From: Streptosporangiaceae bacterium NEAU-GS5 | GTDB lineage: Bacteria > Actinomycetota > Actinomycetes > Streptosporangiales > Streptosporangiaceae | Assembly (NCBI GenBank): GCA_017592665.1 | Contig: JAGFNW010000005.1 | Span: 186,001-250,000 of the forward strand | Direction of reading: 5' to 3' | DNA length: 64,000 nt | Shown: piece by piece, positions 1 to 64,000 of the stretch | How positions within the stretch are numbered: position 1 is the first letter of the stretch | How the letters are laid out: every line of letters starts with the position of its first letter | The notes under the pieces: generated by a model | Told to the model about the DNA's origin: nothing | Databases searched by the model: none | What the model saw: the letters and a program-made list of their open reading frames with translations, nothing else | Made by a program: the position numbers and the translations under genes

Positions 1-225
1 ATCGAGCCGGGGCTGCTGTTCCAGTCGCGCCGGTTGATGGGCACCCAGGGCGGCGACGCCGCGCCCCTCCGCGACCTGCCCATGCTCGCCGAGCAGTACG
101 CGCAGGGCCGCCTCGACCTCGACGGCCTCGTCTCCGAGCGCGTCCCGCTCGATCAGATCAACGAGGCCGTCGAGCATGTCCGTCAGGGCGCCGTGGCGCG
201 CAGCGTGATCGTCTTCTCGGGCTGA
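1..225 (+). CDS. Zinc-type alcohol dehydrogenase, C-terminal fragment (partial)
   Basis: The reading frame is open from the first base and ends in TGA at 223-225, so this is the last 74 residues of a gene that starts upstream. The tail has the usual end of medium-chain (GroES-like) alcohol dehydrogenases: a G-G-x-x-A-P-x-x-D-x-P segment, then a stretch ending in I-N-E-A-V-E-H-V-R-Q-G and a short beta strand S-V-I-V-F. The coenzyme-binding and zinc residues lie outside the window, so the substrate cannot be inferred. It converges on the AhpD-like gene, with a 6-bp inverted repeat between them. Confidence 0.75.
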   Translation: MEPGLLFQSRRLMGTQGGDAAPLRDLPMLAEQYAQGRLDLDGLVSERVPLDQINEAVEHVRQGAVARSVIVFSG

Positions 226-226
226 C

Positions 227-248
227 TCCTAGGGCTTGACTTCTAGGA
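227..248. terminator. Weak inverted repeat between convergent genes
   Basis: TCCTAG (227-232) and CTAGGA (243-248) form a perfect 6-bp stem with a 10-nt loop between the stop codons of two convergent genes. There is no U-tract and the stem is short. A terminator role is inferred from position only. Confidence 0.3.
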
Positions 249-800
249 CTACGGCAGAATGGCCAGATAGCCGTGCTTGACGATCAGCTCGGCGCTCTGC
301 GCGTAGTGCTCGGCATCGGCCGGCGCGAACGTCGCCAGGCCGTCGACGTAGCGGTTGAACATGCAGAACGCGGCCGCGATGAGCACGGTGTCATGCAGTT
401 CGAGGTCGGTGGCGCCGGCCTCCCGCGCCGCCTTCACGGCCTCCTCGGTCACCGACCGGCCGTCCCTTCGCACCAGCTCCGCGATGGCGAGCAGGGCCCG
501 CATCTTCGGCGAGATCGGCGCCGTGCCCGGATCGTCGCAGGCCAGGTCGACCAGCGGCATCCCGCTGTCCAGCTGGGCCGCGGCGAAGGCCGAGTGCGAG
601 GCTCCGCAGAAGTCGCACTCGTTCCGCCGGGAGACGTAGGCGGCGATCAGCTCGCGCTCGCCGGCCGTGAGCGTGTTGGGGCCACGGAGCATGAACTCGG
701 CCAGTTCGCTGAGGGGACGGGCCGTCTCCTGCCGATACAGGAACAGGCCGACGATTCCGGGCGCGTCGTTACCGAGAGAGATATGCGGCATGCCGCTCAT
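249..800 (-). CDS. AhpD/carboxymuconolactone-decarboxylase-like peroxidase-related protein
   Basis: A protein of about 183 residues with the AhpD-type redox motif E-C-x-x-C-x-x-x-H (E61, C62, C65, H69 from this start), as in uncharacterised peroxidase-related CMD-family proteins that reduce hydroperoxides or take disulfide electrons. Helical CMD repeats flank the motif. The frame extends upstream to a TTG at 827, but ATG at 800 is preferred: it has AGGG about 8 nt upstream and limits the overlap with the preceding MMPL gene, which stops at 769, to 32 nt. Overlap and orientation imply co-transcription with the MMPL exporter, so it may be an oxidative-stress or detoxification partner. The substrate is unknown. 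Confidence 0.8.
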   Translation of the reverse strand: MSGMPHISLGNDAPGIVGLFLYRQETARPLSELAEFMLRGPNTLTAGERELIAAYVSRRNECDFCGASHSAFAAAQLDSGMPLVDLACDDPGTAPISPKMRALLAIAELVRRDGRSVTEEAVKAAREAGATDLELHDTVLIAAAFCMFNRYVDGLATFAPADAEHYAQSAELIVKHGYLAILP

Positions 801-3024
801 CGTCAGTGCCCTGGTCAGACTTGGCAATCTTCTGGATTGCTATCTTTTCGCGGTCTTCGACGTGCCCTTCGATGGCGAGGTCGGGGAGGATGCGGTCGAG
901 CCGGCGGGGAAGCCACCAGTTGAGGCGGCCGAGCAGCACCATCGTGGCCGGGACCAGGAAGCCGCGGATGAGCGTGGCGTCCACGATGATGGCCACGGCG
1001 AGGCCCACGCCGAAGACCTTGACGAGCGGGTCGGGGTAGGCGATGAACGCCGTGAACACCGCCACCATGATCAGCGCCGCGGAGGAGATCACGCGCCCGG
1101 TCGAGCCGAGCCCCTCGGCCACGGCCCGCGTGTTGTCGCCCGTCCGCGCGTACGCCTGCCGGACCGAGGTCAGCAGGAAGACCTCGTAGTCCATGGACAG
1201 CCCGAACAGCACGGCGAACAGCATCAGCGGCACGTAGGTGTCGATGGGCACCGGGAAGAACAGCGGCGTCATCCAGTTCACCGCGTGCGGCGGTGGATCC
1301 ATGCCGACCAGCCGGCTGCCGAGGCCCAGCGAGAACACCACGGTGAGCGCGCCGAACGCGGCCCCGAGCGAGATCAGGTTCATCAGCGCGGCCTTGAGCG
1401 CCACCAGCGGCGCGCGGAAGGCCAGCAGCAACAGCAGCGCGCTCAGCAGCACCACGACGCCCACGACCAGCGGCGTCCGGCTCATGATCTGGTCTCCGGC
1501 GTCGGCCAGCCCGGCTACTCGCCCGCCCACGTGCACCTGTGCGCCCGGCACGTGGATGGCGCGCAGCCGTTTCACCACGTCGAGCGCGCGCGGATCGCTC
1601 GGCGCGTAGGCGGGCACCACTTCGATCAGCGCCGACCGGCCCGACACGTTGACCTTCGGCGCCCCCGCGTAGGCCACACCCTCGGTGTCGCCGACGCGGT
1701 CGGCCACCCGCCGCAGGGCGGGCGCGGCACTCGTGGCGTCGGGCAGTTCCGTCACCACGATCAGCGCACCGTTGGCGCCCGGCCCGAATCCGGCTTCCAG
1801 CAGCTCGTACGCTCGCCGGGCCGACGTGCCCCGATCGGCATACCCATCGTCCAGGGGGCCCAGCTTCAGCGCCACGGCGGGCGCGGCCAGTCCGGCCAGC
1901 ACGACCACGGTGAGGACCAGCACCTTCCATGGCCGGGCCGCCACCCAGTGGCCGAGCTCGGCCCAGCCGGCCCGCCCCGGCCCGCCCCGCTTCGATCCGC
2001 CGGGGAGCACCCGCAACGCGCCGATCCGCCGCCCGAGCAGGCCGAGCAGCGCGGGGACCAGCGTGATCGAGGTGGCCACGGCGCAGATCACGGCGATCCC
2101 GGTGATCCAGCCGAGCGTGCGCAGCAGCGGGAACCCGGCGAGCATGAGCGCGGTCAGCGCGATGACGACCGTGCCGCCCGCGAACACCACGGCGCCGCCC
2201 GACGAAGCCGCCGTCCGCCGGACCGACTCCAGCACGGGCACGCCGTCGGCGAGCAGCTTCCGGTGCCGCGACAGCAGGAACAGGGCGTAGTCGATGCCGA
2301 CGCCGAGCCCGATCATCGTGGCCATGATCGAAGCGGATTTGGGAACGTCGACGAGGTGGCCGAGCAGCCCGATGATCCCGAGCGCGACGCCGAGGCTGAT
2401 CAGCGCCGTGAAGATCGGGACCAGCGCCGCGACCAGCGTGCCGAAGGCGAAGACCAGCACCAGCAGCGCGAACAGCACGCCGACGATCTCGCTGACGCCC
2501 GTGTGGACCTCTTTGTCGGCCGGGGTCGAGGAGTCGGCCGGCACCACCTCGACGCCGATGTCGCGCAATGGCTTGGCCGCGGCCACCAGCCGCGCCGAGG
2601 TCTCGCCCAGCCGGGTGCTGTCCTGGCCGTGCAGTTTGACGGTGATCAGGCCGATCCGCAGGTTGGAGGCGAGCCCGCCGAGCCGGTAGGGCGACTGGGC
2701 GACCACCACATGCTCGATCCGCCGCATGGCGGTGAGCGTGCGGTCGACCGCGCCGCGGCGGTTGGGGGAGGTCAGCGGGATGTCCGGGGAGTAGAGCACG
2801 ATCTGGATGGCGCCGCCCACCTCGTAGCCGGGGCCGAAACCCTCGCGCATCAGGTCGTGCGCGCGCTGCGCGTCGGTGCCGGGGATCGCGACGTTGTTGT
2901 TGATGGGCCGGCCGTAGACGAGCGTGCCGACGGTCAGCGCGCCCGCCGCGACGATCCAGAGCGCCAGCACGATCCGGCCGTGCTGCGCGCACCAGTGGCC
3001 CAGTCGTCCTAACAGAGCGCTCAT
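769..3024 (-). CDS. MMPL/RND-family transporter
   Basis: A 751-residue integral membrane protein with the two-fold MMPL architecture: an N-terminal membrane helix (about 15-37), a large extracytoplasmic domain, a block of five to six helices (about 170-345), a second soluble domain and a second helix block (about 510-710). The second block has the conserved G-L-x-M-D-Y-E-V-F-L motif, and the first block its counterpart G-V-G-I-D-Y-A-L-F-L. Members export lipids or hydrophobic compounds by proton motive force. The ATG at 3024 is preceded by GGAGTGAG. The gene is divergent from a TetR regulator across a perfect palindrome, the usual layout of an inducible efflux pump. The cargo cannot be read from sequence. 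Confidence 0.9.
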   Translation of the reverse strand: MSALLGRLGHWCAQHGRIVLALWIVAAGALTVGTLVYGRPINNNVAIPGTDAQRAHDLMREGFGPGYEVGGAIQIVLYSPDIPLTSPNRRGAVDRTLTAMRRIEHVVVAQSPYRLGGLASNLRIGLITVKLHGQDSTRLGETSARLVAAAKPLRDIGVEVVPADSSTPADKEVHTGVSEIVGVLFALLVLVFAFGTLVAALVPIFTALISLGVALGIIGLLGHLVDVPKSASIMATMIGLGVGIDYALFLLSRHRKLLADGVPVLESVRRTAASSGGAVVFAGGTVVIALTALMLAGFPLLRTLGWITGIAVICAVATSITLVPALLGLLGRRIGALRVLPGGSKRGGPGRAGWAELGHWVAARPWKVLVLTVVVLAGLAAPAVALKLGPLDDGYADRGTSARRAYELLEAGFGPGANGALIVVTELPDATSAAPALRRVADRVGDTEGVAYAGAPKVNVSGRSALIEVVPAYAPSDPRALDVVKRLRAIHVPGAQVHVGGRVAGLADAGDQIMSRTPLVVGVVVLLSALLLLLAFRAPLVALKAALMNLISLGAAFGALTVVFSLGLGSRLVGMDPPPHAVNWMTPLFFPVPIDTYVPLMLFAVLFGLSMDYEVFLLTSVRQAYARTGDNTRAVAEGLGSTGRVISSAALIMVAVFTAFIAYPDPLVKVFGVGLAVAIIVDATLIRGFLVPATMVLLGRLNWWLPRRLDRILPDLAIEGHVEDREKIAIQKIAKSDQGTDDERHAAYLSR

Positions 3025-3053
3025 CGCTCACTCCACCCCTTTGAAGACTCGTC

Positions 3054-3069
3054 CTGTACGGCCGTACAG
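3054..3069. promoter_or_regulatory. Perfect 16-bp palindrome, candidate TetR operator
   Basis: CTGTACGGCCGTACAG is a perfect 16-bp palindrome between the divergent MMPL gene (start 3024) and tetR gene (start 3133). Size, symmetry and position fit an operator for the adjacent TetR protein controlling both promoters. A second, looser inverted repeat, CTACC-N6-GGTAG, follows at 3072-3087. Binding is inferred. Confidence 0.7.
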
Positions 3070-3132
3070 AACTACCATCCACGGTAGACCTGGATCCGCC
3101 GGAACGGCGGCGCCGCATCGGGAAATGAGACG

Positions 3133-3684
3133 ATGACCACACTGGAGCAGGGCAACGAAACGCGCGCCCGAATCCTCGCCGCCGCACGTCGGCTGTTCGC
3201 CGACCGCGGCTACGCGGCCACCTCGCTGGCCGACATCGCCGCCGCCGTCGGCCTCACCAAGACGGCCGTGGCCTATCACTTCCACCCCAAGGACAAGCTG
3301 GCCGCCGAGCTCATCGCGCCCGCCGCCGACGAGCTGTTCGCCCTGCTCGGCCGCGAGGACGGCGCCGACGGTCCGGCTCGTGACGGCTTCATCCGCGACT
3401 TCATCGCCTTCGCGGTACGCCACCGGGAGGTGATCCGGCTCCTCGTCGAGGACATCGGGACCGCCGACGCGGCGCCGCCCGGCAGCCCCGGCGAGGCGAT
3501 CCGGGCGTTCCGGGACGAGATTCACGCGAAATTGGCCGGACCACATCCAGACGGCCCCGCACGGGTCCGGGCCTGGGCTGTTATCGGAATCGTCCAGTGC
3601 GGCATCATCAACACGATGGATCAACCGGAGGAAACCGTCGCAGAAATCCTTGCGCGGAGTGCCCTGGCGATCTACAAATCGTGA
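3133..3684 (+). CDS. TetR/AcrR-family transcriptional regulator
   Basis: A 183-residue protein with an N-terminal TetR helix-turn-helix (about residues 10-58; A-T-S-L-A-D-I-A-A-A-V-G-L-T-K-T-A-V-A-Y followed by H-F). The all-helical C-terminal half is the presumed ligand-binding and dimer domain. The ATG lies about 108 bp from the divergent MMPL start, with the palindrome at 3054-3069 between them. By analogy with TetR-exporter pairs it most likely represses the MMPL/AhpD unit and itself, and is released by a compound the pump exports. The ligand is unknown. A LuxR-type regulator follows on the same strand after 60 bp. Confidence 0.9.
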   Translation: MTTLEQGNETRARILAAARRLFADRGYAATSLADIAAAVGLTKTAVAYHFHPKDKLAAELIAPAADELFALLGREDGADGPARDGFIRDFIAFAVRHREVIRLLVEDIGTADAAPPGSPGEAIRAFRDEIHAKLAGPHPDGPARVRAWAVIGIVQCGIINTMDQPEETVAEILARSALAIYKS

Positions 3685-3744
3685 CAGATTCTGGTGAACG
3701 TTCAAGCATCTGCACGCGTCTCCAACTGGAGGTGATCGCGAGCT

Positions 3745-6429
3745 ATGGGTGGACAGGCCGTCTCCGTCGGGCGTGCCACCGTCCTCGCCCAGATCCTCCG
3801 GGCCTTGCGCAGGCCTCCCCAGACCATTTTGATCACCGGCGAGGCGGGCATCGGCAAGACGCACCTGCTCGGTGCCGTCGCGGCCGCGCGGCACAGGCTG
3901 CGCGTGCTCCGCGGCCAGGCCCGCGAGCTCGACGAGGGCCTGCCGTACGCGCCGCTCGTCGACGCGCTCGAGGCGCTCGGCCGCGACGCCGAGGGGCAGC
4001 AGGGGCTGTGGGAGCTCTACGACGCGATCGACCGCTCCGCGGGACAGCCGGGACGTGGTCCCAACGGCGCGCCCAACGGCCACTCGGCGGCCGCCGCCCA
4101 TCCCCCGGCCGCGCCCGCCGTCATCGCCGCCCACCTGCTGGCGGCCCTTCCCGGGCAGACCCTGCTCGCCATCGACGACGTGCACCACGCCGACGCCGAC
4201 ACGCTCAGCCTGCTCGCCTCGCTCCCCCGCCACGTTCCCGGCCTGACCATCATCTGCACGGCCCGGCACGACCCGCCGCTGGACGCCGACCTGACGATCG
4301 AGCTGGCGCCGCTCACCCGGCTCGAGGTCACCCAGCTGGTGACGCAACTGCTCGGCCGCACGCCCAGCGACGAGATGATCAAGCGGATCCACGCCGACAG
4401 CCGCGGCAACCCGTGGTTCGTCCAGGAGGCCGTGCTCACGCTGGTCCAGGGCGGCGCCGTGCAGTCGCCCGACCCGGGCGCGCGCCGGGGCGCGATCCTG
4501 CGCCGGGTGTTCCAGCGCGACCAGGGCGGCCGCGAGCTGGCCCGCGTGCTGGCCACGGTCGGCCGCACGCGCGACACCACCTCGATCGACACCCCGGGCA
4601 CGCTCACCGCGTTCGGCAGGCTCGCCGGGCTGGACGCGCGCAAGGCCGAGAAGGCGCTGGTCGGGCTGGTCCGCGACGGCGTTCTGGTCTACATGGGCGA
4701 CGGCTACCGGTTCGCCCACCCGCTGGTCGCCGAAACCCTGTACGCCGACCTCACACCGGCCGAGCGGCGCCGCCTGCACAGCAAGATCGCCGAGCTGCTG
4801 CGCAAGCAGGGTCTCAGCGGCGCGCGCCGGGTCCTCGAGTGGGTCACCCACGTGGCAGAGGGCGGCTCCGCGAGCGAGGCGTTACCGGCCATGCTGCGCG
4901 CGGCCGAGCTCACCCGGTGGACCGCGCCGCTGTCGGCCGCCCACTGGTACGGCCGCGCCGCCGACCTCGCCGACGTGACCGAGCGCGGCGAACTGCTGGC
5001 CCGGCAGGCCCTGTCGTACTGGAAGGGCTCGCGCCCGCAGTTCGCCTTCGAGGCCGGGCAGCGCGCCCTGGAGCTGCTGCCGCCCGGCAGGCGGCGCACC
5101 CGCACGGCCATGACCGTCGTGGGCGCCGCCCACGCCATGGGGCGCTACGCCCCGGCACTGGAGGTCGCGGCGGCCCAGCTGCCGGACGCCGACGACGGCA
5201 CGGCCATGACGGCCCAGTGCGCGCTGGTCGAGATCGAGCTCGGCCACGAAAGGGCCGACCTGGTCGCCCAGGTCGCCCAAGGGCTGGCCGACTGCCCGCC
5301 CGAGGACCGGGTGATCGCGCTCGGCGCGATGACCATGCGCGCGATCGCCGCCGCCGACTGGCCGGCCGCCCAGAACGCCATCGACGACCTGCTGGCCTTC
5401 GCCGCCGCCAGCCCGCCCGCCGCCCGGCTGGCCTCGCTGGAGACGGCCGCGCACATGATGGCCACCGCGGGAGTCCGCGGCCGGGCCGTGGAGCTGCTGG
5501 ATCAGGCCGAGCAGATCCACCGCGGGCTCGGCTGGCACGACCTCGCCGGCCAGAACGTGCGCACCCGGGCCGTCATACGCCGCCTGTCCGGCGAGTGGGA
5601 GCAGGCCCTCGCCGACATCGAGATCGCCGGAGGCGCGCTCGCCGAAGCCGGGCTGATGGAGAACTACGGCCTCATCCGCAACATGGAGCTGGAGATCCTC
5701 ATCGACCAGGGCCGCTACGACGAGGCCGACCGGGTGCTGGCCGACGAGCCGCCCGATGGCCCGCTCCAGCGGGGTCTTCGGGCCGTGCTCGCCGGCCGGG
5801 TCGCGCTCGGACGCGGCGATCGGGCCGCGGCGCGGCGGCACGTCGAGCACGCGCTCCAGATCGGCCCGGGGGACGTGCGCCACAAGGCTCTGGCCGTACA
5901 GGCCATGGTTCTCGGCGGAGCCGACCTGACCGCGGCCCGCGCCGTGTCGCGGAGCCTCGACGAGGTGGCCGCCACCGGCACGCCTCGGGCCCAGATGGGC
6001 GCCGACCTGGTGGCCGGATGGGCGTTCCAGGACAAGAACAGGGCGGGCGCGGCGCTGGAGCGGGCCAGGGCCGACGGGCTGCCGTTCGAGGAGGCCAGGG
6101 CGCGGCTGGTGCTGGCGATCGTCGGAGACACCGGCCAGCTGGCCCGGGCGCACGCGATCTTCACGGAGCTGGGCGCCGTCCCATGGCGCGAGCGGACCGC
6201 GACGCGGCTGCGTGAGGCCGGGCTGGCGCCGAGCTCGGGCGGCGCGCTCACCCCGTCGGAGCGCAAGGTGATCGAGCTGGTCGCGGGCGGCAAGAGCAAC
6301 CCGCAGATCGCCGAGGAGCTGCACTACAGCCGCAAGACCGTCGAGGTCTACCTCACCCGGGTGTACGCGAAGACGGGCCTTCGGTCGCGCGTCGAACTCG
6401 CCCTCGCCGTTGAACGGGGCGAGCTTTAG
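3745..6429 (+). CDS. LAL-type LuxR-family transcriptional regulator with AAA/STAND ATPase domain
   Basis: An 894-residue regulator of the LAL (large ATP-binding LuxR) type. Walker A G-E-A-G-I-G-K-T lies at 32-39 and the Walker B-like L-L-A-I-D-D-V-H-H-A-D near 137-147. A long helical TPR-like middle follows (about 330-800). A C-terminal LuxR HTH begins near 835, with the motif L-T-P-S-E-R-K-V-I-E-L-V-A-G-G-K-S-N-P-Q. The start is ATG 3745 with GGAGGTGAT about 9 nt upstream. Such proteins are ATP-dependent activators of nearby catabolic or secondary-metabolite genes, as MalT is. The closest candidate target is the MBL-fold hydrolase 29 bp downstream, or the TetR/MMPL unit. The inducer is unknown. 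Confidence 0.9.
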   Translation: MGGQAVSVGRATVLAQILRALRRPPQTILITGEAGIGKTHLLGAVAAARHRLRVLRGQARELDEGLPYAPLVDALEALGRDAEGQQGLWELYDAIDRSAGQPGRGPNGAPNGHSAAAAHPPAAPAVIAAHLLAALPGQTLLAIDDVHHADADTLSLLASLPRHVPGLTIICTARHDPPLDADLTIELAPLTRLEVTQLVTQLLGRTPSDEMIKRIHADSRGNPWFVQEAVLTLVQGGAVQSPDPGARRGAILRRVFQRDQGGRELARVLATVGRTRDTTSIDTPGTLTAFGRLAGLDARKAEKALVGLVRDGVLVYMGDGYRFAHPLVAETLYADLTPAERRRLHSKIAELLRKQGLSGARRVLEWVTHVAEGGSASEALPAMLRAAELTRWTAPLSAAHWYGRAADLADVTERGELLARQALSYWKGSRPQFAFEAGQRALELLPPGRRRTRTAMTVVGAAHAMGRYAPALEVAAAQLPDADDGTAMTAQCALVEIELGHERADLVAQVAQGLADCPPEDRVIALGAMTMRAIAAADWPAAQNAIDDLLAFAAASPPAARLASLETAAHMMATAGVRGRAVELLDQAEQIHRGLGWHDLAGQNVRTRAVIRRLSGEWEQALADIEIAGGALAEAGLMENYGLIRNMELEILIDQGRYDEADRVLADEPPDGPLQRGLRAVLAGRVALGRGDRAAARRHVEHALQIGPGDVRHKALAVQAMVLGGADLTAARAVSRSLDEVAATGTPRAQMGADLVAGWAFQDKNRAGAALERARADGLPFEEARARLVLAIVGDTGQLARAHAIFTELGAVPWRERTATRLREAGLAPSSGGALTPSERKVIELVAGGKSNPQIAEELHYSRKTVEVYLTRVYAKTGLRSRVELALAVERGEL

Positions 6430-6458
6430 GGAGGTCCCTACTGCGCCGAAGACCTTGG

Positions 6459-7796
6459 ATGGAGCAGCCTGGCGGCATGATCCTGGAGTTCGCCGACAAG
6501 GTGTGGCGGGGGGCGGTCAAGGCAGACGAGGTGCCACTCGCCGATTTGCGTGCGGCCGGACTTCAGGAGGTTGCCGAAGGCGTGGCCATGTGGCCCGCCT
6601 TCGGCAACGTTTATGTGATCCGCGGCGAGAACGGGCTGGCCCTGTTCGACACGGGCAACGCCATCGACGCCCCCGCGATGTACGCGGCCGTGCGCGCCTG
6701 GTCCGACGAGCCGATCCGCTACGCCGTCTTCTCGCACGGCCACCTCGACCACGTGATGGGCATGGACCCCTTCGACGAGGAGGAGGGCCCACGGCCCATC
6801 GTGGTGGCCCACGAGGGGGTGCTCACGCGGTTCGCCCGCTACGCCAGGACCGCCGGCTACAACAGCGTGATCAACCAGCGGCAGTTCGGCTACAGCCGGA
6901 TCAGCTGGCCGAGCACCTGCCGGATGCCCGACCTGACGTACCAGGACAAGCTCCGGCTGTCCCTCGGCGACATGTCGATCGAGCTGCACCACGCGCGCGG
7001 CGAGACCGACGACGCCACCTGGGCCTTCCTGCCCGAGCAGAACGTGCTGCTCACGGGCGACATGTTCGTCTGGGTCGTGCCGACCGCCGGAAGTCCGCAG
7101 AAGGTGCAGCGCTATCCGGACGAGTGGGCCGTCGCCCTCCGGACCATGGCCTCGCTCGACGCCGACCTCCTGCTCCCCGGCCACGGGCTGCCCATCAAGG
7201 GCAGCGCCCGGGTGCGGCGCGCCCTCGTGGACACCGCCGACTATCTCGACAGCCTGGTCGAGCAGACCCTCGACCTGATGAACGCCGGGGCCCGGCTCGA
7301 TGAGATCCTGCACTCGGTCCAGCCGCCGGCCGAGCTCGCCAACCGGCTCTATCTGCAGCCCTACTACGACGAGCCCGAGTTCATCGTGCGCAATATCTGG
7401 CGCCTGCACGGCGGCTGGTACGACGGGAATCCGGCGCACCTGAAGCCGGCGCCCGACGCCGTTTTCGCCCGCGCCGTGGCGGGCCTGGCCGCCGGCGCGG
7501 CCACGATCGCCGGTCGCGCCGTGGTCGCCGCCGCCGAGGGCGACCTTCGGCTGGCCTGCCAGCTGGCCGAACTGGCCGCGCAGGCCGAGCCGGAAGACCA
7601 CAAGGTGCACGAGATCAGAGCGCGTGTCTACGCGCTGCGCGTGCAGCAGGAGCCGGGCGCCATCGCGCGGGGCGTCTACGCCTGGGCCGCGGCGGAGTCA
7701 CGCAGCAGGGTGACCGGGCAAGACCTGCTCGACGTCTACCACGAGGTCGCCGGCGGGCGCATGTGGTGGATTCCTTCCTACACTCGCCGGTCCTGA
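6459..7796 (+). CDS. MBL-fold metallohydrolase, alkyl-sulfatase (BDS1/SdsA)-like
   Basis: A 445-residue protein with a metallo-beta-lactamase domain. The zinc motif H-G-H-L-D-H is near residue 93, followed by a G-E-T-D-D-A segment and L-L-T-G-D-M metal-ligand region near 190-205, as in alkyl sulfatases. The C-terminal third (about 275-420) is helical and matches the alkyl-sulfatase dimerisation domain (A-N-R-L-Y-L-Q, then an alanine-rich A-E-G-D-L-R-L-A-C-Q-L-A-E-L-A). It lacks the extra SCP2-like tail of SdsA1, so it may act on another ester. Start is ATG 6459; ATG 6477 is an in-frame alternative. It begins 29 bp after the LAL regulator and is probably controlled by it. Confidence 0.82.
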   Translation: MEQPGGMILEFADKVWRGAVKADEVPLADLRAAGLQEVAEGVAMWPAFGNVYVIRGENGLALFDTGNAIDAPAMYAAVRAWSDEPIRYAVFSHGHLDHVMGMDPFDEEEGPRPIVVAHEGVLTRFARYARTAGYNSVINQRQFGYSRISWPSTCRMPDLTYQDKLRLSLGDMSIELHHARGETDDATWAFLPEQNVLLTGDMFVWVVPTAGSPQKVQRYPDEWAVALRTMASLDADLLLPGHGLPIKGSARVRRALVDTADYLDSLVEQTLDLMNAGARLDEILHSVQPPAELANRLYLQPYYDEPEFIVRNIWRLHGGWYDGNPAHLKPAPDAVFARAVAGLAAGAATIAGRAVVAAAEGDLRLACQLAELAAQAEPEDHKVHEIRARVYALRVQQEPGAIARGVYAWAAAESRSRVTGQDLLDVYHEVAGGRMWWIPSYTRRS

Positions 7797-7829
7797 AGTT
7801 CTCGGGTCATCGGGGTCCTGGAACGCGGG

Positions 7830-7859
7830 GGCGGGTGCGTCGGAGGGGTCGCACCCGCC
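7830..7859. terminator. Strong hairpin between convergent genes, likely bidirectional terminator
   Basis: GGCGGGTGCG (7830-7839) and CGCACCCGCC (7850-7859) form a perfect 10-bp GC-rich stem with a 10-nt loop, 34 bp after the MBL-hydrolase stop and 15 bp from the stop of the opposing oxidoreductase gene. No long U-tract is present, which is usual for actinobacterial terminators. Confidence 0.65.
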
Positions 7860-7873
7860 TTCCGCCTGCCCGT

Positions 7874-8695
7874 TTACAGGAACGCCGTGTATGCGTCGAG
7901 CGTGGCGAGGACCGAGTCGGCGGGACCCTCGTCGATGTTGAGGATGACGTCCTCGATGCCGACCTCGGCGTAGTAGTCGAGCTTGCCCCGCGACGGAAGG
8001 GTGCCGAACGGCATGATCTTCACCATCGGCCGCTCCTGCTTGTCGCAGGCCTCGCGGAGCGCCGGCAGCGCCTCACGCACGCCGCGCCCGCCGATGGGCA
8101 TCCACCCGTCGGCGTATTCGGCGATGTGGGCGAACAACTTCGGCCCCGCCGCTCCGCCGATGTAGACGGGGATGTCACCGATGGGCTTCGGCCACGACCA
8201 CGACGGCTCGAAGCGCACGTGCCGCCCGTCGAAGCCGGCCACGTCTTCGGTCCACAGGGCGCGCATGGCGAGCATGTGCTCGCGCGCCACGTCGCGGCGG
8301 GTGCGGTAGGCCACGCCGTGGTCTTCGGCCTCCTCGGCGTTCCAGCCGAAGCCGACGCCGAGGACCACCCGGCCGCCGGACACGTGGTCGAGGGTCGCGA
8401 TGGCCTTGGCCGTCACGATGGGGTCGCGCTGCGCGGCCAGCAGGATGCCGGTGCCCAGTTTGATGCGCGAGGTGACCCCGGCCGCCACGCCGAGCGCGAC
8501 CAGCGGGTCGAGCAGCCGGCGATAGCGCTCGGGCAGCTCGTCTTCACCGGTGGGGGCCGGCGTCCGCCGGGAGACCGGGATGTGGGTGTGCTCGGGCAGG
8601 TAGAGGCCGCTGAAGCCGCGTTCCTCGACCGCCCGGGCCAGATCGGCCACCGGCATCGCCAGATCGGTCGAGAACATCGTCACACCTAGCCGCAC
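7874..8695 (-). CDS. LLM-class F420-dependent oxidoreductase
   Basis: A 273-residue TIM-barrel protein of the luciferase-like monooxygenase class. It begins V-R-L-G-V-T-M-F-S-T-D and contains the barrel motif G-L-Y-L-P-E-H-T-H-I, the T-G-I-L-L-A-A-Q-R-D-P strand, G-R-V-V-L-G-V-G-F-G-W-N and I-P-V-Y-I-G-G, all typical of the F420-binding subgroup. The frame stays open to 8797, but GTG 8695 is chosen because AGGTGGGAGGG lies just upstream and the family starts with this beta strand; a longer start would overlap the divergent hydrolase. The gene shares an intergenic region and a 20-bp inverted repeat with the hydrolase/LLM operon, suggesting one pathway. The substrate is unknown. Confidence 0.85.
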   Translation of the reverse strand: MRLGVTMFSTDLAMPVADLARAVEERGFSGLYLPEHTHIPVSRRTPAPTGEDELPERYRRLLDPLVALGVAAGVTSRIKLGTGILLAAQRDPIVTAKAIATLDHVSGGRVVLGVGFGWNAEEAEDHGVAYRTRRDVAREHMLAMRALWTEDVAGFDGRHVRFEPSWSWPKPIGDIPVYIGGAAGPKLFAHIAEYADGWMPIGGRGVREALPALREACDKQERPMVKIMPFGTLPSRGKLDYYAEVGIEDVILNIDEGPADSVLATLDAYTAFL

Positions 8696-8715
8696 GGGTG
8701 CCCTCCCACCTTCTG

Positions 8716-8735
8716 AACCAAGCGATTGCTCGGTT
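8716..8735. promoter_or_regulatory. 20-bp inverted repeat in divergent promoter
   Basis: AACCAAGC-GATT-GCTCGGTT is an inverted repeat with 7 of 8 arm positions complementary, centred between the divergent LLM oxidoreductase (start 8695) and alpha/beta-hydrolase (start 8778). Length and spacing suit a TetR-family dimer, but no TetR gene is adjacent, so the regulator would be encoded elsewhere. A TAGCAT/TAGGGT-like -10 region lies just to the right. Confidence 0.5.
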
Positions 8736-8777
8736 AGCATTCCTAGGGTAGCTTGCCAGCGATGGGAGAGGGGCGCC

Positions 8778-9560
8778 ATGGCCTTCGCGATCGCCAACGG
8801 TGTGCGATTGTTCTACACCGATGACGGCAACGGTGACGCCATGCTGCTCGTCCACGGCTGGGGGTCGGACTCTCACGAGTGGTCGCCCCACATTCCCGTG
8901 CTGGCGCGCGACCGGCGGGTGATCGCTGTCGACCTGCGCGGCCACGGTTACTCGGCAGCGTACGAGACGGGCAACACCCCCCGCCAGATGGCCGGCGACC
9001 TCGCCGTCCTGGTCGCCGGGCTGGGCATCGGCAGCTGCGTCGTGATCGGCCACTCCATGGGCGGGCAGATCGCGTCCATCCTCGCCGTCGAGCACCCTGA
9101 CCTCGTCACCGCCCTCGTCGCGGTCGACCCTGGATACGGCTTCCCCGCCGCGGTCGCCGAGGCGTCGCTGAAGATGTTCCGCGGGCGGGATCCGAACGAG
9201 GCGGCCGTCGACATCGACCAGTGGTGCTACACGGCGGCCTCGCCCGCCTGGCTGCGCGAATGGCACCGCCGCCGGCTGCTCGCCACTGCCCCGCACGTGC
9301 TCGCCGAGGCGTTCGCGGCCCTCTGGGACGGGCCCGAGGCCATCGGCGTACGGCCCGCCTCCGACGACTACCTGTCCCGCCGGGCCTGCCCGGTGCTCAC
9401 CTTCGGCTCCGACCCCCGGCGTACGGGATGGGAGTCCGGACTCTTCAAGGACCCGCGATCGGCGGCCGTCACCTGGCCGGGCAGCGGGCACCGGCTGCAC
9501 GAGGAACGCCCGGCCGAGTTCCTGCTCGTGGTCAACGACTGGCTAAGGAGCCTCACGTGA
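8778..9560 (+). CDS. Alpha/beta-fold hydrolase
   Basis: A 260-residue alpha/beta hydrolase. The oxyanion segment H-G-W-G-S-D is at about 26-31, the nucleophile elbow G-H-S-M-G-G at about 93-98 and a final histidine in G-S-G-H-R-L-H at about 236-242, giving a Ser-Asp-His triad. An upstream GGGAGAGGGG serves ATG 8778. The stop overlaps the GTG of the next gene by 4 nt (GTGA at 9557-9560), so it is translationally coupled to two luciferase-like oxidoreductases. This grouping suggests oxidative ring or side-chain cleavage followed by ester/lactone or C-C hydrolysis; the substrate is not determinable. Confidence 0.88.
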   Translation: MAFAIANGVRLFYTDDGNGDAMLLVHGWGSDSHEWSPHIPVLARDRRVIAVDLRGHGYSAAYETGNTPRQMAGDLAVLVAGLGIGSCVVIGHSMGGQIASILAVEHPDLVTALVAVDPGYGFPAAVAEASLKMFRGRDPNEAAVDIDQWCYTAASPAWLREWHRRRLLATAPHVLAEAFAALWDGPEAIGVRPASDDYLSRRACPVLTFGSDPRRTGWESGLFKDPRSAAVTWPGSGHRLHEERPAEFLLVVNDWLRSLT

Positions 9561-10804
9561 AGTTCTCGATCATGCTCAACCCTCAGATCCCCGGATCGGG
9601 CTTCAGCCAGGAGGAGAACGCCAAGGCAAGGCGGCCGATCGGGCGTGACACCGAGTCGTACCAGAAGCTGCTGGACGAGGTGCGCGACATCGCGGTCTTC
9701 GCCGACCAGGCCGGCTTCCACGCGCTGATGATGACCGAGCACCACTTCCACTCGGAGGGGTTCGAGTTCTCGGTCAACCCGCTGATGTTCCTGACCGACC
9801 TCGCGGCCCGCACCGAGCGCATCCTGCTGGCCCCGCTCGGCCTGGTGCTGCCGGCCTGGGACCCGATCCGCGCGGCCGAGGACGTGGCCCTGCTCGACCA
9901 GTTCTCCAAGGGGCGGCTGCGGCTCGGCGTCGCGCGCGGCTACCAGAACCGCTGGATGAACGTGCTGGGCCAGCGCTGGCACGCGGCCGCCGCCAAGTCG
10001 GACGGGTCGAAGTCCGACGACCGCAACTTCGACGTCTTCGGCGAGATCCTGAAGATCATGAAGATGGCCTGGACGCAGGAGACCATCCGCTACCGCTCGG
10101 ACGTGCTCGACTACGAGGTGCCCGCGCCCTTCGACGGCATCGAGGGATGGCCGGCGCAGGAGTGGACCCGGACGTTCGGCGCGCCCGACGAGATCGACGA
10201 GAACGGGCTGATCCAGTCGGTCGCCGTGTGCCCGAGGCCCTATCAGAACCCCTATCCCGAGCTGTGGCAGCCGTTCACGATCTCCGACCGGTCGATCGTG
10301 CGCTGCGCCCAGGAGAACATCCTGCCGTGGATGTTCACCCCGAGCCCGGACGAGCACGCCAAGAAGGCCAAGCTCTATCAGGAGGAGGCGGCCAAGGCCG
10401 GCTTCGACTACAAGCTCGGCGAGCACACCGGCATCCTCAAGGTCGTCGGCATCGGCGAAACGCGCGACCAGGCCATCGAGACGTACGGCAAGGCCATGCA
10501 CAAGGACTTCTCCGCCTTCTTCGGGCCGTTCGGCTACCTGGAAGTGCTGCGGAAGAAGGAGGACGACCGGGCCAAGCCGATCACCCCGGAAAAGGGCGAC
10601 GTCAAGCGCATGAACGAGGTCGAGCTCAGCCTGATGGGCACGCCCGACGACGTGAAGCGCGGCATCCAGCGGATGCTCGACCGGATGCCCGACCTCGAGT
10701 GGTTCGGCATGTTCATGCAGGGCCAGCAGGGCGTGCTGCCGGTCGACACGGTCAAGCGCAACCTGGAGCTGTTCGCCACCAAGGTCATCCCGGAGTTCTC
10801 GTGA
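9557..10804 (+). CDS. LLM-class flavin-dependent oxidoreductase (bacterial luciferase-like)
   Basis: A 415-residue luciferase-like TIM-barrel protein, longer than the F420 subgroup. The GTG at 9557 has AAGGAG 9 nt upstream and overlaps the hydrolase stop. Features include F-H-A-L-M-M-T-E-H-H-F-H near 50-62, the A-A-R-T-E-R-I-L-L-A-P-L-G strand, G-R-L-R-L-G-V-A-R-G-Y near 120, and a long insertion before the C-terminal helices. Many such two-component enzymes use FMNH2 from a separate reductase. It ends GTGA-coupled to the next gene, and is the middle member of the 8778-11634 operon. Confidence 0.86.
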   Translation: MKFSIMLNPQIPGSGFSQEENAKARRPIGRDTESYQKLLDEVRDIAVFADQAGFHALMMTEHHFHSEGFEFSVNPLMFLTDLAARTERILLAPLGLVLPAWDPIRAAEDVALLDQFSKGRLRLGVARGYQNRWMNVLGQRWHAAAAKSDGSKSDDRNFDVFGEILKIMKMAWTQETIRYRSDVLDYEVPAPFDGIEGWPAQEWTRTFGAPDEIDENGLIQSVAVCPRPYQNPYPELWQPFTISDRSIVRCAQENILPWMFTPSPDEHAKKAKLYQEEAAKAGFDYKLGEHTGILKVVGIGETRDQAIETYGKAMHKDFSAFFGPFGYLEVLRKKEDDRAKPITPEKGDVKRMNEVELSLMGTPDDVKRGIQRMLDRMPDLEWFGMFMQGQQGVLPVDTVKRNLELFATKVIPEFS

Positions 10805-11634
10805 AATTCTGGCTGGGTGCGTCCTTCTCCGACACGGGCGAGTTCCTGCGGCTCGCCCGCGCGTCCGAACAGTTCGGCATCGACACGCTGACCCTGTCCG
10901 ACCACCTGTTCTTCGCCGACTTCGAGACTCCCTATCCGTACGGGAGGATGCGCTGGACGCGGGAGACGCACTGGCCGGACCCGTGGGTGACGATCGGCGC
11001 CATGTCGGCCGTGACGACCACGCTGCGGTTCGCGCCGAACGTCTACATCGCCCCGGCGCGCGACCTGTTCACGGTCGCCAAGCAGGTGTCCACGGCCGCG
11101 GCGCTGTCCGGTGGCCGGGTGCTGTTCGGGGTCGGGGTCGGCTGGTGCCGCGAGGAGTTCGAGGGCACCGGCCAGGACTTCCACACCCGGGGCAGGCGCC
11201 TCGACGAGATGATCCCGGTCCTTCGCGACCTGTGGAGCGGGCGCGAGGTCGAGCACCACGGCCGCTTCTACGACTTCGGCCCGCTGTCGATGTCACCGCC
11301 CGGCGGTGACATCCCGATCTACATCGGCGGCGACAGCGACGCCGCGCTCCGCCGGGCCGCCCGCGCCGGCGACGGCTGGGTCGGCAACCGCATCTACACC
11401 GAGGAGCAGCTCGACGAGGTGCTGGTCCGGCTGAACGGCTTCCTGGAGGAGTACGGCCGTGGCCCCATCGACGTCATCGCCCCCCTCGCGGTCATCCCCG
11501 ACGCGGCCACCTACCGCAAGTTCGCCGACAAGGGGGTGACCGGCACCTTCACCGCCCCCTGGTGGATCTGGCGCGACATGGACAAGGTCGACGCCATGGA
11601 GCGCTTCGCCGAGGAGGTCATCGCGAAGCTGTAG
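10801..11634 (+). CDS. LLM-class oxidoreductase, F420-dependent type
   Basis: A 277-residue luciferase-like protein starting V-K-F-W-L-G-A-S-F-S-D at GTG 10801, overlapping the previous stop by 4 nt. The barrel signatures are L-T-L-S-D-H-L-F-F, F-A-P-N-V-Y-I-A-P-A-R-D, G-R-V-L-F-G-V-G-V-G-W-C and I-P-I-Y-I-G-G-D, of the subgroup using reduced F420 or FMN. It is last in the hydrolase/LLM/LLM operon and a distant paralogue of the divergent 7874-8695 gene. Three luciferase-like enzymes around one promoter suggests a dedicated catabolic or modification route. Confidence 0.86.
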   Translation: MKFWLGASFSDTGEFLRLARASEQFGIDTLTLSDHLFFADFETPYPYGRMRWTRETHWPDPWVTIGAMSAVTTTLRFAPNVYIAPARDLFTVAKQVSTAAALSGGRVLFGVGVGWCREEFEGTGQDFHTRGRRLDEMIPVLRDLWSGREVEHHGRFYDFGPLSMSPPGGDIPIYIGGDSDAALRRAARAGDGWVGNRIYTEEQLDEVLVRLNGFLEEYGRGPIDVIAPLAVIPDAATYRKFADKGVTGTFTAPWWIWRDMDKVDAMERFAEEVIAKL

Positions 11635-11643
11635 CCTGGGCCG

Positions 11644-12444
11644 GTGCTGGATAGGGTCACCGCGACGCGGTATGTGACGCCGTTGCGGGAGGGCGGGTCG
11701 CTGCCCGGTCTCATGGAGGCCGACGACCTCGGCACGTATGTGGTGAAATACCGCGGCGCGGGACAGGGCCGGCGGGTGCTCGTGGCCGAGGTGATCTGCG
11801 CCGAGCTGGCCCGGGCCTTCGGGTTCCGCACGCCGGAACTGAAGGTCATCGACGTGGATCCGCAGCTCGGGCTGCGCGAGCCGGACGAGGAGATCCAGGA
11901 TCTGCTCACCGCCAGCTCCGGCGCCAACCTGGCCGTCGACTTCCTGCCGGGCGCGCTCGGGTTCGACCCGCTGGGCTGGGAGCCGGATCCGGAGTTCGCC
12001 ACCCGGCTGCTGTGGTTCGACGCCTTCATCCACAACGTCGACCGCAGCTGGCGCAACCCCAATCTGCTGGTCTGGCACGGCGATCTGTGGCTGATCGACC
12101 ACGGCGCGGCCCTGTGGTTCCACCACAACTGGCCGACCGCCGACGCGCGGCGGCGGTTCGACGGATCCGACCACGTGCTCGCCCCCTACGCGGGCGATCC
12201 CCGCGAGATCGAACTGCCGGTGACGCGCGCGCTGCTGGAAGAGGTCACCGCGCTGGTGCCGCAGGAGTGGCTTTCCGGCGAGCCGGGCTTCGACGACGCC
12301 CAGGCCGTACGGGACGCCTATGTGGAGCACCTCGAAGCCCGCTTCACCGGCCCGCGGACCTGGCTGCCCGACCCCGCGCAGGCGCCGGCGCGTCCGGCGA
12401 AGTCCGCCGGCTCGATCGGCACGTTCTGGCGAGGCGCCCGATGA
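11644..12444 (+). CDS. HipA-like kinase-fold protein
   Basis: A 266-residue protein that looks like a stand-alone HipA-type kinase domain without the HipA N-terminal domain. Y-V-V-K-Y-R carries the ATP-binding lysine (about residue 36); F-I-H-N-V-D-R-S-W-R-N-P-N at about 128-140 resembles the HipA catalytic loop, and W-L-I-D-H-G-A-A-L the metal-binding Asp. Start GTG 11644 lies 9 bp after the previous operon with no strong ribosome site, so it may be co-transcribed. The stop overlaps the start of the DUF3037 gene by 4 nt, a recurrent pairing. No HipB-type antitoxin is adjacent, so a classical toxin role is not supported. Confidence 0.75.
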   Translation: MLDRVTATRYVTPLREGGSLPGLMEADDLGTYVVKYRGAGQGRRVLVAEVICAELARAFGFRTPELKVIDVDPQLGLREPDEEIQDLLTASSGANLAVDFLPGALGFDPLGWEPDPEFATRLLWFDAFIHNVDRSWRNPNLLVWHGDLWLIDHGAALWFHHNWPTADARRRFDGSDHVLAPYAGDPREIELPVTRALLEEVTALVPQEWLSGEPGFDDAQAVRDAYVEHLEARFTGPRTWLPDPAQAPARPAKSAGSIGTFWRGAR

Positions 12445-12797
12445 TCGTCTACGAGTACGCGGTGATCCGCGTCGTGCCGAGCATCGAGCGCGGCGAACTG
12501 GTCAACGTCGGCGTGATCGTCTACTGCCAGCCGCGCGACTTCCTGTGCGCACGGGTCGAGCTGGACGAGCCACGGCTGCGCGCCCTGGCGGGCGACCTGG
12601 ATCTGCCCCAGATCAGGCACGCGCTCACCGCCTACGAGATGACCTGTGACGACGAAAACCGGGGCGCGCTGGGAGCGCGCTTTCGCTGGCTGACCGCGCC
12701 GCGGAGCACCGTGGTCCAGCCGGGGCCCGTGCACGCCGGCCTCACCCCGGATCCCGCCGCGGAACTCGACCGCCTGATGGACCGGCTCGTCCTTTAG
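12441..12797 (+). CDS. DUF3037 domain protein
   Basis: A 118-residue protein beginning M-I-V-Y-E-Y-A-V-I-R-V-V-P with E-R-G-E-L-V-N-V-G-V-I-V-Y, the hallmark of DUF3037. It starts at ATG 12441 inside the ATGA overlap with the HipA-like kinase gene, so the two are translationally coupled and probably interact. The C-terminus carries F-R-W-L-T-A-P-R-S-T, also typical of the family. Function is unknown. It converges on the GNAT gene. Confidence 0.82.
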   Translation: MIVYEYAVIRVVPSIERGELVNVGVIVYCQPRDFLCARVELDEPRLRALAGDLDLPQIRHALTAYEMTCDDENRGALGARFRWLTAPRSTVVQPGPVHAGLTPDPAAELDRLMDRLVL

Positions 12798-12805
12798 AAC
12801 GGCCC

Positions 12806-13648
12806 TCAGAAGAGCACCGACATAAATGTGTCGACCTCGCGGAAACCGACTTTGCGATAAGCGGCGCGGGCCGGCAAATTGAAGTCGTTGACGTAAAGGG
12901 TGACGAGCGGCGCGAAGTATTTGAGCGCCTCCTCCACCACGGCCGCCATCCCCGCGGCCGCATGGCCACGGCCGCGATAGACGGGATCGACCCACACGCC
13001 CTGGATCTGGCAGGCCTGCGGGGTCACGGCGCCGATCTCGGCTTTGAAGACGACCCGGCCGGACTCGATCCGCGCATACGACCTGCCGATCCGAATCAGC
13101 TCGGCCACCCGCGACCGGTAGAGCGCGCCGCCGTCGCCGTTGTCCGGGGAGACGCCGACCTCCTCGGTGAACATGGCGACGCAGGCGGGCAGCAGCGTGG
13201 AGAACTGCTCCGGCCGCACCCGGCGCACCAGCGGGTCGGGCGTGACCAGCGGCGCCGAGCTCGTGGCCATGACGGGCTGGGCCCAGCGGACGGCGCGGGC
13301 GTGGCCCCAGTGCGGCTCCAGCCGCTCCCAGAGCTGCTCGACGGCGGAGGCCGGGCCGACGATGGACGAGCAGCGGCGGCCCTGCTTGCGCGCCCGGTCG
13401 GCGAACGCCTGTACGGCCTCGCGGCCCGCGTTGACGGGAACCATGTTGGCCCCGGAGTAGCACAGGGAGCTCAGGCCGCCACGCGGGCCGAACCCCCACA
13501 TCTGGCCGCCCAGCCGGGTCGGATTGAGCCCAACGGCCCTTACCCGTGAGGCGACGAAGACATTGGCCACCGGATCGGCGTCGAGAAGCGCCATAACCTC
13601 GTCGCGATCAGTGTCGTCCAGCACACGCGACGCCGACGTACGCAGCAT
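12806..13648 (-). CDS. GNAT acetyltransferase with N-terminal DUF4081-type domain
   Basis: A 280-residue protein (from ATG 13648; the frame allows ATG 13672). The N-terminal half (V-L-D-D-T-D-R-D-E-V-M-A-L-L-D-A-D-P then N-V-F-V-A-S-R-V) matches the DUF4081 region, and the C-terminal half has a GNAT acetyl-CoA site: I-Q-G-V-W-V-D-P-V-Y-R-G-R-G-H-A near 210-225 and N-L-P-A-R-A-A-Y-R-K-V-G-F near 255-268. In many actinobacteria this gene sits next to ispG; here more than 6 kb separates them, filled by the Trypco1/STAND pair and an S33 peptidase. The substrate is unknown. Confidence 0.83.
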   Translation of the reverse strand: MLRTSASRVLDDTDRDEVMALLDADPVANVFVASRVRAVGLNPTRLGGQMWGFGPRGGLSSLCYSGANMVPVNAGREAVQAFADRARKQGRRCSSIVGPASAVEQLWERLEPHWGHARAVRWAQPVMATSSAPLVTPDPLVRRVRPEQFSTLLPACVAMFTEEVGVSPDNGDGGALYRSRVAELIRIGRSYARIESGRVVFKAEIGAVTPQACQIQGVWVDPVYRGRGHAAAGMAAVVEEALKYFAPLVTLYVNDFNLPARAAYRKVGFREVDTFMSVLF

Positions 13649-13672
13649 CACCCGACCAGCGTACGCGACCAT

Positions 13673-13821
13673 GACTTAACCCCCCAAGCCGACAAGCTGA
13701 TGATTACGTTAAGTAACAATACGTACACGGTTGGCCTATTCCGCAATTGAGCGCTAATGACGAGGAGCGCCCCCTTACCCTTGCGATGGCAGATGGAACA
13801 GCAGCGCGGGAGTGCGGACTA
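13673..13821. promoter_or_regulatory. AT-rich divergent promoter region upstream of the Trypco1/STAND operon
   Basis: This intergenic stretch is visibly poorer in GC than its surroundings (especially 13700-13745) and separates the minus-strand GNAT gene from the Trypco1/STAND pair. It holds a small inverted repeat GTTA-AG-TAAC at 13708-13717 and two TACGT copies (about 13705 and 13720). A promoter for the pair is expected here, but no confident -35/-10 pair can be assigned. Confidence 0.4.
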
Positions 13822-14124
13822 ATGGGACAAGTGGTGCGATATACGGTCGACGAGTCCACGATTGTCTCTTTCGAGATCGACGCCGTCCCCGGATATCAGC
13901 CCGCGGCCGCGCCCGACGACATCGCCGGCCGCATTCAAGAAGCCGTCGAACCGGCCACGAAGGCGGCGCAAGCCGTTCTCGACCAGGTCAAGCAGGCCGG
14001 CCCGGACGAGATCGAGCTGAAGTTCGGCATCAAGGTCAGCGGCACCATGAACTGGCTCGTCGCCAAGGCCGCCACCGAGGGCAACTTCGAGGTCACGATG
14101 ACCTGGAAGCCCAATCACGCATGA
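13822..14124 (+). CDS. Trypco1-type (CU044_2847-like) small protein, partner of trypsin-STAND protein
   Basis: A 100-residue protein whose start M-G-Q-V-V-R-Y-T-V-D-E-S and I-V-S-F-E-I-D-A-V-P-G-Y segment match the trypsin-co-occurring domain 1 (CU044_2847) family. It continues with a helix rich in A/E/K (about 35-65) and a closing beta region I-E-L-K-F-G-I-K-V-S-G. ATG 13822 is chosen over an upstream in-frame TTG (13747): GGGAG lies about 10 nt upstream and the family starts here. The stop overlaps the protease-STAND gene by 4 nt (ATGA, 14121-14124). Known proteins of this kind are encoded beside trypsin-like conflict proteins; the role as adaptor, inhibitor or substrate is unknown. Confidence 0.8.
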   Translation: MGQVVRYTVDESTIVSFEIDAVPGYQPAAAPDDIAGRIQEAVEPATKAAQAVLDQVKQAGPDEIELKFGIKVSGTMNWLVAKAATEGNFEVTMTWKPNHA

Positions 14125-17100
14125 CCTCCCCGCCGGCGCCGGACCGCTCCCCCTGGGTCGCCGCCATCTTCGAATCCGAATCCGGCGGCCATCCCATCGG
14201 CACCGGAGTGGTGGTCGACACCCGCCGGATTCTGACCTGTGCTCATGTCTTAATGAATGGCGATTCGCAGCGAACACATGTGTGGGTGGAATTCCCCCAC
14301 GCCCACCGCGCCCCGGACGGGCGCTGGCCCGCGGCCCCGTCAACGGTCGCCTACGAACTGCCCGACGACGACGCGGCGATGTTGCTGCTGGACCACCCCG
14401 TGCACGCCAGCATCGCGCCGGCGCGTATTCGCTGCCTGGATCCCGATGAGCTGAAACGCGGGCGGCGCTGGTGGGCGTTCGGATTTCCGGACGGAGACGA
14501 GTACGGCGATTCCGCGACCGGCATCATCGGGGAGATACTGCGGCGCGGCTGGGTGCGCCTGCAGTGCGACTCGCTGGAGCCGCTGAGCAGAGGCTTCAGC
14601 GGAAGCGGTGTGTGGTCGGAGGACTACGAGGCGGTCGTGGCGCTGATCGTCCAGGCCGATCCGGCCAAGTCACGCGCGCGGGCCATCACGCTCTACCGGG
14701 TCAGCCGCTGCCTGGATCCCGAGAAGCTGACCGAGTTGGACCACTGGTCACTGGCCGACGGCGACGCGGAGGACTTGGCCGCGTGGGGCTGGTCGCTGCA
14801 GCATGACCCCGAAGGCGTACGGCACTGGCGGCCACGGGCCCGCGGGGTCACGGTCGACACCGAGCGCGGCTACCGATTCCAGGGGCGGACCACCGCGCTC
14901 ACAGAGATCGTCGACTGGCTGCTGCGGCCGAACCCGCAGCGCCGGGCATTGGTGGTCACCGGGTCACCCGGAGTCGGCAAGTCGGCGGTCCTCGGGCGGA
15001 TCGTCACCACCGCCGATCCGAAGATCCGCGCCGTGCTGCCCGCCGACGACACCGGGGTGAAGGCGCCGCAAGGGTCGGTCGGTTGCGCGGTGCACGCGAA
15101 GGGCAAGACGGCGATGGTCATCGCCACCGAGATCGCCAAGGCCGCGTCCGTCAGCCTTCCCGTCCACCCCGAAGACCTGCCGCCCGCCCTCCAGGCGGCG
15201 TTCAAGGAGCCGAAGCGCCGATTCAACGTGATCATCGACGCTCTGGACGAGGCGGCCGACCCGGCCGAGGCCCGCGCCGTCATCACGCGAATCGTGCTGC
15301 CGCTGGTGGAAACCTGCGCCGAAGTAGGCGTGCAGGTGGCAGTGGGCTCGCGCCGCCACAACGCGGATGGCGACCTGATCGGAGAACTCGGGCACGCGGA
15401 GATCATCGACCTCGATGTGCCCCACTACATCGACGAAGACGACCTCATCCACTACGCGAAGGCCACCCTGCAACTGACAGGCGACAGACGCCCTTCCAAC
15501 CCCTATAACGATGACGCGGTCGCGGGCCCGGTCGCAGCGCGGATCGCGGCACTCGCCGATGGGAACTTCCTCCTCACCGGCTTGATCGCCCGCACCCACG
15601 GCCTTTATGACGACGCGGCCGTTCCGCCGGCCCAGATCGCCTTCTCCAAGGTCAGCGGGCTGCGGGAGGCGCTCGGCGAATACGTGAGCCGGGGATCGGC
15701 CGGCCAGCTGATCCCGGCCGAACTCGCGTTGACCGCGCTCGCCATGGCCGAAGCCCCCGGATTTCCCCTCGAGCTGTGGCGCGCGGCCATTGAGGCGCTG
15801 AGCGGCCCGACCGTCGACGATCGTGAGCTGTTGACGTTCGCCCGCTCGTCCATGGCGAATTTCCTCGTCGAAACCAGCGACAGCGACAACACCACGACGT
15901 TCCGGCTCTTCCATCAGGCGCTCAACGACGCTCTGCTGGCGGCTCGCGCGCAGCCGGACCGGGTCAGTGACGAGCGGGCCATCACCACCGCGTTCACCCA
16001 GGTAGGACGCCGGTCCGGGTGGACGAACATCCCCGCCTACCTGCTGCGTTCCCTGCCCGGCCACGCCGCACGCGCCGGCTTGATCGCCCACCTCGCGACC
16101 GACAACGAATACCTGCTCCATGCCGACCTGCCACGTCTGACCACCGCTGTGGTCGCGGCCAACGCGGCCAACCTCCGGCAGCGGATGCGTCTGCTCCAGG
16201 TGACCCGCCTGGCCGCCGACGCCCCGCCCAGCCAACGAGCGGCCATGTTCAGCGTCACCGAGGCCATCGACAGTCTCGACCCTCAGTTCATGACGGGTGA
16301 ACGCCCGACCCCTTACCGGGCGATATGGGCCACCATCACCCCCCATACCGAACTGAACCGCCTCAACGGCCACACCGCCCCCGTTAACGGGCTGTGCGCC
16401 CTGCGGCTCAATGATCGCGATCTGCTCGCCACCGGCTCCGACGACCACACCGTACGCATCTGGGACCCCACCACCGGCGCCCAGCTCCACCAACTCGGGC
16501 ACAGCGGCTGGGTGAACGCCGTGTGCGCCCTGCCCCAGGGCGACCGCGACCTCCTCGCCTCCGCCTCCCATGATCAGACCGTGCGCATCTGGGATCCGGC
16601 CACCGGCGCCCAGCTCCGCCAGCTCACCGGCCACGCCGGCTGGGTGAACGCCGTATGCGCGTTGAGGCTCGACGACCGCGACCTGCTCGTCACCGCCTCC
16701 ACCGACCAGACCGTGCGCATCTGGGATCCCGCCACCGGCGACCAACTGCACCAACTCACGGGCCACAGCGGCTGGGTGAACGCCGTATGCGCGTTGAGGC
16801 TCGACGACCGCGACCTGCTCGTCACGACCTCCACCGACCAGACCGTACGCATCTGGGACCCCACCACCGGCGACCAACTGCATCAACTCACCGGATACAC
16901 GGGACCCGCGAACGCGATCTGCGCCCTGGAGCTCGGCGACCGCACCCTGCTGGCCGCAGCCTCCACCGACCACACCATCGGCATCTGGGATCCCGCCACC
17001 GGCGACCAGCTCCACCAACTCACCGGATACACAGGCTGGATCCGGGTCATGTGCGCGCTACAGCTGGGCGACCGCGCCTTGCTCGCCACGGCCTCCACCG

Positions 17101-18188
17101 ACCACACCATCGGCATCTGGGACGCCATCACCGGCGACCAACTCCACCAACTCACGGGGCACACGGCCTGGGTCAGAGCCATATGCCCGATGCGGCTCGG
17201 CGACCGCACCCTGCTCGCCACCACATCCGACGATCACACGGTGCGCATCTGGGACCCCGCCACCGGCACCCCACTCCGCCAACTCACCGAACAGGCCGGA
17301 TCCGTCAACGGCGTGTGCTCGCTCCGCCTGGCGGACCGCGAGCTGTTCGCCACCGGCTCCCACGATCACACGGTACGGATCTGGGATCCCACCACAGGCG
17401 CCCAACTGCGCCAGCTCAGCGGCCACGGCAGTTCCGTGACCGCGATCTGCGCGCTGCGGCTCGGCGACCGCACCCTGCTCGCCTCCGCCTCCAGTGATCA
17501 CACGGTCCGCATCTGGGATCCCGGCACCGGCGCTCAAGTCCACCAACTGAACGACCACACCACCTGGATACGGGCCATGTGCGCGCTGCGCCTCGGCGAG
17601 CGCACCCTGCTCGCCACCGGCTCCGACGACGAGACCGTACGCATCTGGGACCCCGCCACCGGCACCCAGCTCCACCAGCTCAAGGGCCACACGGGCGCCG
17701 TGATCGCGCTCTGCACGCTGCGGCTCGGCGACCGCACCCTGCTGGCCACCGGCTCCTACGACGAGTCCCTGCGCATCTGGGACCCCGCGACCGCCACGCG
17801 GCTGACGCGACTCGACGGCCACACGGGCGGGGTGAACGCGCTCTGCACGCTACGGCTCGGCGACCGCACCCTGCTCGCCATCGGCTCCTACGACGGAACC
17901 CTGAGCATCTGGGACCCCACCACTGACGAACAGCTACCGGGACTCACCGGCCACACGGGCGCGGTGAACGGGGTCTGCGCCATCCGCAGAGGCGAGCGCG
18001 ACCTGCTCGCCTCCTGGTCGAACGACCGGACGGTGCGCATCTGGGATCTCGAGACGGCCAGAGAGCAACTCGCCATCCCCGTCCACTATCGGCCGATCGC
18101 CGCGGCCGTCATCGGGGCGACCCTTGTGGTCGGACTCGATGGCGGCCTTCTCGGCGTTTCACTCGACCCCATGCTGGGACGTTCGTAG
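14121..18188 (+). CDS. Trypsin-like protease / STAND NTPase / WD40-repeat protein
   Basis: A 1355-residue three-part protein. Residues 1-205 are a trypsin-like serine protease domain with H42 (in T-C-A-H-V-L), D84 (in D-D-D-A-A-M) and S160 (in G-F-S-G-S-G) as apparent triad. Residues about 245-620 are a P-loop STAND-type NTPase: Walker A G-S-P-G-V-G-K-S at 281-288 and Walker B F-N-V-I-I-D-A-L-D-E-A at 368-378. Residues 751-1321 contain 13 WD40 repeats of 43-44 residues, then a degenerate fourteenth, enough for two seven-bladed propellers. There is no signal peptide. Proteins of this build belong to NTP-dependent conflict systems in multicellular bacteria: the repeats sense, the STAND module oligomerises and the protease is the effector (family knowledge). 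The trigger and target here are unknown. Confidence 0.88.
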   Translation: MTSPPAPDRSPWVAAIFESESGGHPIGTGVVVDTRRILTCAHVLMNGDSQRTHVWVEFPHAHRAPDGRWPAAPSTVAYELPDDDAAMLLLDHPVHASIAPARIRCLDPDELKRGRRWWAFGFPDGDEYGDSATGIIGEILRRGWVRLQCDSLEPLSRGFSGSGVWSEDYEAVVALIVQADPAKSRARAITLYRVSRCLDPEKLTELDHWSLADGDAEDLAAWGWSLQHDPEGVRHWRPRARGVTVDTERGYRFQGRTTALTEIVDWLLRPNPQRRALVVTGSPGVGKSAVLGRIVTTADPKIRAVLPADDTGVKAPQGSVGCAVHAKGKTAMVIATEIAKAASVSLPVHPEDLPPALQAAFKEPKRRFNVIIDALDEAADPAEARAVITRIVLPLVETCAEVGVQVAVGSRRHNADGDLIGELGHAEIIDLDVPHYIDEDDLIHYAKATLQLTGDRRPSNPYNDDAVAGPVAARIAALADGNFLLTGLIARTHGLYDDAAVPPAQIAFSKVSGLREALGEYVSRGSAGQLIPAELALTALAMAEAPGFPLELWRAAIEALSGPTVDDRELLTFARSSMANFLVETSDSDNTTTFRLFHQALNDALLAARAQPDRVSDERAITTAFTQVGRRSGWTNIPAYLLRSLPGHAARAGLIAHLATDNEYLLHADLPRLTTAVVAANAANLRQRMRLLQVTRLAADAPPSQRAAMFSVTEAIDSLDPQFMTGERPTPYRAIWATITPHTELNRLNGHTAPVNGLCALRLNDRDLLATGSDDHTVRIWDPTTGAQLHQLGHSGWVNAVCALPQGDRDLLASASHDQTVRIWDPATGAQLRQLTGHAGWVNAVCALRLDDRDLLVTASTDQTVRIWDPATGDQLHQLTGHSGWVNAVCALRLDDRDLLVTTSTDQTVRIWDPTTGDQLHQLTGYTGPANAICALELGDRTLLAAASTDHTIGIWDPATGDQLHQLTGYTGWIRVMCALQLGDRALLATASTDHTIGIWDAITGDQLHQLTGHTAWVRAICPMRLGDRTLLATTSDDHTVRIWDPATGTPLRQLTEQAGSVNGVCSLRLADRELFATGSHDHTVRIWDPTTGAQLRQLSGHGSSVTAICALRLGDRTLLASASSDHTVRIWDPGTGAQVHQLNDHTTWIRAMCALRLGERTLLATGSDDETVRIWDPATGTQLHQLKGHTGAVIALCTLRLGDRTLLATGSYDESLRIWDPATATRLTRLDGHTGGVNALCTLRLGDRTLLAIGSYDGTLSIWDPTTDEQLPGLTGHTGAVNGVCAIRRGERDLLASWSNDRTVRIWDLETAREQLAIPVHYRPIAAAVIGATLVVGLDGGLLGVSLDPMLGRS
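16371..18083 (+). repeat. Thirteen tandem 132-bp WD40-coding repeats
   Basis: Thirteen consecutive repeat units begin with a His/Tyr/Gln codon and encode the pattern x-x-G-x-V-N-x-x-C-A-L-R-L-x-D-R-x-L-L then T-V-R-I-W-D-P-x-T-G. Unit 1 is 129 bp and units 2-13 are 132 bp, from 16371, 16500, 16632 and so on to 17952. Units 3 and 4 share 57 identical consecutive bases (16637-16693 and 16769-16825), pointing to recent duplication or conversion. A degenerate partial unit follows to 18185. Confidence 0.9.
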
Positions 18189-18217
18189 CCGGTCGACGGG
18201 ATCGGCGGGCAGGGGTC

Positions 18218-19903
18218 CTACCGCCCGAGCAGGGCCCGGGTCAGGGCCAGGTGACGGTCGCCCGAGCCGTACGCCATGCGGGCGGCGGGGCGCGGCTCGG
18301 GCAGGCCCGGGCAGACGGCGTCGGGGCCGCGGGCAGCGAGCCGGCGTGGCGCGGCCAGCGCGTCGCGCAGGTAGTCGGCCAGATAGCGGTCGACGCAGGC
18401 GTTGCCACCGAGGGACACGCCGTGGTTTCCGCCCGGCTCGGTGACCAGCCGCGCGGTCGGGAAGAGCCCGCGGACGTCCAAGGCTCCCGGATATGGCGTG
18501 GCGGCGTCGTGCCGGGACTGGATGAGCAGCACGGGCGGCAGGTCGGCCGAGCCGACGTGGGGCGGGGTCAGCGCGTGCTCGGGCCAGAAGGCGCAGGGCG
18601 CGTTGTAGACGGCGTTCGGCCACGCCATGAACGGCGCGTGCGCGGCGACGCGGGTGGTGTCGCGCCGCCAGCGGTCCCAGTCGCGGGGCCAGGGGGCGTC
18701 GTGGCACTGGATGCCGAGATAGACGGCGTATCCGTTCTCGGCGCCGGGGCCGTTGTCGGCGATGTCGCGGTAAGCCTGGACCAGCGGCGCGGTATCGCCG
18801 TTTCGGACGTACGCGGAGAAGGCGGCGGCAAGGGTGGGCCAGACATTGTCGGTGTAGCCGCCGACGGTGTAGGTGTCGTCGAGTTCGCTGGGGCCGACCA
18901 CGTCTCCGGCCGGGCGCCGGCCGAGCCGGTCGCGCATGGCATACCAGGCGAAGGAGACGTCCTGGGATGAGGTGCCGAGCCGGTAGATGGCGTCGTTCTT
19001 CGCCACCCAGGCGAGAAAGTCGCGGTGCCGCCGGTCGAAGGCGTAATCCTGGTTGATGTTGGCGTCATACCAGACGTCGCCCGGGTCGACCACGCTGTCG
19101 AGGACCAGCCGGCGCACATGCGCGGGGAACATGGTCGCGTAGACCGAGCCGAGATAGGTGCCGTACGAGTAGCCCAGGTAGCTGATCTTGTCTTCGCCGA
19201 GGGCCTGACGGATGGCGTCCATGTCACGGACCGCGTTCTCGGTCGTCAGGTAGGGCAGGAACCAGCCCCAGTGGTCGCCGCAGGCCTGCGCGTACTGCTG
19301 GGCCCTGGCCAGGAGCGCGGTCTCGTCGGCCGGGCTCCGCGGCACGCTGTCCAGGCGCGGCGGCGCGTAGTAGCGCTCGGCGTCGACGCAGGTCATGCTC
19401 GGGGTGCTGGCGCCGACTCCGCGCGGGTCGAATCCGATCACGTCGTAACGCGCGGCGACGTCGGCCGGCAGCGCCGAGGCGACGTATTCGGCAAGGCGCA
19501 GGCCGGAGGCCCCCGGGCCGCCCGGGTTGACCAGCAGCACACCGAGGTGGTTGGCGTCGCGGGAGACCGAGCCCCGGATCCGGTTGACGGCGAGCTTGAT
19601 CTGCTGCCCCTCCGGCTCGGCATAGTCGAGCGGGACGCGGACCGTGGCGCATTCCACCGCCGGCTGGGACGGCTCGGCCGGCCGCGACAGGCCGATCCCG
19701 CTCAGCACCGAGCCGAGCGCGCCGGCCGATGACCCGGGCGCGGCGCACGGCCCCCAGATCAGCCCGCGGCCGCCGGCCGAACCGACGTCAAAACCGGCTT
19801 CAAGACCTGCCGCTTCGGCCTGTGGAACCCCGGTGAGAAGGGCGGACACCAGGACCGGGACACTCGCGATCACTCCGACGACTCGCTTCACGCGGGCCAG
19901 CAT
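18218..19903 (-). CDS. Secreted alpha/beta-hydrolase, tripeptidyl-aminopeptidase (S33/TAP) type
   Basis: A 561-residue exported hydrolase. The N-terminal signal peptide has a basic start, a hydrophobic core V-I-A-S-V-P-V-L-V-S-A-L-L and an A-E-A-A cleavage site near residue 31. N-P-G-G-P-G-A-S-G (about 126-134) forms the oxyanion region, the nucleophile is S246 in G-Y-S-Y-G-T, and the TAP-like C-terminal domain ends with an S-R-H-D-A-A-T-P motif and the catalytic histidine in G-G-N-H-G-V-S. The family removes N-terminal di- or tripeptides extracellularly. It lies between the plus-strand protease-STAND gene and ispG; the 76-bp gap to ispG makes shared regulation uncertain. Confidence 0.88.
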   Translation of the reverse strand: MLARVKRVVGVIASVPVLVSALLTGVPQAEAAGLEAGFDVGSAGGRGLIWGPCAAPGSSAGALGSVLSGIGLSRPAEPSQPAVECATVRVPLDYAEPEGQQIKLAVNRIRGSVSRDANHLGVLLVNPGGPGASGLRLAEYVASALPADVAARYDVIGFDPRGVGASTPSMTCVDAERYYAPPRLDSVPRSPADETALLARAQQYAQACGDHWGWFLPYLTTENAVRDMDAIRQALGEDKISYLGYSYGTYLGSVYATMFPAHVRRLVLDSVVDPGDVWYDANINQDYAFDRRHRDFLAWVAKNDAIYRLGTSSQDVSFAWYAMRDRLGRRPAGDVVGPSELDDTYTVGGYTDNVWPTLAAAFSAYVRNGDTAPLVQAYRDIADNGPGAENGYAVYLGIQCHDAPWPRDWDRWRRDTTRVAAHAPFMAWPNAVYNAPCAFWPEHALTPPHVGSADLPPVLLIQSRHDAATPYPGALDVRGLFPTARLVTEPGGNHGVSLGGNACVDRYLADYLRDALAAPRRLAARGPDAVCPGLPEPRPAARMAYGSGDRHLALTRALLGR

Positions 19904-19979
19904 CCCGAAGTGATCGCGGCGTCACTCGGCGTACACACCAAGAATTGCCACTATGTAGCCAAGAGATTGCTCTCTGTAA

Positions 19980-21146
19980 TTACCCCACGACTACCTGGGG
20001 ACCGGGAGCGTCGTCGTCGTCGACGTCAACGTCGACGCCCATCTCCTCGGCCATGCGGAGCGCCTCCTCGATCAGCGTCTCCACGATCTGCGACTCGGGG
20101 ACGGTCTTGATGACCTCGCCCCGCACGAAGATCTGGCCCTTGCCGTTGCCGGAGGCGACGCCCAGGTCGGCCTCACGGGCCTCGCCGGGGCCGTTGACCA
20201 CGCAGCCCATGACCGCGACCCGCAGCGGCACCTTCAGCCCGTCGAGGCCCGCGTGGACCTGGTCGGCGAGTGTGTAGACGTCGACCTGGGCGCGGCCGCA
20301 GGACGGGCAGGACACGATCTCAAGCCCGCGCTTGCGGAGGTTGAGCGACTCGAGGATCTGGATGCCGACCTTGACCTCCTCGACCGGCGGGGCCGACAGG
20401 GAGACGCGGATCGTGTCGCCGATGCCCTCGGCCAGCAGCGCGCCGAAGGCCACCGACGACTTGATCGTGCCCTGGAAGGCCGGGCCGGCCTCGGTCACCC
20501 CGAGGTGCAGCGGATAGTCGCACTTCTGCGCCAGCAGCCGATAAGCCTGGACCATCACGACCGGGTCGTTGTGCTTGACCGAGATCTTGATGTCGCGGAA
20601 GTCGTGCTCCTCGAACAGCGAGCACTCCCACAGCGCCGACTCGACCAGCGCCTCAGGGGTGGCCTTGCCGTACTTCTGGAGCAGGCGCGGGTCGAGCGAG
20701 CCGGCGTTGACGCCGATGCGGATGGGCACGCCGTGGTCCTTGGCGGCCCGCGCGATCTCGCCGACCTTGTCGTCGAACTTCTTGATGTTGCCCGGGTTGA
20801 CCCGCACCGCGGCGCAGCCGGCTTCGATGGCGGCGAAGACGTACTTGGGCTGGAAGTGGATGTCGGCGATCACGGGGATCTGGGACTTGCGCGCGATGGT
20901 CGGCAGGGCGTCGGCGTCGTCCTGGGACGGCACGGCCACCCGGACGATCTGACAGCCGGACGCGGTGAGTTCGGCGATCTGCTGCAGGGTCGCGTTGACG
21001 TCGGAGGTGAGGGTCGTGGTCATGGACTGGACGCTGATCGGGGCGTCGCCGCCCACCGGAACCGCCCCGACCATGATCTGCCGGGACGCCCTCCGGAGGG
21101 CGATCGGCTTGATCGGAACGGAGGGGATCCCGAGATCGACAGACAT
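19980..21146 (-). CDS. ispG: 4-hydroxy-3-methylbut-2-en-1-yl diphosphate synthase (flavodoxin), IspG/GcpE
   Basis: A 388-residue IspG, the [4Fe-4S] enzyme converting methylerythritol cyclodiphosphate to HMBPP in the MEP isoprenoid pathway. It opens with M-S-V-D-L-G-I-P and has [11 protein letters not shown] in the TIM barrel, V-R-V-N-P-G-N-I substrate-site residues, and the cluster cysteines in S-C-P-S-C-G-R and [10 protein letters not shown]. Length matches actinobacterial IspG. The ATG at 21146 fits the family start; the frame runs upstream into dxr-antisense sequence that is not coding. It lies 68 bp downstream of dxr and is likely co-transcribed with it. The site-2-protease gene commonly found between the two is absent. 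Confidence 0.97.
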
Positions 21147-21214
21147 TGTCAGCACCTTTGCTGAGTCGCTGCGCCGCCACCCCCGACAGGTGGCGCGGTC
21201 CCTCAAGTTTACGG

Positions 21215-22393
21215 TTACCTCACCAGCAGGCGGGCCTCTCCCCGCGCCCAGTCGTCGGCCGCCAGCACCTCTTCTACCGATTCGGCCGGACCTGTCCGGT
21301 GACGAGAAACCACCTCGGCGACCGTGTCGACGATTCCGAGGAACGGCAGGGCGCCTTTCCTGAACGCCTCCACGCAGACCTCGTTGGCCGCGTTGTAGAC
21401 CGCGGGGGCCGTGCCGCCCTGCCGGCCGACGTGGCGGGCGAGCGCGACCGACGGGAAGGCCGAGTCGTCGAGCGGGTCGAACGTCCAGGTGTGCGACGCC
21501 GTCCAGTCGACCGCGGGGGCGGCGTCGGCGACCCGCTCGGGGAAGCCGAGCGCCAGCGCGATCGGCAGCCGCATGTCGGGCGGGCTCGCCTGGGCGATGG
21601 TCGAGCCGTCGGTGAACTCGACCATGGAGTGGATCACCGACTGCGGGTGCACGACGACCTCGATCCGGTCGAAGGGGATGTCGAACAGCAGATGCGCCTC
21701 GATCACCTCCAGGCCCTTGTTGACGAGCGTGGCCGAGTTGATCGTGATGACCGGGCCCATGCTCCAGGTGGGATGGTTGAGCGCCATCTCCGGAGTGACG
21801 TCGGCCAGCTCGGCGCGGGTGCGCCCGCGAAACGGCCCGCCGCTCGCGGTCACCACCAGCCGCCGCACCGGTTTCACCGAGAATCCGCCGGGCCCGGCCG
21901 CCCACAGGCACTGCATCAGCGCCGCGTGCTCGGAGTCGACCGGGATCAGGCGGCCCGGCCGGGCCAGCCGTTTGACCAGCGGCCCACCGATGATCAGCGA
22001 CTCCTTGTTGGCCAGCGCCAGCACCCGATCGGCCTCGAGCGCGGCCAGCGTCGAGGTGAGGCCGAGCGCGCCGGTGATCCCGTTGAGCACGACGTCGGCC
22101 TCGCGAGCGGCCAGCTCGGCCACGCCCTCGGGGCCGGCAAGGACCTCCGGTGCGGCGCCCGCGGCGGCCAGAGCCGCTCTGAGGGCGGGGACCGCGGCGG
22201 GGTCGGCCACGGCCACGGCCGTCGCGCCGAACTCGGCCGCCTGACGGGCCAGCAGGTCGGCCTGGCCGCCGCCGGCCGCCAGCGCGCGCACCTGGAAGCG
22301 GGCGGGGTTGCGGGCGATCACGTCCAGGGCCTGTGTGCCGATCGAGCCGGTCGATCCGAGCACCGTCACCGTACGCGTTGCTGAAGACGTCAC
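21215..22393 (-). CDS. dxr: 1-deoxy-D-xylulose-5-phosphate reductoisomerase
   Basis: A 392-residue Dxr, which makes MEP from DXP with NADPH. The Rossmann motif [11 protein letters not shown] is at 9-19, followed by [11 protein letters not shown] near 122, the P-V-D-S-E-H-A-A metal/substrate motif near 144-151, and the flexible-loop region around the tryptophan of [11 protein letters not shown] 22393 (V-T-S-S-A-T-R-T) is preferred; ATG 22402 three residues earlier is possible, but GAGGAG lies too close to it. It heads the dxr-ispG pair. The upstream neighbour is a divergent secreted protease rather than the usual cell-division or lipid genes. Confidence 0.96.
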
Positions 22394-22538
22394 GCCCCCC
22401 ATTCTCCTCGTTGCGCCTGTGACCCCAGGGAAACCAGTCCCTTGGTGTCCGAATCTCCCCATACCCGAATGCAATAGTCATGAGAAATCCGCATAAGCCG
22501 CTGGCTACCTTCGAGCGCATCGATCACCGGAGGTATCC

Positions 22539-23579
22539 ATGCTGAACCGTTCGGCCCGACGTTTCGCCGCCTTGGCGGTGCCGACCCTGGCCGTCGGCAC
22601 GGCCGCTCTGATCCCGACCGCGAACGCGCAGGCGTCCGCCCCGACCCCAAAGCCCGTGGTGTACGTCGCCGCGGACTCCAAGACCGAGCAGAGCCACGTC
22701 AAGACCTACTGGACCGAATCCCGCATGGAGGACGCGGAGCCGCTGGACGCGCCCGACGCGACCGCGCGCCGCTTCGCCGCGACGGCCGCCATCGTCGACC
22801 CGGGCAAGGCCAAGCCGTCGACCATCGCACCGACGCTCACCACCGACGCCTCGGCCGCGACCGCCGCCCTCGCCCGCAACACCTCCGGCTCGTCCTGGAC
22901 GGGCGGCGGCGCCATCACCAAGACCGCCGGCCGGGTCTTCTTCACGATCACCACGGGCGCCGACGCCGGGCGCAACGCCTCGTGCTCCGGCAACGCCGTC
23001 ACCAGCAACAACGAGAGCGTCGTGATCACCGCAGGGCACTGCGTCAAGCTGAGCGGCGGCTTCCACAGCAACTGGGCCTTCGTGCCCGGCTACAACAACG
23101 GCAACCGCCCGTACGGCACCTGGCCGGCGACCACGCTGCTCACGACGCCGCAGTGGAACGCGAGCGAGGACATGAACTTCGACGTGGCCGCGGCCGTGGT
23201 GGCCCCGTTGAACGGCAGGACCCTCACCGACGTCGTGGGCGGCCAGGGCGTGGCCTTCAACCAGCCGCGCAGCCGGCAGATGTACGGTTTCGGCTATCCG
23301 GCGGCGGCGCCGTACGACGGATCGCGGCTGGTCTACTGCGCCGGGCGCGCCTTCGACGACTTCCTGCTCTCCGACGACCTCGGGCTCAACTGCAACATGA
23401 CGGGCGGCGCGAGCGGCGGCCCGTGGTTCATCAGCTTCAACGAGAACACCGGGGCCGGGCTGCTGAACTCGGTCAACAGCTTCAAGTACAACTTCGCGGA
23501 CTTCTGGATGTTCGGACCGTACTTCGGCCCGGAGGCGCAGGCCGTCTACAACGCGGCCCAGAACGCCTCACTCACCTAA
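22539..23579 (+). CDS. Secreted trypsin-like serine protease
   Basis: A 346-residue exported S1-type protease. The signal peptide covers residues 1 to about 32 (cleavage near A-N-A-Q-A). A pro-region rich in A/T/D of about 100 residues follows, then a catalytic domain with H167 (V-V-I-T-A-G-H-C), D215 (N-F-D-V-A) and S292 (G-G-A-S-G-G-P-W). Two cysteines near the His and one near 267 suggest disulfides. GGAGG about 6 nt upstream supports ATG 22539. A paralogue follows 51 bp downstream with the same H-D-S spacing, so the pair arose by tandem duplication. Role in extracellular proteolysis is inferred. Confidence 0.9.
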   Translation: MLNRSARRFAALAVPTLAVGTAALIPTANAQASAPTPKPVVYVAADSKTEQSHVKTYWTESRMEDAEPLDAPDATARRFAATAAIVDPGKAKPSTIAPTLTTDASAATAALARNTSGSSWTGGGAITKTAGRVFFTITTGADAGRNASCSGNAVTSNNESVVITAGHCVKLSGGFHSNWAFVPGYNNGNRPYGTWPATTLLTTPQWNASEDMNFDVAAAVVAPLNGRTLTDVVGGQGVAFNQPRSRQMYGFGYPAAAPYDGSRLVYCAGRAFDDFLLSDDLGLNCNMTGGASGGPWFISFNENTGAGLLNSVNSFKYNFADFWMFGPYFGPEAQAVYNAAQNASLT

Positions 23580-23630
23580 TTTACCGAAAGTATCCGCAAC
23601 AACACGGGGTGTAGTTCAAACTCTTTGAGC

Positions 23631-24605
23631 ATGAGTCCGAGCTTCCCCCCTGTCTCAGCCATCTCATCGTGGATCGCCGGTGTCCCGCTTCTCGCCGGGC
23701 TGTTGGGAGCGCCTTCCTCCGCTCCCCACGGCCCGGCGGTCGCACATTCATCAGATGTCGTCGAACATCTGGCCGCCGCCCAGACGCGCGCTTACTGGAC
23801 ACCCGAGCGAATGGCCCACGCCCTGCCCATCGACCTGCTCGGCCCGCTCAAGCAGGCGCTCGGCGAGACCACCGCGACGCGCCGCACGCAGGGCGCCCGC
23901 CCGGCCTCGGTCCCCGAGGCCGCCACCAGCAGCGCGCGGTGGGCCGCCGGAGGCGCGGTCGCGCGCACCACCGGCCGGGTCTTCCTCACGATGGACGGAT
24001 CCGACTTCGTCTGCTCGGCGAGCGCCCTCCGAAGCGCCAACCGCGACGTCGTGGTCACCGCCGGGCACTGCGTCAAGAACGGCTCGGGCGCGTGGGCCGA
24101 GAACTGGACCTTCGTTCCCGGCTATGACGTGGGGCGCAAGCCGTACGGCACCTTCCTGGCGCGGCGCATGTTCGTCGCCGGGCCGTGGTCGCGCATCGGA
24201 GACGACAACTACGACGTCGCCATGGTCGCCGTCGCGCCGAGCGGCGGGCGGCATCTGACCGACCGCGTCGGCGGCCAGGGGATCGGCTTCAACGTGCGGC
24301 GCGGCCAGCGCACGTTCGGCTTCGGCTTCCCGGCCGACCCGCCCTACGACGGCGAGCACCTGGTCTACTGCGCGGGCGGCGCGCACGACGACCCGCACGC
24401 GCTGACCCAGGACCAGGGGGTGCGCTGCGACCTGACGGCCGGGTCGAGCGGCGGGCCGTGGCTGAGCGCGTTCGACGCGTCCACCGGCCAGGGCACGGTC
24501 ACGTCAGTGAGCAGCTTCAAGTACAGCGACGATCACGGCACCATGTACGGCCCCTACTTCGGCGACACGATCAAGGAGCTGTTCGACAGCGCGCAGCGCG
24601 CTTGA
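23631..24605 (+). CDS. Secreted trypsin-like serine protease, tandem paralogue
   Basis: A 324-residue paralogue of the preceding protease. It has a hydrophobic N-terminal export segment (I-A-G-V-P-L-L-A-G-L-L-G-A), the Y-W-T-P-E-R-M motif also seen as Y-W-T-E-S-R-M in its neighbour, and the triad H146 (V-V-T-A-G-H-C), D195 (N-Y-D-V-A) and S273 (G-S-S-G-G-P-W). The pro-region is shorter. ATG 23631 is chosen over TTG 23625; the ribosome site is weak, so expression may rely on read-through from the first gene. Divergence in the pro-regions suggests different activation or targets. Confidence 0.88.
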   Translation: MSPSFPPVSAISSWIAGVPLLAGLLGAPSSAPHGPAVAHSSDVVEHLAAAQTRAYWTPERMAHALPIDLLGPLKQALGETTATRRTQGARPASVPEAATSSARWAAGGAVARTTGRVFLTMDGSDFVCSASALRSANRDVVVTAGHCVKNGSGAWAENWTFVPGYDVGRKPYGTFLARRMFVAGPWSRIGDDNYDVAMVAVAPSGGRHLTDRVGGQGIGFNVRRGQRTFGFGFPADPPYDGEHLVYCAGGAHDDPHALTQDQGVRCDLTAGSSGGPWLSAFDASTGQGTVTSVSSFKYSDDHGTMYGPYFGDTIKELFDSAQRA

Positions 24606-24626
24606 TCGCCGTTTACCGTTTTGGGC

Positions 24627-25091
24627 ATGAAGCTGACGCGGGCCGACTCCACCGACCCGACCGTGAACGAGTTGTGCGTCGAGCAGCAGGCCGAGCTGGC
24701 CGGCCGCGACCTCGACGCGTTCAACGCGACGCCGAAGAAGCTCGACCCGCGGATCGCGTTCGTCGTCGCCTATGTCACAGCCCCTTCCGGCGACCGGGCC
24801 GTCGGTTGCGCGGGCCTGCAGCCGCTCGAGCCCGGGGTCGGCGAGCTCAAGCGGATGTACGTGCGGCCGGATCACCGCAGGAACGGCCTGGCCCGCCTGC
24901 TTCTCGCCGAGATCGAGCGGATGGCGGACGAGCGCGGCATCACCGTCCTGCGGCTGGAGACCGGCCGCGACTTCCACGACGTGGTCGCTCTGTACGTCTC
25001 CAGCGGCTTCTACGAGATCCCCCGCTTCGGCGGATATGTGGACGCCGAGGCGAGCGCCTGCTTCGAGAAACAGCTGCGGCTAGAGGGATAG
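24627..25091 (+). CDS. GNAT-family N-acetyltransferase
   Basis: A 154-residue single-domain GNAT. The acetyl-CoA loop motif L-K-R-M-Y-V-R-P-D-H-R-R-N-G-L-A lies at about 72-87, then L-R-L-E-T-G near 112 and L-Y-V-S-S-G-F-Y near 124-131. ATG 24627 is preferred to the TTG two codons earlier. The 3' end overlaps the end of the convergent aldehyde dehydrogenase gene by 12 nt. The substrate, a small molecule or protein amine, is unknown. Confidence 0.85.
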   Translation: MKLTRADSTDPTVNELCVEQQAELAGRDLDAFNATPKKLDPRIAFVVAYVTAPSGDRAVGCAGLQPLEPGVGELKRMYVRPDHRRNGLARLLLAEIERMADERGITVLRLETGRDFHDVVALYVSSGFYEIPRFGGYVDAEASACFEKQLRLEG

Positions 25092-26507
25092 GCCGGTCAG
25101 GACCATGACCTTCTCGTAGGTGTAGTCGGCCATGGCCGACCGCAGGCCCTCGCGGCCCACGCCCGACTCCTTGACCCCGCCGTACGGCATCTGGTCGGCC
25201 CGATACGACGGGACGTCGCCGATGATGACGCCGCCGACCTCGAGCTCGCGGTTGGCCCGGAAGGCCAGGTCGAGGCTGCGGGTGAAGACGCCGGCCTGCA
25301 GGCCGTAGCGGGAGTCGTTGACGGTGCGGAACGCCTCGCCGGCGTCGGCCACCGGCTGGATGACCATGACGGGCCCGAAGATCTCCTCGCAGACCACCCG
25401 CGACTCGGGCGGAGCGTCGGTGAGGACGGTCGGCGCGATGGTCGAGCCGTCGCGGGCGCCGCCGGCCAGGACGTTCGCACCGGCGGCCACGGCCTCGCCG
25501 ATCCACTGCTCGACCCGCTTGGCGGCATCCTCCGACACCAGCGGCCCGACCTGGGTCTTCTCGTCGGCCGGATCACCGACGACGAGGCCTTCGACCGCGG
25601 CGACGAGCTTGCGGGTGAACTCCTCGCGCACCGACTCCTCGACGATCACCCGCTGGACGGCGATGCAGCTCTGCCCGGCCTGGTAGTTGGAGAACACGGC
25701 GATCCGGGACGCGGCCCAGTCGAGGTCGGCGTCGGCGAGGACGACCGCCGCGGCGTTGCCGCCCAGCTCGAGGGTGACGTGCTTACGCGGCACCCGATCC
25801 ATGATCGAGTAGCCGACCGGGCTCGATCCGGTGAACGAGATCACCGGCAGCCGCGGGTCGTCGACCAGGTCGCCGGCGCGGTCGTTGGGGACGGGGAGAA
25901 CCGAGAACATGCCTTCGGGTAGGTCGGTCTCGGCCAGCAGCTCGCCGAGCAGCAGCGCCGACAGCGGCGTGGCCGGGGCAGGCTTGACCACGATCGGCGC
26001 GCCCACGGCGATGGCTGGGGCGATCTTGTGGGCGACCAGGTTGAGCGGGAAGTTGAACGGGCTGATCCCCAGGATCGGTCCGTACGGCACACGCGAGACG
26101 TAGGCGAGGCGCCCCTGGGCGGCCGGGTCGGTGTCGAGGCGCTGCACATCGCCACTGAACCGGCGGGCCTCCTCGGCCGCGAACCGGAACGTCGAGACGG
26201 CGCGGCCGACCTCGCCGCGCGCCCAGAAGATGGGCTTGCCGTTCTCGGCGCTGATCAGCCTGGCCGCCTCGTCGGCCCGTTCGGCCAGCCGGCGCGAGAC
26301 GTGGGCGAGCGCGTCGGCGCGCACGTGGAGGGGAAGGGCGGCCGCCTGCTTGCGTACAGCGTCGGCGGCGGCCACGGCCTGCTCGACCTGGTCGGTGGTC
26401 GGCACGGAGACGACGCCGACGACCCGGCCGTCGTGGGAGTTGGTAACGGTGAGCTCGGCGTCCCCGGTAGCGGACCGGCCGGCCAACCAAAATGGCGTCA
26501 CATCCAT
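25080..26507 (-). CDS. Aldehyde dehydrogenase (NAD(P)+-dependent)
   Basis: A 475-residue ALDH. It has the N-F-P-L-N-L motif near 152, F-T-G-S-S-P-V-G for the coenzyme site at 225-232, general base E247 in L-E-L-G-G-N, and catalytic C281 in G-Q-S-C-I-A. Sequence around the cysteine resembles succinate-semialdehyde/glyceraldehyde-3-phosphate-like ALDHs. It is divergent from a TetR regulator across 217 bp, and lies near gabT, whose product succinate semialdehyde could be a substrate (inference from context). Its convergent 3' end overlaps the GNAT gene. Confidence 0.9.
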   Translation of the reverse strand: MDVTPFWLAGRSATGDAELTVTNSHDGRVVGVVSVPTTDQVEQAVAAADAVRKQAAALPLHVRADALAHVSRRLAERADEAARLISAENGKPIFWARGEVGRAVSTFRFAAEEARRFSGDVQRLDTDPAAQGRLAYVSRVPYGPILGISPFNFPLNLVAHKIAPAIAVGAPIVVKPAPATPLSALLLGELLAETDLPEGMFSVLPVPNDRAGDLVDDPRLPVISFTGSSPVGYSIMDRVPRKHVTLELGGNAAAVVLADADLDWAASRIAVFSNYQAGQSCIAVQRVIVEESVREEFTRKLVAAVEGLVVGDPADEKTQVGPLVSEDAAKRVEQWIGEAVAAGANVLAGGARDGSTIAPTVLTDAPPESRVVCEEIFGPVMVIQPVADAGEAFRTVNDSRYGLQAGVFTRSLDLAFRANRELEVGGVIIGDVPSYRADQMPYGGVKESGVGREGLRSAMADYTYEKVMVLTGLSL

Positions 26508-26724
26508 ACCCAGACGCTATGCCAGCCGATGAAGGCCAGCCCTACTCCACAGCGCACAATCTTGCGGCAGACCGCTGCCGAAGTGGACAACTCGCTGGCT
26601 TTTACTGCAATGTCACGGAACCGGCGCGATTTCGGGATGTTTTAAGGCGCGCAACGGTTTGAACGATGCTGGACGTGGTTAAGTCATCATCCGGGTCCGC
26701 GCAGGGGCCCCAGATGAGAAGGAC
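26508..26724. promoter_or_regulatory. Divergent promoter region between aldehyde dehydrogenase and TetR genes
   Basis: This 217-bp gap holds the promoters of two divergent genes. It is richer in AT around 26575-26650 than the coding flanks. I see no convincing long palindrome; a loose GATG...CATC pair near 26665-26691 is the only symmetry noticed. No ORF with coding character occupies it. Confidence 0.35.
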
Positions 26725-27363
26725 ATGCTGATGGCCACGCCGGCGCCGCTCGGGCTGCAGGGCGCTTACGCTCTCGGCCAGCGGAACGCCTACGACGAGT
26801 TACGGATCCGCCTGCTCGACGTGGCCAGCCAACTGCTCACTTCGGCCGGCCCGGAAAGCCTCACCGTACGGCGTATCGCGGCCGAAGCCGGCTGCTCGAC
26901 ACCCGTGATCTACACCATGTTCGGCAGCAAGGAAGGCCTGGCCGAGGCGCTTTACCTCGAAGGCTTCGAACGCTTCCGCCGCCGCCTCGCGGCCGTGCCG
27001 GCGCGCAACGACCCCTTCGAATACCTGACGGCACTCGGGCCCGCCTATCGCGAGGCCGCGCTGGCGGAGCCCGGCTACTACAGCCTCATGTTCGAGCGGG
27101 CCATCCCGGGGTTCGTCCCCTCCGAACGGGCCCGCACGCTCGCCCGCGCCGCGCTCAACATCCTCGACCGGGTGATCGCCGACTGCATCTCCGCCGGCTA
27201 CCTGATCCCGACCCAGCCCCGCAAAATCGCCGACGCCTTCTGGGCCGCCGCCCAAGGTGCCCTGAGCCTGGAACGTGCCGGTCACCTGCAGGACGGCCAC
27301 ACCTACGAAACCGTCACCACCGCCACCGTCTGCTGCTTCCTAGTCACCCCCCGCCCCACCTAA
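26725..27363 (+). CDS. TetR/AcrR-family transcriptional regulator
   Basis: A 212-residue TetR protein with the HTH at about 30-75 (S-L-T-V-R-R-I-A-A-E-A-G-C-S-T-P-V-I-Y-T, then M-F-G-S-K-E) and a C-terminal TetR_C-like helical domain (A-F-W-A-A-A-Q-G-A-L-S-L-E). Two in-frame ATGs, 26725 and 26731, follow AGAAGGA; the second has the better spacing. It is divergent from the aldehyde dehydrogenase, its likeliest target. The ligand is unknown. Confidence 0.88.
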   Translation: MLMATPAPLGLQGAYALGQRNAYDELRIRLLDVASQLLTSAGPESLTVRRIAAEAGCSTPVIYTMFGSKEGLAEALYLEGFERFRRRLAAVPARNDPFEYLTALGPAYREAALAEPGYYSLMFERAIPGFVPSERARTLARAALNILDRVIADCISAGYLIPTQPRKIADAFWAAAQGALSLERAGHLQDGHTYETVTTATVCCFLVTPRPT

Positions 27364-27398
27364 CGCGGTCTTCCCGCCCCACGCGGACGGCCGCTCCT

Positions 27399-27974
27399 CT
27401 ACGCTACGAAGAGGTCGGCGGCCGTGTCGACAGTGACCGCCCGGGTGGCCCACGCCTCGAGTTGCTCGACGTCGTCACAGTCTTCGACCCGGCGCCGCAC
27501 GTCGTCCGGCACGGCCAAGCCACGGGCGCTCAGGACCAGCAGAACCATCCGGCCCGCTTCCTCTGCCTTGCCCTCGGCCCTGCCCTTGCCGAAGTGCTCC
27601 TTCGCGAAAGGGCTGGCGACCAGCCAGGTCGTCGACGACATGATCTCCTCCAAAAGACGCTGCACGTCGGGCCCGGACATACTGAATGCGTACTCATAAT
27701 ACTGCGGAGCGTGGTCGCGGGGCAGATACTTAAGGCCGTCAGAGAAGGCCTGGACGACCTTCCTGTCGCGGCCGTGCACCATGACCGACATCGCGGCCAG
27801 CTCCGGCTGGGCAGCGGCTTGCTCGGGATCAAGGATGACCGGAATGTCATCCGGCCCGAGCACCCGTGCCTGTAGGCGATATCCGGTCAAGCCGGAATCG
27901 ATCGGTTGGGCGTAGAACACGGCCGTGCCGGCTTCGGGGCAGACGACCAGGACCGTCACATCGCACTGCAGCAT
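27399..27974 (-). pseudogene. N-terminally truncated Rpn/PD-(D/E)XK-type protein remnant
   Basis: About 191 residues matching only the C-terminal two-thirds of a family common in large actinobacterial genomes (Rpn-like predicted nucleases of about 290 residues). Recognisable parts are V-L-V-V-C-P-E-A then A-Q-P-I-D-S-G-L-T-G-Y, V-L-G-P-D-D-I-P-V-I, the G-K-G-R-A-E-G-K-A-E linker, and a closing A-W-A-T-R-A-V-T-V. The N-terminal catalytic segment is missing: upstream the frame runs straight into the end of the pucR gene (stop 27986). ATG 27974 is the first usable start. It is probably an inactive relic, though expression of the C-terminal part cannot be excluded. Confidence 0.65.
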
Positions 27975-27985
27975 CAGCCACAGGG

Positions 27986-29503
27986 CTAGATCGAGAGGGC
28001 TAGCCAGAGTTCGGCGCGGGTGGAGGGGTCGTCGAGGTCGCGGGCGAGGAGGTCGGCGGCGCGGCGGATGCGGTAGCGGAGCGTATGGCGATGGACGCCG
28101 AGGCGCTGGGCGGCCGCGTCCCAGTGGCCGTTGCACGCAAGGTAGACGCGGAGCGACTCGACCAGGTCGGTGCGGGAGCCGTAACGGGTGAGGGGCTCGA
28201 GCAGGGCCGCAGCGAAGGTGCGGGCGGCCTCAGGGTCGATGAGGGACAGCAGGCCCTGACCGGCCAGGTCGCCGAAGCGGACGACAGGGGTTTCGTCGCC
28301 GGCGGCGGCGAGGGCGCGTTCGGCCTGGTCGAGGGCGGTTGTGAGGTCGGGGGCGGTGAGGGCGGGGATCACGGGGCTGACGCCCACCCGGCCGTGGGCT
28401 GTCGTGCGCTCGATGATCTCGATTATGTGGTCGAGGGCGGTCTCGGGCGCCAGGACGATGGTGTGGTCGCCGCGGGGGGCGCTGAAGGTGGGCAGGGCGT
28501 CGGCGAGGGCGTCCGGGTCGGGGGTCGCGCAGGCCAGGACGGCGATCGGGCCCGCGGGTAGTTCCTCCGCGATATCGGCCAGGACCGCGGCCGCCACGCT
28601 GGCAGGCGTGCTGGGTGCGGTTTCTGGCGGGGTGCTGGCGGGGGTGCTTTGTGGGGGTGTGGATGGGGGGGTGTGGAGGAGGAGGGTGAGGGCGGCGGCG
28701 CGGATGTGGGAGTGGGCGGCTCGGGGGCCGCGGCCTTGTTCGAGGGCGAGGGTGAGGAGAGATCCCGCCGCGTTCACGATCGTGTGACCGATCGGGGAGA
28801 ACGTGCGCTCGGCGCCGACCGCGAAGAAGCCGTGCCGGCCGAGTGGCTGGACGATGACGTGCTCGGATGGGGTGGCCAGCGCGAGGATCGACGGCGTGCC
28901 GCCGCGGAGGCGGGCGAACTCGGGGGCGAGGGCGCGAGCTCGGGCTTCGTCCCAAGGTCCGGCCGCGTGCCGTACCTCGCCGGACTCATCGAACAAAATG
29001 GCCCAGCCACCGATTTCGCGGGCGAGCAGGTCGATGACCGCGGAAAGGCCGGCGGGTTGGAGTGCGGCGCGGGTGAGACGGCCCTGGGCGGCGAAGGCGC
29101 GGCTGATCTCCTCGTACTGCTCGGCCGCGAGAAGTTCGCTGACGGCCTTGCCGACGGCGATGAACGGGGTGTCTTTGGGCACCTCGATCAGCGGGAGGCC
29201 GGCCGCACGGGCGGCGGCGACGAAGGTGGACGGTACGGCGGCGTGGGTGAGGCCGACGCCGAAGCCGAGGCCGGCCACGCCGCGGGCGACCAGGCGCGAG
29301 ACGTAGGGTTCGGCGTCGTCGGAGGTCAGGGTCATGCCGGTCGTGAGGACGAGCTCATGGCCTTCGAGGAAGGGGGTGGGGTCGTCGAGCTCGCTCACGG
29401 CGACCCATCGGACGGGCTGATCCAGAGCCTCTCGCCCGGCGAGCACGCGCAGGTCGAGGGCCCGGATCGCGGTCACCCGCCGCAGGGTCGGCGCCACGTT
29501 CAC
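27986..29503 (-). CDS. PucR-family transcriptional regulator
   Basis: A 505-residue PucR-type activator with an N-terminal purine-catabolism regulatory domain (about 1-125; L-D-Q-P-V-R-W-V-A-V-S-E-L-D-D-P and E-L-V-L-T-T-G-M-T-L). A central GGDEF-like domain is interrupted by a Thr/Pro-rich linker near 275-300. The C-terminal HTH_30 domain (G-H-W-D-A-A-A-Q-R-L-G-V-H-R-H-T-L-R-Y-R) ends the protein. GTG 29503 is used; GTG 29497 also fits. It is divergent from gabT across 93 bp containing a dyad, so it most likely controls GABA/beta-amino-acid use, as PucR-type GabR regulators do. Confidence 0.88.
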   Translation of the reverse strand: MNVAPTLRRVTAIRALDLRVLAGREALDQPVRWVAVSELDDPTPFLEGHELVLTTGMTLTSDDAEPYVSRLVARGVAGLGFGVGLTHAAVPSTFVAAARAAGLPLIEVPKDTPFIAVGKAVSELLAAEQYEEISRAFAAQGRLTRAALQPAGLSAVIDLLAREIGGWAILFDESGEVRHAAGPWDEARARALAPEFARLRGGTPSILALATPSEHVIVQPLGRHGFFAVGAERTFSPIGHTIVNAAGSLLTLALEQGRGPRAAHSHIRAAALTLLLHTPPSTPPQSTPASTPPETAPSTPASVAAAVLADIAEELPAGPIAVLACATPDPDALADALPTFSAPRGDHTIVLAPETALDHIIEIIERTTAHGRVGVSPVIPALTAPDLTTALDQAERALAAAGDETPVVRFGDLAGQGLLSLIDPEAARTFAAALLEPLTRYGSRTDLVESLRVYLACNGHWDAAAQRLGVHRHTLRYRIRRAADLLARDLDDPSTRAELWLALSI

Positions 29504-29511
29504 CCCCAGGT

Positions 29512-29528
29512 TTGTACATTCTGGACAA
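29512..29528. promoter_or_regulatory. Candidate PucR operator between pucR and gabT
   Basis: TTGTAC-ATTCT-GGACAA is a 17-bp interrupted inverted repeat (5 of 6 arm positions complementary) 8 nt from the pucR start and 68 nt upstream of gabT. Position suggests a binding site or promoter element for the divergent pair. Binding is inferred. Confidence 0.45.
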
Positions 29529-29596
29529 CCATTCTCCTCGCAACTCGCCGGGACGACACATCGGCAGGTCGCGGCGGTAGCCGTACCGTCGAAAGC

Positions 29597-30943
29597 ATGA
29601 GCATGACCACGCATGGCGGCCCCGGGCTGCCGCAGGAGCGCCGGCTCGTCACCGAGATCCCCGGCCCGCGGTCGCGGGAGTTGTTCGCGCGGAAGCAGGC
29701 GGCCGTGCCGCCCGGGATCGGCACCACGCTGCCGGTCTTCATCACGCATGCGGGTGGCGGCGTCGTGGTCGACGCCGACGGCAACTCGCTGATCGACTTC
29801 GGCTCCGGCATCGCCGTGACCAGCGTCGGCAACGCCGCGCCGCGCGTGGTGGAGCGCGTCCAGCGGCAGGTGGCCGACTTCACGCACACCTGTTTCATGG
29901 TCACCCCGTACGAGGCGTACGTGGCGGTCTGCGAGAAGCTCAACGAGCTGACCCCGGGCGACCACGAGAAGCGCACGTTCCTGGTGAACAGCGGCGCCGA
30001 GGCGGTGGAGAACGCGGTCAAGGTGGCGAGGCACGCGACCGGACGGCAGGCGGTGGTCGTGTTCGACCACGGCTATCACGGCCGGACGCTGCTCACGATG
30101 ACGCTGACCGCCAAGAACATGCCCTACAAGCACCACTTCGGGCCGTTCGCGCCCGAGGTCTATCGGGTGCCGCTGGCCTATCCGTTCCGCTGGCCGTCCG
30201 GGCCGGACAAGTGCGCCGAGGAAGCGGCGGCGCTCGCCATCGACATGATCAACAAGCAGATCGGCGCCGAGAACGTGGCCGCCGTGGTGATCGAGCCGAT
30301 CGCGGGCGAGGGCGGCTTCATCGAGCCGGCGAAGGGCTTCCTGCCGGCCATCCTCGACTACTGCCGCGCGAACGGCATCCTGTTCGTCGCCGACGAGGTG
30401 CAGACCGGCTTCGCCCGTACGGGCGACCTGTTCGCGTGCGAGGACGAGGGCATCGTGCCCGACATCATCTGCACGGCGAAGGGCATCGCGGGCGGGCTGC
30501 CGCTGGCCGCGGTGACGGGCCGGGCGGAGATCCTCGACCGGGTGCACGTGGGCGGCCTCGGCGGCACCTACGGCGGCAATCCGCTGGCCTGCGAGGCGGC
30601 GCTCGGGGTGTTCGAGACGATCGAGCAGGAGGGGCTGGTCGAGCGGGCCCGCCACATCGGCGACGTCATGCTGCCGCGGCTGCGCGGATTCCAGGAGCGC
30701 TTCCCGGCCATCGGCGACGTGCGCGGACGCGGCGCGATGACCGCGATCGAGCTGGTCAAGCCGGGCACGACCGAGCCCGACCCGGCCCTCACGCTGGAGA
30801 TCACCCGGCGCTGCCACGCGGAAGGGCTGCTCGTGCTGACCGCGGGCACCTACGGCAACGTGCTGCGCTTCCTGCCGCCCCTGGTCATGCCGGACCACCT
30901 GCTCGAGGAAGGGCTCTCGATCCTCGACAAATCTCTTGTTTGA
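29597..30943 (+). CDS. gabT: 4-aminobutyrate--2-oxoglutarate transaminase
   Basis: A 448-residue class-III aminotransferase. It has the [13 protein letters not shown] substrate segment, the [13 protein letters not shown] phosphate-binding motif, [10 protein letters not shown] with the PLP-contacting Asp, and Lys of C-T-A-K-G-I-A-G-G for the internal aldimine. E-P-I-A-G-E-G-G-F and the overall pattern match GABA transaminases (GabT), which give succinate semialdehyde and glutamate. ATG 29597 or 29603 may start it. It is divergent from pucR, followed by a strong terminator, and therefore monocistronic. The nearby ALDH at 25080-26507 could complete the route. Confidence 0.93.
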
Positions 30944-30968
30944 CCCTTTTGTTTGACTTGCGTCCCTA

Positions 30969-31003
30969 GGGGCACTCGGGCTTTGGCGCCGGGTGCCCCT
31001 TTT
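30969..31003 (+). terminator. Rho-independent terminator of gabT
   Basis: GGGGCACTCGG (30969-30979) pairs with CCGGGTGCCCC (30989-30999) through 11 bp with one G-U pair and a 9-nt loop, followed by TTTT at 31000-31003. It lies 25 bp after the gabT stop, the textbook arrangement. Confidence 0.9.
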
Positions 31004-31119
31004 GTCGATAGACGGTCTTCCGCCAGCCGGGGATTTGACCGCTGCTTGGCTCAGCGCCCACCTGTCACGCCATGTAAGCGCGTTATAACGGTTCGGGTAC
31101 ACGAGCTTGAGGGGGCGTG

Positions 31120-31368
31120 ATGGGCTGGGATCGAGACCGGGCAGGCCGGCTCATGTTGACGTTCGATCCGACCGGTCTGTCCGCGGCGCAGCGTGACGGG
31201 GACGCGTGCGTCGTGTGTCACAAGAAGTGGCCGCGGCCGCGGGTCAGGGTGGGCCAACTGCCGGACCGGGCTCCCATTCACGCGTGCGACGAGTGCGCGG
31301 AGGCCGTGCTTCCGGTCCCGGAGGGCGGCAGGGTGCCACTGCCGCGCCGGTCTCGCGCCTTCCTCTGA
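31120..31368 (+). CDS. Small protein with two CxxC knuckles, function unknown
   Basis: An 82-residue protein with C-V-V-C near residue 29 and C-D-E-C near 58, a spacing suited to one zinc site. It is Arg/Pro-rich and ends in a basic tail. GAGGGGG upstream favours ATG 31120 over the immediately preceding GTG 31117. Similar short zinc-ribbon-like proteins occur as hypotheticals in actinobacteria; I cannot assign a function. A TATAAC box near 31083 may be its -10. Confidence 0.6.
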   Translation: MGWDRDRAGRLMLTFDPTGLSAAQRDGDACVVCHKKWPRPRVRVGQLPDRAPIHACDECAEAVLPVPEGGRVPLPRRSRAFL

Positions 31369-31416
31369 CACCTCCCAGGTTTCCCTCAAAGGCAGAACGC
31401 CTCCATAATCGGTCAC

Positions 31417-32424
31417 ATGGCGACAGACCGGTCACCTGGCGGATTAGAGATCACGCTCGCGGTCCTGTCCGCGGCGGTGGCGGCCTTCTACTTCGCAGGG
31501 GCGCCGGGGTCATACGGGATCTTCCTCGTGGCCGTGGGCTGCCTGTTGTTCGGCTGGGCCGGCGCCGTCGTGGTGCGGCCCGGGTCCCGCGTGTACGCCA
31601 CGGGGGCCTTCCTTCATCTGGGTCTCTTCGTGATCTGGTTGGTGGGGCGGGTGGCGGGAGTTCCGTTTGGGCCGAACACCTGGACCGCCAAACCGTCTGG
31701 GCCGCCCGGGCTCATCGGAGCCACCTTTGAAACTCTCATCGTCGTCATCTGTCTGGCGGTCCTCGCGGAGGTCCGGGCGTCGCGGCGGACCGTGCTCGTG
31801 GCCACGGTGCTGGGCGGGGCGGTGGCCGCGATCTCCGTGCTCGCCATGGGCCGGACCGGCCCGCCGCTGGTCGCGCACCAGCATGCGGCGGCAGCCGTAC
31901 AGCAGCCAGGTGGACCCACGGACGCCCAGATCACCGCGGCCGACGCGCTGGTCCAGGCGACCCGGCGGCAGGCGCCCACACGCTGGCCGACCCTGGACGA
32001 CGCCGAACGCGACGGCTACCTGGACGCCTTCGACTCTGGATCCGGCCCGGGCCAGATCGTGCACGTGGTGAAGTCGCCCCTGCTGCAGGACGGGGTCATC
32101 CTCGACCCGAACCGCCCCGAGTCGCTCGTCTACGCCCGGCTGCCGTCAGGTGAGACGACTCTGCTCGGCGCCATGTACATCATGCCGCCCGGCCAGATCG
32201 GACCTCAGATCGGCGGCCCGATCACCCGCTGGCACACCCACGGCGACCTGTGCCTCAACGGCACCCGGATAGCGCTCCGCGACGCCGGCGGCACCTGCCC
32301 GGCCGGATCGAAGGCGCTCCCCGTCACGCCTGAGATGCTGCACCTGTGGCTCGTGGACGTGCCGGGCGGCCCCTATTCGGAGGCGAGCGACGCCACCCTC
32401 CGCGCCGCGGCCGCGCGGGTATAG
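31417..32424 (+). CDS. Membrane protein with extracytoplasmic His-motif domain, function unknown
   Basis: A 335-residue protein. Four or five hydrophobic segments occupy roughly 10-150 (for example T-L-A-V-L-S-A-A-V-A-A-F-Y-F and V-L-V-A-T-V-L-G-G-A-V-A-A-I). A soluble C-terminal domain of about 180 residues follows, containing A-M-Y-I-M-P-P-G and R-W-H-T-H-G-D-L-C-L. The His-x-His with a nearby Cys could bind metal. Residues 165-195 resemble a helix preceding a small sensor domain. No family assignment is made with confidence. It sits between a small zinc-knuckle gene and a convergent lipoprotein gene. Confidence 0.75.
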   Translation: MATDRSPGGLEITLAVLSAAVAAFYFAGAPGSYGIFLVAVGCLLFGWAGAVVVRPGSRVYATGAFLHLGLFVIWLVGRVAGVPFGPNTWTAKPSGPPGLIGATFETLIVVICLAVLAEVRASRRTVLVATVLGGAVAAISVLAMGRTGPPLVAHQHAAAAVQQPGGPTDAQITAADALVQATRRQAPTRWPTLDDAERDGYLDAFDSGSGPGQIVHVVKSPLLQDGVILDPNRPESLVYARLPSGETTLLGAMYIMPPGQIGPQIGGPITRWHTHGDLCLNGTRIALRDAGGTCPAGSKALPVTPEMLHLWLVDVPGGPYSEASDATLRAAAARV

Positions 32425-32441
32425 AGGCGCGGCGAACACGG

Positions 32442-33683
32442 CTAACCGGTGATCTGCCGCCAGGCCCCGACCCACTCCGCGTAGTCGACGCAGTCTTCGG
32501 GCTTGCCGGATTCAGGCTTGCCGCCGGATCCGGGCCCGCAGTCCTTGGCCGGGAGGCTCGCGAACGAGATCCCCTTCAGGTCGTTGACGCCGTAGTCGTC
32601 GCAGACGCGGCGTGCCGCCTCCTTCGCGCACGCGCCCGGATTGGCCGGGGCGAGCCCGGTCCAGGCGGCCACCTGCCGCTGCACTTCGGCCGTGCTCGCG
32701 TAGGCCATCCACGCGTACGCGCATCTGGGATGCGGCGCGTCGGCGGCCATGACCCAGCTGTCCACCCGGCCCGTGACCGGCCGCTGAGCCACCGCCTTCA
32801 CCTTCCGCCCGGCCCGGTTGAGCAGATCCATGACGTACGGCGGAGCCTGCGCGAACCGCGCGGACCCGGTCGCGAACCCCTGGACCACCTCGATCGGGTC
32901 GCGCCAGAACTCCCGGTGCTGCCCGTCGCGGCCGACCAGCGCCACGGCGTCGGCGAACTGCTCCGGGGTCAGCTGGAACGGATCCCGCACGCCCTCGAGC
33001 GTCAGCGCGGCGGCCCCGATGGTCAGCGGGCTGTTGCGATAGAGGACGGGGCCGTCGCTGTGGTAGATGTCGCCCTTGGCCCCCTCGTAGAGCACGGTGT
33101 CGGTGCTCCACAAGAACGGCACGGCATACGTCTCGCCGTCGGGGAATCGAGGGCGCAGCCGCTTGGGGATGGCGTCGTAGGTGGGAATGCGCGCGGTGTC
33201 GACGACCGCCGCGCCCTTGGCGGCCACGATCAGGCCGGCCAGGTCGGGCGGGGCGGAGACCACGTCATACGGCCCGAGGACGTCGTCGAGCCTGGCGGCC
33301 GGATCGGCCGCCGGGTCGGCGACCGGATCGGCGACCGGGTCGGTGGCCAGCTCGCGCACGGTCACCTTGCATCCGCTCTTGTTCTCGAACGGGACCACCC
33401 AGTTGACCCGCTTGTCGTTGCCGCCCCACTCCGCATATCCGGGGAGGGCGAGCACGGTGACCGCCCCCTCCCCCGCACGCCCCGGAGACTGCGACGGCGT
33501 CGCGCTGGGCGACGGCGTGGACGATGACGACGGGGTGGGCGAAGGGGTGGGCGTCAGCGCCGACGTAGCGGCGAGTGACGGAATGGGCGTCGCCACGCCC
33601 GCCGCGGGGACGCCCGCATCGGGCAGCGCCGTGCCGCAGGCGGCCGTGAGCGCCACGAGGAGAACTGCCCAGCGGAAACGCAC
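32442..33683 (-). CDS. ABC-type extracellular solute-binding lipoprotein (polyamine-binding-like)
   Basis: A 413-residue lipoprotein: a basic N-terminus, hydrophobic core and lipobox L-T-A-A-C with C16 as the lipidated residue. A Ser/Thr/Pro-rich spacer (about 30-70) comes before the periplasmic-binding-protein fold. V-V-S-A-P-P-D-L-A-G-L near 143, Y-A-V-P-F-L-W-S-T-D-T-V near 187 and A-W-M-A-Y-A-S-T near 326 resemble spermidine/putrescine-binding PotD-type proteins. No ABC permease or ATPase genes are adjacent, so it must work with distant partners or have another role. A four-fold D-P-x-A repeat lies at residues 115-130. Confidence 0.78.
   Translation of the reverse strand: MRFRWAVLLVALTAACGTALPDAGVPAAGVATPIPSLAATSALTPTPSPTPSSSSTPSPSATPSQSPGRAGEGAVTVLALPGYAEWGGNDKRVNWVVPFENKSGCKVTVRELATDPVADPVADPAADPAARLDDVLGPYDVVSAPPDLAGLIVAAKGAAVVDTARIPTYDAIPKRLRPRFPDGETYAVPFLWSTDTVLYEGAKGDIYHSDGPVLYRNSPLTIGAAALTLEGVRDPFQLTPEQFADAVALVGRDGQHREFWRDPIEVVQGFATGSARFAQAPPYVMDLLNRAGRKVKAVAQRPVTGRVDSWVMAADAPHPRCAYAWMAYASTAEVQRQVAAWTGLAPANPGACAKEAARRVCDDYGVNDLKGISFASLPAKDCGPGSGGKPESGKPEDCVDYAEWVGAWRQITG
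33294..33341. repeat. Four tandem 12-bp repeats within lipoprotein gene
   Basis: Four consecutive 12-mers with consensus GGCSRCCGGRTC at 33294-33305, 33306-33317, 33318-33329 and 33330-33341 encode the Asp-Pro-Val/Ala-Ala repeats in the solute-binding lipoprotein. Such arrays vary in copy number by slippage without breaking the frame. Confidence 0.85.
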
Positions 33684-33702
33684 CTCCCGAGCCTACAAGA
33701 GG

Positions 33703-36491
33703 CTAGAGGTAGAGGCCGGGCGCCCGGTATCCCGCCTCGGGCGGCGGCAGATCCTCGGGCCGCAGCTCCCGCACGTCCACCGCGCCGCCCTCGGTGTCGG
33801 ACGTGATCCGCAGCGCCTGCGTCGCGACAGCGGCCTCGACCAGGTTGCGTACGAACCGGGCGTTGCCGAACACCGGCCCGCGCTCGGCGGCCCTGAGGAT
33901 CTCCGCCACCCGCTCCAGCGTGCCGCGCGCCAGCGTGAACCCCCGGTCGGCGGCCTTCTTCTCGAAGATCGCGACCAGTTCCGCGTCGTCGTAGTCGGGG
34001 AAGGTGAGCACCCGCGGGATCCGCGAGCTCAGCCCGGGGTTGACCGACAGGAACCGGCGCATCTCCCGCTCATATCCGGCCGCGATCACGACGAGTTCGC
34101 CCCGGTGGTCCTCCATCAGCTTGACCAGGGTCGCCAGCGCCTCGGGACCGAAGTCGCGCTCGGCCCCGCTCGGGCTCAGCGCGTACGCCTCGTCGATGAA
34201 CAGCACGCCGCCGAGCGCGCGCCGTACGGCCTCGGCGACCTTGGGCGCGGTCTGGCCGATGTACTCCCCCACGAGATCGCCGCGCGAGACCTCGACCAGA
34301 TGCCCGGACGCCAGCAGCCCGAGCCGGGCGTAGATCTGCGCGATGAGCCGGGCCACCGTGGTCTTGGCGGTGCCGGGATTGCCGATGAAGGCCAGGTGCC
34401 TGGCCGGTGGCTCGACCGGCATCCCGGCGTCGCGGCGCAGCCGTTCGGCCTTGACCTCGGCGACCAGCAGCCGGACGCTGCGCTTGACCTCGTCCAGGCC
34501 GATCATCTTGTCGAGCACGGCCAGCGGATCCTCGCTGGTCTGGGTCCGGGTCCTGGCGCCCAGCGAGTCGGGCAGGTCTTCGGGCCGCAGTTCGCGCAGG
34601 GCCTCCGGGGTGTCCGGCTCGTCGTCGGTCGTGATCCGTACGGCCTGGCGCGACATGGCGCGGTCGAGCAGGTTGCGCATGGCCCGGGCGTTGCCGCGGG
34701 CGCGCTCCCCGCGGCCAGCAGCTCCTGCAGGCGTGTCTGCAGGCCCGGCGCCGGCACGAGACCCGATTCCGCGGCCATCAGCATGAAGATGGCAACGAGC
34801 TCGTCGTCGGCGTATTCGGGGAAGTGCACGATCCGCGGGAACCGCGAGGCCAGCCCGGGGTTGGCGTCGAGGAAGCGGTACATCTCCGGCTCGTATCCGG
34901 CGGCGATCACGACCAGCTCGTCGCGGTGCTCCTCCATCAGCTTGACCAGCGTGGACACGGCCTCCTTGCCGTAGTCGCGAGGCGATTCGGATTCGGTCAG
35001 CGCGTACGCCTCGTCGATGAACAGCACGCCGCCGAGCGCGCGCTTGACCACCTCGGCGACCTTGGGCGCCGTGCCGCCGATGGTCTCGGAGACGAGGTCG
35101 GACCGGCCGACCTCGACCAGGCGCCCGGACCGGAGCAGCCCGAGCCGCGCGTAGATGCGCCCGATCAGCCGGGCGACCGTGGTCTTGGCGGTGCCCGGCT
35201 CTCCGGCGAACACCATGTGCCGCGCGGGCGCGAGGACCGGCAGCCCGGCCTCCCGGCGCAGCCGGTCGACCTTGGCCTCGGCCGCGAGCTGGCGGACCTC
35301 GGCCTTGACCGTTTCCAGCCCCACCAGCGCGGCGAGCTCGGCCAGCGGGTCGTCCACCGGCTCGAGCGGCTGCGCGGCCGCCGCCGTCCATCCGGCGCCG
35401 GTGGGCGTCGCCGTCGGCAGCACGATGGGAATGTCCCTGAACAGCCGCCGTACGTCGAGCTGGAATTCCGCGCACGGCACGGGCGACGGCGTGGGCCGCG
35501 ACGGCGCGGTCGGCGGGCCGCTCAGCACGGCCGCGATCCGTACGGACATGTCCAGCCACGTCCGGCAGGCGTCGATCTCGCCGCTGACGGCGCCGCGGGC
35601 GAGCCACTCCCGCGTGGCCGTGTGCCACGCCTCGGCGTTGAACCCGTCGGCGCGGACCAGGTCCAAGGTCTGGTGCAGCGAGGCGCTCCGATCGCCGCCG
35701 AGGGCCAGCTGCGCCTGCGCCGGCACCGCGTCCTTGCCCAGCGCCAGCAGCAGCTTGGCCAGCGCGACCTCGGCGGGCGGCTCGACCTCGACGGTGGCGG
35801 CGGCGATCCGCTCGTGCGCCTCGTCGAAGCGGTGCAGGGCCCAGCCGAGGTAGCCGCTCGGCCCGGCCACCTCGGGCAGGGCCGCGAGCGTCTGCTCATC
35901 GGCTCCGGCCGACCACCGTTCGCGCAGCTCGGAGAGCGGACGGGTCAGGTAGGCGGCCCAGTGGATGGCCCGGAATCGGTGGAACAGCCGAAGCAGCGCG
36001 GCCCGGCGTTCGGCCAGCGGCGGGATCTCGTCGAGCACTTCCAGGCAGGCCACGACCATCGGGAAGACGTCGGCCCGCTCGTCCGGGCCCATGGCGTCGA
36101 GGACGAGCCAGTGCACGGGGAACGCCGGCCAGGTCTCGCCGCGATACGAGTCGGTGTTGGTCGGCGCGCGCGGCGGCGTGCGCAGATGCCGGGTGACCAG
36201 GTGACGGCCGAGGTCGGCGTAGTAGCCGCCGCTGAGCGCCATCGGGCCGGCCGCCACGTCGGCCATGCACAGCACTTCGGCCAGCGAGCGCGGCGTGCCG
36301 GGCAGGAAGTACGTGCCGGGCGTCGGCGGCAGGAAGATGTGCGCGCCGCAGTGCCGGGCCAGCTCGTCGAGCCGATCCCTGATCCGCTCGATCAGATCGC
36401 CGGGGACGAGCCATGGCCCGTACGCGTAAACGTCCAGGTAAGGCTCGTCCGACAGCAACAACTCAAGATGACCTGGTAACCGTGGTCTCAC
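33703..36491 (-). pseudogene. Tandem CbxX/CfxQ-type AAA+ ATPase, frameshifted
   Basis: Two overlapping frames together encode one protein of about 929 residues. The first (from GTG 36491) gives an unrecognised N-terminal helical domain of about 350 residues and a first CbxX/CfxQ AAA+ domain with Walker A G-E-P-G-T-A-K-T and Walker B V-L-F-I-D-E-A-Y. The second gives the rest of the lid and a second AAA+ domain (G-N-P-G-T-A-K-T; V-L-F-I-D-E-A-Y). Homology switches frame at the run of four C at 34707-34710; one extra C restores a continuous frame, and the total length then divides by three. Similar ATPases include EccA and CbbX. It is either a real null allele or a homopolymer sequencing error. 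Confidence 0.8.
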
Positions 36492-36556
36492 TGTTCACCC
36501 CCGCGCCGGCCCCCTGTGCCCATTCTGGGATAGGACAGACACGGTTCCTAGGGTTC

Positions 36557-38032
36557 TTAACGGTTCGTCGGAAAGCCCAGGTTCACTCCTCCGTGCGAAG
36601 GATCGAGCCAGCGAGATGTGACGACCTTGCCGCGCGTGTAGAAGTGCACGCCCTCGGTGCCGTGGACGTGGGTGTCGCCGAACAGCGACGCCTTCCACCC
36701 GCCGAAGCTGTAGAACGCCATGGGCACCGGGATCGGCACGTTGACGCCGATCATGCCGACCTCCACCTCGTTCTGGAAGCGCCGCGCCGCGCCGCCGTCG
36801 TTGGTGAAGATCGCCGTGCCGTTGCCGTACTCGCCGGAGTTGATCAGCTCGACCCCTTCCTCGTACGAGGACACCCGCACGATCGACAGGACGGGGCCGA
36901 AGATCTCCTCCCGGTGCGTCCGCGACCCGGCCGGGACGTGGTCGATCACGGTCGGCCCGAGCCAGAAGCCGCCGCCTTCCGGCAGGTTCTCCCGGCCGTC
37001 CACGACGATCTTGCCTTCGCCGAGGTCGAGGTAGGACGCGACCTTGTCCCGGTGGACCTTGGTCACCAGGGCGCCCATCTCGGACGCCGGATCGTCGCCG
37101 GCGCCCACCTTGATCTTGCGGGTCCGCTCGGCGATCTTCGAGACCAGGTCGTCGCCGATCGGATCCACGGCCAGCACGACCGAGATGGCCATGCAGCGCT
37201 CCCCCGCCGAGCCGAAGCCCGCCGACACGGCCGAGTCGGCGACCAGGTCGAGGTCGGCGTCCGGAAGGACCAGCATGTGGTTCTTCGCGCCGCCGAGGGC
37301 CTGGACCCGCTTGCCGTGGGCGGTGCCGGTCTCGTACACGTACCGGGCGATCGGGGTGGAGCCGACGAACGACACGGCCTTCACGTCGGGATGGGTGAGC
37401 AGCCGGTCGACCGCGACCTTGTCGCCCTGGACGACGTTGAACACCCCGTCCGGCAGGCCTGCGCGCTGCCAGAGCTCGGCGATCAGCAGCGACGCGGACG
37501 GATCACGCTCGGACGGCTTCAGCACGAACGTGTTCCCACACGCGATCGCCACCGGGAACATCCACATCGGGACCATCGCCGGGAAGTTGAACGGGGTGAT
37601 CCCACCCACCACCCCGAGCGGCTGCCGGAGGCTGAACGAGTCGACGCTCGTCGACACGTTCTCCGAGAAGCCGCCCTTCAGCAGGTGCGGGATCCCGCAG
37701 GCGAACTCGACGACCTCGAGCCCGCGCGCCACCTCGCCCAGCGCGTCGGCGTGGACCTTGCCGTGCTCGGCCGTGATCCGCTCGGCCAGCGCGTCGCGGT
37801 TCTGGTCGAGCAGTTCGCGGAAGCGGAACAGGATCTGGGTCCGCTTGACCAGGGACGTGTCGCGCCACGCCGGGAAGGCCCGCTTGGCGGCCTCGACGGC
37901 GCGGTCCACGGTCGCCTCGTCGGCCAGGTCGGCCTGCCCGCTCACGGCGCCGGTCGCCGGATTGAACACGTCACTGGTCCGGCCGCCCGTGACCGCGGAC
38001 GCGCCGTCGATCCAGTGGCTAACGAGCTTCAT
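36557..38032 (-). CDS. mmsA: CoA-acylating methylmalonate-semialdehyde dehydrogenase
   Basis: A 491-residue MMSDH-type aldehyde dehydrogenase. F-V-G-S-T-P-I-A is at 222-229. G-G-A-K-N-H near 248 carries the Asn that replaces the usual general-base Glu of this CoA-dependent subfamily, and C280 is in G-E-R-C-M-A. The enzyme turns methylmalonate or malonate semialdehyde into propionyl- or acetyl-CoA in valine, myo-inositol, beta-alanine or pyrimidine breakdown. The ATG overlaps the end of the upstream aminotransferase gene by 14 nt, so malonate semialdehyde produced from beta-alanine is a plausible substrate (inference). Confidence 0.93.
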   Translation of the reverse strand: MKLVSHWIDGASAVTGGRTSDVFNPATGAVSGQADLADEATVDRAVEAAKRAFPAWRDTSLVKRTQILFRFRELLDQNRDALAERITAEHGKVHADALGEVARGLEVVEFACGIPHLLKGGFSENVSTSVDSFSLRQPLGVVGGITPFNFPAMVPMWMFPVAIACGNTFVLKPSERDPSASLLIAELWQRAGLPDGVFNVVQGDKVAVDRLLTHPDVKAVSFVGSTPIARYVYETGTAHGKRVQALGGAKNHMLVLPDADLDLVADSAVSAGFGSAGERCMAISVVLAVDPIGDDLVSKIAERTRKIKVGAGDDPASEMGALVTKVHRDKVASYLDLGEGKIVVDGRENLPEGGGFWLGPTVIDHVPAGSRTHREEIFGPVLSIVRVSSYEEGVELINSGEYGNGTAIFTNDGGAARRFQNEVEVGMIGVNVPIPVPMAFYSFGGWKASLFGDTHVHGTEGVHFYTRGKVVTSRWLDPSHGGVNLGFPTNR

Positions 38033-39338
38033 TGTCTATGGTCTCCAGTGCGTCGACGATGATCCCGAGGCCCTCCTTGGCCTCGTCCATCGTGAGGGTC
38101 AGCGGCGGGGCCATCCGGATGGAGTGGCCGTAGAGGCCGCCCTTGCCGGCCAGCAGGCCCGCGCTCTTGGTCAGCTCCATGAATCGGGCGGCCAGCGCCG
38201 GGCTGGGCGCGCCGTCGGGACCGACCAGCTCGACGGCGAACATCAGGCCCTTGCCGCGCACGTCGCCGACGACGCCGAGGCGTCCGGCGGCCTCCCTCAG
38301 CCCGTCGATGATGACCGTGCCGGTCTCACGCGCGTTGCGCTGCAGGTCGTGGTCGAGCACGTAGTCGAGGGTGGCGTTCGCCGCGGCCATGGAGATCGGG
38401 TTGCCGCCGAACGTGGCCAGCCCGACCGCGTGCGGCCCGTCCATGAGGTCGCCGCGCGCGACGACGCCACCGACCGCGAACCCGTTTCCGAGGCCCTTGG
38501 CGAAGGTCATCATGTCGGGCGTCACGCCGTGGTTCTGGATGCCCCAGAAGCTCTGTCCCGTACGGCCCCAGCCCGTCTGGACCTCGTCGGAGATGAACAG
38601 GATGCCCTGCTCGTCCAGGACCTCCTTATACGCGGCGAACAGCCCGTCGGGGGCCATGGTGAACCCGCCGACGCCCTGGATCGGCTCGGCGATCAGCGCC
38701 GCGACGTCGTTGGAGACGGTCGTGGCCAGCACGTGCCGCAGGTCGTCGACGCACACCTTGATGTAGTCGGCGTCGGACAATCCCTTGAACTGGGCCAGCT
38801 GCCGGTCGGCGCCGTGCAGGAACGTGACGTTGAGCGGGGACAGCGAGTTGTTCTTCCACGTGCGGTTCGAGGTGACCGCGATCGCGCCGAACGAGCGGCC
38901 GTGGTAGCTCTGCCGCATGGCCAGGACCTGGTCGCTCTTGCGCGCGTAGGTGGCCAGCAGGAGCGCCGTCTCGTTGGCCTCGGTGCCGGAGTTGGTGAAG
39001 AAGACCTTCGCGTCCGGGATGCCGGAGATCCGGGCGATCTTCTCGGCCAGCTCGATCTGGCCGCGCAGCAGGTAGACGGTGGAGGTGTGCACGACGCCGG
39101 TGGCCAGCTGGCGTTCGACGGCCTCGCGCACCTCGGCCACGTCGTAGCCGATCATGTTGGTCAGGATGCCGGCGAAGAAGTCGAGGTAGGTCTTGCCGCC
39201 GGCATCGGCCACCCGGTTGCCCTTGCCGCTCACGATCTCGATCGGCTCGTCGTAGTAGATGGCGAGCCAGTTGGGCAGCACGGCGCGGTGGCGGGCCAGC
39301 AGATTGCCGGGATCAAACGCAGACTCGGATGCAGGCAT
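38019..39338 (-). CDS. Class-III aminotransferase (aspartate-aminotransferase-family, omega-amino-acid type)
   Basis: A 439-residue PLP enzyme of the AT-III fold. F-T-N-S-G-T-E-A-N-E is near 113-122, M-R-Q-S-Y-H-G-R-S-F near 140, L-F-I-S-D-E-V-Q-T-G-W near 227-237, and the PLP-lysine lies in M-T-F-A-K-G-L-G-N-G. It belongs to the group containing beta-alanine/omega-amino-acid:pyruvate and alanine:glyoxylate aminotransferases. It is the first gene of an operon with the MMSDH gene, which it overlaps, fitting beta-alanine conversion to malonate semialdehyde and then acetyl-CoA. The 78-bp leader separates it from the ABC permease end. Confidence 0.88.
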   Translation of the reverse strand: MPASESAFDPGNLLARHRAVLPNWLAIYYDEPIEIVSGKGNRVADAGGKTYLDFFAGILTNMIGYDVAEVREAVERQLATGVVHTSTVYLLRGQIELAEKIARISGIPDAKVFFTNSGTEANETALLLATYARKSDQVLAMRQSYHGRSFGAIAVTSNRTWKNNSLSPLNVTFLHGADRQLAQFKGLSDADYIKVCVDDLRHVLATTVSNDVAALIAEPIQGVGGFTMAPDGLFAAYKEVLDEQGILFISDEVQTGWGRTGQSFWGIQNHGVTPDMMTFAKGLGNGFAVGGVVARGDLMDGPHAVGLATFGGNPISMAAANATLDYVLDHDLQRNARETGTVIIDGLREAAGRLGVVGDVRGKGLMFAVELVGPDGAPSPALAARFMELTKSAGLLAGKGGLYGHSIRMAPPLTLTMDEAKEGLGIIVDALETIDNEAR

Positions 39339-39416
39339 GGTTCGAGTATCCCTTTTGCCGGGATCCCGGACCTACCAGCACAATGTCAACGAACGCCCAC
39401 CAAACCCGTCAGGATG

Positions 39417-41816
39417 TCATTCCGCGCGTAAGATTTGGGCGACCCTCAGCCGAGCCGCCACCCGGGCCGGCCAGGCGCCCAGGAGGTTGGCCGCCAGGAG
39501 CGCGAGCGGCGCGATCAGCAGCAGCGCGGCGGTCGGCGCCGGGGGCACGAAAAGGACGGGCGTCTGCTCGGCGACCCGGCGCCAGAGCAGGCGGCCGAGC
39601 GCGAGGCCCAGCGGCACGCCGAAGGCCAGCCCGACCACCGCGAGCGCCGTGCCCTGCACCACCACGATCCATCTGGCCTGGATCTTGGTCAGGCCCAGCG
39701 CCCGCAGCACGGCGATCTCGTGCTGCCTGCGGCGTACGGCGGTCGCCAGGGTGTGCGCCGTGGTCGCCAGCGCCAGCAGCGCGAGAAAGCCGCCGAGCGC
39801 GATCGGGAGCGCCCGGATGCCCTGGACCTCCCAATACTGCGCCGGCGTGATGAACGGGTTGAAGGAGACGGGCGCGTCCCCCCGGACGGCGTCCGCCGCG
39901 GCGTACAGGCGCTCCATGGCGCCGGCCCGGTCGGCTCCCGGGCGCAGCGCGACCAGCGCCATGTCGATCTCGTACGACGAGAACAGCCGCCGATAGCCGT
40001 CGGACGTGGTCAGCGCGCCCTCGGTGTAGAGGTTGGCCGGACCCTGCGGCACGAAGCCGATCCCCGAGACCGTGAACCTCTGGGCGCCGAGCGGACCGTT
40101 GACAGTGATCGACCGGCCCACCGTGGCGTGCAGGGTCTGCGCCGTCGCCACCCCCAGCATGATCTCGCCGGGCGAAGTGGGACGCTCCCCGGTCTGCACC
40201 GTGACCGGCAGCGGCCGGGCGCCGAACCGCTCCATCCCGAAGACGGGGAACGTCAGCCCGGCGGACCCGGCGGTGGTCACACGGGCGTCGTCGGCGCTCA
40301 CCACGTCCCGCACCTTGGCGAGGACGGGCAGCAACCGTTCGGGGGCCAGGCCGTGACCGTTGTCTCCCACGAAGAGCAGGAAGTCGTGCGACTGCCCGAA
40401 GCGGGCCGGCTCCGCCACGCTGTCGGAGACACCGGTGGAGAAGGTGAACGCGGCCAGCACGCCCAGCACGCCGGCGACGGCGCCCAGCAAGGCCGAGCGC
40501 ACGGGAAGCACGGTCCGGCCGTGGCCGCGTTCCAGGGCGAAACGAAGACCCGTGAGGACCGGCACCGGCAGGCTCAGCCGTCGCGCGAGCGCGGTGACCG
40601 CCGACCGCGCCGGCACGGTCGGCGTCCTTCCCGCCGCCACCAGCGCGTACATGGCCGCGCCCAGGGCCACCAGGAGCGGCGGCGCCACCACGCCAGGCGC
40701 CAGAACGGTCCAGTCCACGTCGAGGCCGGGGCGCGGCTCGAAGGACGCCGCGCCGCCGACCGGCATCCAGAGGGACGCCACAGCGGCGCCGACACCTCCG
40801 GCGACCGCCCCCACGGCGGTCGCCATGACCGGCGGCAGCGCGGCCGCGGCGACCGACAGCCGCGGCGTGAGCCCGGAGGCGCGCAGCGTGCCGAGGTCGG
40901 CCAGGGACGCTCCGGCCAGCCGCGCCACGAACTGCGCCGTCATGAGCACCGCGGCGGCGAACGCGGCCAGGGCCAACGCCAGCAGCGCGGACGCCTCGTA
41001 CGCCAGCAGCTGGTTGATGTGGCGGCGGCCGGCCGACAGGTCGTCGAGCTTCGTGCGGCCGCCCCACGGCTGGGCCCCGACCACCTTGCGGAAGGCCGCC
41101 ACGCCGGCCGGGCTCGGGTCGGTCAGCCGGACCAGCCCGGCCGAGAAGATGCGGTGCTCCAGGCCGAGGAAGTTGGCCCGGTATCGCTGGAACAGGCCGG
41201 GCGACGGGAGCAGGATCGTCTCGTCGCCGGGTGGATCGGTGAAATACGGCGACCGGATGAGGCCCACGATCCGCGCGTGGACGACGGGGCCGGTCGGCCG
41301 GCTCACGTACAGGCTGGTGGAGTCGGCGAGCAGGTCGACCTCTTCTGGAGTGCTCAGCAGGATGTCGACGCGGTCGCCGACGCCCTTCCCGTAGCGCTCG
41401 GCGAATCGGGGCAGGACGACGACCTCGTCGGCCCGGGACGGATCGGGCAGCCGGCCGTCCAGGACGACGGGCCGCTCGATCGTGCGCCAGACCTCGGAGC
41501 CGGCGAGGGGGACCGAGTTCCAGAAGAGGCCGGCGCCGTCGACCACGAGCCGGGAGATCGGCCATGAGAAGGACGCGGCCACCCCCGGCAGCTCCCGCAC
41601 CAGCCCGTAGTCGAAGGCCGGATCCTGGTTGAGGACCTGCACGTCGGCGGGGAGGGTGACGGCTCGCAGCCGTTCGAGCGCGCTCGCTCCGCGCCGCGAT
41701 CCGGCGACCGCGGCGAGCACGGCCGCCAGCGCGAATGCGACGACCAGGGCGAGCGCGGCCAGCGAGCGCCACCGCCGCCGGACCTCCAGCGTCACCCACA
41801 AACGCAGAAACCGCAC
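39417..41816 (-). CDS. FtsX-like ABC transporter permease (orphan)
   Basis: A 799-residue permease with an MacB/FtsX two-repeat plan: helix near 15-37, a large extracytoplasmic domain (about 40-250), three helices (about 255-375), a second helix near 440-460 with another soluble domain, and a closing three-helix FtsX block (about 660-790; L-A-T-T-A-H-T-L-A-T-A-V-R-R-R). The N-terminal V-R-F-L-R-L-W then R-R-R-W-R-S-L matches relatives, supporting GTG 41816, though it lies inside a hairpin; GTG 41795 is an alternative. The ATPase gene that normally neighbours such permeases is missing on both sides. Confidence 0.85.
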   Translation of the reverse strand: MRFLRLWVTLEVRRRWRSLAALALVVAFALAAVLAAVAGSRRGASALERLRAVTLPADVQVLNQDPAFDYGLVRELPGVAASFSWPISRLVVDGAGLFWNSVPLAGSEVWRTIERPVVLDGRLPDPSRADEVVVLPRFAERYGKGVGDRVDILLSTPEEVDLLADSTSLYVSRPTGPVVHARIVGLIRSPYFTDPPGDETILLPSPGLFQRYRANFLGLEHRIFSAGLVRLTDPSPAGVAAFRKVVGAQPWGGRTKLDDLSAGRRHINQLLAYEASALLALALAAFAAAVLMTAQFVARLAGASLADLGTLRASGLTPRLSVAAAALPPVMATAVGAVAGGVGAAVASLWMPVGGAASFEPRPGLDVDWTVLAPGVVAPPLLVALGAAMYALVAAGRTPTVPARSAVTALARRLSLPVPVLTGLRFALERGHGRTVLPVRSALLGAVAGVLGVLAAFTFSTGVSDSVAEPARFGQSHDFLLFVGDNGHGLAPERLLPVLAKVRDVVSADDARVTTAGSAGLTFPVFGMERFGARPLPVTVQTGERPTSPGEIMLGVATAQTLHATVGRSITVNGPLGAQRFTVSGIGFVPQGPANLYTEGALTTSDGYRRLFSSYEIDMALVALRPGADRAGAMERLYAAADAVRGDAPVSFNPFITPAQYWEVQGIRALPIALGGFLALLALATTAHTLATAVRRRQHEIAVLRALGLTKIQARWIVVVQGTALAVVGLAFGVPLGLALGRLLWRRVAEQTPVLFVPPAPTAALLLIAPLALLAANLLGAWPARVAARLRVAQILRAE

Positions 41817-41844
41817 GGTCCCGAGGGTCCCTCGGGCCGTGCGG
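41811..41844. terminator. Long hairpin between MFS gene and FtsX permease gene
   Basis: CCGCACGG (41811-41818) pairs with CCGTGCGG (41837-41844), and CCCGAGGG (41820-41827) with CCCTCGGG (41829-41836), leaving a one-base loop and one bulged base. The 16-bp stem sits 42 bp after the MFS stop (41886) and covers the GTG at 41816 of the permease gene. It probably terminates MFS transcription and may restrict permease translation. No U-run is present. Confidence 0.65.
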
Positions 41845-41885
41845 CTCCCGCCAGGGTGCTGGCACTACATCACGTGCTCTCAGCG

Positions 41886-43418
41886 TCACGCAGCTGTGGG
41901 CGCAGGCGTCTCCGAGACCGTGGGCGCCGCCGATGCCTTGGTACGGCGCAGCACGACGAACGCGAGCACGGCCGCGACGGCGGAGCACACCGTGCCGACG
42001 ACCGACCCCACGGACATGGCGTCGGTGAAGGCGGCGCGCGCCTGGGCCGCGAGCGCCTGGTTGCCGCTCGACGCGGCCATCGTCATCGCGGCGCCGATCG
42101 ACTCCCTGGCCGCCGCGGGGGCGTCGGCCGGCATGGCGCCGGTGTAGACGTTGGCCAGCACCGACCCGAGCACGGCCACCGACAGCGCCATGCCGACCTG
42201 CTGGACCGTGTCGTTGAGCGCCGACCCGACGCCGGCGTGCTCCACCGGCACGGCGCCCATCAGCGTCGCGTACGCCGCCGGACCGGCCAGGCCGCCGCCC
42301 ATGCCCATGACCAGCAGCGCGAGGATCAGCTTGCCGTATCCATCGGCCGGGCCGAGCGTGGACAGCCAGGCGAAGCCGCCGCCCATCACCAGCAGGCCCG
42401 CGACGATGAGCGTGCGGTTGCTGAGCTTCTTGCCGAGCCCCGCGCCGAGGCCGTTGAACAGGGCGGCCGCCACCGCGTACGGCAGCAGCGCGAACCCGGC
42501 CTCCATGGGTTGGTAGCCGAGCACGAACTGCAGGTATTGCGTGAGCGCCAGCAGCAGCGCGCCCGCGCCGAACGACAGCAGCACGATCGAGAACGACGCC
42601 CCGCTGAACGCCCGCTGCCGGAACAGGTGCAGCGGCAGCATCGGATGCCGGGTGCGCAGCTCCCACCCGATGAACGCGCCGAGCGCGACGATCGCGAGGA
42701 TCCCGACCGGCCAGTTCCAGCCGTCGATGACGACCCAGATCAGAGAGGTCATACCGACGATCGACAGCACCACGCCCAGCGGGTCGAGGGGACGGGCCGG
42801 ACCACGGGTCTCCGGCATCAGCCACACGGCTGCGATGATCGCGAGGATGGCGATCGGCACGTTGAGCAGGAAGACCGAGCCCCAGTAGTAGTGCTGGAGC
42901 AGGAATCCGCCGAGCGTGGGCCCGGCGATGACGCCCACCATGGCGACGGCGCTCCACGCCGCGATGGCCGTGCGCCGCTCCTGGTCGTCGAACGAGGTCA
43001 TCAGGATCGACAGGGTCGACGGCATGAGCAGCGAGCCGCCGACGCCCATGAGCGCGCGGGCGCCGATCAGCTGCCAGGGCTCGGCGGCGAGCATGGCCGG
43101 CACCGACGCGCCGCCGAAGATGGCCAGACCCACGATGAGCGCGCGCCGCCGGCCGAAGCGGTCGGACAGCGAGCCCGCGGTGAGCAGCAGCCCGGCGAAC
43201 ACCAGGACGTACGCGTCGATCATCCACTGCACGTCGGAAGGCGTGGCGCCGAGGTCGCGCATGAGGGAGGGGATGGCGAGATTGAGGACGGTGTTGTCCA
43301 CCACGAGCACGAGCAGGCTCAGGCAGAGCACACCAAGGACCCACCAGCGGCGCGGATCCCGGGCGGCCGCCGCCTCTCCCGCGCCGTCTTCTCGTACACT
43401 GTTCGAGGTCACTCGCAC
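41886..43418 (-). CDS. MFS drug-efflux transporter, DHA2 (EmrB/QacA) type
   Basis: A 510-residue, 14-helix major facilitator. The motif-A region G-S-L-S-D-R-F-G-R-R-R lies between helices 2 and 3 (about 82-92), D-N-T-V-L-N-L-A-I-P-S in helix 1, and motif C-like V-I-A-G-P-T-L-G-G-F near 160-170. DHA2 members export drugs by proton antiport. Translation starts at GTG 43418 or 43412, with no good ribosome site for either; leaderless initiation is possible. It is divergent from a TetR gene with two matching operator-like sites, implying inducible export. Confidence 0.9.
   Translation of the reverse strand: MRVTSNSVREDGAGEAAAARDPRRWWVLGVLCLSLLVLVVDNTVLNLAIPSLMRDLGATPSDVQWMIDAYVLVFAGLLLTAGSLSDRFGRRRALIVGLAIFGGASVPAMLAAEPWQLIGARALMGVGGSLLMPSTLSILMTSFDDQERRTAIAAWSAVAMVGVIAGPTLGGFLLQHYYWGSVFLLNVPIAILAIIAAVWLMPETRGPARPLDPLGVVLSIVGMTSLIWVVIDGWNWPVGILAIVALGAFIGWELRTRHPMLPLHLFRQRAFSGASFSIVLLSFGAGALLLALTQYLQFVLGYQPMEAGFALLPYAVAAALFNGLGAGLGKKLSNRTLIVAGLLVMGGGFAWLSTLGPADGYGKLILALLVMGMGGGLAGPAAYATLMGAVPVEHAGVGSALNDTVQQVGMALSVAVLGSVLANVYTGAMPADAPAAARESIGAAMTMAASSGNQALAAQARAAFTDAMSVGSVVGTVCSAVAAVLAFVVLRRTKASAAPTVSETPAPTAA
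43391..43407. promoter_or_regulatory. TetR-type operator copy 1
   Basis: CTCGTACACTGTTCGAG is an imperfect 17-bp palindrome (the arms CTCGTACA and TGTTCGAG differ from perfect symmetry at one position pair) lying in the first codons of the MFS gene. It matches a second copy at 43433-43449 in 15 of 17 positions; centres are 42 bp apart, four helical turns. Confidence 0.6.
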
Positions 43419-43432
43419 ACCGTACTACTGTG

Positions 43433-43449
43433 CTCGTACATTGTGCGAG
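43433..43449. promoter_or_regulatory. TetR-type operator copy 2
   Basis: CTCGTACATTGTGCGAG lies between the MFS start (43418) and the tetR start (43464), and shares sequence and orientation with the copy at 43391-43407. Together they are the likely binding sites for the adjacent TetR protein. Binding is inferred. Confidence 0.62.
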
Positions 43450-43463
43450 GGTATTCTCCGAGA

Positions 43464-44183
43464 GTGGAATCGGTATGGGCCAGAGCTCGCCACGATGAGC
43501 CGGGCGAGACAACGAAAGCCCAGCGTGAGCCGGGCCTGAGTCGCGAAGCGATCATTCAGGGCGCGATGGAGCTGCTCGACGCCGAAGGCATCGACGCGCT
43601 CAGCATGCGCAAGCTCGCCACCCGCCTGGCCTCCGGCGCCACCAGCATCTACTGGTACGTGGAGAGCAAGGATCAGCTCCTGGAGCTGGTGATGGACGCG
43701 GTCTACGGCGAGGTCGCGGTCCCCGTCGACGGCTCATGGCGCAAGGCCGCCGAGGCCTTCGCGGCCGGGCTGCGCAAGGCGGTGTTCCATCACCCCTGGC
43801 TGGTCAGCCTGGTGGGCGCGCTGCCGGCCATCGGCCCCAACGCGATGACCGCGTCGGAGCGGCTGGTCGGCGCCTTCAAGAAGGCAGGTTTCGAGGGCTG
43901 GTCCCTCGACTACGCCGTGGCCGCCATCACCTCGTACGCCCTGGGAGCGGCCATCCCGTCGGCCGCCTGGCAGAACGCGCACCGCAAGCAGGGCAGGTCG
44001 ATCCAGGAGACGGTGGCGCAGATGGCCCCCACCATCCACTTCGTCTCGGCCGACTACCCCAACCTCTCCGAGATGGTCGACCGCTATTACGGCGGCGAGA
44101 CCGACGTCGAGCAGATCCAGCAGCGGAGCTTCTACTTCGGCCTCAACGCGCTGCTGGACGGCCTCGAGGCATGCCTGCCGTAA
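43464..44183 (+). CDS. TetR/AcrR-family regulator with TetR_C-type C-terminal domain
   Basis: A 239-residue regulator. It starts at GTG 43464 with V-E-S-V-W-A-R-A-R, a typical opening of this subfamily; there is no ATG before the HTH. The HTH spans about 30-80 (L-S-R-E-A-I-I-Q-G-A, then L-S-M-R-K-L-A-T-R-L and I-Y-W-Y-V-E-S-K). The C-terminal region is the TetR_C_1-type ligand domain. It is divergent from the MFS pump, which it most likely represses through the two 17-bp sites. The inducer is unknown. Confidence 0.9.
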   Translation: MESVWARARHDEPGETTKAQREPGLSREAIIQGAMELLDAEGIDALSMRKLATRLASGATSIYWYVESKDQLLELVMDAVYGEVAVPVDGSWRKAAEAFAAGLRKAVFHHPWLVSLVGALPAIGPNAMTASERLVGAFKKAGFEGWSLDYAVAAITSYALGAAIPSAAWQNAHRKQGRSIQETVAQMAPTIHFVSADYPNLSEMVDRYYGGETDVEQIQQRSFYFGLNALLDGLEACLP

Positions 44184-44253
44184 TTCGCGGTGGGAGACAG
44201 GATGTAAGGCACTTGCTGACCGGCATTACAAATTGATCGGGTAGCCTCGTGCC

Positions 44254-45909
44254 ATGTTGCCGACCGTCGCGGATGTGCTCGCGCTCGAGGCCGTCCGCCG
44301 GGGCAGCCCGTGCGTGGTCGCGGGCGGCGACCGGCTCGACACCCCGGTCCGCTGGGTGCACGTGGGCGAGATCAGCGACATCGCGCACCTGCTGCGCGGC
44401 GGCGAGCTGGTGCTCACGACCGGTGTGGCGCTGCCCGACGAGCCGGGCAAGCTGGCCGACTACATCGCCGAGCTGGCCGCGGTCGGGGCGTCCGGCCTGG
44501 TCGTCGAGCTCGGCCGGCGCTTCGTCCGGGAGCTGCCGCGCGCCGTGGTGAAGGCCGCGGAGGAGCATGGGCTGCCGCTGGTCACGCTCGCGCGCGAGAC
44601 GCCGTTCGTGCAGATCACCGAGTCCGTGCACGCCCGGATCATCGACATTCAGCTGCAGGAGCTGCGCGCCTCCGAGCAGTTGCACGAGGTGTTCACCCAG
44701 CTGTCGGTCGAGGGCGCCTCACCGGCCGAGGTGCTGGCCCAGGTGACCCGGTTCTCCGGCCGTCCCGCGCTGCTGGAGAACCTGGCCCATCAGGTGCTGG
44801 CCTGCGACAGCGCCGGCACCGACACGGGCGCGCTGCTGGCCGGCTGGGAGACCCGGTCGAGGGCCGTGGCGCCGCAGGGCCGCACGGCGTACGACGACAC
44901 GTCAGGCTGGCTGGTCACGACCGTGGGGGCGCGCGGGCAGGACTGGGGGCGGCTGATCCTGCTCTGCGACGGCCCGCCGGGGCCGCGCGACACCGTCCTC
45001 GCCGAACGCGCCGCGACCACGCTCGCGCTGGGCCGCCTGCTCGAACGCCACCAGGAGTCACTGGAGCGCCAGGCGCACGGCACGATCATCACGGGCATCC
45101 TCACCCACGCCTACTCCGATCCAGACGAGGCGGCCGCCCGCGCCCGGGCCGTCGGCGTCCCGCTGACCGGACGCAAGCTGGTCTGCGCGGTGGTCCGGCC
45201 CACGCCGGCGACCGGCACAGGTGTCGGCACGGCTGCCGGAACGAGCATCGGCACTGCCACGGGCACGGGCACCGCACTCGGCGAGCAGGCCCAACTCGGC
45301 GAGCTGGCCGAGGCCGTGGCCGCGGCCTGCCGTGACTCGCGGCTGCCGGCCCTGGTCGGCGCCCTCGACCAGAGCCGCGTCGGCGTGCTGCTGCCGCTGC
45401 CGCCCCGCGTGACGGCCGAGGCCGCGCTGTCCCAGCTGGCGGACCGGCTGCGCACGGCCTTCGGAGCGCCGTTCGTGCTGGCCGCGGGATCCGAGGTCGA
45501 CTCGGTCCGCGACGTGCGGCGCAGCTTCCTCGAGGCCGAGCAGGTGGCCGACGTGGCCGTCCGGCAGCCCGACGGCCGGCCGTTCTACCGGCTGCCCGAC
45601 CTCCGCCTGCGCGGCCTGCTCCACCTGTTGCGCGACGACGCCCGGCTGCAGACCTTCGCCGAGCGCGAGCTCGGGCCACTGCTGGCGCACGACGCGCAGC
45701 GGCACGGCGACCTCACCCGGATCCTGCGGATCTACCTCGACGCCGGGCGCAACAAGGCGGTCGCCGCGCAGCGCGCCCATCTGTCGCGGCCCGCCTTCTA
45801 CGACCGGCTCCGCCGCCTGGAGCGGATCCTCGACACCGATCTCGACGACGTCGAATCCTGCCTGTCCCTGCACATCGCCCTGCTCGCACTGGAGTCCTTC
45901 AGACGATGA
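44254..45909 (+). CDS. PucR-family transcriptional regulator
   Basis: A 551-residue PucR protein: N-terminal PucR domain (about 1-125; L-D-T-P-V-R-W-V-H-V-G-E-I-S-D and E-L-V-L-T-T-G-V-A-L), a GGDEF-like central domain (about 280-430) holding a Gly/Thr-rich insertion near 320-345, and a C-terminal HTH_30 (G-R-N-K-A-V-A-A-Q-R-A-H-L-S-R-P-A-F-Y-D). The stop overlaps the start of the P1-peptidase gene by 4 nt. PucR regulators of this kind sense amino acids or nucleobases. Coupling to a beta-aminopeptidase-like gene suggests local control of beta-peptide or beta-alanine use. A paralogue lies at 27986-29503. Confidence 0.88.
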   Translation: MLPTVADVLALEAVRRGSPCVVAGGDRLDTPVRWVHVGEISDIAHLLRGGELVLTTGVALPDEPGKLADYIAELAAVGASGLVVELGRRFVRELPRAVVKAAEEHGLPLVTLARETPFVQITESVHARIIDIQLQELRASEQLHEVFTQLSVEGASPAEVLAQVTRFSGRPALLENLAHQVLACDSAGTDTGALLAGWETRSRAVAPQGRTAYDDTSGWLVTTVGARGQDWGRLILLCDGPPGPRDTVLAERAATTLALGRLLERHQESLERQAHGTIITGILTHAYSDPDEAAARARAVGVPLTGRKLVCAVVRPTPATGTGVGTAAGTSIGTATGTGTALGEQAQLGELAEAVAAACRDSRLPALVGALDQSRVGVLLPLPPRVTAEAALSQLADRLRTAFGAPFVLAAGSEVDSVRDVRRSFLEAEQVADVAVRQPDGRPFYRLPDLRLRGLLHLLRDDARLQTFAERELGPLLAHDAQRHGDLTRILRIYLDAGRNKAVAAQRAHLSRPAFYDRLRRLERILDTDLDDVESCLSLHIALLALESFRR

Positions 45910-46994
45910 CGTCCACACGCGCCCGTGAATTCGGAATCATCATCGGCACCGGAACGCCTGGGCCGCACAACGCGATCACCGACGTGCCGGGCGTGCGGGT
46001 CGGGCACGCCACGATCATCAAGGGCGACGCGGGCCCGCGCGTGGTCGGCGAGGGCCCCGTGCGCACCGGCGTGACGGTCGTCCTGCCGCACGAAGGTTCG
46101 GCCTTCGACGAGCCGGTCTACGCCGGATATCACTGGCTCAACGGCAACGGCGAGATCACCGGCATGGCCTACCTGACCGAGTTCGGCCTGCTCGGGTCGC
46201 CGATCGGGCTGACCAACACAGCATCGGTCGGCGTGGTGCGGGACGCGCTCGTCGAGATCGAGATCGGCTCGCTCGGCAAGGGCCGGCAGGCCTGGTCGCT
46301 GCCCGTGGTCGGGGAGACCTGGGACGGCATGCTCAACGACATAGACGGCCAGCACGTGACCACGGCGCACGTCTGGGAAGCGTACGAGAGCGCCTCGGGC
46401 GGCCCGGTCGCGGAGGGCGCGGTCGGCGGCGGCACCGGCATGATCTGCCACGGCTTCAAGGGCGGCATCGGCACGGCCTCCCGGGTCACGGCCGCCGACA
46501 CCGGCGGCTACACCGTGGGCGTGCTCGTCCAGGCCAACCACGGGGCGCGCGAGCGGCTCACGGTCAACGGCGTCAACGTCGGCCGGCAGTTGCCGGAGTC
46601 GGGGCTGCCGCACGAGGGAGCCGGATCGATCATCGCGATCGTGGCCACGGACGCCCCGCTTCTCCCCCACCAGTGCCGGCGGCTGGCCCAGCGGGCCGGG
46701 CTCGGCGTGGCCCGCACCGGCGGCGCGGGGGAAAACTCCAGCGGCGACGGATTCCTCTGTTTCGCCACCGGAAACCGGGGGCTGCCCAGTGACGCTCTGG
46801 AGTCGAATCCGCCGCGCACGTTCCCGTTGACCGGGCTCGCCGACGCCTATCTCGACCCGTTGTTCTACGCCGCGATCGAGGCCACGGAGGAGGCCATCGT
46901 CAACTGCCTGGTGGCCGCCGAGACCATGAGCGGCGCAGACTACCTCACGATTCACGGCCTCGACGGGGCGGCCTTGGCGCAGTTGATCAGCTGA
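45906..46994 (+). CDS. P1-family (DmpA/BapA-like) aminopeptidase
   Basis: A 362-residue P1 peptidase of the Ntn-like DmpA fold, which self-cleaves into alpha and beta chains before a nucleophilic serine. Conserved parts seen are N-A-I-T-D-V-P-G-V-R-V-G-H at 19-31, a G-V-T-V-V-L-P-H strand, and P-I-G-L-T-N-T-A-S-V-G-V near 100. The candidate cleavage/nucleophile site is G240-S241 in E-G-A-G-S-I-I-A-I. DmpA releases N-terminal D- or L-residues, and BapA releases beta-amino acids such as beta-alanine. It is translationally coupled to pucR by ATGA (45906-45909). Absence of a signal peptide suggests action in the cytoplasm. Confidence 0.88.
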   Translation: MTSTRAREFGIIIGTGTPGPHNAITDVPGVRVGHATIIKGDAGPRVVGEGPVRTGVTVVLPHEGSAFDEPVYAGYHWLNGNGEITGMAYLTEFGLLGSPIGLTNTASVGVVRDALVEIEIGSLGKGRQAWSLPVVGETWDGMLNDIDGQHVTTAHVWEAYESASGGPVAEGAVGGGTGMICHGFKGGIGTASRVTAADTGGYTVGVLVQANHGARERLTVNGVNVGRQLPESGLPHEGAGSIIAIVATDAPLLPHQCRRLAQRAGLGVARTGGAGENSSGDGFLCFATGNRGLPSDALESNPPRTFPLTGLADAYLDPLFYAAIEATEEAIVNCLVAAETMSGADYLTIHGLDGAALAQLIS

Positions 46995-47097
46995 CGCCAG
47001 GAATAGGTAGGGAACTGCTCGTCTTGGGGTGAGAGTTCTCCTCCGGCGACGATTTGTGACGTGGCGAACGCGTTGCGTTTCGTGGTTTCGTCGAGCC

Positions 47098-47310
47098 ATG
47101 GATGAACCCGTCACCCATCACCCCACTGTGGTCCGCGCCCTGTCGGCCCGATTCCCGCACTGGACGATCTGGTGGGGCCAGGCCACGGCCCACTATTGGG
47201 GCGTCTGCCGGCGAGGGCAGCTCATGATGCACGTCGAGGCCCCCTCGGCCCAGGAGTTCGTCAGGCTCGCCCAGGAGGCCGACGCCCGCCGAGCGCGAGC
47301 AGGGGACTGA
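47098..47310 (+). CDS. Small conserved hypothetical protein
   Basis: A 70-residue protein from ATG 47098 with P-H-W-T-I-W-W-G and H-Y-W-G-V-C-R-R-G, then a charged helix. The frame extends upstream to 47029, but that part is Arg-rich and unlike coding sequence. Tryptophan-rich short proteins of this form are widespread hypotheticals in filamentous actinobacteria. I cannot assign a function. Confidence 0.6.
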   Translation: MDEPVTHHPTVVRALSARFPHWTIWWGQATAHYWGVCRRGQLMMHVEAPSAQEFVRLAQEADARRARAGD

Positions 47311-47446
47311 ATCGGCGAGACGGCCGGTCAGACACGGCCCTGTTCTCATGCGGTAAAAGTCATGCCTCCTTGCGTGTTTCGGCCCCATCCCACGCGGTTT
47401 GTCGCCACGATGGGTGCTCGAATGCCGCACCCTTGGGAGAACGCGC

Positions 47447-48952
47447 ATGAGAGGTCGACGCCTGGCCATTGGCGCCGCCACAACCCTGGCCGTAGCCCTG
47501 AGCCCGCTGAGCGGATCATCGGCGCTCGCCGGCACGGTTCAGCAAACCCGTGCCGCTGCGAAGGCCCCCACCTCGGGATTGCCGAGTTCGGCGTTCCCGC
47601 TGGGGACCCGGGTCTTTCCGAAGACGGCCTTCAAGAACCTGGCCACCGGCGTGGACTACTTCACGATGCGGGCGGGCTCGTCGAAGGACGGCTACGTGGT
47701 CAGCCTGACCAGCGGCGGCCTCGACTACATGGCGGAGGTGACCGCCGAGACGCAGGCCCTCGCGGCCCAGGCGGCCGGGTTCGAGCCGGTCGTGCTGAGG
47801 TTCACCCGCCCGCCGATGGCCGACTTCCCCGGAGCCGACTTCTGGGGGGTGCGCATCGGCCACTGGACGCTGAAGCAGAAGGCCGCCGCGACCAAGGTCG
47901 TCAACAAGCTGAAGGACCAGGGCATCGCGTCCAAGGTCGACTTCACGGGTGACGACGGCTTCGCCACGACCGGGCCGTGGAACGTCCGGGTCCTCATGAT
48001 CGACCCGGCGAAGTTCCGCGGGTCGTTCCGGTCGTCGCTCGGCACGAGCGTGGCCAAGCGGGAGCGGGTCTCGGCCATGGCCAAGGCGGCGCACGCGATC
48101 GCGGGCGTCAACGGCGGCTTCTTCGACATCCACACGCTCAGCGCCTATCGCGGCGACCCGACCGGCATCTCGGTCGTCGGTGGCAAGATCCTCAGCGAGG
48201 CCGTGGCCGGCCGCACCGGCCTGGTCCTCAAGGGCCGCTCGGCCCGCATCACCGAGTTGTCGTCGGCCGTGACGGCCACGTCGTCGGACGGCACGCGCAC
48301 GCGCGTCGGCGGCCTCAACCGGGTCCCGCTGGCCGACGAGCTGGTCATGTACACCGAGGAGTTCGGCGAGAAGACCCCGGTCGACGAGGGCGTCGAGGTC
48401 GTGCTCGACGCAGCGGGCACCGTGATCGCGGTGCGCTCGCCCGGCGCGAAGGTGACCAAGGGCACGCGGGTCCTGCACGGCGTCGGCGCGGCGGCCGACT
48501 GGCTGTGGGCGCACGCGTGGGAGGGCTGGAAGGTCGACGTCACGCAGTCCGTGACCGACCTGCGGACGGGCAAGGGCGTTCCCCTCACGCCGGACACCTA
48601 CATCATCGGCGGCCAGGTGCGGCTGCTGCGCGGCGGCCAGACGTGGATCACCGCCAAGACCGACGGCATGTACGGCCTCGACATGATCCTTCGCCGGCAT
48701 CCGCGCACCCTGGCCGGAATCAGCAAGACCGGCAAGCTGATCGTCGCCGTGGTCGACGGGCGCAGGCCGGGATCGACGGTCGGCGCCTCCTACCTCGAGG
48801 CCGCCCGCCTGATGCAGTGGCTGGGCGCCCGTGACGCGGTCAACCTCGACGGCGGCGGATCCAGCGCGATGGTGGTCAGGGGCAAGGTCGTCAACAAGCC
48901 CTCGGACGGCTCCGAGCGCGGCGTCGGAGACTCACTGCTGATCACGCCATGA
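47447..48952 (+). CDS. Secreted phosphodiester glycosidase (NAGPA-domain) protein
   Basis: A 501-residue exported protein. The signal peptide is M-R-G-R-R-L then a hydrophobic core and A-L-A-G cleavage near 31. An SPOR-like segment (G-Y-V-V-S-L-T-S-G-G near 81-90) comes before the phosphodiester-glycosidase (NAGPA/DUF2233) domain (about 195-500), with I-A-G-V-N-G-G-F-F-D and A-V-N-L-D-G-G-G-S-S-A-M as signature motifs. GGGAGA upstream fixes ATG 47447 rather than an earlier in-frame GTG. The domain hydrolyses GlcNAc- or sugar-1-phosphodiesters; a cell-wall or teichoic-acid target is plausible. It overlaps the convergent phenylalanine hydroxylase gene by 11 nt. Confidence 0.88.
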   Translation: MRGRRLAIGAATTLAVALSPLSGSSALAGTVQQTRAAAKAPTSGLPSSAFPLGTRVFPKTAFKNLATGVDYFTMRAGSSKDGYVVSLTSGGLDYMAEVTAETQALAAQAAGFEPVVLRFTRPPMADFPGADFWGVRIGHWTLKQKAAATKVVNKLKDQGIASKVDFTGDDGFATTGPWNVRVLMIDPAKFRGSFRSSLGTSVAKRERVSAMAKAAHAIAGVNGGFFDIHTLSAYRGDPTGISVVGGKILSEAVAGRTGLVLKGRSARITELSSAVTATSSDGTRTRVGGLNRVPLADELVMYTEEFGEKTPVDEGVEVVLDAAGTVIAVRSPGAKVTKGTRVLHGVGAAADWLWAHAWEGWKVDVTQSVTDLRTGKGVPLTPDTYIIGGQVRLLRGGQTWITAKTDGMYGLDMILRRHPRTLAGISKTGKLIVAVVDGRRPGSTVGASYLEAARLMQWLGARDAVNLDGGGSSAMVVRGKVVNKPSDGSERGVGDSLLITP

Positions 48953-49820
48953 TCTTGAAGACCATGTCGTCGTCGCAGGTGGCCCAGAAGTCGCCGACCA
49001 GGTCTTCGAGCTGGTCGAACGACTCGGCCGCGAACAACACGTCCTGATATTTCGTGATGTCGTATGGCTGAACGCCCATGGCGCGGAGGTCGAGGGGGCG
49101 GATGTCCATGCCGCGGAACTCCTCGATCTCCCCGTACGAGCTGAGGATCCCCGCCCCGTAGGCGCGCAGCTCGCCCCTGTCGCGCATCACGCCGAACTCC
49201 ATGGTGAACCAGAACACCTTCGACACGAACTCCAGCGCCTCGTCCGACTCGACCCGCCGGGCGGCCTGGCCCGCGAGCCGGTAGAGCGCGGCGAACCGGG
49301 GCGAGGCGAGCGTGTTGCCGTGCCCGATGACCTCGTGGATCACGTCGGGCTCCGGCGTGTAGAACGGCACCGAATGGTGGCGGATGTACTGCGTGGAGTG
49401 GAACAGCCCGTTGGCCAGCACGCCGTAGAACTCGCGGAGCGGGACCAGCCCGGCGGCCGGCAGGTAGCGGAACCCGGTCAGCGGTCGCAGCAGCTCGCTG
49501 ACCTCCTCCAGCTGCGGGATCCGGTCCTTGGGCAGGTCGAGCCGCTCGGCCGCGTCAAGGAACTCCTGGATGGCGTACGTGCGGTGCTTGACCGCGAGCT
49601 CCCTGGTGACGAGCGCCCAGACCTGGTGTTCTTCGTCGGTGTAGTCGGCGTGCGGGATCGGATCGCCCTCGTGGTAGCCCAGGGCGAGCGCCGCGATGGC
49701 GTTCCGCCTGGCCCGATAGACCTCATCGGCGAACCCCGGATGGGAGCTGGCCAGCTGAACGACCACGGACCCGTCCGCGCCGGTCTCGACCGGAGCGAAA
49801 TACTGTGCTTCCTCGAACAT
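48942..49820 (-). CDS. phhA: Phenylalanine 4-monooxygenase (aromatic amino acid hydroxylase)
   Basis: A 292-residue bacterial-type aromatic amino acid hydroxylase: non-heme iron and tetrahydrobiopterin convert Phe to Tyr. Iron ligands are H162 and H167 in I-H-E-V-I-G-H-G and E208 in T-M-E-F-G. L-V-P-L-R-E-F-Y-G-V-L-A and V-P-F-Y-T-P-E-P-D are family motifs. ATG 49820 (M-F-E-E-A-Q-Y-F) is chosen over an upstream extension that lacks homology. A TCTCA-N5-TGAGA repeat sits just upstream (49827-49841). A pterin recycling gene is not visible nearby. Confidence 0.93.
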   Translation of the reverse strand: MFEEAQYFAPVETGADGSVVVQLASSHPGFADEVYRARRNAIAALALGYHEGDPIPHADYTDEEHQVWALVTRELAVKHRTYAIQEFLDAAERLDLPKDRIPQLEEVSELLRPLTGFRYLPAAGLVPLREFYGVLANGLFHSTQYIRHHSVPFYTPEPDVIHEVIGHGNTLASPRFAALYRLAGQAARRVESDEALEFVSKVFWFTMEFGVMRDRGELRAYGAGILSSYGEIEEFRGMDIRPLDLRAMGVQPYDITKYQDVLFAAESFDQLEDLVGDFWATCDDDMVFKIMA

Positions 49821-49826
49821 ACTTAA

Positions 49827-49841
49827 TCTCACCAATTGAGA
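49827..49841. promoter_or_regulatory. Inverted repeat upstream of phenylalanine hydroxylase
   Basis: TCTCA-CCAAT-TGAGA is a perfect 5-bp dyad, 7 nt from the phhA start. It could be an operator for an amino-acid-responsive regulator; short arms make this tentative. Confidence 0.35.
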
Positions 49842-49967
49842 CGGTTGACTGACAAGTGTTCCGGACTTATTTGGGCATATCTGGCATACCTGTACTGCCC
49901 ATCCCACGTCTCACTAGACAGATCGCACAGTTAGATCTTTTCCAGCAAACCGGGTAGAAAGCTCTGT

Positions 49968-51047
49968 GTGACCGAGCAACGCGTTCCGCGCGCACTTATC
50001 GTTCTTGGCTGCGCGGCTGCTGCGGTCATCACTTTGGCGGGCATGCAGGCCGTCAGCTCGATCCTCGGGCCCGTCGTGCTGGCGCTCACGCTCGTCATCG
50101 CGGTCTCACCCCTGCGTGACTGGCTGCGGCGGCGCCAGGCGCCCGGCTGGGTGCTGGTCGCCATCCCGCTCGCCGTCGTGCTGCTGGTGCTGCTCGGCAT
50201 GGTCGCGGTCTTCAGCCTGGCGGCCGCCCAGCTCGCCATCCTCGCGCCCACCTACTCCGACCAGTTCAACCAGCTGGTCGCCGACGCGCAGAAGATGGCC
50301 GCGAACCTCGGCTACGGCAGCGAGCAGATCAACAAGGCGCTCCAGTCGTTCGACCCCGGAAAGATCATCAGCCTGGCGCAGGGTGTGCTGTCCGGCCTGC
50401 TGGGCGTGCTGTCCAGCCTGTTCCTGATCATCGTCCTGCTGCTGGCGATGAGCCTCGACGCGCCCGCCCTGTCCCAGATCCTGCGCGCGGCGCGGCTGGA
50501 CCGGCCCGGGCTGACCACCGCGCTGGAGTCGTTCACCTACAAGACCCGGCGCTACCTGATCGTCTCCACGATCTTCGGGATCATCTGCTCGATCCTCGAC
50601 ATCGCCGCGCTCGCGGTGCTGAGCGTGCCGCTCCCGCTGCTGTGGGGCACCCTCGCGCTGATCACCAACTACATTCCGAACATCGGGTTCATCCTGGGCC
50701 TGGTCCCGCCGGCCCTGCTCGGCCTGCTGGACGGCGGCGTGAAGACGATGGTCCTCGTGATCGTCGCGTACATCGCGATCAACGTGGTCATCCAGTCGTT
50801 CATCCAGCCGAAGTTCCTGGGCGACGCGGTGGGATTGTCGACCACGGCGACGTTCCTGTCGCTCATCGTGTGGGCGTGGGTGCTCGGCCCGCTCGGCGCG
50901 CTGCTGGCGATCCCGCTCAGCCTGCTGGCCCGCGCGCTGCTGATCGACAGCGATCCGAACGCCAAATGGGCGGCCGCGCTGATATCCGGCGAGCTGCCGG
51001 CTTCTGATGCGATAGCACCTGCCGCACCACCACCCGCGACGCCATAG
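49968..51047 (+). CDS. AI-2E-family transporter
   Basis: A 359-residue polytopic membrane protein of the AI-2E/PerM family. It has two N-terminal helices (about 8-65), a third near 68-90, an extracytoplasmic coil (about 90-140) and five C-terminal helices (about 145-325). The motifs I-T-N-Y-I-P-N-I-G-F-I near 226-236 and Q-S-F-I-Q-P-K-F-L-G near 275-284 are typical. Members export AI-2-like or other solutes or act as Na+/H+ antiporters, so the name is only a family label. Start GTG 49968 follows GGGTAGAAAG. A small hypothetical gene lies 20 bp downstream. Confidence 0.9.
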   Translation: MTEQRVPRALIVLGCAAAAVITLAGMQAVSSILGPVVLALTLVIAVSPLRDWLRRRQAPGWVLVAIPLAVVLLVLLGMVAVFSLAAAQLAILAPTYSDQFNQLVADAQKMAANLGYGSEQINKALQSFDPGKIISLAQGVLSGLLGVLSSLFLIIVLLLAMSLDAPALSQILRAARLDRPGLTTALESFTYKTRRYLIVSTIFGIICSILDIAALAVLSVPLPLLWGTLALITNYIPNIGFILGLVPPALLGLLDGGVKTMVLVIVAYIAINVVIQSFIQPKFLGDAVGLSTTATFLSLIVWAWVLGPLGALLAIPLSLLARALLIDSDPNAKWAAALISGELPASDAIAPAAPPPATP

Positions 51048-51067
51048 ACGGGCGTATCGTTCGTCAC

Positions 51068-51478
51068 ATGCACCGCTGGGACACCGACCAGGGTCATGTC
51101 GGCATCGCCGACGGGTCCGCGATGGATCCGCAGGTAGAGACGCTGCTGGCCGCTATGAAGCGGGACGGATGGGTCACCGAGGACCCGCACGCCCACGTCC
51201 TGCCGCACCTCCGCGCGGCCTGCGAGGCCCGCTGGCTGCTGACCGGCGAGCGCCTGCTCGAAGACGGCGTCTATGAGGTCGAGGTGGCCCTCGCCGGAGA
51301 ATGCGAGGGGGTCGACGTCCATCGCGCCGCGATCCGCCTGCTGTCGGCGATCGCCGAGCCCGTCTTCTTCGTACGGCAGAGCGAGCCTGGCGTGTTCGAC
51401 TGCGTGACAGGCGTGGTGGAGCTCGACACCCCGGGCTTCAAGAGCCACGGCCACCTGATCAGGCTCATCGTGAAGTAG
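51068..51478 (+). CDS. Hypothetical protein
   Basis: A 136-residue protein with no recognised domain. It has M-D-P-Q-V-E-T-L-L-A-A-M near 19-30, H-V-L-P-H-L near 43-48, and a beta-rich C-terminal half (V-Y-E-V-E-V-A, V-F-F-V-R-Q-S, G-H-L-I-R-L-I-V). It lies 20 bp after the AI-2E-type gene, so likely co-transcribed, and its stop directly abuts the stop of the convergent membrane protein gene. Function is unknown. Confidence 0.7.
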   Translation: MHRWDTDQGHVGIADGSAMDPQVETLLAAMKRDGWVTEDPHAHVLPHLRAACEARWLLTGERLLEDGVYEVEVALAGECEGVDVHRAAIRLLSAIAEPVFFVRQSEPGVFDCVTGVVELDTPGFKSHGHLIRLIVK

Positions 51479-52780
51479 CTAGGTGGTCATGGCGGGCGCT
51501 GCGAGGTTGGGGGCGGGCGGCGGGCCGGATCGCATGCGCAGGCGCTCCCACGGCATGGCGGCGATGATCAGGGGGAAGAGCAACACGGAGCTCATGGCCC
51601 AGGGAGCGTGCAACGCCGCCCAGTCTTGCGCCCGAAACTGGGTCAGCACGAGATAGCCGGTGGCCGCCCAGGCCGAACAGCCGATGATGCACGGCCACGC
51701 CCAGCGGGTCGGCCGGGCCACCAAGAACGGCATGAACCACATCAGATACTGCGCGCCCAGCCGTGGCGTGAAGATCATGAAGGCGAGGACGACCGCGATC
51801 GTCACGTCCACCGGGTGCGCCCGGCGCCACACGATGAGGCAGGCGGCCGCGGCCGCGTAGATCAGGTATTGCCCGACCTTGAGCTTCCAGGCCGTCAGTT
51901 CGTAGTCGCCGTGGTTGAGCAGGGCGGTCCAGCCCCATTCGCCGGTGATGGGCCGCACGTCGCTCGGCCGCAGGCCGATGGTCCTCAGCACCTCACTCAG
52001 CTGATCCCAGCGGATCCAGCCTCCGAGCGGCATGCTCAGCAGGAACAGCACCGGCGGGACGGCGGCCATGACCAGCGACACCAGCCGCGACCGCAGCGAC
52101 GGCAGGAAGAGCAGCATTCCCGGGATGAGGATGACGGGCCAGCTCTTGGCGCACAGGGCCATCCCCATCAGCAGGCCCGCGTAGACGGCCCGGCGGGTGG
52201 CGCCGTCGGGGGCGACCAGCTGCCGCCACATGTCGGAGGGGCGGCTGAGCAGCCATGGACCCGGCGTCCAGGACGGGCCGCGGGCCACCACATACGCCCC
52301 GACCGCGAACACCAGCGACACCGGCTCGACCTGCCCGTGCAGGGACGCGACGAGGATGGCCAGCGGGTTGCACGCGTATTGGAACGCCCGAAGACGCGAG
52401 GTCTCATTCGCGGCGAGCTTGCCGACCAGGGGGATCAGGATGATGTCGGCGACCACTGTCACCAGGCGTCCGGCCACCGACCACGGGATGCCGACCGCCA
52501 TCAGCAGGCCGTACACGTAAGGAATGGTCGGCAGGAAGTGCCAGCCGCTGTTGATCGGATTGGTGTGGTCGAGGACGGCCTGCCCGGCGGGGCGGAAGCT
52601 GTTGATGTAGTCGATCGGCTGCCAGGCTTCCACGGCCGAGAACACCAGGATGACCACCCGGGCGCCGATGCCCACGGCCAGCGTGACGGCGAGCGAGGGG
52701 CGCCAGCCCTTCACCTGGGCGACAACGGCCAGCACGACACCGATGACGAGCAGAGCGCCCGTGGGGATTGCGTAATCCAT
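51479..52780 (-). CDS. Polytopic membrane glycosyltransferase-like protein (GT87/mannosyltransferase type)
   Basis: A 433-residue protein with roughly ten membrane helices. The pattern of an acidic loop after helix 2 (W-Q-P-I-D-Y-I-N-S-F), a W-H-F-L-P-T-I-P-Y-V-Y-G segment, N-P-L-A-I-L-V-A-S-L-H-G-Q-V-E and W-P-V-I-L-I-P-G-M-L resembles GT-C enzymes that use polyprenyl-phosphate sugars to extend surface glycans. Assignment is by architecture and a few motifs only; the donor and acceptor are unknown. The start ATG 52780 faces the terminator of the chitinase operon. Confidence 0.7.
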   Translation of the reverse strand: MDYAIPTGALLVIGVVLAVVAQVKGWRPSLAVTLAVGIGARVVILVFSAVEAWQPIDYINSFRPAGQAVLDHTNPINSGWHFLPTIPYVYGLLMAVGIPWSVAGRLVTVVADIILIPLVGKLAANETSRLRAFQYACNPLAILVASLHGQVEPVSLVFAVGAYVVARGPSWTPGPWLLSRPSDMWRQLVAPDGATRRAVYAGLLMGMALCAKSWPVILIPGMLLFLPSLRSRLVSLVMAAVPPVLFLLSMPLGGWIRWDQLSEVLRTIGLRPSDVRPITGEWGWTALLNHGDYELTAWKLKVGQYLIYAAAAACLIVWRRAHPVDVTIAVVLAFMIFTPRLGAQYLMWFMPFLVARPTRWAWPCIIGCSAWAATGYLVLTQFRAQDWAALHAPWAMSSVLLFPLIIAAMPWERLRMRSGPPPAPNLAAPAMTT

Positions 52781-52838
52781 GACGGCCCCAAGCCTGCCAT
52801 GAATCGCGCTCCCTCATTAACTCGGTGCTCATGAATCA

Positions 52839-52882
52839 GTACGGCTCGCGCCACGCGTCCCGGTGCGGGGCGCGAGCCGTAC
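52839..52882 (-). terminator. Terminator hairpin of the GH18 chitinase operon
   Basis: On the minus strand GTACGGCTCGCGCC pairs perfectly with GGCGCGAGCCGTAC (14 bp) around a 16-nt loop, starting 14 nt past the stop of the last chitinase gene. A near-identical hairpin occurs in the operon leader at 58691-58740. No U-run follows. Confidence 0.75.
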
Positions 52883-52895
52883 AGCTCAGGGCCGG

Positions 52896-54344
52896 CTAGA
52901 AGCCGGCGGTGATGGCGGTGAAGGCCCAGTCGGACTGGGCGATGCCGGAGCAGGCGGACTGGACGCCGCCGCCCGCGCAGCCGCGGTCGCGGTTGACCGA
53001 CCAGAAGGCCAGCCGGCCGAGGCCGTGCGACTTGGCGTAGTCGCGGATCTGCGTCCAGATCGCGGTGGTGGTGGTCTCCTGCTGGTCGGACAGGCCGTTC
53101 ATGCCGGAGATTCCCATGTGGGCGTAGGCCTGCGCGTCCGTCCAGCCCCAGGCCGACTTGAGCGCGTTCTTCAGGCCTTCGGAGGCGTTGACCGTGTTCT
53201 GGTACATGTTGGCGCCGCCGCCGAAGTCGAACGGCATGATCGTGTAGTTGTCGATGGGCACGTTGAGCGCCTTCGACTGGTTGATCAGGCGGGTGCCCCA
53301 GAACGTCGGGCCGGTGGTGCTGGTGCCGAAGGTGACCACGACCTTGGTGCTCGCGTTGTTCGCCTTGACGATCTTCAGGGCGCCGAGGATGCGGTCCTGG
53401 ACGGCCTCGCTCTCGAACTCGTCGACGTTCTCGATGTCGAAGTCGACGGCGGCCGGGTGATAGGCGTTGATGACCTGCTGCACGGCGCCGGCGTACGCCG
53501 AGGACGAGGAGCAGTTCGGGCCGAGCTTGTTGCCCTGCCAGCCGCCGAAGGAGATCTGGACGTTGCCGCCCGCGCCCTTGATGGCGCTGATGGCGCTGGC
53601 GTCGGCGCCGCCGGTCAGCGGCCTGTTGCCGTCCCAGGCCGGGGTGCAGCCGCCGCCCGAGAGCATGAACGCCATGGTGAACGCCTTGATCCCGGTGGCG
53701 CTCATGACGGCCGTGGGCGAGGGCGGGCTGCCCCAGCCTTCATACAGATAGGGCGCGCCCGGGAGCTTGCCGCCGCTCTGGGGGCAGCCGGTGGTCGAGC
53801 CGATGACCTCGGTGCTGGCCGGGGACTGCCCGATCGAGTTGTACGCGCGGATCGTGTAGGTGTGCGTGGAGCAGGTGCCGAGCCCCGAGATCGTCGTGCT
53901 GAGGCCGCTGATCTGGGCGCGCTGGGTGGCGCCTTCGAAGACGCGGTAGCCGGTCACGGTGCCGGAGGAGGCGTTCCAGGCGAGCGAGATCGACGTGTCC
54001 GTGGAGCCCGTGACGCGGGCGTTGCCGGGCGTGCCGGGGACGCCGGCCGTCGGCGTGGGCGTCGGAGTCGGGTTGCCGCCGGTGACCAGCCGCCACAGCG
54101 CCGGCACGGCCGAGGGGGTCCAGTCGGGCTGCGAGGTGTGCGCCTGGATGCACTCGTACTCGGCGCCGTTGTAGCTCACGCGCTGGCCCACGGAGTACGG
54201 GGTCCAGGGAGCCCAGGCCGGTGAGGCCAGCATGACCACCGCGCGCGGGGCGGCCGACGCCGAGGCGACGTTACTGGCGGCCGCGAATCCGGTGACCACC
54301 AGTGCGAGGCCGGCGACGACGGCGGCCATCCTTCGTAATCTCAT
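52896..54344 (-). CDS. Secreted GH18 chitinase with CBM5/12 and fibronectin-III domains
   Basis: A 482-residue secreted enzyme. Signal peptide to about residue 32; CBM5/12-type chitin-binding domain at about 42-86 (P-A-W-A-P-W-T-P-Y, Y-E-C-I-Q-A-H-T-S-Q); short P-T linker; fibronectin III near 104-186; GH18 catalytic region 197-480. The catalytic strand is V-D-F-D-I-E with E305 as the likely acid; the first Asp of the usual D-x-x-D-x-D-x-E is Ala. Cys-rich loops (C-A-G-G-G near 460) are like those in its operon mates. It is the last gene of the four-gene operon, 26 bp after the preceding stop. Confidence 0.9.
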   Translation of the reverse strand: MRLRRMAAVVAGLALVVTGFAAASNVASASAAPRAVVMLASPAWAPWTPYSVGQRVSYNGAEYECIQAHTSQPDWTPSAVPALWRLVTGGNPTPTPTPTAGVPGTPGNARVTGSTDTSISLAWNASSGTVTGYRVFEGATQRAQISGLSTTISGLGTCSTHTYTIRAYNSIGQSPASTEVIGSTTGCPQSGGKLPGAPYLYEGWGSPPSPTAVMSATGIKAFTMAFMLSGGGCTPAWDGNRPLTGGADASAISAIKGAGGNVQISFGGWQGNKLGPNCSSSSAYAGAVQQVINAYHPAAVDFDIENVDEFESEAVQDRILGALKIVKANNASTKVVVTFGTSTTGPTFWGTRLINQSKALNVPIDNYTIMPFDFGGGANMYQNTVNASEGLKNALKSAWGWTDAQAYAHMGISGMNGLSDQQETTTTAIWTQIRDYAKSHGLGRLAFWSVNRDRGCAGGGVQSACSGIAQSDWAFTAITAGF

Positions 54345-54370
54345 AGAGGTGCCTTTCAGCTTTACGGGGT

Positions 54371-55972
54371 TCAGAACGAGTTGAGATAGGCGCGGTGGCT
54401 GTGGGAGAACTCGAAGCCGTTGAACTTGTCCCAGTTGATCGACCAGGTCATGAGGCCCTTCAGGCCGGAGAAGACGCCATGTGGGTGGTAGGGACCGCAG
54501 TTGGCGCCCTTGGCCAGGCAGTCGAAGGCCTTCTGGGTCTCGGCGACCGTGGTGAAGCCGTTTCCGGCGAACGAGGCGGCCGGCAGACCGATCGCGACCT
54601 GATCCGGCCGCAGCGCCGGGAAGGCGGCGCCGCCGGCCACGGGGAAGCCGGTGAGCAGCATGTCGGTCATGGCCACGTGGAAGTCGTGGGTGCCCATGGT
54701 GTGGTACTGGTTGTCCAGGCCCATGATCGGCCCGGAGTTGTAGTCCTGGACGTGCAGCAGGGTCAGGTCGCCGCGCATCGCGTAGATCACCGGCAGGTAC
54801 GCCCCTGATCTGGCGTCGGCTGTGCCGTTCGGGCCGGGGCCGTAGAACTGGTAGCCGAGCTGGACGAAGAACGTCTCAGGGGCCATGGTCAGCACGAAAC
54901 GGCTGCCGTAGCGGGTCTTGAGCGTCTTCAGCGCGGAGATGAGGTTGACCACGACCGGGGTGGTCGGGCTGCGGAAGTCGCGGTCGTTCTGGTTGAGCGA
55001 CAGCGAGTGGCCTTCGAAGTCGATGTCGAGGCCGTCGAGGCCGTATCGGTCGATGATCGCGCTGACCGACGAGACGAAGGTGTCGCGCGCGGCCGTGGTG
55101 GTCAGCTGGACCTGGCCGTTCTGGCCGCCGATGGAGATCAGCACCTTCTTGCCGGCGGCCTGCTTGGCGCGGATCGCGGCGGTGAAGTCGGCCTCGCTCT
55201 CGACGGTCGGGCACTCGGCGGCCGGGCACCGGTTGAAGCGAATGTCTCCCGAGGTGACCGAGGTCGGCTCGCCGAAGGCGAGATCGATGTAGTCCCAGTC
55301 GTTCGGGACATCCGCCATCCGGATATATCCGGATCCGTTGGCGAATGAGGCGTGCAGGTAGCCGACCAGCACCCGCTTGCCCGGCGGCTGCGGCGAGCCG
55401 GTCGGGGTCGGCGTGGGCGTCGGGGTGGGGGTCGGGGTGGGCGTGGGGCTTGCCGTGGGGGTCGGCGAGGGCGGGGCTCCGCCGGGGCCGTCGAGGACGA
55501 TGTCGTCGGCGTTGTAGGTGCCCTGGCCGTACCAGCCGTTGACATAGATCGTCGCGCTGGTCTGGCTCGCGCTCGTGGTGAACGACGTGCTCAGCTGGGT
55601 CCAGGCGGCGCCGGGCGAGGCCCAGGTCTCCGCGCCGCCGACCGAGCCGAGGAAGATGAAGTTCCCGCGGACCCAGGCCGACAGCGCGTACGTCGTGGAC
55701 GCCTTGACGCTGACCGTCTGCTGGCAGCGCGCGAAGTCGTTGCCGGCCGGGGTGGCCGCGAGCGCCTTCGTCCCGCCGTGGACCGGGCTGGACACCGCCG
55801 CGGCCCCCGAAGTGGCCGAGCAGGTCCAGCCGGTCAGCCCCGACTCGAAGCCGGGGTTCACCGCGATGTTGGCCGCGGACGCGGGGGTGGCCTGGAGGAT
55901 CGCCACCCCCGCGAGCACGACCGCCGCGGTGGCGCTCGTGATGATGGTGCGTGATCTGCCGCGCGGCTTCAT
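54371..55972 (-). CDS. Secreted GH18 chitinase with N-terminal carbohydrate-binding module
   Basis: A 533-residue protein: signal peptide (cleavage near A-S-A-A, residue 33), a CBM of the A-N-I-A-V-N-P-G-F-E-S-G type (about 34-165, ending N-A-D-D-I-V-L-D-G-P-G-G), a Pro-Thr linker (about 168-197), and a GH18 barrel with the intact D-G-L-D-I-D-F-E motif (D313, D316, D318, E320). V-L-I-S-I-G-G-Q at 277-284 is the SxGG strand. This is the most canonical catalytic domain in the cluster, resembling ChiD-like chitinases. ATG 55972 overlaps the upstream stop (ATGA). Confidence 0.93.
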   Translation of the reverse strand: MKPRGRSRTIITSATAAVVLAGVAILQATPASAANIAVNPGFESGLTGWTCSATSGAAAVSSPVHGGTKALAATPAGNDFARCQQTVSVKASTTYALSAWVRGNFIFLGSVGGAETWASPGAAWTQLSTSFTTSASQTSATIYVNGWYGQGTYNADDIVLDGPGGAPPSPTPTASPTPTPTPTPTPTPTPTGSPQPPGKRVLVGYLHASFANGSGYIRMADVPNDWDYIDLAFGEPTSVTSGDIRFNRCPAAECPTVESEADFTAAIRAKQAAGKKVLISIGGQNGQVQLTTTAARDTFVSSVSAIIDRYGLDGLDIDFEGHSLSLNQNDRDFRSPTTPVVVNLISALKTLKTRYGSRFVLTMAPETFFVQLGYQFYGPGPNGTADARSGAYLPVIYAMRGDLTLLHVQDYNSGPIMGLDNQYHTMGTHDFHVAMTDMLLTGFPVAGGAAFPALRPDQVAIGLPAASFAGNGFTTVAETQKAFDCLAKGANCGPYHPHGVFSGLKGLMTWSINWDKFNGFEFSHSHRAYLNSF

Positions 55973-57426
55973 CCGGTGAACGCCTTGAAGATGTTGGTGA
56001 ACTCGTACGTGGACTGGGCGATGCCGCTGCACGTCGGCGAGAGCGTGCCGTTCGGGCAGCCGCCGTTGTCGCGGCCGAGCGACCAGAAGCCGATCCGCCC
56101 GACGTGGTTGGCCTGCGCGTACGCCAGCAGCTGGCGGGCGTGGGCCTGCGTGGTGATCTGACCCGTGTCGTTCTTGCCGATCATCGGGGTGAGGCCGAGC
56201 AGCCGCTTGATCTGCGCGTCGGTCTTCGACGGCCAGATCGACTTCATCTGGCCGATGGTCGAGTTGGCCGCGGCGACCATGGCGTTGCCCCAGTCGCCGG
56301 AGAAGCCGAAGTCCATCAGCATCGGGTTGACGTTGACGTTCAGGCCCTTGGCCGCGGCGTCCTGGAGGATCTGCACGGAGAACGGGTCCATGCCGAAGTC
56401 GGGGGCCTGGACGCGCATGGTGTAGCTGATCTGGGTGCCGCGCTCGGTCTGCAGCTGCTTGAGGGCGCTGTTGACCTTGTTGATGTCGATGGACGCCTCG
56501 ACGTCCACGTCCAGGAAGTTGGTGCCGACCGTGTCGAGGACCTTCTTGTAGGCGGCGAGCAGGGTCGCGGTGGTGCCGCAGCTGTGCTCGAGGTAGGGGC
56601 CGACCGCGCCACCGGTGGCCACGATCACCTGGCCGCCCCTGGACTGCAGGCCGCGGATGTCGTTGATGATCCGCGAGTCGGCCAGCGGGATCGTGCCGCC
56701 CCATGCCGGGTTGCAGCCGGTGCTGTCGCCGAGCGCGAAGGCCAGCGTGTAGTACTTCTGCCCGGTCGCGTTGAAGGCGCTGACCAGCGACGGCGTGGTC
56801 ATCGTGATGTCGATGTAGGGGGCGACGGTGATGCTGCTCGGGTTGGGCGGGGTGCCGGTCGGGCTGGGACTCGGGGTGGGGGTCGGTGTCGGCGTGGGTG
56901 TGGGGGTGGGCGTCGGAGACGGCGTCGTCGTTCCGCCCGGCCCGTCGAGGACGATGTCGTCGGCGTTGTACGTGCCCTGGCCGTACCAGCCGTTGACGTA
57001 GATGATCACGCTGGTGGTCGACGACCCGGTGGTGAACGTGACGGTGGCCTGGGCGTAGGCAGCGCCCGGCGCGACCCAGGTCTGGGTGTTCACGCCGGTG
57101 CCGGTGGCGCCGATGAAGATGAAGTTGCCGCGCAGCCAGCCGGACAGCGTGTACGCCGTGGACGGCTTGACGCTGACCGTCTGCTGGCAGCGCGCGAAGT
57201 CGCTGTCCGACGGATTGGCCTGGAGCGCCTTGGTCCCGCCGTGGACCGGGCTGGACACCGCGGCCGCGCCGGAGCCGGCCGCGCACGACCAGCCGGTCAG
57301 GCCCGACTCGAAGCCCGGGTTGGTCGCGATGTTCGCGGCCGAGGCCGACCCGGTGAAGAAGACGGCGGAGAAGACCAGCGCGAGCGGCGCCACCGCCGAG
57401 GCGATCACTTTGTTTTTCATCTTCAT
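55969..57426 (-). CDS. Secreted GH18 protein with N-terminal carbohydrate-binding module
   Basis: A 485-residue protein: signal peptide to about residue 31, a CBM (about 31-165) very similar to that of the next gene, a P-T-P-T linker, then a GH18 domain of the short ChiA-like group with V-I-V-A-T-G-G near 267-273 and the catalytic strand L-D-V-D-V-E (D306, D308, E310). ATG 57426 is favoured because GGGGTGA lies 7 nt upstream; GTG 57435 would overlap the previous stop. The end overlaps the next start by 4 nt. Substrate preference (chitin, or other GlcNAc polymers) is inferred. Confidence 0.9.
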   Translation of the reverse strand: MKMKNKVIASAVAPLALVFSAVFFTGSASAANIATNPGFESGLTGWSCAAGSGAAAVSSPVHGGTKALQANPSDSDFARCQQTVSVKPSTAYTLSGWLRGNFIFIGATGTGVNTQTWVAPGAAYAQATVTFTTGSSTTSVIIYVNGWYGQGTYNADDIVLDGPGGTTTPSPTPTPTPTPTPTPTPSPSPTGTPPNPSSITVAPYIDITMTTPSLVSAFNATGQKYYTLAFALGDSTGCNPAWGGTIPLADSRIINDIRGLQSRGGQVIVATGGAVGPYLEHSCGTTATLLAAYKKVLDTVGTNFLDVDVEASIDINKVNSALKQLQTERGTQISYTMRVQAPDFGMDPFSVQILQDAAAKGLNVNVNPMLMDFGFSGDWGNAMVAAANSTIGQMKSIWPSKTDAQIKRLLGLTPMIGKNDTGQITTQAHARQLLAYAQANHVGRIGFWSLGRDNGGCPNGTLSPTCSGIAQSTYEFTNIFKAFTG

Positions 57427-57431
57427 GCTGG

Positions 57432-58664
57432 TCACCCCGTGTATCCGGCGAAGATCCTGGAGAACTCGTACGGCGTCTGCGCGATGTTGGTGCACATGTA
57501 GAGGGCGCCGTTGCAGGCGTTGCGGTCGCGGGTCATCTCCCAGAAGGCCAGCAGCCCGAGGTGCTTGCCCTTGGCGAAGGTGACCAGCTGCCGGGCGTCG
57601 GCCTGGTTGTAGACGCGGCCGTCGTCGTTCTGGCCGAGCATCGGGGTGACCCCGACCATCCGCCAGACCTGGGCGTCGGACAGGCTCGGATACAGCGACT
57701 TGAGCTGGCTGAACGTGCTGTTGGCGGCTTGCACGGCGGCGTCGCCGTAGTCCACGGACTGGTAGTAGTCCATGGCCATGACGTTGACCGCGTCGAGCTT
57801 GACGCCGGCGTCCCGGGCCGAGCGGACCACGTTGAGGCCGTCGGAGGTCAGGCCGGTGGGCAGCACGGGCAGGGTGAGCGAGATCTTCAGGTTGGAGTGG
57901 GCCGACTGCAGCCGGGCCAGCGCCTGGGAGCGACGGGCCACCGACGCGGGCTCGGCCGTCGCCGATCCTTCGATGTCGAGGTCGATGTAGTTCAGGCCGT
58001 AGGCGTTGACCACGGCGTTGTACTCGTTGTACAGCGCGGTCACGTCCGTGCAGGCCTGGGCGAGCTCGATGCCGGTCGCGCCGCCGAAGGAGATCTTCAC
58101 GTCTCCGCCGCCGGCCCGGATCGCGTCGATCTGGTCCTTGGCCCACTGCTGGCGCGGGTCGTAGGCGTTGAACCACATGGCCTTGCAGGCGGACGCGGTG
58201 ATGAAGGCGAGCGTGAAGTTCTTCAGGCCGGACGCCGAGGCCATGGCCGTCAGGCTCGGCGTCGGCCAGGAGCCCATGTCCACGTACGGAGCGGTCCGGA
58301 TGTTGCCCGGGTTGGGCGGCGGGGTGGAGCCGGTCGGCGTCGGCGTCGGAGTCGGCGAGGGGGTGCCGCTCGAGCCGAGGCGCTTCCACAGGGCGGGCAC
58401 GTTCGCGGGCTCCCAGCCTGGCTGGGATGTGTGCGCCTGGATGCATTCGTAGTCGACGCCGTTGTAGGTCACCCGCGCGCCGATGGCGTACGAGGTCCAG
58501 GGCGCCCAGGCCGGATAGGCCAGCATGACCATCGAACTCGGCGCCGACCGGGCGGAAACCGCTTGCGCCGTGGCGGCCGTCAGTCCGGTCGCCACCAGCG
58601 CCAGCACGGTGACCATAACGACGGTCGGGCGAGTGATCGGAATGGACAGAAACCTGCTTCGCAT
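57432..58664 (-). CDS. Secreted GH18 chitinase with CBM5/12 domain
   Basis: A 410-residue enzyme, first in the operon: signal peptide to about residue 37, CBM5/12 at 48-93 (P-A-W-A-P-W-T-S-Y, Y-E-C-I-Q-A-H-T-S-Q), a P-T-P linker, then GH18 (122-410) with V-K-I-S-F-G-G-A near 189-196 and catalytic I-D-L-D-I-E (D228, D230, E232). W-E-M-T-R-D-R near 381-387 is the conserved C-terminal tryptophan strand. ATG 58664 is preceded by a weak GAGGA. Its CBM closely matches that of the fourth gene, as if the operon grew by mirrored duplication. Confidence 0.92.
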   Translation of the reverse strand: MRSRFLSIPITRPTVVMVTVLALVATGLTAATAQAVSARSAPSSMVMLAYPAWAPWTSYAIGARVTYNGVDYECIQAHTSQPGWEPANVPALWKRLGSSGTPSPTPTPTPTGSTPPPNPGNIRTAPYVDMGSWPTPSLTAMASASGLKNFTLAFITASACKAMWFNAYDPRQQWAKDQIDAIRAGGGDVKISFGGATGIELAQACTDVTALYNEYNAVVNAYGLNYIDLDIEGSATAEPASVARRSQALARLQSAHSNLKISLTLPVLPTGLTSDGLNVVRSARDAGVKLDAVNVMAMDYYQSVDYGDAAVQAANSTFSQLKSLYPSLSDAQVWRMVGVTPMLGQNDDGRVYNQADARQLVTFAKGKHLGLLAFWEMTRDRNACNGALYMCTNIAQTPYEFSRIFAGYTG

Positions 58665-58690
58665 GTGTCACGTCCTCTGCGGGGGGTGCG

Positions 58691-58740
58691 CACGGCTGGC
58701 GCCTCCTGGAGGCGGCCTGGATGAACGGCGCCAGCCGTAC
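58691..58740 (-). promoter_or_regulatory. Leader hairpin upstream of the chitinase operon
   Basis: On the minus strand GTACGGCTGGCGCC and GGCGCCAGCCGTG form a 12-bp perfect stem with a 23-nt loop, 27 nt upstream of the first chitinase ATG. It differs by one base per arm from the operon terminator hairpin at 52839-52882. It could terminate the degenerate GH18 gene, stabilise the chitinase mRNA or act as an attenuator. Confidence 0.6.
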
Positions 58741-58842
58741 GGGTGAAGAGGCGCGTCTGGTGACGGGACGCGGAGTGGTTACTGGATGTGATCGATTTGC
58801 TCTTGGAGTTACTGCGAGTTGATATCGAAGTTGATATTTCTT

Positions 58843-58859
58843 TTAGGAAAGTTTCCTAA
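58843..58859. promoter_or_regulatory. Perfect palindrome TTAGGAAAGTTTCCTAA, candidate ROK/NagC-type operator
   Basis: An odd 17-bp palindrome with a central G, extendable to 58840-58862 with one mismatched pair. It lies about 180 bp upstream of the chitinase operon start, in the AT-richest part of the window. AGGAAA-N-TTTCCT dyads occur upstream of sugar and glycan genes in actinobacteria, and ROK-type repressors are candidates; no ROK gene is in this window. The binding protein is inferred only. Confidence 0.65.
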
Positions 58860-58903
58860 GAGTTGTGGGGATCGTAAACCTCTGCCGGGACCTCCGACAA
58901 GGC

Positions 58904-59896
58904 CTAAATAACCGGGACTTCGATGTTGGTGTAGTCGAGTTCGGCGACGGCGGAAGCGACGTCCCAGCCGTCGTGCGCGGCGGGCAGGTGGGCCGTCAGG
59001 AGATAGTGGCGGCCCGCCGCGGCGCCCAGCGCGTCCAGTTGGGCCCGGAACTCGCGAAGCAGCAGGACGAAGCCGGCCCGATCCTCGGGACGGGCGTGGT
59101 TGCCCGGGTGGGCCGCCGACCCTGGCCACCGCCAGTCGACGTCGATGCCGTCGAACACCCCGGCGGCGCTGCCCGGTCCACCGCGTCCGGCGACCGCGGG
59201 CAGGTCGCCCCGGATGTACATGTCGACGCACGACTTGACCAGCCGCTGCCTGGTTTCGGCCGATCGCGCCGCGTCGGAGAAGAAGGTCGAGTACGCCCAG
59301 CCGCCGATCGTCACCAGGATCCGCAGCTTGGGGTAGCGCGCCTTCAGCTTGAGCAGCTGGTTGAAGTTGCCGGCCAACGCGGCGTCCGGTGGGTCGGCGA
59401 TGGCGTCGATCGACTCGGCCGCGCTGAATCCGCGCTGATAGTCGGCCCACGCGTCCCCTGCGCCGTCACCTTGCGAGGGATCGCGCGCGTCGGCGGCCGG
59501 CGGCCGGGTCACGCCGTTGAGACAGGTCAAAGTGGCCGGGTCGAGGTTCTCACCGGTGTAGACGAGGTCGGTCAGGTCGCCCGCGTCCGGATACACCGCA
59601 CGGACCGTGTTGGTCGCGCCGAAGGCCCCGCGCTGAGCGACATACGCGACCCGCAACGCCGGCCGTGCCGGGGTGGGCGTAGGCGTAGGCGGCACGGGTT
59701 CTGGCGGCACCGTGACCGTGACCGTGACCACAGGAGTGGCCTCAGCGGTCACCGGCGTCGTGACCAGCATCGTCCGCTCTTCGGCCACGCTGGCTCCGCT
59801 GGGGATGTACCAGGTGGCGAAGATCGTGCCCATGACCGTGCACATGACCGTGGCCACGACGAGGGCGGCGAAGGCGGCGCGTGTGTACGCACCCAT
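58904..59896 (-). pseudogene. Degenerate, truncated GH18 protein (catalytic Glu replaced by Arg)
   Basis: A 330-residue frame with an N-terminal membrane anchor (A-A-F-A-A-L-V-V-A-T-V-M-C-T), a Thr/Val/Pro linker, and a GH18 domain from about residue 80: I-L-V-T-I-G-G-W at 193-200, then D-G-I-D-V-D-W-R at 249-256. In active enzymes this is D-G-x-D-x-D-W/Y-E; here position 256 is Arg (CGG at 59131-59129), so catalysis should be lost. The protein stops after the beta-6 region (L-D-Y-T-N-I-E-V-P-V-I) and lacks the final strands. It is either decaying or kept as an anchored non-catalytic binder. The frame is otherwise intact. Confidence 0.7.
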
Positions 59897-60023
59897 GATG
59901 GGACTCCGGAGCGTGTTGGGACGGGTGTGACGACGGACGCTAGTCGCCCAAATACCCCCTTAACAAGGGTCCTTTCCTTAACCGGGAGTTATGCCCGCCT
60001 CATGTGGCTTCGCCGCGGACCCG

Positions 60024-63000
60024 TCAGTCGGTGATCAGGCGTTCGAGCTCGTCGCGGGGCAGGCCCAGCCCGAAGCTCTCGGCGGCCGTCCGCAGGGCCG
60101 CCGCCCGCTCGCCGTCGGCCTCCACATCGGCCGACCACATCAGGATCTGGCCGAGGATGGGCAGGTCGGGCGCGTGGCCGAGGGCGTGGTAGGCCTCCTT
60201 GAGCCGGGCCCGGCCCTCATCGACCCGGCCCACCTTGATCAGGGTCTTCGCGTAGGCACTCAGCGCCGAGGCGGTGAGCTGCGGGAACATCGTCTGACCC
60301 GCCAGTTCGGCGGCCACGCGCTCGTGGATCTCAAGGGAGGCCGCGAGGTCACCGCGGATCCGGGCCACGTCCCCCTCCACGATCATGAGCAGGACCATCG
60401 AGTGCGGCTGGATCTCGCCCGGCTCGGCCCCCGCCCTGGCCTTCTCCAGGTCGGCCATCGCCCCGTCGATGTCGCCGGCCTCGGCGCGGAGGGTCGCCAG
60501 CCGGGCCAGCATGGAGATCGACTCGTCCGAGCTGATCCATCCCGAGGTCAGCATGCTCACCTCGTCGGCCACGTCGAGGGCCGGCTCGCCCCGGCTGGCG
60601 CGGAGCGTGGCCAGGTTGATCAGGGCCTCGCTGAGCCCCCAGCGGTCGCCGATGGCCCGGAAGCCGGCCGCCGCCGCCTCGAGGTCGGCCACGTCGCCGC
60701 GCGATCCGCGCAGCATGAGCGCCGAACTGGCGAGCCAGCGGTCATCGGAGGCGGCGTACTCCTCGATCAGCTCGGTGGCCATCGCGTCCTTGCCGGCCAT
60801 GGCGGCCATCACCACCCGGGTCACCAGCAGCATCGGATGCACGGGACCCTCGGCGACGGCCCGCTGGATCAGCTCTTCCATGATCTGGTGGATCTCCTGG
60901 ACCGCGCCCGCCTGCGACACGATCGACGCCAGCTCGCTCACCCCCCGGGCGAACTGGCACGCCACATACGCCCTGACCAGCCCCTCCGGCGGCTCGTCTC
61001 CGGCGAGCGCGAGCGTCTGCCGGATCCACACGGCCGACTCGGCCCGATAGCCGCGCAACCACCAGAACCAGCTGAGCGTGCCGCACAGCCGGACCGCGAG
61101 CGCCACGTCACGGCGGTCGATGGCCCAGCGCAGCGCCGCGTGCAGGTTGTCCTGCTCGGTGATCAGCCGCGCGATCCATTCCAGCTGGTCGGCCGTGCGC
61201 AGCCGCGGCTCGGCGGTTTCCGCGAGATTCAGGAAACGCACGGCATGGCGGCGCCGGAACGCCTCGGCCAGCTCCCCCGCCTCCTCCAAGGCGAACGCCC
61301 GGATGGTCTCCAGCATCCGATAACGGCCGTCGTCGGCCACTTCGACAAGCGACTTGTCGACAAGCGACGGCAGCGTCTTGAGCACGTCGGTCTCGGGAGT
61401 GCCGCACACGGCCTCGACGTCGTCGAGCATGGCCGACCCCGCGAAGACGGCGAAGCGTTCGGCCAGGTCGCGCTCGTCCGGGGTGAGCAGATCCCAGCTC
61501 CACTCGACCACGGCGCGCAGGGTCTGATGCCGCGGCAGGGCCGTACGGCTGCCTCCGGTGAGCAACCGGAACCGGTCGTCCAGGCGGCTCGCGAGCTGAG
61601 CGGGCGTCAGGGCCCGCAGCCGTGCCGCGGCCAGCTCGATCGCCAGCGGCATCCCGTCGAGGTGGCGGCAGATGGCGACCACGTCCGCGAGGTTGGCGTG
61701 ATCCAGCACGAACCCCGGTTTGACCGCACGCGCCCGCTCGACCAGCAGCCGCACGGCCGAATGGGCCGCGGCGTCGGCGATGTCTCCCGGGTCGTCCAGC
61801 GGGGCCCCGGCCGGAGGAAGACCCAGCGGCGGGATCGGGAAAAGCACCTCGCCCGGCACGCCGAGCGGCTCACGGCTGGTGGCCAGCACCCGCACGCCCG
61901 GGCAGTCGTGCAGCAGACGCTCCACGACCCGCGCCGCCGCGCCCACGACGTGCTCGCAGTTGTCGAGGACCACCAGCACGCGCCGCTCGCCCAGCCCCAT
62001 GCCCAGCTGCGCCAACGGGTCGTCCGGCGCCGGGCGAAGATCTCCGGGGGTGGCCAGGCCCGAAGTGAGTCCGAGCGCGTTGACCAGGGTCGGCGCCACG
62101 TCGACGGGGTCGGCCACCGGGGCCAGCTCGGCCAGCCGGAGCTCGGACTCGCCGGAGCGGAGCGCGGTCTCCACCGCCAGCCGGGTCTTCCCGGCCCCGC
62201 CCGGGCCTACGACGGTGACGAGCCGGTGCTCGCCCAGCAGTCCGGCCAGCCCGCCGAGCTCCTGCTCCCGCCCGACGAAACTGGTCAGCGGCGCCTTGAC
62301 GGCCGACCCCCGGCGCCCCTCCTTGGAATGCCGGGTGGGCGTTCCGCCGTGCGGCGTCTGTCCGCGCAGCGTCTCTCCGCGCAGCACGGCGAGGTGAGCG
62401 GCCCGGAGCTCCGGGCCGGGGTCGATGCCCAGCTGCTCGGCGAGCGCCGCACGCGTACGCTCGAACAGGGCCAGCGCGTCCGCCTGCCGGCCGCCCGCCG
62501 CCAGCCCGCGCATGGCCAGCGCGCAGAGCCTCTCGCGCAGCGGATGCTCGGCCGCGTCGGCCGACAGATCAACGGCCAGGCCGCGCGACAGCCGGGCCTC
62601 GGCCCGCGTCTCCACCGCGTCGAGCCGCTGCTCGTCGAGCCGGGCCGCCACATTGGCCAGATGCGGCGTCGACCGCAGATCGGCCAGCGCCGGACCGCGC
62701 CACAGCCCCAGCGCCTCATCCAGCGGCCCCGTCGCCACGAGACCTGCGAAACGGCTCGCGTCCACGTCATCCGGCGGCACATCCAGCGCGTACGCCCCGG
62801 GCAGCGTCAAGACGGGCGATCCGGCCGGGGCAAGCGCCGCGCGCAACCGGCTGACCAGGGTCTGCAGCGCGTTGGCGGCGTTGCCCGGCGGCTCCTCGCC
62901 CCAGAGGGCGTCGACGAGCCGGTCGACGGCGACCGGCTTGCCGGGCTCCAGCGCCAGCATGGCCAGCAACGCCCGGACGCGCTGACCGCCCACGACGACG

Positions 63001-63053
63001 GGCGCGCCCGTGTCGTCGGTGACCTCCAACGCCCCCAGGATGCCCACGCGCAC
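60024..63053 (-). CDS. AfsR/SARP-family transcriptional regulator (DNA-binding, BTAD, NB-ARC-like, TPR)
   Basis: A 1009-residue regulator. The N-terminal OmpR-type winged helix spans 1-90 (L-G-A-L-E-V-T-D-D-T-G near the start), BTAD about 95-240, an NTPase with Walker A V-G-P-G-G-A-G-K-T (K289) and Walker B-like L-V-V-L-D-N-C-E-H near 354-362, and a helical TPR-like C-terminal half. Starts at GTG 63053. SARP proteins of this size activate antibiotic or other specialised gene sets. No biosynthetic cluster is present here, so the target is unknown, possibly beyond the right edge. It is followed on the minus strand by the degenerate GH18 gene after 127 bp. Confidence 0.92.
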   Translation of the reverse strand: MRVGILGALEVTDDTGAPVVVGGQRVRALLAMLALEPGKPVAVDRLVDALWGEEPPGNAANALQTLVSRLRAALAPAGSPVLTLPGAYALDVPPDDVDASRFAGLVATGPLDEALGLWRGPALADLRSTPHLANVAARLDEQRLDAVETRAEARLSRGLAVDLSADAAEHPLRERLCALAMRGLAAGGRQADALALFERTRAALAEQLGIDPGPELRAAHLAVLRGETLRGQTPHGGTPTRHSKEGRRGSAVKAPLTSFVGREQELGGLAGLLGEHRLVTVVGPGGAGKTRLAVETALRSGESELRLAELAPVADPVDVAPTLVNALGLTSGLATPGDLRPAPDDPLAQLGMGLGERRVLVVLDNCEHVVGAAARVVERLLHDCPGVRVLATSREPLGVPGEVLFPIPPLGLPPAGAPLDDPGDIADAAAHSAVRLLVERARAVKPGFVLDHANLADVVAICRHLDGMPLAIELAAARLRALTPAQLASRLDDRFRLLTGGSRTALPRHQTLRAVVEWSWDLLTPDERDLAERFAVFAGSAMLDDVEAVCGTPETDVLKTLPSLVDKSLVEVADDGRYRMLETIRAFALEEAGELAEAFRRRHAVRFLNLAETAEPRLRTADQLEWIARLITEQDNLHAALRWAIDRRDVALAVRLCGTLSWFWWLRGYRAESAVWIRQTLALAGDEPPEGLVRAYVACQFARGVSELASIVSQAGAVQEIHQIMEELIQRAVAEGPVHPMLLVTRVVMAAMAGKDAMATELIEEYAASDDRWLASSALMLRGSRGDVADLEAAAAGFRAIGDRWGLSEALINLATLRASRGEPALDVADEVSMLTSGWISSDESISMLARLATLRAEAGDIDGAMADLEKARAGAEPGEIQPHSMVLLMIVEGDVARIRGDLAASLEIHERVAAELAGQTMFPQLTASALSAYAKTLIKVGRVDEGRARLKEAYHALGHAPDLPILGQILMWSADVEADGERAAALRTAAESFGLGLPRDELERLITD

Positions 63054-63082
63054 ACAAAGAGCCTATGGCTCCGATGGCCGCC

Positions 63083-63829
63083 CTACTCCATGCCGCGTTT
63101 GCCGGGCGTCCAGAAGGGCTTGGTGAGGATGTCGCGGCGGTTCCAGCCACGGTCCTGTACGAGGTGAGCGCGGATGCGCTGGATCGTCCGCGCCTCACCC
63201 GCGAGGTAGGCGACGCCCGGGTGATGGGGCAGCTCGAGTGCGCGCACGGCGGCCGGCAGAACCTGTGAGTCGGCGGCGGAGGCGCCTTCACGCTCGAGCC
63301 GGCCCAGCTCCACCGGCAACTCCAGATGATCAGCGGCCGTCTCCCCCTCCACGACGCCGTACACCCGGGCGCCCTTCGCCGCGCGCAGCTCGCGAAGCAT
63401 GGCGCCGAAAGCGACCGAGGCCGTCTCCTCGCCCGCGAACAGGTGATACGGCGCGCCTGGCCGCACCACGAAGGACCCTTCCGGACGGGAGAGCGTGACC
63501 TCGACGCCAGGAGACGCGGCGCGCATCCACCGCGCGCCCGGCGCGTCCGGCTGATCGTGGCCGTGATCCAGCAGGACGAGATCGAGCCATCCGGACCCCG
63601 CGTCCCAGATCGAGTAGGTCCGCAGGGCGTCGTGCGGCCGCATCCGCATCACCTGGGCGAACAGATCGCCCACGTGGAGACGCACCTGCTGCCCCGGCCG
63701 CCACGAGAACTCGGGCAGGCCTCCGATCCTGATCCGCCACATGCGCGCGGCCGCCTTGTCGACCCTCTCCACCGCGCCGACCAGGAACAACCGCTCCCGC
63801 AAGAACCGATTGACGCCCATGCCGCTCAT
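63083..63829 (-). CDS. Siderophore-interacting protein (ferric-siderophore reductase, SIP type)
   Basis: A 248-residue FAD/NAD(P)H-dependent reductase of the SIP family, which releases iron from ferric siderophores. The FAD-binding R-T-Y-S-I-W is near 70, with W-R-P-G-Q-Q-V-R-L-H near 43-52. H-L-F-A-G-E-E-T-A near 129 and a C-terminal W-N-R-R-D-I-L-T-K-P-F-W strand complete the pattern. ATG 63829 is used; ATG 63820 is also possible. It lies 29 bp upstream of the SARP gene on the same strand and may be co-transcribed. No siderophore cluster is visible. Confidence 0.9.
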   Translation of the reverse strand: MSGMGVNRFLRERLFLVGAVERVDKAAARMWRIRIGGLPEFSWRPGQQVRLHVGDLFAQVMRMRPHDALRTYSIWDAGSGWLDLVLLDHGHDQPDAPGARWMRAASPGVEVTLSRPEGSFVVRPGAPYHLFAGEETASVAFGAMLRELRAAKGARVYGVVEGETAADHLELPVELGRLEREGASAADSQVLPAAVRALELPHHPGVAYLAGEARTIQRIRAHLVQDRGWNRRDILTKPFWTPGKRGME

Positions 63830-63890
63830 GCACCCGACGATAGACGAGATATATCGCGTCCAGCCATCCTTCTTCAGAAGGATTGGCGTC

Positions 63891-64000
63891 CTAGCGCACG
63901 ATGGAACGCCGGAACGCCTCCAACGCCATGTCGCCGGCGTTCCTTTGCGGGGCGGCCGTGAGAGCCGGCACCGGTCCGCCGAGCTCGGCGAGCACCTTCC
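63891..64000 (-). CDS. C-terminal fragment of an unidentified gene (partial at the window edge)
   Basis: Ending in TAG at 63891-63893, the minus-strand frame is open to the end of the window and encodes 35 residues, closing with G-D-M-A-L-E-A-F-R-R-S-I-V-R. The composition is that of a coding sequence with a helical C-terminus, but it is too short to identify. The gene continues to the right of the window. Confidence 0.45.
   Translation of the reverse strand, partial: KVLAELGGPVPALTAAPQRNAGDMALEAFRRSIVR

Follow-up and report, generated by a model that had tools for sequence, protein, structure and literature searches.

A truncated, six-strand GH18 protein conserved in Streptosporangiaceae, with the catalytic Glu replaced by Arg in one lineage

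The GH18 mechanism needs a proton-donor Glu, without which hydrolysis is very unlikely, and in solved GH18 enzymes active-site residues are also borne by the QGYD and beta-7/8 parts of the barrel. Animals and plants have well-known inactive GH18 proteins, whereas bacterial ones are less familiar; YKL-40 and Ym1 are examples of the eukaryotic chi-lectins and chitinase-like proteins. To our knowledge these eukaryotic proteins retain the whole eight-strand barrel, and we know of no inactive GH18 case that does not keep it whole. Among bacteria, BT1284 of Bacteroidales and the GH18-like protein of B. faecium are described as catalytically impaired, and binding of high-mannose N-glycans by BT1284 is given in the same account as not measurable (PMC11180146). 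The initial annotation of the locus studied here held that such bacterial cases are rarely described, a fair statement if not an absolute one given the inactive Bacteroidales GH18-like proteins of that report.

The window (the whole stretch of DNA analysed, 64,000 nucleotides from Streptosporangiaceae bacterium NEAU-GS5) contains a gene for a GH18 protein, called TGH18 here:

58904..59896, minus strand: TGH18, truncated GH18 protein of 330 amino acids (open reading frame, Pfam match and AlphaFold2 model)
Layout of TGH18: hydrophobic helix at residues 3–27, PT-rich linker, GH18 strands beta-1 to beta-6 at residues 83–326, R256

The frame is open from its ATG over all 330 amino acids with no stop or frameshift, carries the motif DGIDVDWRWPG and ends right after beta-6; the initial annotation, which described an uninterrupted frame, a DGIDVDWR motif and a protein ending at that strand, was correct in each respect. 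A significant match to PF00704 (Glyco_hydro_18; E = 1.9e-27, 97.2 bits against a cut-off of 29.6) places TGH18 in the GH18 sequence family while covering profile positions 18–178 of 317 only. The AlphaFold2 model (built from 22 rows; mean pLDDT 75.9, with 61 to 98 in 10-residue blocks from residue 81) shows the helix at 3–27, then a PT-rich linker modelled at low confidence, and a barrel of six strands whose final one (322–326) lies 4 residues before the protein end; a complete eight-strand barrel with the beta-6 Tyr-Asp motif, as in active GH18 enzymes, is therefore not present. Foldseek returned the chitinase 1kfw as the best solved match both for this model (TM-score 0.68 by query length, 43% identity) and for that of the Microbispora corallina homologue (0.66, 52%). 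Within the motif, residues D249, G250, D252, D254, W255, W257, P258 and G259 were invariant across the 22 rows.

Homologues of TGH18 were found at E <= 1e-45 in 194 of the 297 genomes of a family sample and fell into two sets according to the number of residues that follow the aligned region: 0–19 in 30 loci (17 distinct proteins) versus at least 130 past the TGH18 end in 84 loci, the latter being full-length homologues of the 1kfw type from Nonomuraea, Streptomyces and others. Loci added later showed the same split. The 17 short proteins come from five genera: the window's genus (1; one genome in the collection), the genus that includes Microbispora (13, present in 13 of its 15 genomes; assigned through proteins identical to those of named loci), Acrocarpospora catenulata (1) and two further genera (1 each); Microbispora and Acrocarpospora belong to the Streptosporangiaceae. 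An order-level search of 345 genomes at E <= 1e-82 matched 22 of them, with five full-length and 17 short forms, a count to be taken as at least 17 because lower-scoring short forms would escape this threshold. Among the best 30 loci of a class-wide search in 394 genomes, six held short forms, and these came solely from Microbispora and the window.

All 17 short frames are cut just after beta-6 and are without the QGYD motif. The sequence of close full-length homologues at this strand is, for example, LDFANVQGYDFHG (QGYDFHG), and it continues beyond; short relatives read VDFVNVQ or similar, followed by 14–19 more residues, a tail that is absent from the window copy, which ends LDYTNIEVPVI and then stops. 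The C-terminal tail GRHAVREGAVLR and its variants are common to the Microbispora-genus short proteins (e.g. at about 6754–6798 of locus L042), and that of M. corallina is modelled, at low confidence, as a strand at residues 352–357. When full-length homologues were used as tblastn queries, no beta-7/8-like sequence was detected at 50–64 kb of the window (E <= 1e-3). Six full-length C-terminal halves likewise gave no match at any of 16 short-form loci (the same part of the window and 15 others, covering 16 of the 17 short proteins, with L015 left out), and two control loci were detected; a C-terminal half hidden by a frameshift or a split gene was thus not found at the loci tested. In a tree with eight full-length outgroup sequences (IQ-TREE) the short forms made one clade with 100% ultrafast bootstrap, within which the position of the window copy was poorly resolved (51). 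Judged from this tree, the truncation is ancestral in the short-form clade and old.

The Arg has a different distribution. Residue 256 is encoded by CGG in the window copy and by GAG (14/16) or GAA (2/16) in the other short forms; since at least two base changes separate these codons, a single miscalled base is ruled out. Glu is kept in all 16 other short forms and DxxDxDWE in 84/84 full-length homologues, so the proposal that the Glu-to-Arg change is a trait of the family did not survive, and it is the loss of the last barrel quarter, not that of Glu, that defines the short-form family, the Arg being private to the window copy. Only the window copy, then, lacks the proton-donor Glu of the DxxDxDxE motif and shows the loss of a catalytic residue within a GH18 fold that marks chi-lectins; the other 16 do not. 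The objection that relatives might have both an intact Glu and full-length genes holds for the Glu, but the nearest relatives are not full-length. This pattern suggests that Arg 256 was a later, lineage-private step and that Glu was dispensable in the window copy. At positions invariant in the other 16 short forms the window copy has changed at 12 of 118; the same count gave 10/116 for Acrocarpospora, in which Glu is kept, and 6/112 and 4/110 for the two further genera. Changes of the window copy at conserved positions include Q326E, F115G, E256R and the loss of the tail, and its unusual residues near strand ends are F115G, R256, H303 and E326. We also considered remodelling of the active site, and this was rejected: residues unique to the window copy occur at 3 of 22 strand-end positions versus 29 of 209 elsewhere (Fisher p = 1.0).

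A one-ratio codon model over 241 codons of the 17 short forms gave an omega of 0.056. With the outgroup included omega was 0.048 on the window branch versus 0.060 elsewhere, and omega = 1 was rejected for the window branch (2dlnL = 76.4, p = 2e-18); these values come from a custom codon-model script on a tree with weakly supported inner branches, and the window branch is long, with dS near saturation and a whole-branch omega that is blind to its most recent part. As the window lineage is one genome, the estimate is compatible with recent relaxation. The window-branch omega obtained without the outgroup (0.0057, branch length 14.9) was discarded as a saturation artefact. The dN/dS comparison called for by the initial annotation thus came out as non-neutral, with omega about 0.05, and its view of the gene as maintained rather than debris is upheld by the 17 short proteins in five genera, purifying selection and a conserved upstream region. 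Neutral evolution, a broken frame or a lost promoter, the marks of a pseudogene, were not found for TGH18.

The upstream region, defined by its conservation, is as follows:

59937..60004, minus strand: composite promoter-like region, CATGAG-N5-CATAA-N7-TTAAG, TTGT and a -10-like box TAGCGT

A conserved block of this kind is present, with small variations, 5' of all 17 short genes; its three boxes stand roughly in 11-bp phase, and the -10-like box reads TAGCGT in the window and TACGCT in relatives. The core (59977–60004) has no mismatch to the family pattern, and no second core site with 0 or 1 mismatch occurs in the window's own 10-Mb genome. Allowing up to 3 mismatches, the composite pattern occurred once per genome in 16 of 19 genomes, always upstream of the short gene; it was found in 16 of the 17 carriers, the exception (G034) having a last spacing one base shorter, and in neither of the two Microbispora-genus genomes in which a search for the gene itself gave nothing at E <= 1e-60, and a reversed-pattern control gave 0 matches. 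Self-similarity of the block was 0.46 at lag 11, 0.37 at lag 22 and 0.36 at lag 14 over 16 sequences (a set without M. corallina, whose block shows in the alignment); for the window alone lag 22 was highest (0.44), with lags 11 and 19 both at 0.38. Operators of SARP regulators are described as having an 11-bp repeat period (PMC5930380, PMC10936776). A generic sigma-70 scan of 58650–60050 returned no promoter-like site, so that conservation is what supports the predicted promoter; the same interval held one terminator-like site, where chance alone would give 0.7, and no RNA element was found in 58600–60200 at E up to 0.1. TGH18 appears to have its own predicted promoter region, apart from that of the chitinases.

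The N-terminus had been taken for a membrane anchor. In TGH18 the hydrophobic helix (3–27), which only a few residues precede and which leaves no room for a cytoplasmic domain, is followed by SVA at residues 36–38, and an A/V/S-x-A site follows the hydrophobic segment in 17/17 short-form proteins, against a chance rate of about 30% (276 of 935 equally long stretches of Ala-rich linkers); the segment may instead be a cleaved signal peptide. The idea that this N-terminus is unusually conserved was not supported by a comparison, over 6 pairs from 4 loci, with the signal peptides of the ChiA proteins encoded there: values for TGH18 versus ChiA were 0.46, 0.37 and 0.49 versus 0.46, 0.31 and 0.40 for the window pairs, and 0.77, 0.69 and 0.74 versus 0.80, 0.89 and 0.83 for the other pairs.

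The genes around TGH18 are a regulator directly upstream on the same strand and four chitinase-like genes downstream, with a candidate operator between TGH18 and the first of these:

60024..63053, minus strand: SARP/BTAD regulator of 1009 amino acids (Trans_reg_C and BTAD, with weaker AAA/STAND NTPase matches)
58843..58859, no strand assigned: CsnR-type (ROK repressor) operator, palindrome TTAGGAAAGTTTCCTAA, between TGH18 and ChiA
57432..58664, minus strand: ChiA, CBM5/12 + GH18-like, 410 amino acids, YIDLDIEG
55969..57426, minus strand: ChiB, chitinase-like secreted protein, 485 amino acids, FLDVDVEA, GH18 by motif only
54371..55972, minus strand: ChiC, GH18 protein, 533 amino acids, DGLDIDFEGH
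52896..54344, minus strand: ChiD, CBM5/12 + Fn3 + chitinase-like region (AVDFDIEN), 482 amino acids

ChiD has no PF00704 match at E <= 0.001; ChiB, with FLDVDVEASIDINKV, has an unusual form of the GH18 motif and was found at none of 11 named short-form loci at E <= 1e-20. At six of these 11 loci (10 from Microbispora and 1 from Acrocarpospora) ChiA, ChiC and ChiD follow in order downstream; of the remaining five, one has ChiD and a ChiC fragment, one has ChiC 4–5 kb off and three have none of them in the flanks examined. The gene thus lies beside the operon in the window, as had been stated, but this does not extend to the three loci (3/11) without these chitinases in their flanks. Those three, L042, L043 and L044 of Microbispora, keep the short gene and have a distant BTAD protein (35–38%) a few kb downstream on the opposite strand. 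Relatives of these chitinases also flank a full-length homologue at three loci of Nonomuraea; these shared neighbours suggest that TGH18 originated from a Nonomuraea-like full-length gene, and we infer direct descent.

A close BTAD ortholog (54–59%) is adjacent to the short gene in the window and within about 2–4 kb in seven other genomes. With such an ortholog near the gene in only 8/17 carriers, the BTAD protein is weakened as a cognate regulator and may or may not regulate TGH18. The palindrome is expected 0 times by chance and has three exact sites in the window's own genome; it follows 11 of the 17 short genes at a distance of up to 1.2 kb, and a twelfth with one mismatch. The same 17 letters are given for a csnN106 chitosanase operator construct, in an account of a palindrome bound by CsnR (PMC3048496), and the palindrome core lies within the S. 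lividans CsnR site as described (PMC4856308). As one review puts it, CsnR boxes are absent from chitin genes except in Streptosporangium roseum (PMC6097792), an exception that the window resembles in having a perfect CsnR-type palindrome before a chitinase cluster.

With a probability of roughly one half, we regard TGH18 as a kept, exported, non-hydrolytic six-strand GH18 derivative, one that likely binds chitin or chito-oligosaccharides on the cell surface or close to it. Its ancestor would be a secreted, full-length GH18 chitinase such as Nonomuraea still has, TGH18 having lost beta-7, beta-8 and everything beyond while having an export segment, linker and promoter region of its own; the six-strand exported domain would then have been retained by selection in a Streptosporangiaceae lineage, holding its ligand through conserved strand-end residues as a putative accessory to the chitin-degrading system, and Glu would have changed to Arg last, in the window lineage. 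The view that the protein is kept is supported by relatives cut at the same place, with the same kind of predicted promoter, and by a low omega. The short forms are most likely non-hydrolases because they have neither QGYD at beta-6 nor the barrel wall of beta-8, and hydrolysis by the window copy is very unlikely given the loss of the proton donor. Given the conserved Asp, Trp and Gly of the motif and the chitinase genes nearby, the function is most likely to be binding of chitin or its oligomers, with both the ligand and any sensing role putative. Against this reading, 16/17 keep Glu, which would be unexpected had the domain long been purely structural; the window copy has lost the tail and changed at 12 of 118 invariant positions, three of the 11 loci have the gene but none of these chitinases in the flanks examined, and the sigma-70 scan gave no promoter-like site. 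A bolder proposal, which we put forward as tentative, is that these proteins are an undescribed Streptosporangiaceae envelope family in which a six-strand barrel serves as a stable, open-sided chitin receptor with a dedicated promoter, Glu having been replaced in the window species.

We consider it unlikely that the window gene is debris, a decaying copy that has lost Glu and tail and seems intact because it is GC-rich and its decay recent. Its genus is represented by one genome, E256R, F115G, Q326E and the loss of the tail strike conserved positions, and its GC3 (0.87) is slightly under that of its neighbours ChiA (0.95), ChiD (0.97) and BTAD (0.92). However, the Glu-bearing short form at L024 has a GC3 of 0.86; the changes at invariant sites, although more than in the two further genera, are close in number to those of Acrocarpospora with its Glu; and the rejection of omega = 1 (omega 0.048), the exact match of the promoter core to the family pattern and a frame with neither stop nor frameshift all speak against decay. 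A live enzyme family, in which the Glu-bearing six-strand domain cuts or transfers chito-oligosaccharides, perhaps as a dimer, and the window copy alone is dead, would account for Glu and DxxDxDxE in 16/17 and for the very low omega; we find it improbable, as all 17 stop after beta-6 with no QGYD, the beta-7/8 half is absent at the 16 loci tested and the missing parts hold active-site residues in solved GH18 enzymes.

Still less credence is given to a split protein, with the missing barrel wall completed by a partner (another copy of itself or a full-length GH18 protein). The open edge past beta-6 could be sticky, and the M. corallina tail is modelled with a strand, albeit at low confidence; yet no beta-7/8 fragment was found at any of the 16 loci tested, and the tail is lost in the window copy. 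Least probable of all, in our estimate, is that TGH18 is a dedicated sensor which signals chitin to the adjacent SARP/BTAD protein, this acting in turn on the 11-bp repeats that precede the TGH18 gene. The regulator is a same-strand neighbour in the window, the repeats are phased like the SARP operators cited above, and the three loci with the distant BTAD protein are without a close ortholog. But close orthologs accompany 8/17 carriers whereas the repeats are present in all 17, and TGH18 has no cytoplasmic domain; a cleaved signal peptide would, moreover, leave no link to the membrane.

The preferred reading, an exported six-strand domain that holds chitin without cutting it, bears on more than this locus: a barrel cut after strand six and kept across genera is a natural test of the minimal TIM barrel needed for folding and polysaccharide binding, and also of whether retired hydrolases serve as surface receptors in bacteria, with relatives that have and lack Glu as a ready comparison. 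No six-strand GH18 family was described among the matches listed from the open-access literature. The closest solved relative is ChiB of Arthrobacter TAD20 (1kfw), with which TGH18 shares its sequence family (phmmer E = 2.9e-60, query residues 82–325), modelled fold, DGxDxDW motif and GGW motif; unlike homologues of that type, in which DxxDxDWE is universal (84/84) and the close ones have QGYDFHG, TGH18 carries Arg and ends at beta-6. With BT1284 and the B. faecium protein it has in common that all are bacterial GH18 relatives, but the B. faecium protein is presented as a typical TIM barrel with an N-terminal DUF1735 beta-sandwich, and the Bacteroidales GH18-like proteins are relatives of ENGases whereas TGH18 is a relative of chitinases (PMC11180146). 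Eukaryotic chi-lectins differ in that their sugar binding is demonstrated, that of TGH18 being presumptive; what the window copy shares with them, and with the plant TCLL protein as reported (PMC3662789), is descent from GH18 with loss of the catalytic residue.
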